A stretch of 46,005 nucleotides of DNA. Source: Candidatus Aminicenantota bacterium (GTDB lineage: Bacteria; Acidobacteriota; Aminicenantia; Aminicenantales; Aminicenantaceae). The stretch covers positions 1-46,005 of the forward strand of contig JAUWTO010000004.1 in the NCBI GenBank assembly GCA_030614685.1, given 5' to 3'. Both the position numbers and the translations under genes were made by a program. Below, one piece after another: positions 1-46,005 of the stretch (positions are counted from its first letter, which is position 1; the number at the start of each line of letters is the position of its first letter). Below the pieces are notes generated by a model. That model worked only from the letters and a program-made list of their open reading frames with translations. It ran no database searches and was not told the origin of the DNA.

Positions 1-497
1 ACATGGAATGGATTGTCCTTCCTCAGATCTACCAGGCCGGCGTCAAAGACCCCTTGCTCCTCTTCCCGGCGTTCGAAATATGGCATCCGGACCACCTTGA
101 TCCGGCAGCGGGACAGGTCCAGTCCATACCAGGACTCCAGCTGTTCGCGGGTGACCTCCGAGTTGGCGATCAGGGTGATGTCGAACTCGTCCTGAAGGAT
201 ATGAGCCAGGGTGCATCCATATTTCTGCGCCCCCCCGATGAAATGCAGGGCATTGTCGTATAATCCCAGCGTGGGCTTACGGTAACCCAGAGCAACTTCG
301 AGCCTGGACAGCGTATTGATCGCGGACTGGAGCCCCCTGCTCTGTTTGATCAGATCGATATGGTCTTTCAGGCATTTCCCCTCCGCCCGATCATCCCCAG
401 CCCTCTCCTCCGCGTAGAGCCGATGGGCCAGGTCCCCATCCGACGGAGCAGGCTCAGAATCCAGGAAGGATCGGAAGGCGTCTGGCAAATCAGTCAT
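1..497 (-). CDS. GT4-type glycosyltransferase, N-terminal part (runs off the left edge)
   Basis: I translated this from an ATG at 497; 165 codons are visible and the 3' end lies outside the window. After about 70 polar residues, a Rossmann-like start appears (TLGLYDNALHFIGGAQKYG), with the GGAQ-type loop usual in the N-terminal lobe of GT-B, family 4 glycosyltransferases. It is followed by DITLIANSEVT and a short VVRMPYFE strand. The ATG overlaps the stop of the upstream coiled-coil gene by 8 nt, so the two are probably translationally coupled. By context it would transfer a sugar to a surface polysaccharide. The donor-binding C-terminal lobe is not visible, so donor and acceptor are unknown. 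Confidence 0.7.
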   Translation of the reverse strand, partial: MTDLPDAFRSFLDSEPAPSDGDLAHRLYAEERAGDDRAEGKCLKDHIDLIKQSRGLQSAINTLSRLEVALGYRKPTLGLYDNALHFIGGAQKYGCTLAHILQDEFDITLIANSEVTREQLESWYGLDLSRCRIKVVRMPYFERREEEQGVFDAGLVDLRKDNPFH

Positions 498-1023
498 CGC
501 GGCCCCTCTCCGGGCCTTGCGACCCTGCTTTGCCCAGCCTTTGGATCTCTTTGTACTGCTCCTCCAGCTCGCCTTCGATCCTTTGCAGAGATTCTTCCAG
601 GACATTCAGGCGGTCCTTGACCTTCTGCAGCGTCAGGGTCAAAGCCAGATAAAACGGCACGGACTCCTTGTTGAGCAGGTTCTGTTGGTCCAGGTTGAAC
701 TGCTTTCGCTTGTCGATGATCCCACGCGCCAGAGGCCCGGACAGCGTACGGTAGAGCTTTTTCAGCCTCCGGAGGATGGCCGCCGGTATCCGACCGGATG
801 GAAACGTCTCCTCTTCCGAAATGCAGTCCTGCTGGTCCTCCAGCTGTTGGAACCGGCGCCACATCTCGGCCTCCAGGTCATCAAAATCATATTCCCAGAT
901 GCCGGCCTCTCGTTCGGCCCCGGGAGGCATCAGTTCCGTAACGTCCGTGATCCTGTCCCTCTCTTCGGATAGCAAGGCTTTGAGTCGGGTTATTTCTTCC
1001 TTCAGATCCGATCGTTCTGACAT
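490..1023 (-). CDS. Coiled-coil protein of a glycosyltransferase operon, function unknown
   Basis: A 177-residue protein rich in E, K, R and L with no signal peptide or membrane segment. Residues 1-25 and about 130-165 show heptad-like spacing (for example LQKVKDRLNVLEESLQRI), indicating coiled coil. The middle part (RRLKKLYRTLSGPLARG) is helical and basic. I do not recognise a family. It lies between two glycosyltransferase genes, 6 nt after the upstream stop and overlapping the downstream start, so it is part of that operon. Its layout resembles the coiled-coil ORF at 3133-3636, which suggests a helical scaffold or chain-length module that works with a GT. That role is inference. Confidence 0.75.
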   Translation of the reverse strand: MSERSDLKEEITRLKALLSEERDRITDVTELMPPGAEREAGIWEYDFDDLEAEMWRRFQQLEDQQDCISEEETFPSGRIPAAILRRLKKLYRTLSGPLARGIIDKRKQFNLDQQNLLNKESVPFYLALTLTLQKVKDRLNVLEESLQRIEGELEEQYKEIQRLGKAGSQGPERGRDD

Positions 1024-1029
1024 GCTCTT

Positions 1030-2211
1030 CTAGCCCCCTTCCACACACTCTCGGATGAAGCGCGTGTAGAGCTCCGCACATCGGGAGATGCTGCATTCCT
1101 GCTCCACATACGCCCCGGCTTCCCTCCCCACAGACGTACGGAAGTCCTCATCTGTCGCGAGGGCCAGCGTGAAACGCTTGATCATTTCTGTCTCGTCCAG
1201 GTTAACATCGACCTTGAGGGCCGCATAATCGGGAAACTCAGCGTAGGAGCCGAGGTTGGTCACCAGCACGGGCTTTCCGTATCCCATCATACGGATCTGC
1301 ACTCCGGAACTCTCGCCCATGGTCGGGTAGCGCAGGTTGATGCAGATATCAGAGGCGGCGATGGTCGCCTCCATTTTATCCAGGGGAAGATGGCCCGTGA
1401 TCCGGAAATCGATCCGGCTCCCAGGATGCGCTGGAGTCAGGAGCCGGCCCCGGTCCTCGCCTGCGAGCACAAACCGGAACGGGAAGCTCTTCAGTTCTCC
1501 CAACGCGTCCAGGATGAGGTCGAAACGCTTGTTCTTGCTGACATATCCAGCGGAACAGATCAGGATCTCTCCCTCCTGGATCCCCAGGTCACGGCGGATG
1601 GCGGCGACATCGAACTGCTTCAGCTCATGCCCGTGATGAGGGATCACAGCGATGGGTGCCTCTGTCATGTGACGGATCCGGTCGTGGATGAAGCGGGAGT
1701 GGACGATCACGCCCCGAGCATGGGCCAGGATCTCTACGTTGAGCGGGAACCGTGCTGCTTCCGGCGACTCCCAGATGGGCATGGGACTTCGGGCCTGGAT
1801 CCTCTCCGCGATCTCCCGGCCCTGTTCGCCGTAATACTTCTCGAGCAGGCCCCGGTAGCGGGAAAAATCCCCCTCCGCCTCGTATTGCTCAGCATAGAAA
1901 CTCTGCATCACGTAGTCATGGAGGACCACGATCCCCGGGAAGCGCTTCAGGCTTTCGTACACATAGCCATGCGCGTCATAATAGTTCCCCATGTGATAGA
2001 GGATGGCGTCATATGTATGGGGTTGGAAGCGTTCCGGTTCAAAGGGGAGAACCCGGAACCGTTCTGCTAAACCGGGTGCGGACGGCCGATATCCCTTGTC
2101 GATGTAGAGATCCAGTTCAAGATCCCCGGCCAGCTCGGGAAGGAGTTCCTCGGTGTAGTCTGAAATGCCGGACTTGACAGGATTGAGCGGGCTGAAAAGG
2201 GCGACCCTCAT
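1030..2211 (-). CDS. Glycosyltransferase family 4 (GT-B fold)
   Basis: A 393-residue protein of normal GT4 length. The N-terminal lobe opens with RVALFSPLNPVKSGISDYT, a typical first strand plus GISDY loop. The C-terminal lobe has ICSAGYVSKNKRFDLILDAL (the usual gxxxxxKrfdlll motif) and later NLRYPTMGESSGVQIRMM, containing the E-x7-E-like nucleotide-sugar site. It is cytoplasmic or membrane-associated, probably acting in capsule, O-antigen or exopolysaccharide assembly. Its ATG overlaps the stop of the upstream glycosyltransferase by 4 nt (ATGA), and the coiled-coil gene follows 6 nt downstream. Donor and linkage cannot be read from sequence. Confidence 0.88.
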   Translation of the reverse strand: MRVALFSPLNPVKSGISDYTEELLPELAGDLELDLYIDKGYRPSAPGLAERFRVLPFEPERFQPHTYDAILYHMGNYYDAHGYVYESLKRFPGIVVLHDYVMQSFYAEQYEAEGDFSRYRGLLEKYYGEQGREIAERIQARSPMPIWESPEAARFPLNVEILAHARGVIVHSRFIHDRIRHMTEAPIAVIPHHGHELKQFDVAAIRRDLGIQEGEILICSAGYVSKNKRFDLILDALGELKSFPFRFVLAGEDRGRLLTPAHPGSRIDFRITGHLPLDKMEATIAASDICINLRYPTMGESSGVQIRMMGYGKPVLVTNLGSYAEFPDYAALKVDVNLDETEMIKRFTLALATDEDFRTSVGREAGAYVEQECSISRCAELYTRFIRECVEGG

Positions 2212-3335
2212 GCCGGTTCCTCTTCACCCAGCAGGGTTCGAATGACATGATCCCAACCGATATCCTTTACCGCTTCATATCCCGCATCCCCCAGCCTGGC
2301 ACATCGGTCAGGATACCTGACCAGGCTCTCCAAAGCAGCCGCCAGGAGCTTCGCCTCCAGAGTGGGCAGGATAAGACCGTTGGCTCCGTCCTTCACGAAT
2401 TCCAAGGGGCCCCCGGAATCGGCTGCCGTGATGACAGGCTTACGGGAGAGGAAAGCCTCGAGCGTGATGTATCCGTAATCCTCATCCCGGGGTGCAAAAT
2501 AAACGGCCGCGCAGCCAGCATAGGCCTCGAGGAGCCGATCATCGGGGGTGTATCCCAGAAACTCCACGCGCTCCCCCAGCCCCAGCTCCCCGGCCAGAGC
2601 CCGCAGGCCTTTTTCTTCCGGACCGGTGCCGACGATCTGGCAGCGCATGTCTTCGGCACAGTGCGGCAGGGCCCGCAACAGCGCATCCACACGTTTGAGT
2701 TTATCCAGGCGGCCCACCGACAGGATGTAACCTCCATAGGAATCCGTGGTGTAACGGCCGGCCAGACGGGGAGGATGGTAGAGGGGTTGGGCATCGATGC
2801 CGTTGTGAGTTTTCAGGCGGGAGGCGGTGTTACCGGCGTTGGTGTAGATCCGGGGATAGGTGCGGAGGACCTGAGTATCCATGGCGATAAGCTTGTCCCG
2901 GAAAGCCATAGCCTTGGTATCCGCTGGATCAAACTCCGAATACTCGGTTCCGAAGAGATCATAGGCCTGACGGTACTGATGGATCAGCCAGAGGACCTTG
3001 TTGGGATGACGAGCAAAATAGGACGGAAACTTGGTGGTGATCACCAGGTCGATGGGTCTGCCATTGGATTCTGTCAGGTCCAGCATGTCCCAGATTTCGA
3101 TGCTCTTGAGGAGCTGCTCGTGGGGATACCATTTATAGGGGATGTTGATGAGATCGACGTCGTACCCTGCACCACGCAGGTTGTCTACCAGGCCCTGGAC
3201 AAGGGCCTCGGCCCCTCCCTGGAAGAAAGGCACCTGGGCCGCACATACGGCAATGGTCTGTACAGGTGAGCGCCCCCCCCTGTTCGCCAGCCGATGTTTG
3301 GTTGTCTTCAAAAGATGTCTTATTCGTTCTTTCAT
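2208..3335 (-). CDS. Glycosyltransferase family 4; possibly the C-terminal part of a longer coiled-coil-GT protein
   Basis: A 375-residue GT-B enzyme. The N-terminal lobe has AAQVPFFQGGAEALVQGLVD, the classic GGAE loop. The C-terminal lobe has SVGRLDKLKRVDALLRAL, then GYTPDDRLLEAYAGC and DEDYGYITLEAFLSRKPVI, which carries the E-x7-E donor site. The first 25 residues from the ATG at 3335 (basic, KERIRHLLKTTKHR) are unlike a GT start. They overlap the preceding coiled-coil ORF, and the in-frame GT sequence proper begins right after an eight-G tract (3273-3280). With seven Gs the upstream ORF would read straight into this gene, giving one 475-residue protein. The GT assignment is firm; the start is not. 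Confidence 0.85.
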   Translation of the reverse strand: MKERIRHLLKTTKHRLANRGGRSPVQTIAVCAAQVPFFQGGAEALVQGLVDNLRGAGYDVDLINIPYKWYPHEQLLKSIEIWDMLDLTESNGRPIDLVITTKFPSYFARHPNKVLWLIHQYRQAYDLFGTEYSEFDPADTKAMAFRDKLIAMDTQVLRTYPRIYTNAGNTASRLKTHNGIDAQPLYHPPRLAGRYTTDSYGGYILSVGRLDKLKRVDALLRALPHCAEDMRCQIVGTGPEEKGLRALAGELGLGERVEFLGYTPDDRLLEAYAGCAAVYFAPRDEDYGYITLEAFLSRKPVITAADSGGPLEFVKDGANGLILPTLEAKLLAAALESLVRYPDRCARLGDAGYEAVKDIGWDHVIRTLLGEEEPA

Positions 3336-3636
3336 CGTCCTGTCCGGCGCTGCCGGGCATTCCGGACAGGCAGGCCTGCTTGAGCCGTTCGATCTCGTCC
3401 AGAAATCGAAGGTTGATCTCTCTCTGATTGTCCAGGACCGGTCCCAGGATCAACTCGACCTCATTCATCAGCTTGGTGCGGAATCTCTCGATGAGCTTGC
3501 GAATCAGGGGGTTCCGGACGGACTTATGCAGGTGAAACCGCCGTTCCAGGATCTTGGCCTTCATCAGCACGTACCGGTCATCGGCGAGTTCCTCCCGGAT
3601 CTCCTCGATCTTTTTGAGAATATCGTTTTGTTCCAT
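3133..3636 (-). CDS. Coiled-coil ORF overlapping the glycosyltransferase start; probable N-terminal domain of the same protein
   Basis: I chose the ATG at 3636 because the promoter's -10 lies at 3682-3687, making the longer start at 3720 untranscribable. Residues 1-90 are helical and charged (MEQNDILKKIEEIREELADD, later REINLRFLDEIERLKQ), a plausible coiled coil. Residues up to about 120 form a polar linker. The last 45 residues are Cys/Gly/Pro/Arg-rich and lie on top of glycosyltransferase codons, so they look like out-of-frame translation. The real product may be this segment fused to the glycosyltransferase through slippage at, or miscounting of, the G tract at 3273-3280. No family recognised. 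Confidence 0.55.
   Translation of the reverse strand: MEQNDILKKIEEIREELADDRYVLMKAKILERRFHLHKSVRNPLIRKLIERFRTKLMNEVELILGPVLDNQREINLRFLDEIERLKQACLSGMPGSAGQDDERTNKTSFEDNQTSAGEQGGALTCTDHCRMCGPGAFLPGRGRGPCPGPGRQPAWCRVRRRSHQHPL
3273..3280 (-). repeat. Homopolymeric G8 tract at the coiled-coil/GT frame junction
   Basis: Eight consecutive Cs on the plus strand (G8 in the coding sense) sit inside the overlap of the coiled-coil ORF and the glycosyltransferase. Reading the upstream frame with seven Gs gives EQGGRSPVQTIAVC, joining directly to the GT Rossmann strand. With eight Gs the upstream frame continues into a nonsense-like tail. Tracts like this are known sites of replication slippage (phase variation), transcriptional slippage and sequencing miscounts. 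Confidence 0.75.
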
Positions 3637-3681
3637 CACTGTGTCCCGGATGTGTCGAAATGCTCCTGCTCGGTTTCCAGA

Positions 3682-3711
3682 ATTATATCGGCCCCTCTCC
3701 CCCCCTGTCAA
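3682..3711 (-). promoter_or_regulatory. Strong sigma70-type promoter of the glycosyltransferase operon
   Basis: On the minus strand a consensus TTGACA (3711-3706) and a consensus TATAAT (3687-3682) are separated by 18 bp. Transcription would start near 3675, about 39 nt before the ATG at 3636. A G-rich element abuts the -35 box (see 3723-3810). Confidence 0.8.
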
Positions 3712-3722
3712 GCCGGCCAACC

Positions 3723-3810
3723 CTCCCCCTTACCATTCCCACCCTCCTATCCGCAAAAAATATCACTCGAGTCCAGCTACCTCCCCCTTACTATTCCCGC
3801 CCTGCCATCC
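3723..3810 (-). repeat. Two 30-nt G-rich direct repeats upstream of the GT operon promoter
   Basis: Copies at 3723-3752 and 3781-3810 agree at 26 of 30 positions and lie 58 bp apart. Read on the minus strand, each has the pattern GGG, one base, GGG, eight bases, GGGGG, A, GG or more: four closely spaced G runs, as in potential G-quadruplexes. The nearer copy ends about 12 bp upstream of the -35 box. A related sequence precedes the promoter at 36136-36164. Confidence 0.7.
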
Positions 3811-3941
3811 ATAGGAGAAACTGGGAATGGCGCCAGCCCTCTTCCTGCCCTTCCGTCTGCTTTGGACAGTCTGTAGACGGGTGCTGTGGGATTGTGATAG
3901 ACTTCTCATAATTTTAAAAATTTAGGGAGAGAGAGCAAACC

Positions 3942-5870
3942 ATGGAGGAGTTCAAAAGCTATGTTCCAAATGAAACGACCGTCACGGATATCAGCATCAA
4001 GGCGGTCATCTTGGGTGCCATCTTCGGAGTGGTTTTCGGGTCTGCCAACGCCTACCTGGGCCTCCGGGTAGGGCTTACCATCTCCACGGCGATTCCCCTG
4101 GCCGTGATCTCGGTGGCCGTCCTTCGAGTACTGACCCCCCTAATCGGGAAGAGCAGCATCCTGGAGTGCAACATCGCCCAAACCACGGGTTCGGCCAGTT
4201 CGTCTCTGGCCTCGGGCATCATCTTCACAGTCCCGGCACTGTTCATGTGGCATGCGCAATATCCAGACTTGGGATTCAGCCCCAGCATTTTTAAGATCGG
4301 CCTGCTGGCCATGTTGGGCGGCATCCTGGGGGTTCTGTTCATGATCCCGCTGCGTCGGGCGCTGATCGTCAAGGAGCACGGCGTCCTCCCCTATCCTGAG
4401 GGAACTGCCGCTGCTCAGGTGTTGATCTCCGCAGAGGAAGGCGGTGCCAAAGCCTGGAATATCTTCCTGGGCCTGGGGATCGCGTCGGTCTACAAGATCA
4501 TGCAGAATTTCCTCCACATGTGGCCCGAGAAAATCGCACTCAATATCCCCATTCTGAAAAAAGCCCAACTGGGGGGAGAACCTTCTCCGGCACTGCTGGG
4601 GGTGGGATTCATTCTGGGTCCCCGGATCGCGGGCATCATGGTCGCCGGAGGTCTCATTTCCTGGCTGGGCCTCATCCCGCTCATCGCCTGGTTCGGAGAA
4701 TACCTCACGATCCCGCTTTTCCCCCAGACGGAACTCACGATCTCCCAGATGACACCCCAGGAGATCTGGCACAACTACATCCGATATATCGGTGCCGGGG
4801 CTGTGGCCGTGGCCGGGATCATCACGGTGATCAAGTCCCTGCCCACCATGTACAACTCCCTTAAGCTAGGCATCCGAGACTTCCGGTCCAGCCGGGATCC
4901 TCAGGCTGCAGCCAATAAAAAACGAACAGACACTGACCTGCCCATCACGATCCTCGGGATCGGATCCCTGATCGTGGCGCTCGTGATCATTTTCACACCG
5001 AACCTCATCGGCATCCAGGCAGCGATAATGGTTCGAGCCATCGCCGCGATCTGCATCGTGTTTTTCACCTTTATTTTTGCAACGGTCTCCTCGCGGATCG
5101 TGGGGATGGTGGGCGTTTCCTCCAATCCCACCTCGGGCATGGCCATCGTTACTCTATTGGGGACCAGCCTGATATTCGTGCTCATGGGATGGACCGACCA
5201 GCTAGGCATGGCCGCAGCTCTGACCATTGGGACCGTGGTGTGCGTAGGCTCCTCCATAGCCGGAGACATCTCACAGGACCTCAAGGCCGGGTATATCATC
5301 GGGGCCACGCCCAAGAGACAGCAGACCTCCGAGATCATCGGGGTCATCACCTCGGCATTCGCCATCGCCGGGGCGGTATGGCTGCTGGGCCAAGCCTTCG
5401 TATTCGGGAGCGAAGCACTCTCCGCCCCCCAGGCCACGCTTATGAAGACCGTGATCGAGGGGGTCCTGGGCGGGGACCTGCCCTGGGGTCTGGTTCTGGC
5501 GGGCGGTTCGTTCGCCATCGTGGCCGAGCTACTGCGCATACCCTCACTCCCCCTGGCTGTGGGTATCTATCTTCCGCTCTCCACCATGACGCCCATCTTT
5601 GTCGGCGGGTTTCTCCGCCAGCTCATCGAGCGCAAGGCCACGACCGACGAAGAGAAGAAAAAGAAATCCGAAAAGGGTGTGCTGCTGGGATCGGGTTTCA
5701 TCGCCGGAGAGGGCATCACCATGGTCGGGGTGGCCGCCTATGCCTTTATCACCAAGAGCAGGCCGCAGGGCCTGGGCATCCACTATCCCGGAGAGATGGG
5801 GCAGTTCATCGCCCTGGCCGTATTCCTGGGTTTGGCTGCCTTCCTTTACTTGAGAACGCGTAAAGAGTGA
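3942..5870 (+). CDS. OPT-family oligopeptide transporter
   Basis: A 642-residue, highly hydrophobic inner-membrane protein with about 14-16 predicted membrane segments, the usual size of bacterial OPT proteins. Family sequences are visible: ANAYLGLRVGLTISTAIP near residue 37, NIAQTTGSASSSLASG near 80, EHGVLPYPEGTAAAQVLIS near 148, and SSNPTSGMAIVTLLGTS near 400. OPT proteins move short peptides or peptide-like metal chelates with protons. The cstA gene starts 4 nt after its stop, giving a two-gene peptide-uptake operon. A second OPT gene lies at 18581. The substrate is not determined by sequence. Confidence 0.93.
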   Translation: MEEFKSYVPNETTVTDISIKAVILGAIFGVVFGSANAYLGLRVGLTISTAIPLAVISVAVLRVLTPLIGKSSILECNIAQTTGSASSSLASGIIFTVPALFMWHAQYPDLGFSPSIFKIGLLAMLGGILGVLFMIPLRRALIVKEHGVLPYPEGTAAAQVLISAEEGGAKAWNIFLGLGIASVYKIMQNFLHMWPEKIALNIPILKKAQLGGEPSPALLGVGFILGPRIAGIMVAGGLISWLGLIPLIAWFGEYLTIPLFPQTELTISQMTPQEIWHNYIRYIGAGAVAVAGIITVIKSLPTMYNSLKLGIRDFRSSRDPQAAANKKRTDTDLPITILGIGSLIVALVIIFTPNLIGIQAAIMVRAIAAICIVFFTFIFATVSSRIVGMVGVSSNPTSGMAIVTLLGTSLIFVLMGWTDQLGMAAALTIGTVVCVGSSIAGDISQDLKAGYIIGATPKRQQTSEIIGVITSAFAIAGAVWLLGQAFVFGSEALSAPQATLMKTVIEGVLGGDLPWGLVLAGGSFAIVAELLRIPSLPLAVGIYLPLSTMTPIFVGGFLRQLIERKATTDEEKKKKSEKGVLLGSGFIAGEGITMVGVAAYAFITKSRPQGLGIHYPGEMGQFIALAVFLGLAAFLYLRTRKE

Positions 5871-5874
5871 TCTC

Positions 5875-7542
5875 ATGAATTCGCTGATCGTAGCGGTCGT
5901 CCTGATCGTCTGGCTGGTCCTGGGTTACAAGATCTACGGGCGTTTCCTGGAAAAGAGGGTGATCCAGGCGGACGACAGCCGGATCACTCCAGCCCATGAA
6001 CTGGAAGACGGCATCGATTACTCGCCGGCAAAAAAATTCCTCTTGTTCGGCCATCATTTTTCTTCCATCGCAGGCGCCGGCCCCATCCTGGGCCCTCTCC
6101 TGGGAGTCCTCTATTTCGGCTGGTTAGGGGCCCTGCTGTGGGTCGCCCTGGGCAGCGTGTTTATCGGCGCTGTCCACGACTACACCTCCCTGATGGTATC
6201 GGTTCAGAACAAAGGCATGTCGCTGGCCAGCATATCGGAACGCACCCTGGGGCGCCGGACCAAGGTGATTTTTTCCCTATTCCTGTGGCTGACCCTGGCC
6301 CTGGTCATTGCGGTGTTTGCGGTGGTAGCCTCCCAGACCCTGGTATCCCAGCCCGAGATCGTGATCCCAACCTTCGGGCTGGTGCTTATCGCCATGGTAT
6401 TCGGCTGGCTGGTGTATAAGAGAGGGGTCAAGGTGCCGGCCGCGACGGTCTGTTCACTCATCCTGCTGTTTTCCCTCATATACCTGGGCACCCTTCTCCC
6501 TGTTCAACTCCCTGATACGGTACTGGGGCTGTCGAGCCAGACCATCTGGTTCTTCGTGCTCATCATCTACAGCCTGATCGCCTCGGCCCTCCCGGTTTGG
6601 TTCCTGCTGCAGCCGCGGGATTACATCAGCACCTGGATCCTTTTCCTGGGACTCGGGGCTGGCTACCTGAGCCTCCTGGTCGCCCGGCCGGTTCTGGCCG
6701 CACCGGCATTCGTCAGCTTCACCAGCAAAGAAGGGCCCCTCTGGCCCATGCTGTTCGTGATCATCGCATGCGGTGCCATCTCCGGCTTCCACTCGGTTGT
6801 GGCCGGCGGGACTACAGCCAAACAGCTCCCTAACGAAAAGGCCGGCCGCCTCATCGGCTTTGGAGGCATGGTCACGGAAGCCGCGCTGGCGGGATTGGTC
6901 ATATTCATCGCTGCCGGGGCCCTTATCTGGGTCCCGGGAGGTGCATTAGGCGAATTCAACTTCCAGCATCTCATGACACCCGAGGGGGGTGGCCCTATCA
7001 TGGCATTTGCTACCGGATACGGGCGTCTGGTCTCATCGCTCCCTGGACTCACAGTGATGCTGGGTGCTTTTTTTGGCATGGTCATGCTCAACGCTTTCGT
7101 GCTGACCACACTGGACACCGGAACCCGCCTAGGTCGATTCATTTTCACCGAGATGCTTGGCGAAAAAGGCCGGATATTCCGCAACCGCTGGACAGCCTCC
7201 GCAGTCATCCTGATCCTGGCTTCGGCCCTGGGAGCCACAGAAGGATACAAGGCCATATGGCCGGTCTTCGGGGCCTCGAACCAACTCGTGGCGGCTCTGG
7301 CTCTCATCATCATCTCGTCCTATCTCGTGAGCATAAAGCGGCCCTCCAAGTTCACCCTGTATCCGGCTTACTTCATGCTGGTCACCACGCTCGCGGCATT
7401 GATCTATCAGGGTTACCGGTTCTACACCAGCGGCAAATTCCTTCTGGGTACCGTGAGCGTCCTTCTCCTCCTCCTGGCCGGATTCATCGTCTATGAAGCT
7501 CGCACCATCCTTTTTTGGGGACGTTCCCCCAAGGAGGACTAG
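5875..7542 (+). CDS. cstA: CstA-family peptide transporter (carbon starvation protein, short form)
   Basis: A 555-residue polytopic membrane protein. The CstA signature FGHHFSSIAGAGPILGP is at about residues 58-74, and FHSVVAGGTTAKQLPNE at about 303-319 is also typical. It is shorter than the roughly 700-residue E. coli CstA and matches the shorter group found in many anaerobes. The family imports peptides or pyruvate in carbon-starved cells; peptides fit here because an OPT gene directly precedes it with 4 nt spacing. Two small G/C palindromes (7517-7530 and 7541-7554) cover its stop codon. Confidence 0.93.
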   Translation: MNSLIVAVVLIVWLVLGYKIYGRFLEKRVIQADDSRITPAHELEDGIDYSPAKKFLLFGHHFSSIAGAGPILGPLLGVLYFGWLGALLWVALGSVFIGAVHDYTSLMVSVQNKGMSLASISERTLGRRTKVIFSLFLWLTLALVIAVFAVVASQTLVSQPEIVIPTFGLVLIAMVFGWLVYKRGVKVPAATVCSLILLFSLIYLGTLLPVQLPDTVLGLSSQTIWFFVLIIYSLIASALPVWFLLQPRDYISTWILFLGLGAGYLSLLVARPVLAAPAFVSFTSKEGPLWPMLFVIIACGAISGFHSVVAGGTTAKQLPNEKAGRLIGFGGMVTEAALAGLVIFIAAGALIWVPGGALGEFNFQHLMTPEGGGPIMAFATGYGRLVSSLPGLTVMLGAFFGMVMLNAFVLTTLDTGTRLGRFIFTEMLGEKGRIFRNRWTASAVILILASALGATEGYKAIWPVFGASNQLVAALALIIISSYLVSIKRPSKFTLYPAYFMLVTTLAALIYQGYRFYTSGKFLLGTVSVLLLLLAGFIVYEARTILFWGRSPKED

Positions 7543-7554
7543 GGGATGTCCCCT
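7517..7554 (+). repeat. Tandem small palindromes at the cstA stop codon
   Basis: GGGGACGTTCCCCC (7517-7530) and AGGGGATGTCCCCT (7541-7554) are each self-complementary, and the two resemble each other. They flank the cstA stop. No U tract follows, so this is not a classical terminator; it may stabilise the mRNA end. Confidence 0.35.
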
Positions 7555-7566
7555 TGTAGATTTACG

Positions 7567-7595
7567 TTGACAGGGAGGCGGCAATCTCTTAAAAT
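7567..7595 (+). promoter_or_regulatory. Near-consensus sigma70 promoter of exbD
   Basis: TTGACA (7567-7572), a 17-bp spacer and TAAAAT (7590-7595) match the ideal housekeeping promoter. Start would be near 7602. The ribosome binding site AAGGAGGT (7622-7629) then precedes the ATG at 7634, so exbD is transcribed independently of cstA. Confidence 0.72.
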
Positions 7596-7633
7596 AGTAT
7601 CCTCTGTAGAGGAGAGAAAACAAGGAGGTCGCA

Positions 7634-8023
7634 ATGGCTGCATCAGCTGAACCTAATGTTGTTCCCTTGTGCGATGTATTGCTTGTGCTGCTCATCATCT
7701 TCATGGTCATCACCCCCATGGTCCAAAAAGGCATCGATATCAAGCTGCCGGAGACCACTGCAGAAGCCGGCGCTGCTCCCCAGGGATTGATCGTGCTCAC
7801 CCTCACGCGAGACCTGTCCGTTTTGGTCAACCAGGAGCAGGTCGAGATGAATATGCTGGGCGGCCGGCTGAGAGAGATCTACGAAGTCCGACAGGATAAA
7901 ACCATTTTTGTGCGTGCCGATGCCAGAGTGCCCTTCAGCGCCGTGATCGATATGATCGATATCGCTAAGGGGGCAGGCGTGGATATCACCGGAATCATTC
8001 CCGAATACTTCACAGAAGATTAG
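7634..8023 (+). CDS. exbD: ExbD/TolR-family protein, solitary
   Basis: A 129-residue protein with one N-terminal membrane helix (about 15-33, LLVLLIIFMVITPM) and a periplasmic domain ending in a short amphipathic region, as in ExbD/TolR. Asp14 in NVVPLCDVLLVLL corresponds to the conserved proton-carrying Asp of the family. The cytoplasmic N-tail is short, about 13 residues. ExbD normally works with an ExbB/TolQ channel to power TonB- or Tol-type envelope machines, but no exbB/tolQ, tonB or tolA is near. It has its own strong promoter and ribosome binding site. The family call is firm; the partner is unknown. Confidence 0.9.
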   Translation: MAASAEPNVVPLCDVLLVLLIIFMVITPMVQKGIDIKLPETTAEAGAAPQGLIVLTLTRDLSVLVNQEQVEMNMLGGRLREIYEVRQDKTIFVRADARVPFSAVIDMIDIAKGAGVDITGIIPEYFTED

Positions 8024-8025
8024 AC

Positions 8026-8051
8026 GGAAACTTAACCGTTTCCCTGTTTTA
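8026..8051 (+). terminator. Weak candidate terminator after exbD
   Basis: GGAAAC (8026-8031) and GTTTCC (8038-8043) can form a 6-bp stem with a 6-nt loop, followed by the T-rich CTGTTTTA. The string TTTCCCTGTTTTA recurs at 8039-8051 and 8081-8093. The stem is short, so confidence is low. Confidence 0.35.
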
Positions 8052-8150
8052 TGTATATTCTTCCTTAGCCTCTACGGACATTTCCCTGTTTTAGGCAAAA
8101 CTGTGACATTCTGATCCCCTCGCCTTTCAAAGCCTTATCTCTGCTCATTT

Positions 8151-8180
8151 GTGAATGATCCGGGTTATTGGATCATTCAC
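8151..8180. repeat. Perfect 11-bp inverted repeat between convergent exbD and acyl-CoA dehydrogenase genes
   Basis: GTGAATGATCC (8151-8161) pairs perfectly with GGATCATTCAC (8170-8180) across an 8-nt loop. There is no U tract on either strand. The core GAATGATCC recurs at 12936-12944 next to the second copy of the TTGGCTCGCCCGGAGGG module. Confidence 0.65.
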
Positions 8181-8195
8181 CAATAGAGGGGCAGG

Positions 8196-8255
8196 TTGGC
8201 TCGCCCGGAGGGGAGAAATAGCCGATTACTCTTTTCGCTTCCAGAATGGAATTTC
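8196..8255. repeat. Dispersed repeat module, copy A
   Basis: It begins with TTGGCTCGCCCGGAGGG (8196-8212), found again identically at 12856-12872. Imperfectly self-complementary arms follow in both copies (here GAAATAGCCGATT and TTTCGGCAATTCC). Both copies lie between convergent genes in the same orientation relative to the plus-strand gene. Confidence 0.6.
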
Positions 8256-8278
8256 GGCAATTCCCAGGAAAATATCTG

Positions 8279-9430
8279 CTATTTTTTGATGGGGCCGATG
8301 ACCTCTCGGCTCACCACCATCCGCTGGATAGAGTTCGTTCCCTCGTAGATCTGAAGGAGCTTGGCATCCCGCATGAGTTTTTCCATGGGGTAATCCTTCA
8401 TGTATCCATAGCCACCGAAGATCTCCAGGGCGGAATTCGTGGTTTTCATGCCGATATCCGAGGCATAGAACTTGGCCATGGCCGATTCCTTGCCCACCGG
8501 AAGGCCGTTGTCCAGCCGCCAGGCCGCATTCCAGACCATAAATCGTGCGGCATTGATCTCAGCTGCCATCTGGGCGATCCTGAAGGAGATGTCCTGGAAC
8601 AAGGCGATCGGTTTCCCGAACTGGATCCGCGTGCGGGCATATTCGATAGCATGCTCCATGGCTGCTCTCGCTACTCCTACCCCACCAGCACCCACGGGCG
8701 CCCGGGTGCAATCCAGGGTCCTCATGGCAATGATGAACCCCATGCCCTCCTTGGCCAACAGGTTTTCAGCCGGAACCCGGACATCCTCGAAGAACAGCTC
8801 GCAGGTGTTCGAGGCCCGGTGACCCATCTTATCCTCTTCCTTACCGATGACGATCCCCGGCGTATCTGCCGGGACCACAAAGGCGCTCATACCGCGGGTC
8901 CCTTTTCCGGGATCAGTCAAGGCAAAGACCGACATGAGTTCGGCCACACCCCCGTTGGTGACGAAACATTTCGAACCATTGATCACGTATTCATCACCAT
9001 CTTTGATGGCCTTGGTCTTGAGGGAACCCGCATCCGAGCCGGCCTCTCTCTCCGTGAGGCAAAACGCCGCCAGGGAGCTCTTCTCGGTAAACGGTGTCAG
9101 AAACTTCTTTTTCTGCTCATCGGTCCCGAACAGCATGATGGGTGTGAAAGCCAGCGAACTGGCCATGATCGTGGTATACATGCCAGCGCAGCCCCAGGCC
9201 AGTTCTTCGCTGAGGATGACGGCATCCAGATGGCTAAGCCCTCCTCCCCCCAATTCCTCGGGGAGCTCGCAGGTGATCAGGCCCACTTCAAAGGCCTTGT
9301 TAATAACATCCCAGGCAAATTCCTCGCCTTTATCGTATTTGGCGGCGTTGGGCCGCATCTCTTTTTCGGCAAACTCATGCGCCATCTCTTGGAGGGCTTT
9401 TTGTTCATCTGTCAAACTAAAATCAATCAC
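8279..9430 (-). CDS. Acyl-CoA dehydrogenase
   Basis: A 383-residue flavoprotein of standard size that oxidises acyl-CoA to 2-enoyl-CoA, passing electrons to ETF. Visible signatures are AFCLTEREAGSDAGSLKT near residue 125 (FAD and substrate contact) and QIYEGTNSIQRMVVSREV near the C-terminus, with catalytic-base Glu363 in YEGT, the position used by short-chain and branched-chain enzymes. Chain-length specificity is uncertain. It stands alone between convergent exbD and a co-directional radical SAM gene, with its own promoter at 9475-9503 and a ribosome binding site (AAGGAGGAA) before the ATG. It probably serves amino-acid or fatty-acid degradation. Confidence 0.93.
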   Translation of the reverse strand: MIDFSLTDEQKALQEMAHEFAEKEMRPNAAKYDKGEEFAWDVINKAFEVGLITCELPEELGGGGLSHLDAVILSEELAWGCAGMYTTIMASSLAFTPIMLFGTDEQKKKFLTPFTEKSSLAAFCLTEREAGSDAGSLKTKAIKDGDEYVINGSKCFVTNGGVAELMSVFALTDPGKGTRGMSAFVVPADTPGIVIGKEEDKMGHRASNTCELFFEDVRVPAENLLAKEGMGFIIAMRTLDCTRAPVGAGGVGVARAAMEHAIEYARTRIQFGKPIALFQDISFRIAQMAAEINAARFMVWNAAWRLDNGLPVGKESAMAKFYASDIGMKTTNSALEIFGGYGYMKDYPMEKLMRDAKLLQIYEGTNSIQRMVVSREVIGPIKK

Positions 9431-9474
9431 TCGTTCCTCCTTGAATCAATTCCCTATAGATTCTTTGATAACTG

Positions 9475-9503
9475 ATAATAGTATGCTCCCCCAACATCGT
9501 CAA
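9475..9503 (-). promoter_or_regulatory. Promoter of the acyl-CoA dehydrogenase gene
   Basis: On the minus strand TTGACG (9503-9498), a 17-bp spacer and TATTAT (9480-9475). Start would be near 9468, leaving a leader of about 37 nt that contains a good ribosome binding site. Confidence 0.65.
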
Positions 9504-9527
9504 GGAAATTCTATGCGGCCGGCCGGA

Positions 9528-12071
9528 TTATGCTCGACTGTTCAGGATCATGCCTTCCCGGATGAGATGGAAAACCGGATACGGGAGTTCGAGCAACTGT
9601 CCCACGATGTCCTGGGGACGAGGATTCCTTCCCGGTCCAATGGGGATAATGAGCCGCAACCGATCCTCAGCCAGCTCGAGGCGAGCCCCCGCCTCAGCCC
9701 CTGCTGCGGCTGTGTATTCCTCGATCCGCCGCTCCATCACCGCCCGCTCTGTCAGGCCGCTGTAGGAGGGCTGTCCTCGGAGAGATGCAAGCGCCTTGAT
9801 AACCTCGGTATCTTCGAGTTTGAGAGAAAAGGTCATGGCCGTGAGCGTATCCGACAGGGAAGCGGCGTCTGCTTCAAGCCGTTCCATTGAATGCACCTGA
9901 ACACCTTCCGGGAGCCGGGAGTTGATCCGGGACATAAACTCCTTCGGCGGAAGGATAAACTGAGACCGGAACTCCAGGATCTCGTCCTGGCCCTCCATCC
10001 CGAGGGCCAGAGCCGGGGAGAAACTCATGCGCATCTTGGGATGGAATCCCTGGGAATATTCCACCGGGATCCCGGCCCTTCGAAATCCTCTCTGGAGCTG
10101 ACTGACAAGGTCGTTGTGCGAAAAGTATCGGGCACGGCCCCTCTTGCTGTAGTGGACCCGGTAGCGACCGACCAATTCACTCTGCTCACCCAAGGGTTCA
10201 GTTTTGGATCCCGAGTCGTATGCGGGAGGAGTGAGGGCAGCCGTCGGATCCTCTGGAAGAGAACCAAAAGTACACCCGCCGCAATCCCTGCACAGGCGGG
10301 AATCGCAGGGCGGGGTCGATACCGCGGCCTGAGCCCGCTCCAGTTCCTTCAGAAGATGGGAGCTCTTCATCCCTGTCTGGATATGGTCCCAGGGCAGCTG
10401 CGGTCCCTGTGTCAGGGTGCCCAAGTAGGTATGATAGTCCAGGCCAGAGCCGGCAAAGGCATTCTCCCAGAGTTCCCAATGAAAATGTTCGGTCCAGGAA
10501 TCGAAGCGGGCTCCGGCCTCCCAGGCGTTTTCCAGGACAGCGCCCAGGCGGCGATCTCCGCGGGAAAACACCGCTTCCAGGATCGAGCTCTTGAGTCCGT
10601 GTTCCCGGAACCGTACAGAACGATATTTCTGCAGACGTGACCTCAATCGCCTATGTCTTGCACGCAAGACCTGTTCGTCTGCCATGGCCTCCCATTGGAA
10701 AGGCGTGTGCGGTTTAGGAATGAACGATGCCACGCTAAGGTTGATCTGAGGGGGGCTGCCCATCAAATCTTGTCCCAGGCGGATGAGCTTGATCACCATC
10801 TCCGCGATCCCGTCCACATCCTCCTCGGTCTCCGTGGGCAGTCCCAGCATAAAATAGAGCTTCAGTTTCCGCCATCCGTTCCTGAAAGCGGTCTCTGCAG
10901 CCCGGAAGAGGTCCCTGTCATCCAGGTGCTTGTTGATCACCCTCCTCAATCGTTCTGTCCCGGCCTCGGGCACGAGCGTGAAGCCAGTCTTACGCACCTT
11001 GAGGATCTGTGCAACGACTTCCGGAGTTAATCCCTCTGGACGCATAGAAGGCAGGGACAGGGCCACCTTGGACTCTCCCAATTCGGACATAAGCCGCGTG
11101 ATCAGGTCCTCCAGGTAGCGGTAATCGCCGACCGAAAGGGCCCCGAGCGAGACATCCTCATAGCCGGTGGAGGCCACGCTGTTCAAGACGTGTTCCAGCA
11201 CGACCTCCGGTGCCTTGGGTCGGGAGGGAAAGTAGATCTGCCTAGCCTGGCAGAAACGGCAGTTCTGGGGACATCCTCGTTCCACCTCGACCACAGCCCG
11301 GTCATGGATCACCTGAAGGTTGGGAACGATGATATCTTCTGGGAAGGGTGCGTCGCTGAACGGCCGGCATATGCGTTTTTCCACCAATCCCGGTTGACCA
11401 TCCTGCGGTCGAACAGCCAGCAGAGCCGATCCGGACGGCTGGAACACGTTAAACCGAGATGGGACATAGACCCCCGGCAGGGTGGACAGGCCAGCAAGGA
11501 GTTCCTCACGGTCTCTCACCTCCGGCATGTGGGCCAGACAGAAGTCCACGATCTCGGGAAAAGCCTCTTCCCCGTCTCCGATCAGGAAAAAATCAAAGAC
11601 CTCGGCCACAGGTTCCGGATTGAAGGCGGCCGGTCCTCCAGCTGCAACCAGCGGGTGCTCGAGCGTACGCTCCCCGGAAGAGCGTGGAATTCCTCCCAGA
11701 TCCAGCATGGTCAGGATGTTGCTGTAATTCAACTCATACATGAGGGAGAATCCCAGGAAATCGAACTCATACAAGGGGATGCGATTTTCCAGTGAGAACA
11801 ACGGCCGTGCGTGTTTGCGCAGCGCCTGCTCAAGGTCCGGCCAGGGAGCAAACACCCGCTCAGCCAGCACATCCGAGCGGCTGTTGAGGATGTGGTAGAG
11901 GATCTTTTGTCCCAGGTAGGACATGCCGACCTCATAGAGATCGGGAAACGCCAGGGCAATTTTCAGCCTCACTGCGGAGGGATCTTTCCGCACCGCATTC
12001 CACTCACCGCCCGTGTAGCGGCCGGGCTTCTGTACCTGCTGCAGGACCTCGTCTAACCAATTTGTTGTCAT
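9528..12071 (-). CDS. Radical SAM protein (TIGR03960-like) fused to a DUF2344 domain
   Basis: An 847-residue two-part protein. The N-terminal part (about 1-600) contains the radical SAM cluster motif in ERGCPQNCRFCQARQ (C-x3-C-x2-C), preceded by a region of the kind seen in B12-dependent or MiaB-like radical SAM proteins. The C-terminal part (about 640-847) is a DUF2344 domain (YRVHYSKRGRARYFSHNDLV, then YSQGFHPKMRMSFSPALALG). The pair also occurs as two genes in other bacteria, often near ribosome or RNase G genes; its reaction is not established as far as I know. Its promoter (12087-12116) predicts a very short leader of about 8-9 nt. Confidence 0.88.
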   Translation of the reverse strand: MTTNWLDEVLQQVQKPGRYTGGEWNAVRKDPSAVRLKIALAFPDLYEVGMSYLGQKILYHILNSRSDVLAERVFAPWPDLEQALRKHARPLFSLENRIPLYEFDFLGFSLMYELNYSNILTMLDLGGIPRSSGERTLEHPLVAAGGPAAFNPEPVAEVFDFFLIGDGEEAFPEIVDFCLAHMPEVRDREELLAGLSTLPGVYVPSRFNVFQPSGSALLAVRPQDGQPGLVEKRICRPFSDAPFPEDIIVPNLQVIHDRAVVEVERGCPQNCRFCQARQIYFPSRPKAPEVVLEHVLNSVASTGYEDVSLGALSVGDYRYLEDLITRLMSELGESKVALSLPSMRPEGLTPEVVAQILKVRKTGFTLVPEAGTERLRRVINKHLDDRDLFRAAETAFRNGWRKLKLYFMLGLPTETEEDVDGIAEMVIKLIRLGQDLMGSPPQINLSVASFIPKPHTPFQWEAMADEQVLRARHRRLRSRLQKYRSVRFREHGLKSSILEAVFSRGDRRLGAVLENAWEAGARFDSWTEHFHWELWENAFAGSGLDYHTYLGTLTQGPQLPWDHIQTGMKSSHLLKELERAQAAVSTPPCDSRLCRDCGGCTFGSLPEDPTAALTPPAYDSGSKTEPLGEQSELVGRYRVHYSKRGRARYFSHNDLVSQLQRGFRRAGIPVEYSQGFHPKMRMSFSPALALGMEGQDEILEFRSQFILPPKEFMSRINSRLPEGVQVHSMERLEADAASLSDTLTAMTFSLKLEDTEVIKALASLRGQPSYSGLTERAVMERRIEEYTAAAGAEAGARLELAEDRLRLIIPIGPGRNPRPQDIVGQLLELPYPVFHLIREGMILNSRA

Positions 12072-12086
12072 TCTGCGACCCCCCGT

Positions 12087-12116
12087 ATTATACGGCGGCG
12101 GTCCTCCTTCTTACAA
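12087..12116 (-). promoter_or_regulatory. Promoter of the radical SAM gene with a palindrome over the -10 box
   Basis: On the minus strand TTGTAA (12116-12111), an 18-bp spacer and TATAAT (12092-12087). The -10 box lies inside the perfect palindrome CCGTAT-T-ATACGG (12083-12095). Start near 12080 would leave only 8-9 nt before the ATG at 12071. Confidence 0.55.
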
Positions 12117-12210
12117 GACAAACCTCTTGGACCCGATACCTTCGGCCTGCCAAGGCCTGCAGTTTTTCTTATTGACACTCTTGACAGGATCCCCATTCCA
12201 TTTAAGGCGG

Positions 12211-12270
12211 GAGATTGGGGTGGAGAGATGGCGTGGGAGGGCAGGGGCGGATTGGACGGGTAGGCGGGGG
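12211..12270 (+). other. G-run-rich tract upstream of the flavodoxin promoter
   Basis: The tract contains GGGAGGG (12235-12241), GGGG (12244-12247) and several further GG/GGG runs on the plus strand, giving quadruplex potential. It resembles in composition the G-rich elements found ahead of the promoters at 3682, 36136 and 43614. Confidence 0.4.
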
Positions 12271-12305
12271 ATATTCATTGAGGACAGAAGGGCCAGACGA
12301 ATTCA

Positions 12306-12314
12306 TGATATAAT
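12306..12314 (+). promoter_or_regulatory. Extended -10 promoter of the flavodoxin gene, leaderless
   Basis: TGA followed directly by TATAAT (12309-12314) is an extended -10 element. No good -35 box is found at 16-18 bp. Start about 7 nt after the -10 falls at 12321-12322, two or three bases before the ATG at 12324, so the mRNA would be essentially leaderless. No ribosome binding site is present. Confidence 0.6.
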
Positions 12315-12323
12315 ATTGCGGTC

Positions 12324-12815
12324 ATGAAAACACTCATCGTATACAAAACACGGCACGGATGCACGGATAAATGTGTCCAAAAGCTAAAGCGGCACCTGAA
12401 CGGCGAAGTCGACGTCGTAAACCTCAAGTCAACTGGCTCCCCCGCTTTATCGGATTATGGAACCGTACTGATCGGGGGATCGATCCACGTCGGGCAGGTC
12501 CAGAAAAAGATAAAGGCCTTCTGCCTCGATCACGAAGTAGAGTTGAAGCAGAAGACGCTGGGCCTTTTCCTGTGCTGCATGGAAGAGGGAGAAAAGGCTC
12601 AGAAGCAGTTCGATGCGGCCTTCTCTGAAGGCCTGCGTGTTCATGCTGCCGCACAGGGACTTTTCGGGGGAGAGTTCGACTTTGACCGCATGAATTTTCT
12701 GGAACGCAAGATCGTGAAAAAGGTCGCAGGGATCAAAGCCAGTACTTCCCGGATATCGGAGGAGGCTATCGATCGTTTCGCGACCGACCTTGCTCGGAAC
12801 CTCCCTGAAGGCTAA
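12324..12815 (+). CDS. Flavodoxin-domain protein, HemG-like
   Basis: A 163-residue single-domain flavodoxin. MKTLIVYKTRHGCTDKCVQK matches the first strand plus FMN phosphate-binding loop of the family, which also supports this start. GTVLIGGSIHVGQVQKKIKAF near residue 46 resembles the HemG (menaquinone-linked protoporphyrinogen oxidase) subgroup more than electron-carrier flavodoxins. It could act in haem synthesis or as a general FMN redox protein; no haem gene is nearby, so the specific role is open. It is a single gene with an extended -10 promoter predicting a leaderless transcript, convergent with the elongasome operon. Confidence 0.8.
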   Translation: MKTLIVYKTRHGCTDKCVQKLKRHLNGEVDVVNLKSTGSPALSDYGTVLIGGSIHVGQVQKKIKAFCLDHEVELKQKTLGLFLCCMEEGEKAQKQFDAAFSEGLRVHAAAQGLFGGEFDFDRMNFLERKIVKKVAGIKASTSRISEEAIDRFATDLARNLPEG

Positions 12816-12855
12816 GAAACTGCGAACCAGCCACAACGAAGGAAATGGGATGAAA

Positions 12856-12934
12856 TTGGCTCGCCCGGAGGGTAAGAATTGTCGATTAAGATAAGAATTC
12901 TATTCCTTGTCCATATTAATATCGGCAATTCTTA
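12856..12934. repeat. Dispersed repeat module, copy B, with a long imperfect hairpin
   Basis: TTGGCTCGCCCGGAGGG (12856-12872) is identical to 8196-8212. It is followed by TAAGAATTGTCGATTAA (12873-12889), which pairs with TTAATATCGGCAATTCTTA (12916-12934) with one wobble and a 2-nt bulge. GAATGATCC (12936-12944), shared with the inverted repeat at 8151-8180, comes next. No coding capacity. Confidence 0.65.
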
Positions 12935-12949
12935 TGAATGATCCCGGCG

Positions 12950-13073
12950 CCTGAGCTATTTAGGGGCCGAGATTGGTACAGCGGCGAGGAAGTGGTTCAT
13001 GAGGCGTAGTTATCTACGCCGATTGGACCATAACGAAGTCGATGTGCTGAGATCGGCCCATAAATAGCTCAGG
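12950..13073. repeat. 124-nt branched inverted-repeat element directly after the rodA stop
   Basis: CCTGAGCTATTTA (12950-12962) pairs perfectly with 13061-13073. After one mismatch, GGGCCGA (12964-12970) pairs with TCGGCCC (13053-13059). Inside, GGCGTAG (13003-13009), loop TTAT and CTACGCC (13014-13020) form a perfect apical hairpin, with weaker pairing of TGGTTCA to TGGACCA around it. The outer arm touches the rodA stop codon. There is no poly-U run, so it is not a simple terminator. It could be a small non-autonomous mobile element or a structured RNA. Confidence 0.7.
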
Positions 13074-14165
13074 TCAGATGTTGACGAAGCGGCGCATCTT
13101 TACATTGATAACCAGCGACACGGCCAGATAATTCGTCAATAGCGATGATCCCCCATAGCTGAGCAGCGGCAGGGGGATACCCGCCACAGGGAAGAGCCCG
13201 ACCGTCATCAGGATGTTGATGAATGCCTGGCTTGTGATCAGGAACGCAACCAGGAAGCAGAGATACACTCCCGCCCGGTCACGAGACTTCTCCACAGACT
13301 GAAACAGCCGCAGCAGCAGGAGGAAGTAGGCGCCCAGGACCAGAATAATACCGGTGAAGCCGACTTCTTCCCCGATGACCGAGAACACAAAATCCGTATG
13401 CCTGGCCGGTAAAAACCGCAGCTGACTCTGTGTCCCCTTCTTGAATCCCTTGCCGAATAGGCCCCCCGAGCCCACCGCAATCTTGGACTGCATGATCTGA
13501 TAACCTGATCCCAAGGGGTCTTGATCTGGGTAGAGAAGAGTCGTGATGCGCTGTTTTTGATAGTCTTTCAGCATGAAATTCCAGCCCACGACTCCCAGGA
13601 TGAGGCTCACAGCCAGGATGAGGATGACCATCCTGCGGCCCAGCCCGGCCAAGAGCATTGTAGCGAGGAGAATTGGCATGTAGCTCAGGGCCGTCCCCAG
13701 ATCCGGCTGCATCGTCACCAGGGCGGCCGGGAGCAGGACAATGCCTGCGCTCATCATCCCCTCGACAAACGAGAGGGTGTTGCGTCTGAACTTGGAAAAG
13801 AAGCTTGCCAGAACCAGGATGACGGCGATCTTGGTGATTTCAGAGGGTTGTATCTGGAAGAATGGCAGACGAAACCAACTCTTGGCCCCGGAGACGATGC
13901 TTCCGAAAACCAGAACACCTACCAAAAGAAGCAGACACACTCCATAAAAATAGGGAGAGAGCGCCAGCAGGTGGTGGTAATCGATCGAGAGGAAGAGGAA
14001 CAGGGCTATGAGGCTCACCCCGATCCAGAAAAGCTGCCGCATATGATAGTTTCCCGGAAGATAGTGCGAACTGCTGTAGATAAAGGCCACTCCGATGAGT
14101 GAGTTGAGCAGGAGCAGAAAGACAAGGATCCAGTCGATGTGTCTCAGTAGAGTGCGGTCAATCAT
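13074..14165 (-). CDS. rodA: Peptidoglycan glycosyltransferase RodA (SEDS family)
   Basis: A 363-residue inner-membrane protein with about ten membrane segments, the usual size for RodA. Diagnostic SEDS sequences are present: GAKSWFRLPFFQIQPSEITK near residue 94 (the QPSE motif) and GIPLPLLSYGGSSLLTNYLA near the C-terminus. RodA polymerises lipid II into glycan strands during elongation and pairs with the PBP2 transpeptidase encoded just upstream; its ATG overlaps the mrdA stop by 8 nt. It is the last gene of the mreBCD-mrdA-rodA operon and is followed at once by the branched inverted repeat at 12950-13073. Confidence 0.95.
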   Translation of the reverse strand: MIDRTLLRHIDWILVFLLLLNSLIGVAFIYSSSHYLPGNYHMRQLFWIGVSLIALFLFLSIDYHHLLALSPYFYGVCLLLLVGVLVFGSIVSGAKSWFRLPFFQIQPSEITKIAVILVLASFFSKFRRNTLSFVEGMMSAGIVLLPAALVTMQPDLGTALSYMPILLATMLLAGLGRRMVILILAVSLILGVVGWNFMLKDYQKQRITTLLYPDQDPLGSGYQIMQSKIAVGSGGLFGKGFKKGTQSQLRFLPARHTDFVFSVIGEEVGFTGIILVLGAYFLLLLRLFQSVEKSRDRAGVYLCFLVAFLITSQAFINILMTVGLFPVAGIPLPLLSYGGSSLLTNYLAVSLVINVKMRRFVNI

Positions 14166-15954
14166 GGTTCAACAGTTCCTGGTAGAGGCGGAAGAGCTCC
14201 CGTGCCACGGGAGCGGCCGTGGCCCCGCCCATCCCGCCGTACTCCACGATCACAGTGACGGCCACACGGGAGTCTGTCCGGGGTGCGAAACCCGTGAACC
14301 AGGAGTGAGTCTTGGTCTCCCTGCGGGATTCGCCCAACTTTTCGGCCGTCTTCCGGCTGACCAGCTGCGTGGAACCGGTCGTCCCGCAGACGTCCATTCC
14401 CACGACACGAGCGGCCCGGGCCGCCCCCGCCTCATTGACCGACATCCACATGCCTTGGATGACCTTCTCGATGTTCGCACTGCTCACGCCGATTCCGGTG
14501 CTGCTCTGAAGGCTAAGCCGCTCATCTTCCTCTAAAAGGAGGTGCGGCTGGACGCGGTTCCCCCGATTGGCCAGGGTCGCGGTCATGGTGGCGATCTGCA
14601 GAGGCGTCACCAGCAGGGGCCCCTGGCCGATGGACACGGATATGGTCTCCCCGGGATACCAGGGAGCGTTCCGGACACGTCTCTTCCAATCACGATCCGG
14701 GACCAGGCCGGCATACTCCCCCTTCAAGTCGATGGACGTGAGCTCTCCCAGGCCCAGTTTTCGGGCATACTCGGCAATGGTTTCGATGCCCAGCTGCTTT
14801 CCCAGCTGATAGAAGTAGATATTACAGGAGTTCCGGATGGCTTGGGGGAGGTCCATCTGCCCATGCCCTCCGGCGAACCAGCAGTGGAAGGGATGGTTAT
14901 AAATACGGATGGAACCGGAACAATAGTATGACGTGTGCTCGGTGATGAGGTTCGTCTCCAGGGCCGCAAGTGCCATGACCAGTTTGAATATGGAACCCGG
15001 GGAGTAGAGGCCGCGCATGGCACGGTTCTCCAGCGGATGGCTCGGGTTGTTGATCAGGTCCATCCACTCCTCGGGAGTAAAACGGTTGATGAACTTGTTG
15101 GGGTCAAAGGTGGGAAAGGAGGCCAGGGCCAGTACCTGCCCGTTGCGTGTATCCATGACGACCACGGCTCCCTCTCTGCCCTCCAGGATCTCCTCCGCCT
15201 TGGCCTGCAGCCGCGAATCCAGAGTCAGCTGAATATCAACGCCGTCCACCGGGACCTCGCGCAAGATCGTTTCCTTGTAGCGGCCGGTGCTTTCCACTAT
15301 CTCGAGATCGCGTCCGCTGGCACCCACCAGTTCGGAATCATACTCCCGTTCGATCCCGGTCCGTCCGACCAGGTCACCCAATCCCCGGCCACCGAAAGTC
15401 CCCTGCCGGATTTCCTGAGGAGAGATCTCTTGCAGGTAACCCAGGACATGGGCGGCAAAGGTCGCATTGGGATAGGATCTCTTGGGCTTGGCCTGAACGA
15501 TCAGTTCCGGGAACTCGCGCCGCCGGCTTTCGATCTTGGCAACCTCCTCGTCATCCAGATTGTCCTTGATAATGATGGGGTGAAACACAGGGAAGGACCG
15601 GTATTTTTCCACCCGTTCCCGGATGACTTCCGCGTCCATCTCCAGAAGTTCAGTGATTTGGAGGTATGAATCCTCCAGGTTTAGTGACTCCTCTCTAACA
15701 ACCGCCGCCTGGAAGGCTGCTATGTTGGTAGCCAGAACCTTCCCCCTGCGGTCCTTGATGAGCCCGCGTTGAGGGGGCAGGATGACCTCCCGGATACGGT
15801 TGGCTTCGGACATCTCCCAATATTTTTTGTAGTCCAGGATCTGCATCTTCCAAAGGTACAGGACCAGCAGCAGCAAGGCCACGCCCACCACCAGGAACGA
15901 CATACGGGCCCGGCGGAGGATGAGCGATATGTCCTCGTAAATCCCGTTTCTCAT
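14158..15954 (-). CDS. mrdA: Penicillin-binding protein 2 (elongasome transpeptidase), with altered KTG box
   Basis: A 598-residue class B PBP. I chose the ATG at 15954 because it overlaps the mreD stop as ATGA and is followed at once by the membrane anchor (about residues 17-36); a longer ORF from 16107 is extra. The dimerisation region covers about 50-235 and the transpeptidase domain about 240-590. Catalytic Ser321 lies in SIFK (321-324) and the SxN motif is SCN (376-378). The third motif, normally KTG, reads TTG at 525-527 (CGTTGSTQ), a Lys-to-Thr change checked in the DNA. Other features are normal. It crosslinks new glycan made by RodA. Confidence 0.94.
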   Translation of the reverse strand: MRNGIYEDISLILRRARMSFLVVGVALLLLVLYLWKMQILDYKKYWEMSEANRIREVILPPQRGLIKDRRGKVLATNIAAFQAAVVREESLNLEDSYLQITELLEMDAEVIRERVEKYRSFPVFHPIIIKDNLDDEEVAKIESRRREFPELIVQAKPKRSYPNATFAAHVLGYLQEISPQEIRQGTFGGRGLGDLVGRTGIEREYDSELVGASGRDLEIVESTGRYKETILREVPVDGVDIQLTLDSRLQAKAEEILEGREGAVVVMDTRNGQVLALASFPTFDPNKFINRFTPEEWMDLINNPSHPLENRAMRGLYSPGSIFKLVMALAALETNLITEHTSYYCSGSIRIYNHPFHCWFAGGHGQMDLPQAIRNSCNIYFYQLGKQLGIETIAEYARKLGLGELTSIDLKGEYAGLVPDRDWKRRVRNAPWYPGETISVSIGQGPLLVTPLQIATMTATLANRGNRVQPHLLLEEDERLSLQSSTGIGVSSANIEKVIQGMWMSVNEAGAARAARVVGMDVCGTTGSTQLVSRKTAEKLGESRRETKTHSWFTGFAPRTDSRVAVTVIVEYGGMGGATAAPVARELFRLYQELLNHD

Positions 15955-16451
15955 GTCTTCCTGCGTTTCTCCAGAAAGAGGCTCACGCGCTTCACCAGGG
16001 GACCGATCCCGACAGCAACCAGGGCTGTCAGAAAAGGTTGAAGAAAGATCAGGCCGCCGGCCGTGTAAATACGTCGAGAGAATATGGCGGCATACAGGAA
16101 GGCCCACACGGCCAGTTCCAGGAAGAGGACCAGGGAAAAGAAAGAATATCTCCGAGAAAATGGGGCCAAATTGATCCTCTGGGCAACCGAACCGGCCGTA
16201 TAGCCGGCCAGGGTCTTGGCAATACCGGCCACGCCAAAAACACCGATGGAAAATGAATCCTGCAGGAGGCCGCAGAGCATGCCCGTGACCGCCCCGTAGA
16301 TCTCGCCTTTACGGACAGCGGCGTACAGGACGACCACACTCAGTAGGTTGAAGGACAGGATCAGTGTGGGGGAAATGCTGCCCATGAGTGATGACAGGAT
16401 AAAAGCGGCCACCATGCCAGCCGCCGTGTAAGCGATATCCTTCAACTTCAA
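15951..16451 (-). CDS. mreD: Rod shape-determining protein MreD
   Basis: A 166-residue membrane protein with five or six hydrophobic segments and the poor sequence conservation typical of MreD. It is identified mainly by its position between mreC and mrdA. GAVTGMLCGLLQDSFSIGVFG near residue 56 matches the family's conserved G-x-x-x-G-x-x-x-D helix. It links cytoplasmic MreB to periplasmic MreC in the elongation complex. Its stop overlaps the mrdA start by 4 nt and it begins 24 nt after mreC. Confidence 0.88.
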   Translation of the reverse strand: MKLKDIAYTAAGMVAAFILSSLMGSISPTLILSFNLLSVVVLYAAVRKGEIYGAVTGMLCGLLQDSFSIGVFGVAGIAKTLAGYTAGSVAQRINLAPFSRRYSFFSLVLFLELAVWAFLYAAIFSRRIYTAGGLIFLQPFLTALVAVGIGPLVKRVSLFLEKRRKT

Positions 16452-16475
16452 TCTCGGCCTCCGGCCAGCACCGCA

Positions 16476-17309
16476 TCAATAGAACACATGCTTGTCCACT
16501 CCGATCACTGCCAGACGATCCAGCTGACGCAGCCTGAAGAATGGCTGCACGTCTACATATTTGAAGAGCTCCGGCCGTTTTTCGACAGTGAGTACGACCC
16601 CTACTTTAAGCCCCGGTGGATAGATGTTGTCAAATCCGGTTGTGAGGAGCGTGTCCCCCTCCTTCGGGTCTTCATCCTTTGTCAGGCTGTAATCCAGTTC
16701 ACACAGCAGCTCGCCCCTGCCCTTCAGGATGGCCAGTCCCCTGCCTTCGGCGGTCGTGACACTCACACCGCTTCTGTCGTCGGTGATCAGCTGCACGGTC
16801 GCCTCCTTGAGGGCGACCTGGTACACCCGGCCCACCAGGTTTCCGGATGCATCCAGCACGACCATGTTTTTGGCCAGGCCGTCCAGGGTCCCCCTGTTGA
16901 TCACGACCGATTTGTAGGGGCTGACAGAGTCCATGCCGATAACCTGGGCCCCGATCACGAGATCGGATAACCGACCGTAAAGCTGCTGGAGGAACGCCTC
17001 GGACTGATAGCGTCTGAGGGACTGTTTCAAAATGATGTTTTCCTGGAGGAGTAAAAAGTTTTCCTCGCTCAATCTCTGGTTTCTCTTCTGGGCATCCCGC
17101 AGCATAAAGTAGTTATTCCAGAGGCTGCCGATTCCCCGGAAGAACGAAGTGATCCCGTGCTGGATCGGGGCGAACGTGGAATACACCAGCTTTTCCAGCA
17201 GGATCTCGTCATCCTCAAGCGGGACCTGGATGGAGATCAGGACCATCTGGAAGAAAATCAGAGATATGAGCACGACGAGATTTTTTCTCTTGCTCAGAAA
17301 AGACGGCAT
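16476..17309 (-). CDS. mreC: Rod shape-determining protein MreC
   Basis: A 277-residue bitopic protein. One membrane helix lies at about residues 11-29 (LVVLISLIFFQMVLISIQV), a coiled coil at about 65-105 (QRLSEENFLLLQENIILKQS), then the two beta-barrel domains with DSVSPYKSVVINRGTLDGL and SGNLVGRVYQV, both characteristic. It is a periplasmic scaffold that activates PBP2-RodA. It sits 14 nt after mreB in the same operon. The length matches short MreC proteins of Gram-negatives. Confidence 0.93.
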   Translation of the reverse strand: MPSFLSKRKNLVVLISLIFFQMVLISIQVPLEDDEILLEKLVYSTFAPIQHGITSFFRGIGSLWNNYFMLRDAQKRNQRLSEENFLLLQENIILKQSLRRYQSEAFLQQLYGRLSDLVIGAQVIGMDSVSPYKSVVINRGTLDGLAKNMVVLDASGNLVGRVYQVALKEATVQLITDDRSGVSVTTAEGRGLAILKGRGELLCELDYSLTKDEDPKEGDTLLTTGFDNIYPPGLKVGVVLTVEKRPELFKYVDVQPFFRLRQLDRLAVIGVDKHVFY

Positions 17310-17324
17310 ATACTGTTCTGATTA

Positions 17325-18356
17325 TCAGATCAAAGATATCTTTTTCAGCAGCTCCAGATCATCGAGCATCTTTCCCGCGCCCAGGACCACGGTAGTCAAG
17401 GGGTCTTCTGTGATGAAGACCGGCAGTTGAGTCTCCTCACGGATGCGTTTATCGATGCTCTTGAGCAGCGCCCCTCCCCCGGTGAGGATGATGCCGCGGT
17501 CGATGATATCAGCGGAAAGTTCGGGCGGCGTCTTTTCCAAGGCCACCATGACCGCCTCCACTATCGCATCCACCACATCGGCCAGGGATTCTCTGATCTC
17601 CTGGTCATCCACCACGATGGTCTTGGGAATGCCCTCGCGCAAATCCCTCCCCTTTAGCTCCATGGTCATGGGTTCGTCCAGAGGATAAGCCGAACCGATA
17701 TGCATCTTGACCTGTTCCGCTGTTTTCTCCCCGATCAGCAGGTTATATTTTTTCTTGATGTACTGGATGATGGAGTCATCCATCTCGTTGCCCGCGATCC
17801 GGATGGAGTGATTGAATACGATCCCGGAGAGCGAGATCACCGCAATATCCGTGGTCCCGCCCCCGATGTCTACGATCATGTTTCCCATGGGTTCAGCGAT
17901 CGGCAGCTCCGCCCCGACCGATGCGGACATGGGCTGTTCCACGAGATAGACCTCAGAAGCCTTGGCCCGCATGGCCACGTCCTTGACGGCACGCCGCTCC
18001 ACCTGAGTGACGCCGGTGGGTATTCCGATGACGATCCGCGGACGCAGGAAGAAGCCCCGGTTGTTGGTAGCCTTCTTGATAAAATAATCCAGCATTTTTT
18101 CCGCGATCTCGAAATCCGCTATGACACCATCACGCATGGGTTTTATGGCCAGGACGCTGGTCGGCGTCTTGCCCAGCATCTCTTTGGCGCTTCTTCCAAC
18201 GGCCTCGACCTTGCCCGACTGCTTGTTCACGACGACAATGGAGGGTTCCTGGACGATGATGCCCTTTCCCCGCAGAAAAACCAGCGTGTTGGCCGTACCC
18301 AGGTCAATGGCGAGATCACAGAAAAGTTTGTTTTTGAACCAATCAATCAAATTCAT
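17325..18356 (-). CDS. mreB: Rod shape-determining protein MreB (actin-like)
   Basis: A 343-residue actin-fold ATPase of exact family length. Phosphate 1 motif DLGTANTLVFLRGKG is at about 17-31, phosphate 2 DIGGGTTDIAVISLSG at about 163-178, and the adenosine motif ILTGGGALLKSIDKRI near 290. It polymerises under the inner membrane and directs the elongasome made by the four genes downstream. It is the first gene of the operon, with a promoter at 18396-18424. The C-terminal extension beyond the last helix is only a few residues. Confidence 0.97.
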   Translation of the reverse strand: MNLIDWFKNKLFCDLAIDLGTANTLVFLRGKGIIVQEPSIVVVNKQSGKVEAVGRSAKEMLGKTPTSVLAIKPMRDGVIADFEIAEKMLDYFIKKATNNRGFFLRPRIVIGIPTGVTQVERRAVKDVAMRAKASEVYLVEQPMSASVGAELPIAEPMGNMIVDIGGGTTDIAVISLSGIVFNHSIRIAGNEMDDSIIQYIKKKYNLLIGEKTAEQVKMHIGSAYPLDEPMTMELKGRDLREGIPKTIVVDDQEIRESLADVVDAIVEAVMVALEKTPPELSADIIDRGIILTGGGALLKSIDKRIREETQLPVFITEDPLTTVVLGAGKMLDDLELLKKISLI

Positions 18357-18395
18357 GCCGATCCTACTCTATCTATCTTACACAATATACTCGAT

Positions 18396-18424
18396 TTATT
18401 AGCATAAATCCCTGATTCTGGCAA
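18396..18424 (-). promoter_or_regulatory. Promoter of the mreBCD-mrdA-rodA operon
   Basis: On the minus strand TTGCCA (18424-18419), a 17-bp spacer and TAATAA (18401-18396), with TGC just before the -10 (extended -10). Start near 18389 gives a leader of about 33 nt to the mreB ATG. Confidence 0.55.
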
Positions 18425-18517
18425 ATAAAAATACAATTTTTCTTGAGAAACATGCCAAGAACGGGAGATTATTTTCATGGACACAAGTTTAGTCGCGGCA
18501 GAAATCCGAATTCTGCC

Positions 18518-18547
18518 TTGACTTTTGTTGAGGCGCCCATATATAAA
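18518..18547 (+). promoter_or_regulatory. Promoter of the second OPT gene
   Basis: TTGACT (18518-18523) and TATAAA (18542-18547) with an 18-bp spacer. TATATA at 18540, 16-bp spacing, is an alternative. The leader of about 27 nt contains the ribosome binding site GAGGAGGAC before the ATG at 18581. Confidence 0.6.
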
Positions 18548-18580
18548 TAGACCAAATCTAATTCACCAGAGGAGGACAGC

Positions 18581-20605
18581 ATGAGCGACCAATTCAAATC
18601 CTATATTCCCCCCGATCAGGATATGAAAGAACTCTCGTTCAAGGCGATATTCTTGGGCATTCTCATGGCGATCGTGCTGGGTGCGGCCAACGCCTATCTG
18701 GGGCTGATGGTCGGAATGACCGTGGCTGCCACATTCCCGGCAGCGGTCATCGCCATGGCCGTGCTCCGTCCCATGAAAGGCACGATACTGGAGGAGAACC
18801 TGGCCCGTACCACGGGTGCCGTGGGTGAAGCCCTGGCTGCAGGTGCGGTCTTCACCATCCCCGCCTTCCTGCTTACCAGGCCGGCGGTGTGGGAGAAGTT
18901 CGACCTGTTCAAGTCTTCCATGCTCATGCTGGTTGGCGGCGTCCTGGGTGTGTTCCTCATCATCCTGGTCCGCCGCACCCTGGTCCAGGATACGGAACTC
19001 CCCTTCCCTGAGAGCGTAGCATGTGCCGAGATGGTCAAGACGGGGCAGCAGGGAGGCTCCCAGGCTGCCTACATGTTCTGGGCCATGGGACTGGGCGGAT
19101 TCACCGAATTTTTCACCAGCGAGAACGGGATCCAGATGATCGTGCCCTATGTGCGCAAGGTCTTCGAGCTTCCCGGCCTCTCCCGGATAAGCTTTCTGGA
19201 CGGAGACAACGTCCTCAGATTCAAGACCCCCGAGACGGCCCAGGTCAGGGGCCGTATCTTCCTCGAGTCTCCGGCGGCCAATGCGGCCATGGTGGGAGTG
19301 GGATACATCATCGGCCCCAAGCTGGCGGCCCTGACCTTCTCCGGCGGCGTGCTGGGCTGGATGTTCCTCATGCCCTTCCTGCTCTTCATCAACGGGGACC
19401 TGACCCGGATCGTGACCGAATTCGGCGGCAACTGGACCGATCTGGCGATATCGGCATACAACGCCCAGATCAAGCCTATTGCCGTGGGTGCCATGCTGGT
19501 GGGCGCGTTCTACACGCTGTTCAAGATGCGCAAGAGCCTGGCCGTCGGCATCGGGCGTTCGATCACGGATGTGAAAGCGTCCCGTTCGGGCAGCGCCTCC
19601 GCCATCCCCCGCACTGATAAGGACCTCCCCTTCCCGATGATCATGTTCGCCATCATCGGCCTCGTCATCCCCATGGTGTTCCTCTACAACCTCTTCACAC
19701 ACAACATAGGCTCCTCGCTGGTGTCCGCGATTGTGATGATCTTCATGGGCCTCCTGTTCGCGGCCGTGGCCGGCTACCTGGTGGGGGTCATCGGGTCCTC
19801 ATCCAATCCCATATCCGGCCTGACGCTGACCACGCTGCTCATAGCCGCGCTCATGATGGTCCTCATGGGTCAGAAAGGCACCGAGGGCATCGCCGCTGTG
19901 TTGGGGGTGGCGGCCGTGGTCTGCTGTGTGGCCGGTGTGGCCGGAGACATGATCCAGGACTGGAAGGTCGGACACATTCTGGGCGGAACCCCCTGGCGTA
20001 TGCAGGTCGGGGGGCTCATCGGCGTGGTGGCCGCAGCCCTGACACTGACCTTTGCCCTGCAGCTCCTTCACAACACCATGCGCATAGGTAGCGACGCCCT
20101 GCCTGCTCCTCAGGCCAATCTGATGGCCATGATGGCCCAGGGCATCGTGGGCGGTGAAATGGCCTGGCCCCTGGTGATCGCAGGCATGCTGTTGGCCGTG
20201 GCTCTCATCCTGATCGGATCTCCCTCGCCCATGATCATCGCGGTGGGAATGTATCTTCCTTTCCGCGCCACCGCCTGCATCTTCTTCGGCGGAGTTATTA
20301 AATGGTTCCTCGACAGCCGTGCAGCCAAGAAGGGCGTCACAGAAAAAGGCAAGACGACCCTCGAAAATATCGGACTGCTGATCGCTTCCGGGCTTATTGC
20401 GGGCCAGGCCATCATGGGGATCATCACCGCGGGACTGAAGGGCGCCAACATCAACCTTCCCCAGTTCCTGCACGTCCCATGGCTGGCTCCCTGGCTGGCG
20501 CTTGGAGTCTTCGGCGCCCTGGGCTTCATCCTGATCTATTTCCCCTATAAAAAAATGATAGCATCCGGGGAGTTCGGAAAATCCGAGCAGGAAAACGAAA
20601 ACTAG
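18581..20605 (+). CDS. OPT-family oligopeptide transporter (second paralogue)
   Basis: A 674-residue polytopic membrane protein, homologous along its length to the OPT protein at 3942: ANAYLGLMVGMTVAATFPAA near residue 33, NLARTTGAVGEALAAGAVF near 72, ELPFPESVACAEMVKTG near 138, and SSSNPISGLTLTTLLIA near 407. Proton-coupled uptake of short peptides or peptide-like chelates is the expected role. Unlike the first copy it is followed, 28 nt later, by a PqqD-like gene rather than cstA, so the two paralogues probably handle different substrates. It has its own promoter and a strong ribosome binding site. Confidence 0.93.
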   Translation: MSDQFKSYIPPDQDMKELSFKAIFLGILMAIVLGAANAYLGLMVGMTVAATFPAAVIAMAVLRPMKGTILEENLARTTGAVGEALAAGAVFTIPAFLLTRPAVWEKFDLFKSSMLMLVGGVLGVFLIILVRRTLVQDTELPFPESVACAEMVKTGQQGGSQAAYMFWAMGLGGFTEFFTSENGIQMIVPYVRKVFELPGLSRISFLDGDNVLRFKTPETAQVRGRIFLESPAANAAMVGVGYIIGPKLAALTFSGGVLGWMFLMPFLLFINGDLTRIVTEFGGNWTDLAISAYNAQIKPIAVGAMLVGAFYTLFKMRKSLAVGIGRSITDVKASRSGSASAIPRTDKDLPFPMIMFAIIGLVIPMVFLYNLFTHNIGSSLVSAIVMIFMGLLFAAVAGYLVGVIGSSSNPISGLTLTTLLIAALMMVLMGQKGTEGIAAVLGVAAVVCCVAGVAGDMIQDWKVGHILGGTPWRMQVGGLIGVVAAALTLTFALQLLHNTMRIGSDALPAPQANLMAMMAQGIVGGEMAWPLVIAGMLLAVALILIGSPSPMIIAVGMYLPFRATACIFFGGVIKWFLDSRAAKKGVTEKGKTTLENIGLLIASGLIAGQAIMGIITAGLKGANINLPQFLHVPWLAPWLALGVFGALGFILIYFPYKKMIASGEFGKSEQENEN

Positions 20606-20633
20606 ATCCGGGCCAATCTGACAGGTACGGTCT

Positions 20634-20996
20634 GTGAAACAAAAGAAACTCCCTCCTAAGGAGGTCAACCTGCTCGCCCTGGTTCCTGTGCGCAACATGA
20701 AATGGGAGACGAGCGAGGAGGGGGCAGTGGTCCTGCTCAAGCCCAAGTACAGAAACGCCATCCTGACTCGCCTTCTCCTGCCATACATGAAGAAGCCCTA
20801 TTACAAGATCATGCTGGATGAGATCGGCAGCTATTTCTGGCAGAACTGCGACGGATCCCGCACCATAAAGGAGATCTCAGAACTGCAGGAGCAGAAGTTC
20901 GGAGAGGCGGTGAAGCCCCTCTATGACCGCATTTCGCTCTTCCTGGGGACCCTCCAAAGGAGCCGCTTCATCGTTCTCAAGGAGACAGACAGGTAA
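20634..20996 (+). CDS. PqqD-like winged-helix protein (RRE fold)
   Basis: A 120-residue protein from a GTG start at 20634; the next ATG would cut into the domain. RNMKWETSEEGAVVLLKPKY, then FWQNCDGSRTIKEISELQEQKFG and a C-terminal FLGTLQRSRFIVL follow the PqqD pattern. PqqD domains bind the leader peptide of ribosomally made, modified peptides and present it to a radical SAM enzyme. No precursor, radical SAM or protease gene is adjacent. The neighbour is the OPT transporter 28 nt upstream, so a role tied to a transported peptide is possible but is inference. It is probably co-transcribed with the OPT gene. Confidence 0.8.
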   Translation: MKQKKLPPKEVNLLALVPVRNMKWETSEEGAVVLLKPKYRNAILTRLLLPYMKKPYYKIMLDEIGSYFWQNCDGSRTIKEISELQEQKFGEAVKPLYDRISLFLGTLQRSRFIVLKETDR

Positions 20997-20998
20997 AC

Positions 20999-21108
20999 TG
21001 ATACTTCAGCCAGGTGATTTTCCGCAGCGAGAAAATTCAACCTATTCCTCGGCTCGTTTTCCGCTGCGGGGAACCCCGCCCACTCGCCTCCGGCTGGCTT
21101 CCCTATCA
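20999..21108. other. Structured inverted-repeat region after the PqqD-like gene
   Basis: TGATA (20999-21003) pairs with TATCA (21104-21108), and AGCCAG (21008-21013) with CTGGCT (21094-21099), around symmetric 4-nt internal loops. Inside, CCGCAGCG (21022-21029) pairs with CGCTGCGG (21062-21069). That right arm can instead take part in the local hairpin GCGGG-GAAC-CCCGC (21066-21079), so two exclusive folds exist. It lies in the 3' region of the OPT-PqqD transcript, upstream of the def promoter. Confidence 0.45.
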
Positions 21109-21165
21109 GCTTACTCGTCTGCATAAAAACATGTTTTGGTACTGCATGTATTGCTGGGGGGGACA

Positions 21166-21194
21166 TTGTAGAAGACAGCGTTTTGGACTAAAAT
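21166..21194 (+). promoter_or_regulatory. Promoter of def-fmt, predicting a leaderless mRNA
   Basis: TTGTAG (21166-21171), a 17-bp spacer and TAAAAT (21189-21194). Start about 7 nt downstream is at 21201, two bases before the ATG at 21203. No Shine-Dalgarno sequence precedes this ATG or the next two in-frame ATGs. Confidence 0.55.
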
Positions 21195-21202
21195 AAATAG
21201 AA

Positions 21203-21742
21203 ATGACGAACATGATCGAAAAAGACCTTACGATTATGGAGATCATGATCTATGGCTGTCCGGTCTTGAAAGAAAAAGCCGAGCCCGTGACCGATATCAC
21301 GGATGACATCGTCCGGTTAGCGCGTGACATGGTTTTCACCATGCATGCCGCTCCGGGCATTGGCCTGGCCGCTCCCCAGGTGAACCACAGCCTCAAACTC
21401 ATCGCCATCGACCTCTCCGTGGGTGAGAAAAAGGAACAGCTCATCGTCCTGCTGAATCCGGAGCTCCTCGAAAAGGAAGGCGAAGCGTTCATGGAGGAAG
21501 GCTGCCTGTCCGTCCCGGAGATCAACGAAAAGGTGTCGCGGCCGGCTCGGGTGGTCGTAAGGGGCACGACTCTGGACGGGAAGGACATCACCCTGGAGGC
21601 CCGGGACCTGCTGGCACGAGTCTTCTGTCATGAGATCGACCATCTTGAAGGCAAGCTCTTTGTGGAACACCTTTCCCCGTTGAAACAGCACCTGATCAAA
21701 CAAAAATTCAAGAAGAAACGGGAATCCGGCGGTGCGGCATGA
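21203..21742 (+). CDS. def: Peptide deformylase
   Basis: A 179-residue metalloenzyme that removes the N-formyl group from new proteins. All three motifs are present: GIGLAAPQV near residue 53, EEGCLSVPE near 97 (metal-binding Cys) and CHEIDHLEG near 140 (HExDH). The start at 21203 fits the promoter at 21166-21194. An ATG at 21236 (MEIMIYGCPVLK) would give the more usual N-terminus, so the first 11 residues may be extra. It overlaps fmt by 4 nt (ATGA), the classic def-fmt pairing. Confidence 0.95.
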   Translation: MTNMIEKDLTIMEIMIYGCPVLKEKAEPVTDITDDIVRLARDMVFTMHAAPGIGLAAPQVNHSLKLIAIDLSVGEKKEQLIVLLNPELLEKEGEAFMEEGCLSVPEINEKVSRPARVVVRGTTLDGKDITLEARDLLARVFCHEIDHLEGKLFVEHLSPLKQHLIKQKFKKKRESGGAA

Positions 21743-22674
21743 ACGTCGTATTCTTCGGAAGCCCGAGCACCGCCCGCACGTCCCTCGATAGGATCATCAA
21801 GGCCGGATTCACTGTCCGGCTCGTCATCACTCAACCCGACCGCCCCGCCGGTCGTGGAAAGCGCCTTCGGCCCTCCCAGATCAAGCTGTGCGCCCTTGAG
21901 AACGGCATCCCGCTGCTGCAGCCCGGGCGCATCCGCAAAGACCCGGAGGCCCTCGAGCTCCTGAAACGGCTCCGTCCCGACCTCAACGTGGTGGTTGCCT
22001 ACGGGCAAATCATCCCGGCTTCGCTCATCTATCTGCCGCAGTTCAACTCCGTCAACCTGCACTTCTCCCTGCTCCCGGCCTATCGCGGTGCGGCCCCTGT
22101 CCAGTGGGCCCTCAGGCAGGGCGAAGAGGAGACCGGCGTCACGATCTTCGAGCTGGATGAGAAGATGGATGAGGGACCGATCCTGGCCCGGCGCCATGTG
22201 GCCATCCATCCGGAAGAAAATGCTCTGGAGCTGGAAGACCGCCTGGCCCAAATCGGGGCCGATCTGCTGGTCGAGACCATGGGCCGGATCCGCGACCTGA
22301 AACCCGAGCCTCAGGATCACGGCCTCGCCACCTATGCGCCGCTTATCAAGAAAGAGGACGGCCGGATCGACTGGAGCCTCCCGGCTGTGAGCGTGGATCG
22401 CCAGGTCCGGGCTTTCAATCCCTGGCCCTCGACGTTCACCTTCCAGGGAGGCAGACGCCTGAAGATCCTGCGCGGACAAGTCCCCGGAACAGGAGACTGT
22501 CCCGGGGGGATGCCGGGGCAGGTCCAAGCCGTGACTCCTGAGGGGATCGACATCTGCTGCGGCGACGGCCTCCTCTACCGTATCCTCAGCCTCCAGCCCG
22601 AGAACAAGCCGGCCATGAGCGCACACGCATTCTCACTGGGCGCACACCTGCGCTCCGGTGACAGCTGGGATTGA
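21739..22674 (+). CDS. fmt: Methionyl-tRNA formyltransferase
   Basis: A 311-residue enzyme that formylates initiator Met-tRNA using 10-formyl-THF. It opens with MNVVFFGSPSTARTSLD, then the catalytic segment VNLHFSLLPAYRGAAPVQWA near residue 104 (Asn and His of the N-x-H triad) and ELDEKMDEGPIL near 138 with the catalytic Asp. The C-terminal OB-like domain spans about 205-305. It follows def with an ATGA overlap. Its stop codon and that of the convergent M23 gene form the two arms of a small palindrome (22672-22676 / 22685-22689). Confidence 0.96.
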   Translation: MNVVFFGSPSTARTSLDRIIKAGFTVRLVITQPDRPAGRGKRLRPSQIKLCALENGIPLLQPGRIRKDPEALELLKRLRPDLNVVVAYGQIIPASLIYLPQFNSVNLHFSLLPAYRGAAPVQWALRQGEEETGVTIFELDEKMDEGPILARRHVAIHPEENALELEDRLAQIGADLLVETMGRIRDLKPEPQDHGLATYAPLIKKEDGRIDWSLPAVSVDRQVRAFNPWPSTFTFQGGRRLKILRGQVPGTGDCPGGMPGQVQAVTPEGIDICCGDGLLYRILSLQPENKPAMSAHAFSLGAHLRSGDSWD

Positions 22675-22686
22675 TCGGGGCCGGGA

Positions 22687-23580
22687 TCAGTTATCGAGGA
22701 TAAAATTCCAGGGATTGTAACGCTTCCCTTCGCGCCGGACCTCGTAGTGGACATGCGGAGCGCGTGACCTTCCCGTCTGGCCCACCAGGCCGATGACGTC
22801 ACCCCTCCTGACCTTCTGGCCCGATTTGACGTTGAATTTGCTCAGGTGGCAGTAGACCGTGATCCAGCCGCTCAGGGGATGGCTGAGCTTGATGGTCTTC
22901 CCTCCCCGTTTTTCGTTTGTGACAGAGAGAACGATACCGTCGGCTGTTGCGACCACCGGGTTGCCGTGCTGGGTTGCGATATCGAGCCCGGGATGAAAGG
23001 TCCACTGACCGGTGAAGGGATCGCTACGGTACTTAAAGCCCGAAGACATGAATCCTTGTGTAGGCATGATGCTGGGGGTCTGGGACAGGACCGCGGTCTG
23101 ATCCTCAAAATAGCGGGACAGGGACACCAAATTATCGCTGATGCCTTCCGCTTCGGATCTGAGATCCTGGAGCCGGGACAATCCTTGATCCACGCCGGGC
23201 TCTACCGTAAGCTGTCCCTCTCCCGGACCCCCCACGCCGGGCTCCCCTTCCAGGGTTTCCTCCGATCTGAGGCCCGACATGATGTTCAGCTTGGTCCGGT
23301 ATGCATCCAGGTTCTTGATGGTCGTTTCGAGCTCCCCAATCGCCCCCTGATAGTCGGACAGGAGCGTTTCCTGGTGCGCATAGGCCGACTGCAGCTGCCT
23401 GAGACTCCGACGCGTCCCGTTCATCAGAACATAATCGGTCAGGAAGACTGCCAGGATCAGGAACAGGATCGGCACCAGGATCCTCAAGGTCTTGTAGCCC
23501 CTGCGCGAGATAGAAATGGTGCGCTGTTTCCCCCGGTGATGGGGGATTATGAATACTGAGATATACTTGTCCTTCTTCAT
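22687..23580 (-). CDS. Membrane-anchored M23 (LytM/DipM-type) peptidoglycan endopeptidase
   Basis: A 297-residue protein from the ATG at 23580; a longer start at 23622 overlaps the promoter. A cytoplasmic basic stretch is followed by one membrane helix at about residues 35-53, a coiled-coil linker at about 60-105, and a C-terminal M23 domain. All zinc and catalytic residues are seen: HPGLDIATQHG (H and D), YCHLSKF, and HVHYEVR (HxH). It should be an active periplasmic endopeptidase that cleaves peptide crosslinks. It has a candidate promoter right after the upstream B12-binding gene. Confidence 0.9.
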   Translation of the reverse strand: MKKDKYISVFIIPHHRGKQRTISISRRGYKTLRILVPILFLILAVFLTDYVLMNGTRRSLRQLQSAYAHQETLLSDYQGAIGELETTIKNLDAYRTKLNIMSGLRSEETLEGEPGVGGPGEGQLTVEPGVDQGLSRLQDLRSEAEGISDNLVSLSRYFEDQTAVLSQTPSIMPTQGFMSSGFKYRSDPFTGQWTFHPGLDIATQHGNPVVATADGIVLSVTNEKRGGKTIKLSHPLSGWITVYCHLSKFNVKSGQKVRRGDVIGLVGQTGRSRAPHVHYEVRREGKRYNPWNFILDN

Positions 23581-23593
23581 GATACTTCCATTA

Positions 23594-23622
23594 GAATTAT
23601 CAGAATCAAAGAGGCATGTCAA
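23594..23622 (-). promoter_or_regulatory. Candidate promoter of the M23 peptidase gene
   Basis: On the minus strand consensus TTGACA (23622-23617), a 17-bp spacer and a weak TAATTC (23599-23594); GATAAT at 15-bp spacing is an alternative. It lies just past the stop of the B12-binding gene and excludes the longer M23 start. Confidence 0.45.
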
Positions 23623-23628
23623 GCACCA

Positions 23629-24039
23629 TCAATCCGTCAGGCCTTCCGGGACATTCCTCTGGATCCATTCCACGATCTCTTGTGTGGACGTCCCCGGAAG
23701 GAAGACCTCGGCAATACCTTGGGCCCTGAGCGCAGCGATATCCTGCTCGGGGATGATGCCGCCCGCAATGACCAGAATATCCCCGGCCCCCTGCGCCGCC
23801 AGTAACTCTGTGATCCGGGGAAACAAGGTGTTGTGGGCGCCGGAAAGCAGGCTCAGCCCGATCAGGTCGACATCTTCCTGGATCGCGGCCTGGACGATCT
23901 CTTCGGGGGTCCGCCGGAGTCCCGTGTAGATCACCTCCATGCCCGCATCTCTTAAGGCCCGGCTGACGACCTTGGCACCTCGGTCATGGCCGTCCAGCCC
24001 GGGCTTGGCGATAAGGATCCTGATCCGTTTTTCTGTCAT
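23629..24039 (-). CDS. Cobalamin-binding mutase subunit (methylmalonyl-CoA mutase C-terminal domain type)
   Basis: A 136-residue B12-binding domain protein. [18 protein letters not shown] contains the D-x-H-x-x-G motif (16-21) with His18 as lower cobalt ligand. [16 protein letters not shown] and [19 protein letters not shown] complete the fold. I chose the ATG at 24039 because AGGAGGGGAGG lies immediately ahead; a TTG at 24069 extends the ORF without such a signal. It matches the small subunit of split acyl-CoA mutases (methylmalonyl-CoA, isobutyryl-CoA and relatives). The large catalytic subunit is not in the window. It is co-directional with acnB, 39 nt downstream of its stop. Confidence 0.9.
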
Positions 24040-24078
24040 CCTCCCCTCCTTCGCCCGCTCCCGGATCAAGCAGCCCGC

Positions 24079-26631
24079 TCAGGATGTGATCCGCTCGTAC
24101 TCCATGAAGAGCCGGTCCAGCTCGTCAAACTGATGGTAGCGGTAGATCTCTTCTGCATGGGGCTGGATCTTTTCCTGGTAAACACGGAAATACTCCGCCG
24201 GCTCCGGCAGCTTTCCCGAAAGGGCCGTGACAGCGGCCAGCTCGGCCGAACCCAGATACACGTTCGCCCCATCTCCCATACGGTTGTCGAAATTCCTTGT
24301 CGAAGTCGACAGGGCTGTCGCTCCGGGTCGGACCCTGGCCTGATTCCCCATGCACAGCGAGCAACCGGCGATCTCGGTGCGTGCACCCACCTCCGAAAAG
24401 ATGGCATAGTATCCCTCCTGTTTCAGCCGGGCCCGGTCCATCTTGGTAGGCGGTGTCAACCAGAGCCGTGTATCCAGGTAACCCGCGCCCTCGAACACCT
24501 TGCCGGCGGCTCGGAAGTGGCCTATATTGGTCATGCAGGAACCGATGAAGACCTCATCGATGGGCACCCCCGCTACTTCCGAAAGCAGCCTGACATCGTC
24601 CGGATCATTGGGGCATGCCAGTATGGGCTCCGTGATCCGGGCAAGATCGATCTCCAGGACGGCAGCATATTCAGCTTCGGCGTCTCTCTTCAGGAGACTA
24701 GGATCATCCAGCCTCCGCTCACACGCCGCGATGCGGGACTTCAGTGTTCCAGCATCCCGATACCCGTCATCGATCATTCCCTTCATGAGGGCAACGTTAC
24801 TGCGCAGGAAGGCGGCGACGCTCTCTTCACTGAGAGAGATGACACCGCCGGCGGCAGAGCGCTCCGCCGATGCGTCGGTCAGCTCGTAAGCCTGTTCCAC
24901 AGTTATCGCGGGCAAACCCTCCATTTCCAGCACACGCCCGTTGAACACGTTCTTCTTTCCTTCTTTGGCCACGGTCAACAGCCCCTGCTGGATGGCGAAA
25001 TACGGGATGGCATTCACTACATCACGCAGGGTGATCCCGGGATTGAGCGTGCCCGAGAACTTGACCAGCACCGACTCGGGCATGTCCAGGGGCATGAAGC
25101 CCAGTGCCCCGGCAAAGGCCACCAGGCCAGAGCCGGCCGGGAAGCTGAGACCCAGGGGAAAACGTGTGTGAGAATCGCCCCCGGTCCCCATGGCGTCCGG
25201 CACCAGCAGCCGGTTCAACCAGGAGTGGATAACCCCGTCCCCCGGCCTGAGCGCCACGCCCCGTCGCTCCACAACAAAACGGGACAGCGAATCATGCATG
25301 GCCACATCCGAGGGCTTGGGATAGGCAGCGGTGTGACAGAAGGACTGCATGAACATCTCTGACTGGAACACGAGACAGGCCAGCTCCTTTAGCTCGTCCG
25401 CAGTCATGGGACCGGTCGTATCCTGGGACCCCACTGTCGTCATCTTTGGTTCACAGGCCGATCCGGGAAGGATGCCCTCCACACCACAGGCCTGGCCCAC
25501 GATCTTCTGTGCCAGACTGAAGCCTTGACCCGGCCTCGGTTGCGGGTTGACCACGTGCGTGAAAAAATCCGCATCAGGAAGGCCTAACACTCCCCGTGCT
25601 CTGTTGGTCAGCTGGCGCCCGATGATCAGGAAGAGCCGCCCGCCTGCCCGGTATTCGTCCTTCAGGGTGGCCGGCTTCAGGGCGAAGGTCGTGAGAAGCT
25701 CTCCCACACGATCAGAGATGGTTCCCTCCCGCGTGTTGAGCGTAATGGATTCCCCGGACTTCAGCCTGGTCACGTCGCAAATCAGGGGCAGCCCACCGGA
25801 GTCCTCCACTGTGTTGAAAAAGATCGGGGCGATGAGGCCGCCCAGGACGATACCTTCGCGGCGCTTATTCGGCACATGGCATATATCCTCTCCAATGTGC
25901 CACAGCAGGGAATTGGTAGCGGATTTCCGGGATGACCCGGTCCCCACTACATCGCCCACAAACGCCACCTTGTGCCCCTGAGCCCGAAGGCTGCGGATGG
26001 CTTCGATCCCCCCCTCGAAACGCGTTTCCCCCATGGACAGGGCATGCAGGGGGATATCGGGGCGGCTCCAGGCATGCTTGGCCGGAGAGAAGTCATCCGT
26101 GTTGGCCTCACCTTCCACCTTGAAGACCAGCAGCTCCATGGTTTCAGGCAGCTCCGGACGGGAGAGGAACCATTCCCCTGCGGCCCAGGAATTCAAGACC
26201 TCCTCAGCCAGGGGATTGGATTGGGACATCTCCACGATCCTGTCAAAGGCCCCGTAGACCAGGATGATATTTTTCAGGGCCTCGGCCGACGCGGCCCCCA
26301 GCTCACCATCCTGTAACAGGTTCAGCAGTGGCTCCATATTATATCCGCCCAGCATGGTCCCCAGCAGGGACACGGCTTCCTGCGGTTCGACCACGGGAGA
26401 GGTTTTTTGCCCGCGGGCGATCTGGTCAAGCCAAACGGCCTTGACCTTGGCAGCCGGATCAACACCGGGAGCCACCCTCTCCCTGATCAGTTGAAGCAGC
26501 ATGGCGTCTTTTCCTGCGGGCGGTTCCTCCAATAGCCGGCTCACTTCCGCGGTCTGTTCCGGTGTCAGCGGTAGCGGCGGAATCCCCTTCAGGTTTCTTT
26601 CTTCAACGTGTCTGAAATAATCATCAAGCAT
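24079..26631 (-). CDS. acnB: Aconitate hydratase B / 2-methylisocitrate dehydratase
   Basis: An 850-residue enzyme close to the 865 residues of E. coli AcnB. The N-terminal HEAT-like and swivel domains (about 1-380) come before the catalytic domains, the order unique to AcnB. The cluster-binding segment CSLCMGNQARVRPGATALST near residue 770 supplies two [4Fe-4S] ligands, and STRNFDNRMGDGANVYLGSA follows. GTGGDSHTRFPLG is near 480. It interconverts citrate and isocitrate and can act on 2-methylisocitrate. It has its own promoter at 26680-26708. With mdh, the fumarase subunit and sucCD divergently transcribed next door, this is a TCA gene neighbourhood. Confidence 0.96.
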   Translation of the reverse strand: MLDDYFRHVEERNLKGIPPLPLTPEQTAEVSRLLEEPPAGKDAMLLQLIRERVAPGVDPAAKVKAVWLDQIARGQKTSPVVEPQEAVSLLGTMLGGYNMEPLLNLLQDGELGAASAEALKNIILVYGAFDRIVEMSQSNPLAEEVLNSWAAGEWFLSRPELPETMELLVFKVEGEANTDDFSPAKHAWSRPDIPLHALSMGETRFEGGIEAIRSLRAQGHKVAFVGDVVGTGSSRKSATNSLLWHIGEDICHVPNKRREGIVLGGLIAPIFFNTVEDSGGLPLICDVTRLKSGESITLNTREGTISDRVGELLTTFALKPATLKDEYRAGGRLFLIIGRQLTNRARGVLGLPDADFFTHVVNPQPRPGQGFSLAQKIVGQACGVEGILPGSACEPKMTTVGSQDTTGPMTADELKELACLVFQSEMFMQSFCHTAAYPKPSDVAMHDSLSRFVVERRGVALRPGDGVIHSWLNRLLVPDAMGTGGDSHTRFPLGLSFPAGSGLVAFAGALGFMPLDMPESVLVKFSGTLNPGITLRDVVNAIPYFAIQQGLLTVAKEGKKNVFNGRVLEMEGLPAITVEQAYELTDASAERSAAGGVISLSEESVAAFLRSNVALMKGMIDDGYRDAGTLKSRIAACERRLDDPSLLKRDAEAEYAAVLEIDLARITEPILACPNDPDDVRLLSEVAGVPIDEVFIGSCMTNIGHFRAAGKVFEGAGYLDTRLWLTPPTKMDRARLKQEGYYAIFSEVGARTEIAGCSLCMGNQARVRPGATALSTSTRNFDNRMGDGANVYLGSAELAAVTALSGKLPEPAEYFRVYQEKIQPHAEEIYRYHQFDELDRLFMEYERITS

Positions 26632-26679
26632 TCAGGTGTCTCCGAATTATGAAATGGTTGAATCTATGACCAGAGAGGG

Positions 26680-26708
26680 ATGATATAATAGTCTGGCAAA
26701 AAGTTCAA
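26680..26708 (-). promoter_or_regulatory. Promoter of acnB
   Basis: On the minus strand TTGAAC (26708-26703), a 17-bp spacer and TATCAT (26685-26680). Start near 26673 gives a leader of about 42 nt. Confidence 0.55.
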
Positions 26709-26837
26709 ACCTTACGCCTGGATTCATCAAAGCTGGAATATTTTATTAATTTTGTACGAATTGTGCATCTCCTTCCCTGACATTCAATGCCCACTCCTCC
26801 CACTGCTTGCAGCAGCCACCAATTTTTCACAAGCCGG

Positions 26838-26864
26838 TTGATTTTGCCTTTAAAAAAGTATAAT
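26838..26864 (+). promoter_or_regulatory. Promoter of the mdh-sucCD genes
   Basis: TTGATT (26838-26843) and consensus TATAAT (26859-26864), spacing 15 bp, or 16 bp if GTTGAT is used. An A/T-rich leader of about 48 nt carries GAGGAGGT (26908-26915) before the ATG at 26920. Confidence 0.55.
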
Positions 26865-26919
26865 ATTCTTTCTTAATTTTTTTTTATTTTTTAGGGAAAA
26901 ATATTATGAGGAGGTTATC

Positions 26920-27852
26920 ATGAGAAAAAAAATCGCTCTTATCGGCGGAGGCCAGATCGGCCAGATCCTCGCCATGCTCGCCGCCCAGAAGGAAATGGGG
27001 GATATCGTTGTTCTCGACATCCCGGACTATGTAAATCCCGTCAAAGGAAAAGCCCTGGACCTGATGGAGATGGCACCCCACGGCAACTATGATGCCGAGA
27101 TCACCGGCACGTCCGACTACAAGGACATCACCGGAGCCGACGTGGTCATCATCACGGCCGGACTCCCCCGTAAGGCAGGTATGACCCGTGAGGACCTGCT
27201 CAGCACCAACATCAAGATCATCAGCGCAGTGGCTGCCGGTGTGAAGGAAAACGCCCCTGACGCGTTCTGCATCGTCCTCACCAATCCCCTGGATGCCATG
27301 GTCTACACATTCCACAAGTTGACCGGATTTCCTAAAAATCAGGTCGTCGGGATGGCTGGAACTCTGGATACGGCCCGCTACCGCGCCTTCCTCTCCATGG
27401 AACTGGGCGTGTCGGTGACCGACATCGCCGGAACGGTCCTGGGTGGCCACGGCCCTACCATGGTGCCGCTGCCCCGCCTGACCACCGTAGGTGGTGTTCC
27501 CCTGACCGATATCGCGGATCAGGACCTGATCGACCGCGTCGTCGACCGCACACGAAAGGCGGGCACCGAGATCGTCCAGCTCTTCGGCAAGGGATCGGCC
27601 TTTTTCTCCCCCGCCTGGAGCGCCATCGTGATCGCAGAGTCGTATCTCAAAGACAAAAAACGCGTCCTTCCCTGTGCTGCTCTCTGTGAGGGTGAATACG
27701 ACGTCAGCGGCCTGTTCATCGGTGTGCCCTGCCTGATCGGCGCCAAGGGTCTGGAGAAGATCTTCGAGATCTCCCTCAGCGATGATGAAAAGGCCAAGCT
27801 CCAGGTCACCAAGGAAAAGGTCCAGGCTACCGTCGACGAGTGTAACGTATAA
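26920..27852 (+). CDS. mdh: Malate dehydrogenase (LDH-like type)
   Basis: A 310-residue NAD-dependent enzyme oxidising malate to oxaloacetate. The nucleotide motif KIALIGGGQIGQ is at residues 4-15. The substrate loop LPRKAGMTREDLL carries the Arg that marks malate over lactate specificity. The catalytic His is in LGGHGPTMVP. The sequence belongs to the LDH-like MDH group common in Acidobacteriota, Bacteroidota and anaerobes, not the E. coli type. It heads a cluster with fumarase beta (43 nt downstream), sucC and sucD. Confidence 0.96.
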   Translation: MRKKIALIGGGQIGQILAMLAAQKEMGDIVVLDIPDYVNPVKGKALDLMEMAPHGNYDAEITGTSDYKDITGADVVIITAGLPRKAGMTREDLLSTNIKIISAVAAGVKENAPDAFCIVLTNPLDAMVYTFHKLTGFPKNQVVGMAGTLDTARYRAFLSMELGVSVTDIAGTVLGGHGPTMVPLPRLTTVGGVPLTDIADQDLIDRVVDRTRKAGTEIVQLFGKGSAFFSPAWSAIVIAESYLKDKKRVLPCAALCEGEYDVSGLFIGVPCLIGAKGLEKIFEISLSDDEKAKLQVTKEKVQATVDECNV

Positions 27853-27895
27853 CCGGCCCGGTCTTATCAAGTTTCACTTGGAGAGTTGATCTAAA

Positions 27896-28453
27896 ATGGC
27901 AGAACATCATATCACCACCCCGGTTTCGGATGATGTCATCGCGGAACTCAGGGCCGGAGACTCGATTTATATCACAGGCTATCTCTACACCGGCCGGGAC
28001 TCCGCGCACAAGAAGCTGATCGATCTGGTGGATCAGGGACAGGAGCTCCCCATCGATGTCAAGGGGCAGCTCATCTACTACGTCGGTCCTACTCCGGCCC
28101 GTCCGGGAAAGGTCATCGGGTCTGCCGGCCCCACGACCAGCTACCGGATGGACTCCTTTGCGCCTACCCTGCACAGGCTCGGGCTCAAGGGCACGATCGG
28201 CAAGGGCACGCGCAGTGAAGAGGTCAGGGAATCCCTCAAGACTAACAAGGGAGTGTATCTGGCCGCCGTAGGCGGAGCCGGTGCCTTGATCTCCAAGAGC
28301 ATCGTTGAAGCGGAAGTGATCGCGTATCCCGAGCTTGGTCCGGAGGCCATCCGACGCGTCAAAGTGGAGAATTTCCCCTGCATCGTCATCAACGATATGT
28401 ACGGCGGTGACCTCTATGCAGAGGGCAAGGAAGAGTACCAGATAAAAGAGTAG
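27896..28453 (+). CDS. Class I fumarate hydratase, beta subunit (C-terminal domain type)
   Basis: A 185-residue Fe-S hydro-lyase beta subunit. DSIYITGYLYTGRDSAHKKL near residue 21 and YYVGPTPARPGKVIGSAGPTT near 62 hold the family's conserved Arg/His and G-P-T-P signature. In two-subunit class I fumarases the alpha subunit holds the [4Fe-4S] cluster and the beta subunit completes the active site. No alpha subunit lies next to it; mdh is directly upstream and sucC downstream. L-tartrate dehydratase beta is a close relative, but the TCA neighbourhood favours fumarase. A 13-bp hairpin follows the stop. Confidence 0.9.
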   Translation: MAEHHITTPVSDDVIAELRAGDSIYITGYLYTGRDSAHKKLIDLVDQGQELPIDVKGQLIYYVGPTPARPGKVIGSAGPTTSYRMDSFAPTLHRLGLKGTIGKGTRSEEVRESLKTNKGVYLAAVGGAGALISKSIVEAEVIAYPELGPEAIRRVKVENFPCIVINDMYGGDLYAEGKEEYQIKE

Positions 28454-28468
28454 CCGAATCGTTTTCAA

Positions 28469-28496
28469 AGAGCCAGGATCGCACGATCCTGGCTCT
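28469..28496 (+). terminator. 13-bp perfect hairpin between fumarase beta and sucC
   Basis: AGAGCCAGGATCG (28469-28481) pairs perfectly with CGATCCTGGCTCT (28484-28496). No U run follows at once; TTTTTT appears about 22 nt later. It may be a partial terminator or an mRNA-stabilising intercistronic stem that sets the ratio of mdh-fumarase to sucCD transcripts. Confidence 0.5.
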
Positions 28497-28553
28497 CTAT
28501 ATTCCGTGTCCGGCTGGCTTTTTTCCCTATTCAACTTTTAAAGGATTGACGAC

Positions 28554-29714
28554 ATGAAGATACACGAGTTCCAAGCCAAACAAATCCTCAAGCAATTCGG
28601 TGTCCGCATCCCGCGCGGTGAGGTCGCCGACACACCCATGCGAGCCCGTGAGATTGCCGAGGATATCGGGCCCCGTGTGGTGGTCAAAGCACAGATCCAC
28701 GCGGGCGGCCGGGGCAAAGGAGGCGGAGTCAAACTGGCCAACACACCGGTGGAGGCGGAAATGCTGGCCGGTGAGATCCTCGGCATGACGCTGGTCACCC
28801 ACCAGACAGGGCCCGAAGGAAAGCTGGTCAAACGCATCCTGGTGGAAGAGGCCCTGGACATCGACCGGGAACTGTACATCGGGATCGTGATCGACCGGGC
28901 CACGGAATCTCCTGTGGTCATGGCCTCCTCCCAGGGGGGCATGGAGATCGAAAAAGTCGCGGCCGAAACCCCGGATCTGATTTTCAAGGAATACATCCAC
29001 CCGGCCACGGGCTTCGGGGTTTTCCAGGCTCGCAAGCTGGCCTTCAAACTGGAACTGTCCGGAGACACGCTTAAGCAGGCTGTCAAGTTCCTCCTCACCC
29101 TCTACAAAGCTTTCCGGGCCTCGGATGCCTCTCTGGCGGAGATCAATCCGCTGCTGGTGACCAAACAGGGAGATGTCCTGGCACTGGACGCCAAGATGAA
29201 TTTCGATGACAATGCACTCAAGCGCCACCCCGATATCGCCAAGATGCGCGACCTGGACGAGGAAGATTCCCTGGAGGTTGAAGCCTCGAAGTTCGATCTC
29301 AACTACATCAAACTTGACGGTAGCGTGGGCTGCATGGTCAACGGTGCCGGCCTGGCCATGGCCACCATGGACATCATCATGCACTCGGGCGGCATGCCCG
29401 CCAACTTCCTGGACGTGGGCGGCGGAGTTTCCGAAGAGGCTGTCAAGAACGCCTTCCGGATCCTGGTGTCCGATAAGGATGTCAAGGCCGCGTTAATCAA
29501 CATCTTCGGCGGCATCGTACGCTGCGACCTGGTAGCCAATGGCATTGTCAAGGCCGCGCAGGAACTGGAACTGGACATCCCCATCGTAGTGCGGTTGGAA
29601 GGGACCAACGTGGAACAGGGCAAGCAGATCTTGGAAAACTCGGGGCTGGCGTTCTATTCCGCCTCCAGCATGAAAGAAGCGGCTGAAAAAATCGTGCCGC
29701 TGGCCGCCCAATAA
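28554..29714 (+). CDS. sucC: Succinyl-CoA ligase (ADP/GDP-forming), beta subunit
   Basis: A 386-residue ATP-grasp protein of exact family length. It opens with [16 protein letters not shown], then [18 protein letters not shown] (nucleotide-binding loop), EINPLLVT (metal-binding) and the C-terminal [16 protein letters not shown]. With SucD it makes ATP or GTP from succinyl-CoA by substrate-level phosphorylation. sucD starts 10 nt after its stop. Confidence 0.97.
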
Positions 29715-29724
29715 GGAGTCGAAG

Positions 29725-30597
29725 ATGAGCATTTTGATAGATAAAAACACACGCCTGGTAGTCCAGGGCATCACATGCGGAGAAGGCACCTTCCACACCG
29801 AGAGGATGCTGGAATACGGAACCAATGTCGTGGCCGGCGTGACTCCTGGAAAGGGCGGCCAGACGCATCTGGATGTCCCGGTATTCAACACCGTGGAAGA
29901 TGCGGTCAAGGAGGCGGGGGCCAATGCCGCCGCCATTTTCGTGCCCCCCTACTTCGCGGGAGACGCCATCATGGAGGCTGCAGACGCCGGAGTGGCCCTG
30001 GTCGTCTGCATCACAGAGGGGATCCCCACCTTCGATATGATCAAGGCCAAACAATTGCTGAAAGCCAAGGGGACCAGTATGATCGGCCCCAACACTCCGG
30101 GCATCATCTCACCCGGCAAGTGCAAGATCGGGATCATGCCGGGCCATATCCATACCCAGGGATCCATCGGGATCATCTCCCGTTCCGGGACTCTGACCTA
30201 CGAGGCCGTGCAGCAGGTCTCCCTTCAGGGATACGGCCAGTCCACGGCCATTGGGATCGGCGGCGATCCCATTGTGGGCCTCAAGTACATCGAACTCCTG
30301 GAGCTGTTCAAGCAGGACCCGGACACCGAGGCCGTGGTCCTGATCGGCGAGATCGGCGGCACTGCCGAAGAAGAGGCGGCCGCCTATATCAAGGACACTT
30401 TCCCCAAGCCGGTAGTCAGCTTTATCGCGGGCCAGACCGCTCCTCCGGGCCGGAGGATGGGGCACGCCGGCGCTATCATCGCGGGGGGCAAGGGAACGGC
30501 CAAAGAAAAGATGGCCGCCCTGGAAGCGGCCGGGGTCCTGGTTTGCCAATCCCCTGCCGAGATGGGGATCAAGATCAAGGAAGCCCTGTCATCCTGA
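29725..30597 (+). CDS. sucD: Succinyl-CoA ligase, alpha subunit
   Basis: A 290-residue protein with a CoA-binding Rossmann domain ([20 protein letters not shown], then [19 protein letters not shown]) and a ligase domain. The phosphorylated active-site His is in [20 protein letters not shown] near residue 246. It completes the sucCD pair. A strong terminator lies 60 nt downstream. Confidence 0.97.
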
Positions 30598-30655
30598 TGG
30601 CGATGCCGGCCTCGATGCCCGCATCGAATTGTTTTTGACCGGATGATAACTACTC

Positions 30656-30688
30656 AGGGCCCGGCAGCATGCCGGGCCCTGTTTTTTT
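30656..30688 (+). terminator. Rho-independent terminator of the mdh-sucD cluster
   Basis: AGGGCCCGGCA (30656-30666) and TGCCGGGCCCT (30670-30680) form a perfect 11-bp stem with a 3-nt loop, followed by GTTTTTTT (30681-30688). Confidence 0.9.
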
Positions 30689-30698
30689 ATGGGACAGC

Positions 30699-31430
30699 AT
30701 GAGAAAGCTCAAAGTCGACCTTCACACTCATACGGGCGAAGACCCCCGCGATGTAGTGCACTACAACGCCCTCAGCCTGATCGACAAGGCCGCCCTGCTC
30801 GGCTACGATGCCATCGCCATCACCAACCACGACTGGGTGACGGACGACGATCACATCCTGTCCTATGCCCTGGAAAGGGACATCCTCCTCATCCCGGGGA
30901 TGGAGGCCACTCTCTCTGGGAAACATGTGGTCATTCTCAATCCTACGCAGGGAGACAACTTCCCGGAGCGCACTCTGGATCAGTTACCAGAGCTGGTGAG
31001 GGACAACAGCCTCGTATTCGCACCCCACCCCTTTTTCCCTCAGAGGAAATCTCTGAAGGGATGCTGCCTCGAATACATCTCTTCGTTCCATGCCGTGGAA
31101 TTCTCTCATTTCTATACCCGACACATCAACTTCAACAAGAAAGCCGTAAAAACAGCCGAGGCCCACTCCCTTCCCCTGATCGGAACCAGCGATTGCCACA
31201 CGCTCTGGGAGTTTGGTACTACATTCACTCTGGTAGAAGCGGACAGGAATACCGACTCCATCATCGAGTCCATCAAGCAGGGCAGGACCGAATTGGTCAC
31301 CTCTCCCCTCACATCCTGGCAGATGGTCTACATCCTTTCAAAACTCTCGGAGATCAAGTTCTTCCAGATCCTGCCAGGATTGAAGCCGCGCTCCCCCCAT
31401 CCGCACCCTCATGGCGACAGCCACTCCTGA
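30699..31430 (+). CDS. PHP-domain metal-dependent phosphoesterase
   Basis: A 243-residue protein starting at the ATG at 30699; the ORF's earlier ATG lies inside the terminator stem and is rejected. KVDLHTHTGEDPRD gives the HxH metal motif, AIAITNHDWVTDDDH the next ligands, PGMEATLSGKHVVIL the Glu/His pair, and IGTSDCHTLWEFG the final DxH. The PHP metal site is therefore complete. Relatives include nucleoside 3',5'-bisphosphate phosphatases and histidinol phosphatase; the substrate is unknown. It starts 11 nt after the sucD terminator with no clear promoter, so it may rely on read-through. Confidence 0.88.
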   Translation: MRKLKVDLHTHTGEDPRDVVHYNALSLIDKAALLGYDAIAITNHDWVTDDDHILSYALERDILLIPGMEATLSGKHVVILNPTQGDNFPERTLDQLPELVRDNSLVFAPHPFFPQRKSLKGCCLEYISSFHAVEFSHFYTRHINFNKKAVKTAEAHSLPLIGTSDCHTLWEFGTTFTLVEADRNTDSIIESIKQGRTELVTSPLTSWQMVYILSKLSEIKFFQILPGLKPRSPHPHPHGDSHS

Positions 31431-31584
31431 TCCTTTACCAAATCCCGGGAATATAACCCCATTCTGAGATCCCCAGTTTTTGTTTAAAACCTGAGATAAA
31501 CCACGGTCTGGCCGCGGATTCTAATATCTCAACTACGAAGTAATATCCCCCTGAGTTTTCGGTTTTTATGATCAGCTGTCCCTG

Positions 31585-31612
31585 TTGACTAAATGTGCAG
31601 GCGGGTTATAAT
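31585..31612 (+). promoter_or_regulatory. Promoter of the MATE exporter gene, predicting a leaderless mRNA
   Basis: TTGACT (31585-31590), a 16-bp spacer and consensus TATAAT (31607-31612). Start near 31619 is three bases before the ATG at 31622. The earlier in-frame ATG at 31595 lies inside the spacer and cannot be the start from this promoter. Confidence 0.7.
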
Positions 31613-31621
31613 AGGCGCTTC

Positions 31622-33019
31622 ATGCCAGATTCAAAGCCATCCGACCAGGCCTCCGCACCAGCCACCAAAGGTGTTCATACGCTCTTAGGAAATCCGAAAA
31701 AAGCCATAATCAAACTCTCCATCCCTATGATCGTGGCCATGTCCGTGCACACGCTCTACAGTTTTGTGGACGGGTTGTGGGTCGCGGGGCTGGGGCCGGA
31801 TGCCCTGGCCGCCATCGGCTTCACCTTCCCCTTCTTTTTTATGCTCATGGCCCTTTCGGCGGGCCTCGGCGTGGGGGGGAGCTCTGCGGTATCCCGCATG
31901 ATCGGGGCTAAGGACAAAAACGGCGCCGACAATGTCGCTACTCATACCATGGTCCTCATGCTGATCACCTGCCTAATCATCGCCCTCCCCTTCTTCCTCT
32001 TTGCACCGGCCATCTTCGCCCGCCTGGGCGCAGGCCCGGTCGCCGGTATGGCGGGCGAATACGCCCGCATCCTTTTCGGAGGGACCCTGGTCATCTTCTT
32101 CGGCCAGGTGGCTGCTGCCCTGCTGCGGGGCGAGGGAGATGTCAAGCGGGCCATGGTGGTCATGATGATCAGCTCAGGACTGAACATCCTCCTCGACCCG
32201 GTCTTCATCTATCTGCTCAAGCTCGGCGTTCCGGGAGCGGCCTGGGCAACTCTGATCTCCATCTGCATATCAAGCGGATACCTCTTCTACGTCTTCTTTG
32301 TTAAAAAGGACACCTATGTCAATATCAAATTCCGCGGCTTCCGTTTCCGGAAGGCCATCCTCGCAGATATCCTGAAGGTCGGGTTCCCCGCCTCGCTCCA
32401 GCAGCTGTCCATGGCCAGTGCTATGCTCATCCTTAACCTGATCGCGGTCAAGGTCGGTGGGACCGATGGTGTGGCGATATTTACGACCGGATGGCGCGTG
32501 GTCATGTTCGCCACCCTTCCCCTCATGGGTCTCGCTACGGCCGTTGTCTCTGTTACCGGGGCCGCCTTTGGCGGAAAGGCCTACACGAAACTGGACATCG
32601 GCTACATGTACGCCGTCAGGATCGGGCTGATCATCGAGCTGGCCATGGCTACCATCACCTACATTCTAGCACCATATATCGCCTGGCTCTTCACCATGAC
32701 CCAGGAATCGATCCGCATCCGGGCCGATCTCATCAACTTCCTGCGCATCATGTGCATCTTCTATCCCGCCGTTTCTCCCGGCATGCTGTCCTCAGCCATG
32801 TTCCAGGGGACGGGAAAGGGGACCTACTCCCTTATAATGACCATCACGCGGAGCATACTCCTCACCACTCCCCTGACCTATATCATGGCTGTCACGCTGG
32901 GCATGCAGCTCAACGGTCTCTGGTGGGGGATCGTGGCCGGCAACTCGATCGGCGCCCTCATCGCATTCATCTGGGGCCGGGTCTATGTCCGCGGTCTGCG
33001 GGCCAGACTGGATCCCTGA
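31622..33019 (+). CDS. MATE-family efflux transporter
   Basis: A 465-residue membrane protein with twelve predicted membrane segments in two similar halves. Family sequences include KLSIPMIVAMSVHTLYSFVD near residue 29, GLGVGGSSAVSRMIGAKDK near 85, and ALLRGEGDVKRAMVVMMISS in the first half. The start at 31622 is set by the promoter, whose -10 lies downstream of the alternative ATG at 31595. It exports drugs or metabolites using proton or sodium gradients; the substrate is unknown. It is a single gene with a terminator at 33034-33057. Confidence 0.92.
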   Translation: MPDSKPSDQASAPATKGVHTLLGNPKKAIIKLSIPMIVAMSVHTLYSFVDGLWVAGLGPDALAAIGFTFPFFFMLMALSAGLGVGGSSAVSRMIGAKDKNGADNVATHTMVLMLITCLIIALPFFLFAPAIFARLGAGPVAGMAGEYARILFGGTLVIFFGQVAAALLRGEGDVKRAMVVMMISSGLNILLDPVFIYLLKLGVPGAAWATLISICISSGYLFYVFFVKKDTYVNIKFRGFRFRKAILADILKVGFPASLQQLSMASAMLILNLIAVKVGGTDGVAIFTTGWRVVMFATLPLMGLATAVVSVTGAAFGGKAYTKLDIGYMYAVRIGLIIELAMATITYILAPYIAWLFTMTQESIRIRADLINFLRIMCIFYPAVSPGMLSSAMFQGTGKGTYSLIMTITRSILLTTPLTYIMAVTLGMQLNGLWWGIVAGNSIGALIAFIWGRVYVRGLRARLDP

Positions 33020-33033
33020 AACTGGGAGTGACC

Positions 33034-33057
33034 CGGCTCAATCCTGAGCCGCTTTTT
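33034..33057 (+). terminator. Terminator of the MATE gene
   Basis: CGGCTCA (33034-33040), loop ATCC, TGAGCCG (33045-33051), then CTTTTT. Confidence 0.8.
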
Positions 33058-33079
33058 GAACCCGATTCGAGTCCTGAAA

Positions 33080-33094
33080 GGCATCGGTGATGCC
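33080..33094 (-). terminator. Weak candidate terminator of the ChaN-M14 operon
   Basis: GGCATC and GATGCC form a 6-bp stem with a 3-nt loop; on the minus strand it is followed by TTTC only. It lies 39 nt past the M14 gene stop. Confidence 0.35.
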
Positions 33095-33132
33095 CTCCAC
33101 GGGACCCGCATCATTCACTGTAAATCAGACGA

Positions 33133-34836
33133 CTAATGCCAGCTGCGGTAAGGAACGAGCGGTAGGTCTCCGGCCCGGGTCACCCGGAGGAATGGGAACA
33201 TGTCCCCTTTCTCAGGCACCAGCTGGTACATCCAGTAGCGGATTAGCCCGTATTGGGACTGGGGTTCGAGAAGGCAGGGGATCAGGTTGGCAGCCGGTTG
33301 GGCGCACGGCACATAGATATCACCCCGTTTGGCCACGGTCCTGACTGCCGAGTTCTCCACGTCAATGCTTTCCGGGGGGAGGTAATCGTATTGGGCGGGG
33401 ACGATGTCCGTTATCTGATAGGCCTCTGTCTCCAGGGGAAAATCGGCCGTGAACAGATGGAGTTCCAGGCCATGTTTGATCAGGGTCTCGATCACGTCCT
33501 GATGGGAGGCCGGGACAATATAACCCAGGGGGCGTGCCACGCTCGTTGTGGGTTCCACCAGGGGGAACCAATTCTCGACCACCTGATCGACGACCTGGTG
33601 CTCCGAACCCGAGGGATTGGGCCGGATGTCGGCCGCTGTCAGGGGATCTCCAGCCTTTTTATCCACGGTGAGGATCCCCCGGATGGGCGAGCGGCTGCGC
33701 CGGAACTCCTGGATGGTCAAGGTCGCGTCCTCTGGGTCGCGAGCGTAACGCATGCGCAGATGGACCAGGTCGTTTTCTGCGAAAACAGAGGCCTTCGCTA
33801 CCAGGTCCCTGCGCAGTCCGCGCACCAGCGTGTTGATCTCCTCCCCGTGCCTGGCCACGCTCTCCAGCAGGAAACGGATCCCGAAATACTGATATCCGGT
33901 GCGCTCCTTGAGTGTCGCAAGGTCGTGCCGTGAGGCCCCCTCCTGGATAAAGGAGAGGGTTTCGTAGATACCCAGGCTGTTACGCCCATCGTTGAGGTCG
34001 GTGGTGGAAAAACGTTTCATCTGCTGGCGGCCGGCCGTGTCCTCCCGGCCGTAGCGGACACCCGCAGAAGAATCGATCCCCATGGCCTGAGTGATCAGAT
34101 ACTCGTGATAGGTGATGTTCTTGCCGGCCAGGGCCTCAGCCGTCTCAGCCAGCAGCACGCCCCGTTCAAAATCCTGAAGGCGCGCATGGATGTTGACATT
34201 GGACACGCACCCGATTGAAACCCGGTAATAGCCATCCCCCTTTTCGTGGACATCCAGTGTGACCTCGGGCATCCAGGTGCGAAAGACCCGGTTGATGGTC
34301 TCCGCCTCGGGAGACTCCAGCTTGACCTGGTCCCGGTTGAGGTCCAGGTCCTGTTCGTTGCGGCGCTGGTCCAGGGAATTTCCGTAGGGATTGGCGGTCG
34401 GGAGAACCAACACATTCACGTCCCGGAGCAGGGGCCTCAGGTCCCCGACAGCCAGGTCGCGCACCAGGCTCAAGGCTGCTTCCTTGGCCGACTGCTCATT
34501 GCCGTGTTTGGCCGCAACCAGGAAGAAGGTCGGCTTGCTGCGATCGATCTTGCTCGGAGAGCCGGCGCCCTCCTCTGAGAGAATACAGAGAAAGAGGTCC
34601 TTGGCCCCGTAATTCTGCACCGGCAGAGTTCGCCCCACGATCCGGACCTCGAGTTCCGGAGAGAGGTGATCCAGGCGGCTGAGGAACCGCACGATATCCT
34701 CGTGCTGGGTGTACTGCATGAAGTGGGACGCCTCGGCTGGAGTTCTGATCTTCTCTTCCGCACTAAGGCCCGTATGAGCAGATATGATCAGAACAGCAGC
34801 GACGGATATGATCCCGTACGCTATCTTCTTAGACAT
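33133..34836 (-). CDS. Secreted M14-family zinc carboxypeptidase-like protein
   Basis: A 567-residue protein with a Sec signal peptide (about 1-26, cleavage near LSA-EE) and an M14 domain. Zinc ligands are His111 and Glu114 in AAKHGNEQSAKEAA and His197 in LDVHEKG. The substrate-binding Asn/Arg region is ANPYGNSLDQRRNEQDLDLN. A catalytic Glu is likely in GIYETLSFIQEGAS near residue 292-299. The family cleaves C-terminal residues or peptidoglycan-type peptides. The 250-residue C-terminal part is unassigned. It is the second gene of an operon, 33 nt after the ChaN-PDZ gene. Confidence 0.85.
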   Translation of the reverse strand: MSKKIAYGIISVAAVLIISAHTGLSAEEKIRTPAEASHFMQYTQHEDIVRFLSRLDHLSPELEVRIVGRTLPVQNYGAKDLFLCILSEEGAGSPSKIDRSKPTFFLVAAKHGNEQSAKEAALSLVRDLAVGDLRPLLRDVNVLVLPTANPYGNSLDQRRNEQDLDLNRDQVKLESPEAETINRVFRTWMPEVTLDVHEKGDGYYRVSIGCVSNVNIHARLQDFERGVLLAETAEALAGKNITYHEYLITQAMGIDSSAGVRYGREDTAGRQQMKRFSTTDLNDGRNSLGIYETLSFIQEGASRHDLATLKERTGYQYFGIRFLLESVARHGEEINTLVRGLRRDLVAKASVFAENDLVHLRMRYARDPEDATLTIQEFRRSRSPIRGILTVDKKAGDPLTAADIRPNPSGSEHQVVDQVVENWFPLVEPTTSVARPLGYIVPASHQDVIETLIKHGLELHLFTADFPLETEAYQITDIVPAQYDYLPPESIDVENSAVRTVAKRGDIYVPCAQPAANLIPCLLEPQSQYGLIRYWMYQLVPEKGDMFPFLRVTRAGDLPLVPYRSWH

Positions 34837-34869
34837 GGGAGCAACCCTCCTTATCGAGGAGCAGGGTGG

Positions 34870-36108
34870 TTATCCCTCCTCCTCCTCTTCTGTGGTTTCA
34901 AACAACACCTCGATCGTCTTGACCTGGCCATCGCGCAACACCTCGAAGGTCACGGTGTCTCCCCAAGTGAAATACGCGAGATAGGTCCGGAGAGTATTGA
35001 TGTCAGAGAAGGTATGATCTCCGATCGAAAGGATCACATCCCCCTTCTTGAATCCGGCGTCCTGAGCCACTCCGTCGATAGGCTCTCGTTCCACGACAGG
35101 ATTCGCGAGGTTATCGAACATCTTCAGCTTCAAACCGATCGAGGGGTAGGCAGGCCGGTCTTCCTCTGTGAGGCCCCAGACATAATCTCCCAGGGACCGC
35201 GAGACCTCAAGGCTGTCCTGGCCCTCCGGAACCACCACACACACGACGGTCTTGAACGGCCAGCCGCTCTTCTCGAAGGCCCTCCGGTTGAGGCCCAGGT
35301 TGTACATCAGATGCCCGGATCCAGCCAGCACTACCATCCGCTTACGGGTGTATTCAAGGGCCTTGAGCATGTTATCGGACATGACCTCATCCCAGGCCGA
35401 CTGGGACCTGTACAGTCCTTCGAAGACCTTGTCCAGCCCGGGTCCCTTCATGACAGCGGGCATGTCCATGTTCTCGAAGACTGCCCGGAGGTACGCGCGG
35501 TGTTCCTGGTGAGTGAGGTCGGGATCTGGCACCATGGCCTTTTCCTCATCCGTAAGCGCAGCATATCCCTGCATGCGCAGCTTGGAAATGACCGCACGCG
35601 GGGCGTTCAGCCCATGGATCGGAATCCGCAGCGATTTGGCCGCCGCGAAAATATCGGCATAGAAACCGAAATTGAAGTTCCAGGCTACATACCACTCCGC
35701 CTCTCGGATGAATTCTTTCTCGGTCAGGAGCCCCATAGACCATTTATTGAGGAATTCCTGCCGGAGCGGGGTGAACATCTCCAGGCCGATGGTCAGCTCC
35801 GGATTCTGTTCATATAAGGACCGGATGATCCTGGCCTGGATCTGATGCATGGGAAGGCTGTTGTGGGACTCCCCCACATGAATGATACGGGCGTCAGCCA
35901 TCTCCTCGATCATCTCTTCGAACGTAATTGGGTGCCCCGTAACCGCTGAAAAGATCTCATCCGGACGGACTTCCAGGGTCATATTCTTTAAATTGGGATC
36001 TCCCAGTTTGAGCCGCAGGGTGGTAAACTCATCCTGTTCCTCTTGAGCCGATAATCCCAAGCTCAGGATCCCGATCAAACAAAGCACCATCAGGGCTGTT
36101 CTTTTCAT
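34870..36108 (-). CDS. ChaN-like haem-binding-family protein with a C-terminal PDZ domain
   Basis: A 412-residue exported protein: Sec signal peptide at about 1-21 (no lipobox Cys), a ChaN/EreA-like domain at about 55-320 (ARIIHVGESHNSLPMHQIQA with Glu80 and His82; LTIGLEMF; AGSGHLMYNLG), and a PDZ domain at about 325-405 (DAGFKKGDVILSIGDHTFSD). The C-terminus is an acidic Glu run. ChaN of Campylobacter binds haem and is linked to iron uptake; PDZ domains bind protein C-termini. The pairing with an M14 peptidase suggests a periplasmic protein-processing unit; that is inference. Promoter at 36136-36164. Confidence 0.82.
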   Translation of the reverse strand: MKRTALMVLCLIGILSLGLSAQEEQDEFTTLRLKLGDPNLKNMTLEVRPDEIFSAVTGHPITFEEMIEEMADARIIHVGESHNSLPMHQIQARIIRSLYEQNPELTIGLEMFTPLRQEFLNKWSMGLLTEKEFIREAEWYVAWNFNFGFYADIFAAAKSLRIPIHGLNAPRAVISKLRMQGYAALTDEEKAMVPDPDLTHQEHRAYLRAVFENMDMPAVMKGPGLDKVFEGLYRSQSAWDEVMSDNMLKALEYTRKRMVVLAGSGHLMYNLGLNRRAFEKSGWPFKTVVCVVVPEGQDSLEVSRSLGDYVWGLTEEDRPAYPSIGLKLKMFDNLANPVVEREPIDGVAQDAGFKKGDVILSIGDHTFSDINTLRTYLAYFTWGDTVTFEVLRDGQVKTIEVLFETTEEEEEG

Positions 36109-36135
36109 TCAATCCTCCTGTGAAGGCAAAGAGGT

Positions 36136-36164
36136 ATGATACCTGCGCCCTCTATCTCCGTCAA
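36136..36164 (-). promoter_or_regulatory. Promoter of the ChaN-PDZ / M14 operon
   Basis: On the minus strand TTGACG (36164-36159), a 17-bp spacer and TATCAT (36141-36136). Start near 36129 gives a leader of about 20 nt containing AGGAGG before the ATG at 36108. The sequence upstream of the -35 matches the G-rich element of the promoter at 3682-3711. Confidence 0.7.
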
Positions 36165-36331
36165 GCCATCCAAACCCTCCCCCTCAATGTTCCCACCCTA
36201 CCTTCTGCAAGAAGTAATGCGTTCCTCGCCAAACCTTCGACCTATGTGTTTCTACCCTTCTATTTGTCAATTGAACTCGGTTTCAGGAGAGCAGCCCTGA
36301 TCTTACACCCAGTCAGGGCCAAGATAAAAAA

Positions 36332-36389
36332 CCGCTGTTTTTATAACTCGGAGTAAAGCGCCTTTACTCCAGGTTATAAAAAGCTGCGG
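36332..36389. terminator. Long palindrome after EF-G, possible bidirectional terminator
   Basis: TTTTTATAAC (36338-36347) pairs perfectly with GTTATAAAAA (36373-36382). After one wobble and one mismatch, GGAGTAAAG (36350-36358) pairs with CTTTACTCC (36362-36370) around a 3-nt loop. CCGC (36332-36335) and GCGG (36386-36389) extend the stem past an internal loop. On the minus strand GGTTTTTT follows, consistent with termination of the EF-G transcript. Confidence 0.6.
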
Positions 36390-36441
36390 AAATCCCCTAT
36401 CCGCTTTCAGGGAGTAAACTCTCGTGCGGGGGACGCACTGC

Positions 36442-38532
36442 TTACTTTTCGTCTTCTTCGCTGGAACGGATCCGGCCTTCCTTGATGGATTCCTCAATGA
36501 TCTTTTGATGCAGATGGGCCGGGACCTCTTCTAGATGGGAAAACTCCATGAGAAAGGAGCCCCGCCCTCCGGTTATCGAGGTCAGGGTCGGCTCGTAGTC
36601 CAGCATCTCGGACAGGGGGACCTGCGCTTTTATAATGCGCATGCTCCCCCTCTGTTCCATGCCCTGCACCTTGCCGCGGCGGCTGTTCAATGTGCCCATG
36701 ATGTCACCCATGTAGGTGTCTGGCGTGTAGGTCTCGACGTTCATGATGGGCTCGAGGATGGTGGGCTTGGCCTCCTTGATACCCTTTTTAAAGGCAATCG
36801 AGGCCGCTACCTTGAAGGCGATGTCCGAAGAGTCGACGTCATGATAGGTCCCGTCGTAAAGGTTGGCCTTGAAGTCTATGGTGGGATATCCAGCCAGGAC
36901 GCCCTTCTTGCGTACCTCCTGGATGCCCTTTTCCACGGAAGGGATGTAGTTTCTGGGTATGGCCCCGCCGAACACCGAATTCTCGAAGATGAAGTCCTCA
37001 CCCCTTGGCAGGGGGTCGAACTTGATCCGGACGTCTCCGTACTGGCCGCGTCCGCCTGTCTGTTTTTTGTATTTGCCCTGTACATCGGAACGCCCCTTGA
37101 TGGTCTCCTTGTAGGAGATCTTGGGCGGCTTCAGGTCCACATTGACGTTGAACCGCTTTTGGAGGCGTTTGGTGATGATCTCGACGTGGAGCTGCCCGTT
37201 TCCCGAGATGATGAGCTCCGAGGTCTCCGGGTCCCGTGTGATCCGGGCCGTGGGATCCTCCTCCATGATGCGGTGAATCGCCTGAGAAATGCGGTCCTCG
37301 TCTCCCCGGGTCTGGGGTTCAATGGCAAAAGAGATGGAGGGCTCCGCAAATTTGAAGGCGGGGAACTCGACGTCGGCTCCCTTGTCGCACAGGGTGTCGC
37401 CAGTTCCTGTAGCCTTGAGCTTGGCGGTGGCCACCAGGTCTCCGGCCTTGGCCTGGCCGGCGGGGATCTGCTCTTTCCCCTGCATGAAGAACAACCCGCC
37501 CAGTTTTTCCATACTCTGCTTAGAGCTGTTTTCCACGGAGCCATCGGGATTGACCCTCCCTGAGAACACCCGCATGATAGAGATGCGGCCGGTGTAGGGA
37601 TCCGAAATGGTCTTGAAGACCAGGGCAGAGAAAGGCTGATCCAGGCCCAGCTTCACGGTCCCGCCCTCGTGTGTGATCTCGCCTTTCTGCACGGGATCCG
37701 GGAGGAAGTTCACGATGCCATCGAGGATGGGCTGCGCGCCGATGTTGGCGCCGCCCGAGGCACAGAATATCGGGAAGATCTGGCGTTCCAGCACGCTCTT
37801 CTTGAATCCGGGGATCAGCTCCTCCGGGGTCAGCTCACCGTTCTCGAAATATTTTTCCATGAGGGCTTCGTCGTTCTCGGCCACCATCTCGGTGAGCTCT
37901 TCGATCTTTTTCTGGGAAGCATCCTTCAGGTCATCCGGAATGTCCGTCTCCGTGATTTTTCCGCTCTCATTTTTCTCGAAAACAAACGCCTTCTGCTTGA
38001 TCAGGTCCACCACTCCGATAAATCCCGCCTCCTTGCCGATGGGCATCTGAACAGGGATCGCCTGACGGCCAAAAAACTCGTGGATGGACTGAACAGTGCC
38101 TTCGAAGCTGGCGTTTTCCCGGTCCAGCTTGTTGACCACGAAGATCCCGGGCTGCCCCATTTCAGCCATCATATCCCAGACCTTTTCAGTGCCGACCTCC
38201 ACTCCGCCCGCCGCACTCACCACCAGGACGCCCGCATCCACGGCCCTCAGGCTGGCGCGTGTGTCCCAGAGGAAGTTGGTGTAGCCGGGACAGTCGATCA
38301 GGTTGATCTTGTGCCCGTTCCACTCCAGATGGCAGAGGGATGAATTTATCGAGATCTGACGTTCGATCTCGTCCGGATCATAATCCGTGACCGTGTTCCC
38401 CTTATCCACTTGGGTGAGCCGTGTGGTCGCTCCGGTATCGAACAGGAAAGCGGCGGCCAGCGTGGTCTTGCCGCAGGACCCGTGGCCTACCACGGCGATA
38501 TTCCTGATTTTTTCAGCGTTAAAATCTTTCAT
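36442..38532 (-). CDS. fusA: Elongation factor G paralogue (EF-G-2 type)
   Basis: A 696-residue, five-domain translational GTPase. G1 is GHGSCGKT (16-23), G3 is DCPGY (80-84) and G4 is VVNKLDREN. Domains II-V are intact (GDEDRISQAIHRIMEEDPTA; SGNGQLHVEIITKR; QTGGRGQYGDVRIKF; MEQRGSMRIIKAQVPLSEM). Canonical EF-G has DTPGH in G3, where the His triggers GTP hydrolysis; here it is Tyr84, and Thr81 is Cys. The same His-to-Tyr change marks EF-G-2 paralogues, so a second, standard fusA probably exists elsewhere. It is a single gene. The symbol is generic; fusA2 may be more apt. Confidence 0.93.
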   Translation of the reverse strand: MKDFNAEKIRNIAVVGHGSCGKTTLAAAFLFDTGATTRLTQVDKGNTVTDYDPDEIERQISINSSLCHLEWNGHKINLIDCPGYTNFLWDTRASLRAVDAGVLVVSAAGGVEVGTEKVWDMMAEMGQPGIFVVNKLDRENASFEGTVQSIHEFFGRQAIPVQMPIGKEAGFIGVVDLIKQKAFVFEKNESGKITETDIPDDLKDASQKKIEELTEMVAENDEALMEKYFENGELTPEELIPGFKKSVLERQIFPIFCASGGANIGAQPILDGIVNFLPDPVQKGEITHEGGTVKLGLDQPFSALVFKTISDPYTGRISIMRVFSGRVNPDGSVENSSKQSMEKLGGLFFMQGKEQIPAGQAKAGDLVATAKLKATGTGDTLCDKGADVEFPAFKFAEPSISFAIEPQTRGDEDRISQAIHRIMEEDPTARITRDPETSELIISGNGQLHVEIITKRLQKRFNVNVDLKPPKISYKETIKGRSDVQGKYKKQTGGRGQYGDVRIKFDPLPRGEDFIFENSVFGGAIPRNYIPSVEKGIQEVRKKGVLAGYPTIDFKANLYDGTYHDVDSSDIAFKVAASIAFKKGIKEAKPTILEPIMNVETYTPDTYMGDIMGTLNSRRGKVQGMEQRGSMRIIKAQVPLSEMLDYEPTLTSITGGRGSFLMEFSHLEEVPAHLHQKIIEESIKEGRIRSSEEDEK

Positions 38533-38545
38533 CGTGAAGCCTCCA

Positions 38546-38595
38546 GTCGGATGGTCAAAAAATAAAAATGTACCGGATATAATACACCATCCGAC
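38546..38595. promoter_or_regulatory. 10-bp inverted repeat bracketing the EF-G -10 region
   Basis: GTCGGATGGT (38546-38555) and ACCATCCGAC (38586-38595) are perfect inverted copies 30 nt apart. One lies in the -35/-10 spacer and the other in the leader, a layout compatible with a two-site operator. Confidence 0.4.
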
Positions 38596-38608
38596 ACTCC
38601 CATCTCAA
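38579..38608 (-). promoter_or_regulatory. Promoter of the EF-G paralogue
   Basis: On the minus strand TTGAGA (38608-38603), an 18-bp spacer and TATTAT (38584-38579). Start near 38572; the leader of about 40 nt has GGAGGC before the ATG at 38532. Confidence 0.55.
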
Positions 38609-38629
38609 GAACTTTGGGAAATATTGGAT

Positions 38630-39538
38630 TCAAAGGCGGTCGAGCACTTCCTGGAGGTCCGGCGGCAGGGGTGACGTGAACTTCACATTTTCTCCGGTAC
38701 CGGGGTGGCGGAATCCGAGGCTCCCGGCATGCAGGAATAGGCGCGGGCTCGGTCCTTTTCCGCCGCGCCGGCCGTATAGCCTGTCTCCTACCAGGGGGTG
38801 CCCTGCGGCCGCCATGTGCACTCGGATCTGGTGCGTCCTCCCCGTCAGGGGATTGATCTCGAGATAGGAAAACTCTTCATAGGCCCGCAACAGCCGGTAA
38901 AGCGTCTCGGCTTCCCGGGGCTTTTTGGTCTTGATCGAGATGCGTTCCCGGTGACGCGCATGGCGCCCGATCGGCCAGGTGAGCCGGCCTTCGGTATGGC
39001 GGATCGGCGCCCAGGCCAGCGCCATATAACGTTTGTCGACTTCCCTTTCTTTGAACTGTTCCCGAAGGCCGCTCAATGCCTGGGGCGAACGTGCCACCAC
39101 CATGACGCCCGACGTTTCCTTGTCAAGACGGTGGACAATGCCCGGCCGCTCCTGCGGCTCCAGGGCGGCAAGATCCGGGAACCGGAAGAGCAGACCATTG
39201 ACAAGCGTCTGCGTATTCCGCCCGGCACCGGGATGGACCACCAGCCCGGACGGCTTGTCCACGACGATGATAAACCGGTCCTCGTGGAGGATCTTAAGTG
39301 GGATGTCTTCGGGGCAGGGCTTTTCCTCCGTTTCCAACTCCAGGCGAATCGTCACCCTCTCCCCTTCAATCAGCCTGCGGCTGGCCTTGACGACGTCGCC
39401 GTTCACATGCACCTGTCCCCGAATGATCAGGCGCTGCACGCGGGCCCGGCTCACATCGTTCAGGTGTGCGGCCAGGAAGGCATCGATCCTCTGTTCGGCA
39501 CCCTTATTTTCGGTCACCAGGAAAACGAAGTCAGGCAC
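38630..39538 (-). CDS. rluD: Ribosomal large subunit pseudouridine synthase, RluD type
   Basis: A 302-residue RluA-family enzyme with an N-terminal S4 RNA-binding domain (about 15-70, RIDAFLAAHLNDVSRARVQR) and a catalytic domain. IVHRLDKETSGVMVVAR contains the catalytic Asp139; NPLTGRTHQIRVHMAAAGHP is the second signature. RluD modifies uridines in the helix 69 loop of 23S rRNA. It is the last gene of the ileS-lspA-lgt-rluD operon, overlapping lgt by 8 nt. The RluD subtype is by similarity and operon habit. Confidence 0.93.
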   Translation of the reverse strand: MPDFVFLVTENKGAEQRIDAFLAAHLNDVSRARVQRLIIRGQVHVNGDVVKASRRLIEGERVTIRLELETEEKPCPEDIPLKILHEDRFIIVVDKPSGLVVHPGAGRNTQTLVNGLLFRFPDLAALEPQERPGIVHRLDKETSGVMVVARSPQALSGLREQFKEREVDKRYMALAWAPIRHTEGRLTWPIGRHARHRERISIKTKKPREAETLYRLLRAYEEFSYLEINPLTGRTHQIRVHMAAAGHPLVGDRLYGRRGGKGPSPRLFLHAGSLGFRHPGTGENVKFTSPLPPDLQEVLDRL

Positions 39539-40331
39539 TTTTTCTTTTCTTAAGGATAAAAAACATCATCACCCCCACCACGAGGCCGATGATACAGAAG
39601 AGCTGCGGGTAGGAAATGCTGAGGTACGGCGAGGCGGAGTGGATGAGATACAGACGGTCGGGATCGTGGTCCCCTCGGTAGAATTCCGTAAAGTAGCGGA
39701 TCAGGGAATAGTTGATGATGTAGAAAGCAAAGACCTGACCATCGAATTTCTTTCTGCGGAGGAGGTAGAAAAGGATCCCGAAATTCAGAAAGTTGAGCAG
39801 CGCCTCATACAGTTGGACCGGGTGTAGAGCCGAACTCAACGGAAGCCCTGTCAGGCTGTGTGCCGTCTCATTGTGGAATGTTACGCCCAGGGCCGTCTCA
39901 CAGGCACGCCCGTAACAGCAGCCGGCGCTGAAACACCCCAGGCGCCCGAATCCATGCCCCAACGCCAGAGCCGGGACGATCAGGTCGGCGGTCCTCCAGG
40001 TCGGCATCTTGTGCCGGTACATGTACCACAGCGCGAACACGATGCCTGCCGCCAGCCCTCCCTGAAACACACCACCGGAACGGGCCAATGACAGCAGTTC
40101 CCCGGGACTGCGCACATACCGTGAAAAATCCCCGACGAGCAGCACGAGCTTGGCCCCGAGCAGTGAGATCAGGATGGTGTAGAAGGCCATGTCCACCAAC
40201 CGGCCCGCTTCGAGTCCGTGTTTTTTTCCTTGGACGTACAGGAACCAGAGGCCGCAGGCAACCCCCACCGCCATCATGAATCCATACGTGTGGAGGGTGA
40301 CCGGGCCGAGCCTTAGAAGCACAGGGAACAT
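39531..40331 (-). CDS. lgt: Prolipoprotein diacylglyceryl transferase
   Basis: A 266-residue inner-membrane enzyme with about seven membrane segments. It attaches diacylglycerol to the lipobox Cys of prolipoproteins. The Lgt signature appears as HGFGRLGCFSAGCCYGRA near residue 125; the first part of the protein has LHTYGFMMAVGVACGLWF. The Cys-rich variant of the signature is less common than GRxGNFINxE but occurs in other phyla. Its start lies inside the lspA gene (19-nt overlap), so lipoprotein modification and signal cleavage are co-produced. Confidence 0.94.
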   Translation of the reverse strand: MFPVLLRLGPVTLHTYGFMMAVGVACGLWFLYVQGKKHGLEAGRLVDMAFYTILISLLGAKLVLLVGDFSRYVRSPGELLSLARSGGVFQGGLAAGIVFALWYMYRHKMPTWRTADLIVPALALGHGFGRLGCFSAGCCYGRACETALGVTFHNETAHSLTGLPLSSALHPVQLYEALLNFLNFGILFYLLRRKKFDGQVFAFYIINYSLIRYFTEFYRGDHDPDRLYLIHSASPYLSISYPQLFCIIGLVVGVMMFFILKKRKSA

Positions 40332-40807
40332 TTTTCACCTTTCCTGAAGAAAAAGATGTACACCAGCAAAATAGCGCCGATGGTGATACAGGAATCCGCA
40401 ACATTGAACGAGGGCCAGTGAAAAGACTTCACATAGACCTCCAGAAAATCCACAACAAAGCCTCGCATCACACGGTCGACCTGGTTGCCGAGCGCCCCTC
40501 CCAGAATGAGAGCGAGGGTGAACTTCAGCAGCCGGTCCTTGGCCGGCACCTTGAAGAAATAGAACATCACCAGCCCCAGGGCGATAAGGGAGGCCAGGGT
40601 CAGCACCACATGAATCACAGGGCTACTGCCATTGGAGAAGAATCCGAAAATCGCTCCCCGGTTCTGAACATGGCTCAGGTTGAAGAATCCCGGGATCACG
40701 GCCCTGCTGGTCCCTCGGGGGATGCTCTTGAGGATCATCATCTTGGTTATCTGATCCAGGAGCACGATGACGGCGATCAGGGCGAGATACGGGAGTGTCT
40801 TTTTCAT
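40313..40807 (-). CDS. lspA: Lipoprotein signal peptidase (signal peptidase II)
   Basis: A 164-residue membrane aspartic protease with four membrane helices. LDQITKMMI, FFNLSHVQNRGAIFGFFS, GGALGNQVDRVMRGFVVDF (first catalytic Asp) and FNVADSCITIGA (second catalytic Asp) are all present. It cleaves signal peptides of diacylglyceryl prolipoproteins. It overlaps ileS by 4 nt upstream and lgt downstream; the ileS-lspA link is widespread in bacteria. Confidence 0.96.
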   Translation of the reverse strand: MKKTLPYLALIAVIVLLDQITKMMILKSIPRGTSRAVIPGFFNLSHVQNRGAIFGFFSNGSSPVIHVVLTLASLIALGLVMFYFFKVPAKDRLLKFTLALILGGALGNQVDRVMRGFVVDFLEVYVKSFHWPSFNVADSCITIGAILLVYIFFFRKGEKCSLCF

Positions 40808-43578
40808 AGGGCCATGTCATTTACCACGTCTTCACAGCGGCGGCAGAAGCCGGGATGGGCATCGCTGGTCCCCACGTAGTCGGAATAGTTCCAGCAGCGC
40901 TGGCATTTTTTCCAGGAGACTTTATCCACGCCAACCTCGATCTCCTCTCCTCCGGCCTCTCCCAGCTCCACCGCCGACACGATGAAAAGTACTGGGAGCT
41001 CGGACCGGTATTTTTCCAACAGCTCCCGTTCCGCATCCGGGGCCTGGATCGTGATCGCGGCTTCCAGGGAGTTTCCGATCAGTTTTTCCTCCCGGGCCTT
41101 TTCCAATTTCTTGAGAACCGCTTCCCTGATCCCGCCCAGCGATTCCCATTCCTGATATGTCGCCTCCTCCAGCCACACTTCCGAGAAATCAGAGAACAAC
41201 TCCAAGTGCACAGACTCAGATTTGCCGTCATAGGCCGGCATGGCTTTCCATGCCTCTTCGGTGGTGAAGGGAAGGATGGGCGCCATCAGAGAGAGCGTGT
41301 CCCTGAGGATGTGGAAGAGTGCCGTCTGAGCAGACCTCCTCAGATCGGACTTGCTTCCCGAGCAGTAGAGACGGTCCTTCAAAACATCCAGGTAATAGGA
41401 GCTCAGCTCGACCGAAAAAAGGTTGTAGATGGCGTGAATCACCACGTGATATTCGAATTCTTGGTAGGCCTTCCTCACTTTGCGTCCCAGCCGCGCACAC
41501 TTTTCCAGGGCCCAGCGGTCAAAAAGATGCATCTCTGCCGCCGGTAGACTGTCGCTGTCCGGTGCGAACTCATGAACATTGCCCAGCAGGAAACGCCAGG
41601 TGTTGCGCAGCTTGCGGTAGGCTTCCACCAGCCTCTGCAGGATCTCGTCACCATAGCGCGCGTCTTCTTTGTAGTTGAGCATGGCCACCCAGAGGCGGAG
41701 GATCTCGGCTCCGTTCTTCTGGATGACCTCACCCGGTTCGATGACATTGCCCAGCGATTTGGCCATGGCGCGTCCGTGCTCATCCAGCACGAAACCATGG
41801 ATGATACAGTTTTTATAAGGGGCGGCCTCCCTGGCCGCTACCCCGACCAGCAGGGAACTGTTGAACCATCCTCGGTACTGGTCGTGTCCCTCGATGTACA
41901 CATCGGCTGGCCAGGGCATGTCGTCCCTTCTCCCCAGGATACCGTGGCTTGAACCGGATTCGAACCACACATCCAGGATGTTGTTCTCCTTGTCCAGGCG
42001 GCCGGATCCGCATTTTGGGCACTGCGTATCAGGAGGGATCAGCTCCTCTGAGGATCTATTGAACCAGGCGTTCGAACCTTCGCGTGTGAAAATGTCGGCC
42101 ACCCAGAGAGCGATCTTTTCATCCGCCACAGCCTCACCGCAATCGAGGCAGGTGAACGCAGGGATCGGGACACCCCAGGACCGCTGCCTCGAGATGCACC
42201 AATCCGGCCGCGTACTGACCATGCCGGCGATGCGCTCCTCACCCCAGTGCGGGATCCAGCGGACCTGCTTGATGGCCTCCAGGGCCTGTTCTCGAAAGCC
42301 GTTTTTATCCATGGCGATGAACCACTGCGCCGTGGCCCGAAATATCACGGGCTGCTTGCAGCGCCAGCAGTGCGGATAAGAATGATCGATCTCTTCGGAC
42401 TTCAGAAGGGAACCGCTTTTCTGCATGTCCGCAAGGATGATCGGATTGGCATCGAATACGTTAAGGCCGCCGTAGGTGTCGACCTCGGAAGTGAAGCTGC
42501 CGTCGTTGTCGACCGGTGTGTAGATATCCAGGTCGTAGGCCAGGCCTGTCAGGTAGTCTTCCTGGCCGTGTCCTGGTGCGGTGTGTACGGCTCCGGTCCC
42601 CTGATCAAGGGTGACATAATCAGCCAGGACGAACACCGACTCACGTTCGATGAATGGATGCCGGGCCTTGAGTCCCTCCATGTCCTTTCCTGAAAATGTC
42701 ACCAGGATCTTGGGGTCCGCAACTCCCAGGGTATCCGCCAGCACCGGAATCAGGCGCTTCGCCGCTACCAAGACCTCCTCTCCAACCTCGAAGGCGGCAT
42801 ATTCGAAGTCCGGGTGGAAGGCGATGGCCAGGTTGGCAGGCAGCGTCCAGGGCGTGGTGGTCCAGATGAGGACGGAGACAGGCTTCCCCTTGAGCTCGGG
42901 ATACCTCTCGCTCAGATCCGAGATCATGGGGAACTTGACGTAGATCGAGGGGGACCTGCGGTCCTGGTACTCGATCTCTGCCTCGGCCAGGGCTGTACGG
43001 CAGGAGGCACACCAGAGCACGGGCTTCTTCCCTTTGTAGACGTTGCCGCGCGCAAAAAAGGAGGCCAGAAAACGGAGGATGTCCCCTTCATACTCCGGAT
43101 CAATGGTGAGGTACGGTGCCTCCCATTCGCCGGAGACGCCCAGGCGGCGGAACTGGTCCCGCTGGATCCCCACATAGTGAAGCGCGTACTTCTTGCACTC
43201 CTCCCGGATGGCGATGATGGGCATATTCTTCTTCTTTTCCCCCAGGTTCTTGTCAACCTTGATCTCGATGGGCAGCCCGTGGCAGTCCCAGCCGGGCCGA
43301 TAGGGAGCCCGATACCCTTCCATGGTCTTGGACCTGACGATGAAATCCTTGAGGACCTTGTTCAGAGCGGTCCCCAAGTGAATGTTGCCGTTGGCGTAGG
43401 GAGGCCCGTCGTGCAGCACGAATGTGGGGCGCCCGCTACCCTGAGCCTGGATCTTCCGGTACAGGCCGGATTCTTCCCATTCCCGGATGATCTCGGGCTC
43501 CTTCTGCGCCAACTTCGCTTTCATGGAAAAGGAGGTCTTGGGAAGGTTCAGGGTTTTTTTGATCGTATCGCCGTCCAT
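40804..43578 (-). CDS. ileS: Isoleucyl-tRNA synthetase
   Basis: A 924-residue class I synthetase starting at the ATG at 43578, which has GGAG nine bases upstream; a GTG at 43584 is the alternative. The HIGH motif appears as HLGT (in GNIHLGTALNK, about residues 67-70) and the KMSKS loop as AMAKS (in GRAMAKSLGN), both weaker matches than usual. The editing domain (about 190-390) includes TTPWTLPANLAIAFHP. A C-terminal zinc finger holds CQRC and CRRC. It is of bacterial type with the standard length. First gene of the ileS-lspA-lgt-rluD operon; I see no T-box leader. Confidence 0.96.
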   Translation of the reverse strand: MDGDTIKKTLNLPKTSFSMKAKLAQKEPEIIREWEESGLYRKIQAQGSGRPTFVLHDGPPYANGNIHLGTALNKVLKDFIVRSKTMEGYRAPYRPGWDCHGLPIEIKVDKNLGEKKKNMPIIAIREECKKYALHYVGIQRDQFRRLGVSGEWEAPYLTIDPEYEGDILRFLASFFARGNVYKGKKPVLWCASCRTALAEAEIEYQDRRSPSIYVKFPMISDLSERYPELKGKPVSVLIWTTTPWTLPANLAIAFHPDFEYAAFEVGEEVLVAAKRLIPVLADTLGVADPKILVTFSGKDMEGLKARHPFIERESVFVLADYVTLDQGTGAVHTAPGHGQEDYLTGLAYDLDIYTPVDNDGSFTSEVDTYGGLNVFDANPIILADMQKSGSLLKSEEIDHSYPHCWRCKQPVIFRATAQWFIAMDKNGFREQALEAIKQVRWIPHWGEERIAGMVSTRPDWCISRQRSWGVPIPAFTCLDCGEAVADEKIALWVADIFTREGSNAWFNRSSEELIPPDTQCPKCGSGRLDKENNILDVWFESGSSHGILGRRDDMPWPADVYIEGHDQYRGWFNSSLLVGVAAREAAPYKNCIIHGFVLDEHGRAMAKSLGNVIEPGEVIQKNGAEILRLWVAMLNYKEDARYGDEILQRLVEAYRKLRNTWRFLLGNVHEFAPDSDSLPAAEMHLFDRWALEKCARLGRKVRKAYQEFEYHVVIHAIYNLFSVELSSYYLDVLKDRLYCSGSKSDLRRSAQTALFHILRDTLSLMAPILPFTTEEAWKAMPAYDGKSESVHLELFSDFSEVWLEEATYQEWESLGGIREAVLKKLEKAREEKLIGNSLEAAITIQAPDAERELLEKYRSELPVLFIVSAVELGEAGGEEIEVGVDKVSWKKCQRCWNYSDYVGTSDAHPGFCRRCEDVVNDMAL

Positions 43579-43613
43579 CTTCACTCACTCCAGAGTAAAA
43601 TACGCATCCGCGT

Positions 43614-43641
43614 ATTGTATCCCTCCCCCCATAAAAGTCAA
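43614..43641 (-). promoter_or_regulatory. Promoter of the ileS operon
   Basis: On the minus strand TTGACT (43641-43636), a 16-bp spacer and TACAAT (43619-43614). Start near 43607 gives a leader of about 29 nt. GGCTTGAC with a G-rich tract upstream (to about 43680) resembles the promoters at 3682 and 36136. Confidence 0.6.
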
Positions 43642-43718
43642 GCCGTCCGACCACTCCTCCCCTCCTCTCACTCTCCCATCGGCTTGGAGGGCGTCAATTC
43701 GCTTGGAGGACGGGCATC

Positions 43719-45515
43719 CTAGTAGTAATAATAGATGGATTTGTACTCAGAGATGTTTTCCCCCATCGCCTTCAACTTTTGCAGATAGCGGTGGATCGAG
43801 ACATCGGTGTACACATACGTGTTTACCAGGCTGAGTTTCTTTTCCCAGGGGTGAAACTCGTAGATTCTTCGGCCGTCGGGCAGGAGCCCGATCAGGTCAT
43901 GGTCCTGTACGGCCCGCAGGTAATTCTTGCCCAGCCCGGGGACATTGAACACGCATTCATCGGTGCGGACGGTCCCGGGAAAAAGCCTCGCTTCCTCTTT
44001 CTGTTCTTGGAGAAGCCGGGGGAAGGGCACGCGGTAGTCATCGGTCTCTTCCTTGCCCTTGGTGTTGAAGGTGTAGTATGGGGTTACGCCGATCAGCCGG
44101 AGTTTATTGCGCAGGGCCGTCGCCTCGAACCTCCGGGAGTTGTAGACGGTGTAGACCAGCTGGTTATACACATCGATCCCGGAGCGCCGGAACTTCTGAA
44201 CCGCTCGCATGGCCTGGTGCGTAATCTCATAGGGATGCTCGAAATGTGTGACGATCACGATCTCCCGCTTGCCGGGGCTGTGGAAGTGGTTGATGTCCTT
44301 GACCAGGCTGTCGGTGATTCGCTGCGGGAGGGTCACGGGCGTGCGGGTGCCGATGCGGATCCGCTGGATATTCTTGTTGCGCGACAGCTTGAACAGCATA
44401 CTCTCGAGCTTGTCGTTGGAGAGCAGGAAGGGATCGCCTCCGGTTATCAGGACCTCTTTGATCTCCGGATGGTCGGCGATCCACTGGATAGCCTTATCCA
44501 GCTTGCTCTTGGCCAGAACAGCCCCCGGCGAGTACACGTCCTCGATCTCCCAGTTGCGCTGGCAGTACACGCAGATCTGGGGACACGTGGTGATGGGCTT
44601 GAGGATGACGATCATGGGATAGCGTCGGGTGATCCCTTCGATGGGGGATGTTTCGCTCTCCAGCATGAAGTCCATGGATTTTTCCTCGCATTCCTTGGAC
44701 TCCTTGAGCTTTCGGATGTAATTGAGAGGGGGGATCACCTGTGCACGGATGGCAGCGTCATGCGCGTGGCTCGTATCGTTATCCATGAGCGAGAGGTAGT
44801 AGGGCGTGATCCCGAAGGGGACCCTGTACTCCCGCGCCAGCCTGACGGCCTCGTACTCTTCATCCGTGATCTTGACCAAGGCGCGCAATGTATCAGCATC
44901 CCGGATGATGTGGCGGACCTGCCACTTCCACTTGGCCCACTCCAGGTCTGTGGCGTCAAAATACTTGAGGATACGGTGCCTGTTCTTGTAGCGCCTTCGC
45001 TTGACATCATCCTCCAGGCCGCTGAGATACCGGTCCTGATACTGCAGCGCGTCCCCGGCCATGCGGGAGAGGTCCGCAGACCGGAGCTGGGAGGCCCGGC
45101 GGCCCTCGTATTTAGCGAAGGCCGGGGCCACCTTGGGGTAGATCCCTGCCTTGCCCACCATCCCCCATATGAGGTGTTCCAGCTCAGCGAAAAAACCCGG
45201 GGAAGGCGGGATCAGCTTCGCGTTCTGCGGTTCATTGGCCAACTGGTTGATGTACTTTAAAAAGCTGAAGCCCGAAGTCTTTTCGCTCCGTCGGGAGCTG
45301 AGCTTCGTGAAAACCCGAATCGCATCCCGCACCAGAACCCACTCCAGCGGGGGGAGCGACGGGTCTTCGTTGAAGGCCTTGACCAGCAGCTCACTCAGCA
45401 TCGCCCGGAGCTGTTTCCGCTTCTCCTCCACCGAGTCCCGGGAGAGGATGATCTTTTTAAGCGGGGGATGGATCCCCAGTATTCGAAGCAGCCGTTGTCG
45501 CTCTCGTTCTTTCAT
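43719..45515 (-). CDS. kamA: KamA-family radical SAM aminomutase-like protein with an N-terminal extension
   Basis: A 598-residue protein. Residues about 185-570 match lysine 2,3-aminomutase: WKWQVRHIIRD, FGITPYYLSLMDND, the radical SAM Cys motif CPQICVYC (Cys311, 315, 318), LITGGDPFLLSNDKL, RIGTRTPVTLPQRI, and VFNVPGLGKNYL, where Lys530 is the likely PLP lysine. The first 180 residues are helical, charged and absent from the classical 416-residue enzyme. It probably moves an amino group between C2 and C3 of lysine or a related amino acid. The gene follows nadB by 13 nt. The substrate is unproven, so the symbol marks the family. Confidence 0.85.
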   Translation of the reverse strand: MKERERQRLLRILGIHPPLKKIILSRDSVEEKRKQLRAMLSELLVKAFNEDPSLPPLEWVLVRDAIRVFTKLSSRRSEKTSGFSFLKYINQLANEPQNAKLIPPSPGFFAELEHLIWGMVGKAGIYPKVAPAFAKYEGRRASQLRSADLSRMAGDALQYQDRYLSGLEDDVKRRRYKNRHRILKYFDATDLEWAKWKWQVRHIIRDADTLRALVKITDEEYEAVRLAREYRVPFGITPYYLSLMDNDTSHAHDAAIRAQVIPPLNYIRKLKESKECEEKSMDFMLESETSPIEGITRRYPMIVILKPITTCPQICVYCQRNWEIEDVYSPGAVLAKSKLDKAIQWIADHPEIKEVLITGGDPFLLSNDKLESMLFKLSRNKNIQRIRIGTRTPVTLPQRITDSLVKDINHFHSPGKREIVIVTHFEHPYEITHQAMRAVQKFRRSGIDVYNQLVYTVYNSRRFEATALRNKLRLIGVTPYYTFNTKGKEETDDYRVPFPRLLQEQKEEARLFPGTVRTDECVFNVPGLGKNYLRAVQDHDLIGLLPDGRRIYEFHPWEKKLSLVNTYVYTDVSIHRYLQKLKAMGENISEYKSIYYYY

Positions 45516-45528
45516 GGCATTCCTGTTT

Positions 45529-46005
45529 TCATGTGTTTTTTATAAAATGGGCCCCGCGGCTGACCGGATTTCCGAGCGCGGCCTGTGTGATCAGCATAGC
45601 CACCTGGATCCCGTGTTTGAGCTCCACCACCTCGGGGTCCATTCGGGCCGACCGGTAGAACCTCTCAATGCGGTGCCGCAGATAATTCAAGTCCGCGCGC
45701 GCCCGTTCCAGGCGTTTGGGTGTTCGGATGATTCCCGCATAGTTCCACATGGTATTGCGGATGGCCGACCAGTCTTGATTGATCAGAGCCGGGTCGCTTT
45801 CCTCTTCATCACCGGGATAGTACCACTCGTGGATCTCGTCACCTGCGTAGACCCGCTGGTCATCTAACTCCTGGATGATCTTTTGAGCCGCCCGGGTGCC
45901 CCACACCAGGGCTTCCAGGAGAGATGTGGAGGCTAGGCGGTTTGCCCCATGCACTCCGGTGCAGGCCGTCTCGCCCACTGCATACAGGTCCCGGAGCGAA
46001 GTCCT
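45529..46005 (-). CDS. nadB: L-aspartate oxidase, C-terminal part (runs off the right edge)
   Basis: The reading frame is open to the window edge, so only the last 158 residues are seen. LRDLYAVGETACTGVHGANR and LASTSLLEALVWGTRAAQKI are the conserved C-terminal FAD-contact segments of NadB. A helical domain (about 35 residues in to the end) with WNYAGIIRTPKRLERARADL follows, as in NadB and the related succinate dehydrogenase flavoproteins. The Cys-x-GxHGANRLAS pattern and the short tail favour NadB. It oxidises aspartate to iminoaspartate for NAD synthesis. kamA follows 13 nt downstream. Confidence 0.9.
   Translation of the reverse strand, partial: RTSLRDLYAVGETACTGVHGANRLASTSLLEALVWGTRAAQKIIQELDDQRVYAGDEIHEWYYPGDEEESDPALINQDWSAIRNTMWNYAGIIRTPKRLERARADLNYLRHRIERFYRSARMDPEVVELKHGIQVAMLITQAALGNPVSRGAHFIKNT

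Follow-up and report, generated by a model that had tools for sequence, protein, structure and literature searches.

The locus between the flavodoxin gene and rodA

The palindrome described here lies in a window (the whole stretch of DNA that was analysed, 46,005 bp) from a Candidatus Aminicenantota genome of 2.94 Mb in 397 contigs (83% complete), in the gap between a flavodoxin-domain gene and rodA. Its features are listed below, where P1 is the closing stem of a repeat unit, A, B and C are its hairpins, and R1 is a covariance model built from 12 copies in the same genome, that of the window included.

12324 to 12815, + strand: flavodoxin-domain gene, convergent with rodA (Pfam Flavodoxin_5)
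about 12820 to 12947, + strand: remains of unit 1, comprising the decayed 3' side of hairpin A, hairpin B, hairpin C and the right terminal repeat (read by eye)
12862 to 12872, + strand: hairpin B of unit 1 (CGCCCGGAGGG; by eye against the family consensus)
12873 to 12934, + strand: hairpin C of unit 1, arms TAAGAATTGTCGAT and ATCGGCAATTCTTA with a variable loop between them (by eye)
12935 to 12947, - strand: right terminal repeat of unit 1 (TGAATGATCCCGG on the + strand)
12950 to 13073, + strand: shortened unit 2, P1 and hairpin A only, B and C missing (129 bits to R1, to be read in the light of this copy being one of the 12 behind the model)
12950 to 12962, + strand: left terminal inverted repeat, 5' arm of P1 (fold and inverted-repeat search)
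12964 to 13059, + strand: hairpin A, a long ladder hairpin and the family core (fold and covariation)
13061 to 13073, - strand: right terminal inverted repeat, 3' arm of P1, flush with the rodA stop codon
13074 to 14165, - strand: rodA (Pfam FTSW_RODA_SPOVE), its stop codon adjoining the element

A sequence-only reading had described an inverted repeat abutting the rodA stop codon, and this is real: the last base of the element is 13073 and the stop (TCA on the + strand, the TGA of rodA) begins at 13074. The architecture that it gave was also found in full, with 13 bp of perfect pairing (12950-12962 with 13061-13073), a single mismatch (12963/13060) and, inward of this, 7 perfect pairs, partly paired intermediate arms and a 7-bp apical hairpin. 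What has to be corrected is the isolation of the repeat. The remains of unit 1, a region with a weak R1 match (12748-12887, 23.6 bits, E = 0.001), adjoin the palindrome, so that repeat sequence takes up most of the gap between the flavodoxin gene and rodA. Within positions 12810-12880, the stop context of the flavodoxin gene, GGCTAAGAA, resembles a motif of the unit, GGGTAAGAA; the relative G001 is without the stretch between GGCTAAGAA and GGGTAAGAA, as if it had been deleted between short direct repeats.

The + strand of 12940-13085, taken as RNA, has a fold energy of -81.2 kcal/mol, where shuffled sequence averages -42.4 (z = -9.87, none of 200 shuffles as good). The - strand of the same stretch, which is that of the rodA mRNA, reaches -56.1 kcal/mol (z = -5.96, again with none of 200 shuffles as good). 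The strand that folds better, the + strand, is thus the antisense strand of rodA. The earlier reading had noted that no U tract follows; a search of both strands for terminator-like sites returned none at the element, and the stem plus U tract of a rho-independent terminator is missing. (A separate 21-bp inverted repeat at 30646-30690 of the window, 81% complementary, with a 3-nt spacer and a T run at its end, is probably an ordinary terminator.) A search of the window for tRNA and tmRNA found none. Membership of a known RNA family was rejected, as Rfam 15 gave 0 matches for the window at the gathering score and 0 for a full unit (L089) at E values up to 5.

A dispersed repeat family of the Aminicenantes

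A DNA search of the genome with the window repeat returned 20 matches at E <= 10, chance matches among them, and R1 returned 41 at E <= 0.1, a count that takes in partial copies and a few opposite-strand matches of the same copy. The congener G001 has 86 R1 matches at E <= 0.001. When at most 55 best candidates per genome were scored, 35 of 60 genomes, the source genome included, were positive: 33 of 37 in the same family and 2 of 23 elsewhere in the order. A degenerate 25-base pattern matched at least 116 stretches in named genomes, and the carriers among the 80 titles listed were all Candidatus Aminicenantes or Acidobacteriota metagenome-assembled genomes; viral contigs had 0 exact matches to this pattern, and plasmids had no match to one full unit. 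No description of such a repeat in Aminicenantes was found among the titles and openings of abstracts listed by literature searches. The family is thus new as far as these searches reach, and known in kind from MITEs with folded transcripts, from ERIC and from bcr1.

A RodA match was present in 60 of 60 genomes, and the best 30 loci were compared. At three of these (the source genome G000, G001 and G021) a unit with one and the same orientation abuts the rodA TGA without a gap, and the model matched nothing at the other 27, one of which (L312) ends at the gene. At the locus of G022 (L332) there is an apparent remnant of a right end, and in G020 and some others a radical-SAM gene follows directly after rodA (by eye). 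Among the findings named beforehand as speaking against the element, unrelated sequence at this site in relatives thus holds for 27 of the 30 loci; a lack of covariation and a single copy do not hold.

G001 has the same short form at the same rodA site, and the two copies can be compared pair by pair. Over the 48 pairs of the window fold, 32 are identical in G001, 4 are doubly changed and kept, 4 are changed on one side and kept, and 8 no longer pair (4 of P1, 3 of the stem after it and 1 deeper inside). The G001 copy folds at -44.3 kcal/mol and that of the window at -77.3. Broken pairs and weaker energy indicate that the fold is not strictly kept after insertion; in G001 the inner hairpin is largely kept and the outer stems are decayed, which counts against every copy being maintained whole.

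Anatomy of full units

We collected 130 units in which both ends were found by pattern, with up to 4 mismatches; this requirement keeps shortened forms, such as the window copy, out of the set. A recognisable core was present in 109, from which 87 non-redundant units were drawn. Full units are about 185-290 bp long (187-287 bp for the 87), multi-copy and without a transposase gene, and their borders are common to units of many genomes. A unit begins with the left border CCTGGATTATTCACG, followed by hairpin A (a ladder of about 110 nt), the small hairpin B (consensus GCCCGnAGGGT) on its 3' side, hairpin C, with arms like AAAAAATGCCGACA / TGTCGGCATTTTTT and a loop of variable length, and the right border TGAATAATTCAGG. 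The terminal inverted repeats, CCTGGATTATTCA / TGAATAATTCAGG, when paired, make the closing stem P1, and 94.4% of cells in these 13-bp ends pair across 62 units. The window copy differs from full units in being without hairpins B and C.

Two further observations concern this anatomy. Hairpin A contains two 2x2 internal loops with a GA/GA consensus (columns 22-23/119-120 and 32-33/109-110 of the alignment A4, described below; by eye), and these might hold tandem sheared G-A pairs, spaced by roughly one turn of the helix. At two pairs of orthologous sites, L354 (G001)/L004 (G000), where both flanks are alike (81% and 87% identical), and L359 (G001)/L041 (G000), where the right flank is 90% identical, the flanks are more alike than the units, which looks as though one subfamily had taken the place of another at that position.

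The fold covaries and favours one strand

RNAalifold, given the 12 copies from the source genome, predicted 34 pairs, 21 of them doubly changed. The larger alignment, A4, holds 62 of the 87 non-redundant units; the other 25 were left out by hand to keep the list short, without regard to their pairing. It was made by MAFFT rather than fitted to a structure, and P1 was imposed as a constraint, the unconstrained fold already having 12 of its 13 pairs. Across these 62 full units, standard pairs account for 95.8% of the 3780 cells of a 61-pair structure, and pairing falls to 33-42% when the partners are shifted by 1 to 3 columns. Double compensatory changes occur in 47 of the 61 pairs (25.2 when shuffled) and in 359 cells (93.8 when shuffled), and doubly changed pairs are found in all eight helices, P1 included. 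None of 500 shuffles reached any of the covariation measures; related sequences can beat such shuffles without structure, and the counts of pairs and of pair types, rated safer in this respect, also beat all 500. The compensatory changes that the earlier reading had proposed to look for, by a covariance search in related genomes, are therefore there. At one orthologous site (L091/L146, flanks 84% and 87% identical), two neighbouring P1 pairs have changed on both sides and still pair (by eye).

The pairing also distinguishes the two strands. In the + strand structure G-U outnumbers A-C by 388 to 35, or by 182 to 35 in pairs with a Watson-Crick majority, counts whose cells are not independent events, the copies being related. 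The - strand's own structure (33 pairs) has 76 G-U to 195 A-C overall and 76 to 26 in its 30 Watson-Crick-majority pairs, the 195 A-C cells being mostly in 3 pairs absent from the + structure; in the 29 pairs predicted from both strands, there are 76 G-U and 20 A-C. The consensus energy is -72.5 for the + strand and -20.7 for the - strand, and in each of the 87 units it is the + strand that folds more stably. The G-U excess and this greater stability suggest that selection acts on a single strand, be it RNA or single-stranded DNA.

Mobility and a probable link to IS1380

Target-site duplications are present at the borders of the units. Of 78 units with clean flanks (one malformed row, L144, of length 0, being scored as a non-match), 15 have exact 4-bp direct repeats, as against a mean of 3.5 and a maximum of 10 when right flanks were shuffled (0 of 2000 reaching 15). 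Repeats of 2, 3 or 5 bp are not enriched in the same 78 units, and an exact duplication is absent in 63. The 4-bp repeats are mostly YTAR, and one of the four YTAR words is present in 24 of the 78 left flanks and in 33 of the 78 right flanks.

A candidate mobiliser was found in a relative. Locus L284 of G034 carries an intact gene for an IS1380-family transposase (446 aa, scoring 399 bits with the NCBIfam model) flanked by CCTGAATAATTCATAAA and CCTGATTTATTCATAAA, the same kind of end as the right end of the unit. G021 has two IS1380 fragments at contig ends, 61% and 71% identical in protein, with homologous ends. Ends of both sources differ from the right end of the unit by 1-2 mismatches in 16 bases, and the unit is therefore best read as an IS1380-mobilised, non-autonomous MITE. 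In this reading an IS1380-family transposase, with the repeat at its own ends, would mobilise the units in trans. We infer this mobiliser solely from its ends, on one intact IS in one relative and contig-end fragments in another, and mobilisation in trans is likewise inferential because IS1380 is rare (PF13701 matched 14 of the 60 genomes, and a search with the L284 protein 6 of 94), its transposase was not found in the 83% complete source genome, and the intact IS in L284 lies between TAAA and TTTA, with no 4-bp direct repeat.

Other candidates for the mobiliser were rejected: PF01609-type transposases, none of which was found in the source genome at E <= 1e-5, and IS1182, which in L264 merely abuts one end of a copy. 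This IS1182-family element (about 631-2375 of L264, on contig C105 of G002, inverted ends near 662 and 2375) comes immediately after a unit's right end, inside sequence of its hairpin C; no remainder of the unit was seen on the far side, and insertion into hairpin C is only suggested. A second side observation concerns G021, where the right end of an IS1380 element lies 12 nt past the stop of a 330-aa gene (L272:95-1087 and 1100). The homologue of this gene in the source genome (L037, G000; 76% identical) has a repeat unit flush with its stop, possibly an insertion hot spot common to IS1380 and the repeat.

Docking at stop codons

In 27 of the 130 units an opposing gene has its stop codon exactly at the right end, and in 4 a sense gene has its stop exactly at the left end (binomial p = 3e-5), gene ends here being those of open frames of at least 80 codons rather than annotated genes, and at least one sense case (L081) looking spurious. 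Border offsets of 0-4 are found 33 times on the right and 8 on the left. Genes ending within 60 nt are about equally frequent on the two sides (44 sense, 47 antisense), and the bias is therefore one of exact position, not of number. Remains of another unit occupy the left flank in 47 of 130 units and the right in 5. Where a free flank bears a stop codon, it ends an open frame in 4 of 37 cases on the left and 27 of 67 on the right (Fisher p = 0.0016). The copy in the window, which abuts the rodA TGA directly, agrees with this pattern from outside the 130.

Several explanations of the docking were rejected. Inheritance of copies was rejected because the 27 flush genes are nearly all unrelated (26 groups; 31 genes, 30 clusters). 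Gene truncation was set aside because several flush genes, among the loci compared, end where their homologues end. In hairpin C of full units, A and T tracts pair with each other, and a terminator there was rejected as the cause: 16 of the 27 flush units have A and T runs of at least 5, as do 63 of the 103 others. Further open frames enter the right end in 26 cases and the left in 10, several being alternative frames of flush genes; on the right, 13 stop at base 3 and 6 at base 14. Stops so close inside the right end could favour the docking orientation; they do not explain docking at natural stops. Because YTAR contains TAR, some docking at stops is expected, and the one-sidedness remains beyond that.

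The occupied left flanks (for example L190:5821 and L140:7120) deserve separate mention. In these a piece of a right end, often about 30 nt, adjoins the intact unit across a linker of mostly 1-5 nt, and tandem growth or events like those at a circle junction are possible.

Discussion

The family described here is probably a non-autonomous MITE, probably mobilised by IS1380, with a strand-specific, covarying, four-part fold. For the window palindrome itself, our preferred reading is that it is an internally deleted copy of this DNA transposon of the Aminicenantes, with a fold that serves its own purpose, and we regard this as rather likely. For rodA, the effect of such a copy is probably slight, apart from the stable structure right after the rodA stop codon. 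Two proposals of the sequence-only reading, a small mobile palindrome and a new structured RNA, have thus held up, the first through multiple copies, terminal inverted repeats and target-site duplications, and the second through a fold that covaries across copies, the transcript itself being predicted. Rather than regulate rodA, the fold would serve the element, either through a transcript shielding it from transcription, RNases or translation or in the form of a single strand during mobilisation.

The alternative that survives best, though we think it improbable, is a cis regulator of the ERIC kind, in which the fold acts in the mRNA of a neighbouring gene on stability or termination and copies are kept for a host function. 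Copies do lie near gene ends, with the right end often flush with opposing stops, and orientation-dependent effects on upstream transcripts are reported for ERIC (PMC2229807). A regulator of this kind is difficult to reconcile with the fold energies. Over the 130 units, energy per 100 nt (left arm with hairpins A and B) has medians of -40.5 to -42.3 whether a gene ends in the sense direction, antisense, on both sides or on neither (Kruskal p = 0.75); fold strength is independent of the neighbouring genes, so the constraint seems to be the element's own. The rodA loci without a unit, and hairpin C tracts that are not longer in stop-flush copies, also speak against it.

It is doubtful, and less probable than the cis regulator, that the + fold is a working part of mobility, needed by the IS1380-type DDE transposase and steering insertion, in one orientation, to the translational stop of an opposing gene. 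We think it a little less probable still that the fold is needed as single-stranded DNA, the unit moving as a folded single strand in the manner of integron attC sites or of IS200/IS605 and RAYT systems. The palindromic unit and G-T wobble in DNA, which would also give the strand asymmetry, are consistent with this, but the 4-bp target duplications, together with terminal repeats that pair, suggest DDE transposition of double-stranded DNA. A search of G001, G007 and G009 (at least 50 R1 matches each, 82-91% complete) for Y1_Tnp (PF01797) gave no match at E <= 1e-5, and REP/RAYT was rejected on the same result.

Quasi-palindromes get corrected during replication, and template switching in imperfect palindromes could make compensatory changes as a mutational artefact without selection. 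In keeping with this, the outer arms differ between copies and yet pair well. Template switching, however, predicts equal numbers of G-U and A-C, against the excess of G-U found both in the pairs common to the two strands and in the Watson-Crick-majority pairs of the + strand, and we give it a slight chance, marginally below that of single-stranded DNA. A 3'-UTR structure or small RNA specific to rodA or the mre operon, which the earlier reading had entertained as a small RNA from the elongasome mRNA, is scarcely credible in spite of the same site and orientation in G001 and G021, and a single-copy or rodA-specific RNA was rejected, given the many copies, the 27 of 30 rodA loci without a unit, and a constrained and more stable strand that is antisense to rodA.

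Turning to known systems, bcr1 of the Bacillus cereus group has a conserved RNA fold and a 5-bp target duplication. It too is a repeat with characteristics of a mobile element (PMC3110155), from a phylum other than that of the Aminicenantes, and was compared by description, not by sequence. With MITEs in general the unit shares short, non-coding, intergenic sequence, terminal inverted repeats, target duplications and transcripts predicted to fold, as given in a MITE review (PMC10969869), in whose main text the word 'compensatory' does not occur; it differs in a multi-helix interior that covaries strongly on one strand. ERIC (IRU) and RU-1 of enterobacteria (RU-1 is 127 bp; PMC2759123) are likewise imperfect intergenic palindromes, and orientation matters for the RNA effect reported for ERIC (PMC2229807), but the host phylum and architecture are different, a distinction made by description, not by sequence. 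REP/RAYT elements are palindromic, dispersed and intergenic as well, whereas the Aminicenantes unit has target duplications and no link to a Y1 transposase. Within the IS1380 family, the IS in L284 and the G021 fragments have a terminal repeat matching the right end of the unit, but the unit has no transposase gene, no likeness to the IS1380 interior was seen, and its duplications are of 4 bp rather than the 5 bp of the known member IS1247 (PMC3281130).

In summary, a phylum known largely through metagenomes gains a repeat family that is large, covarying and structured and has no Rfam 15 match, and IS1380 is proposed as its mover. The unusual features of the family are the strength of the single-strand constraint and the one-sided docking at stop codons, the latter a measurable rule of insertion or selection. 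If the fold does steer insertion, the element would be a nearly harmless 'stop-codon docker' working via a structured RNA or a folded single strand. Regardless of the genes on either side, the interior of this transposon is constrained in the form of one particular single strand, and this raises the question of why a transposon would need a folded strand.
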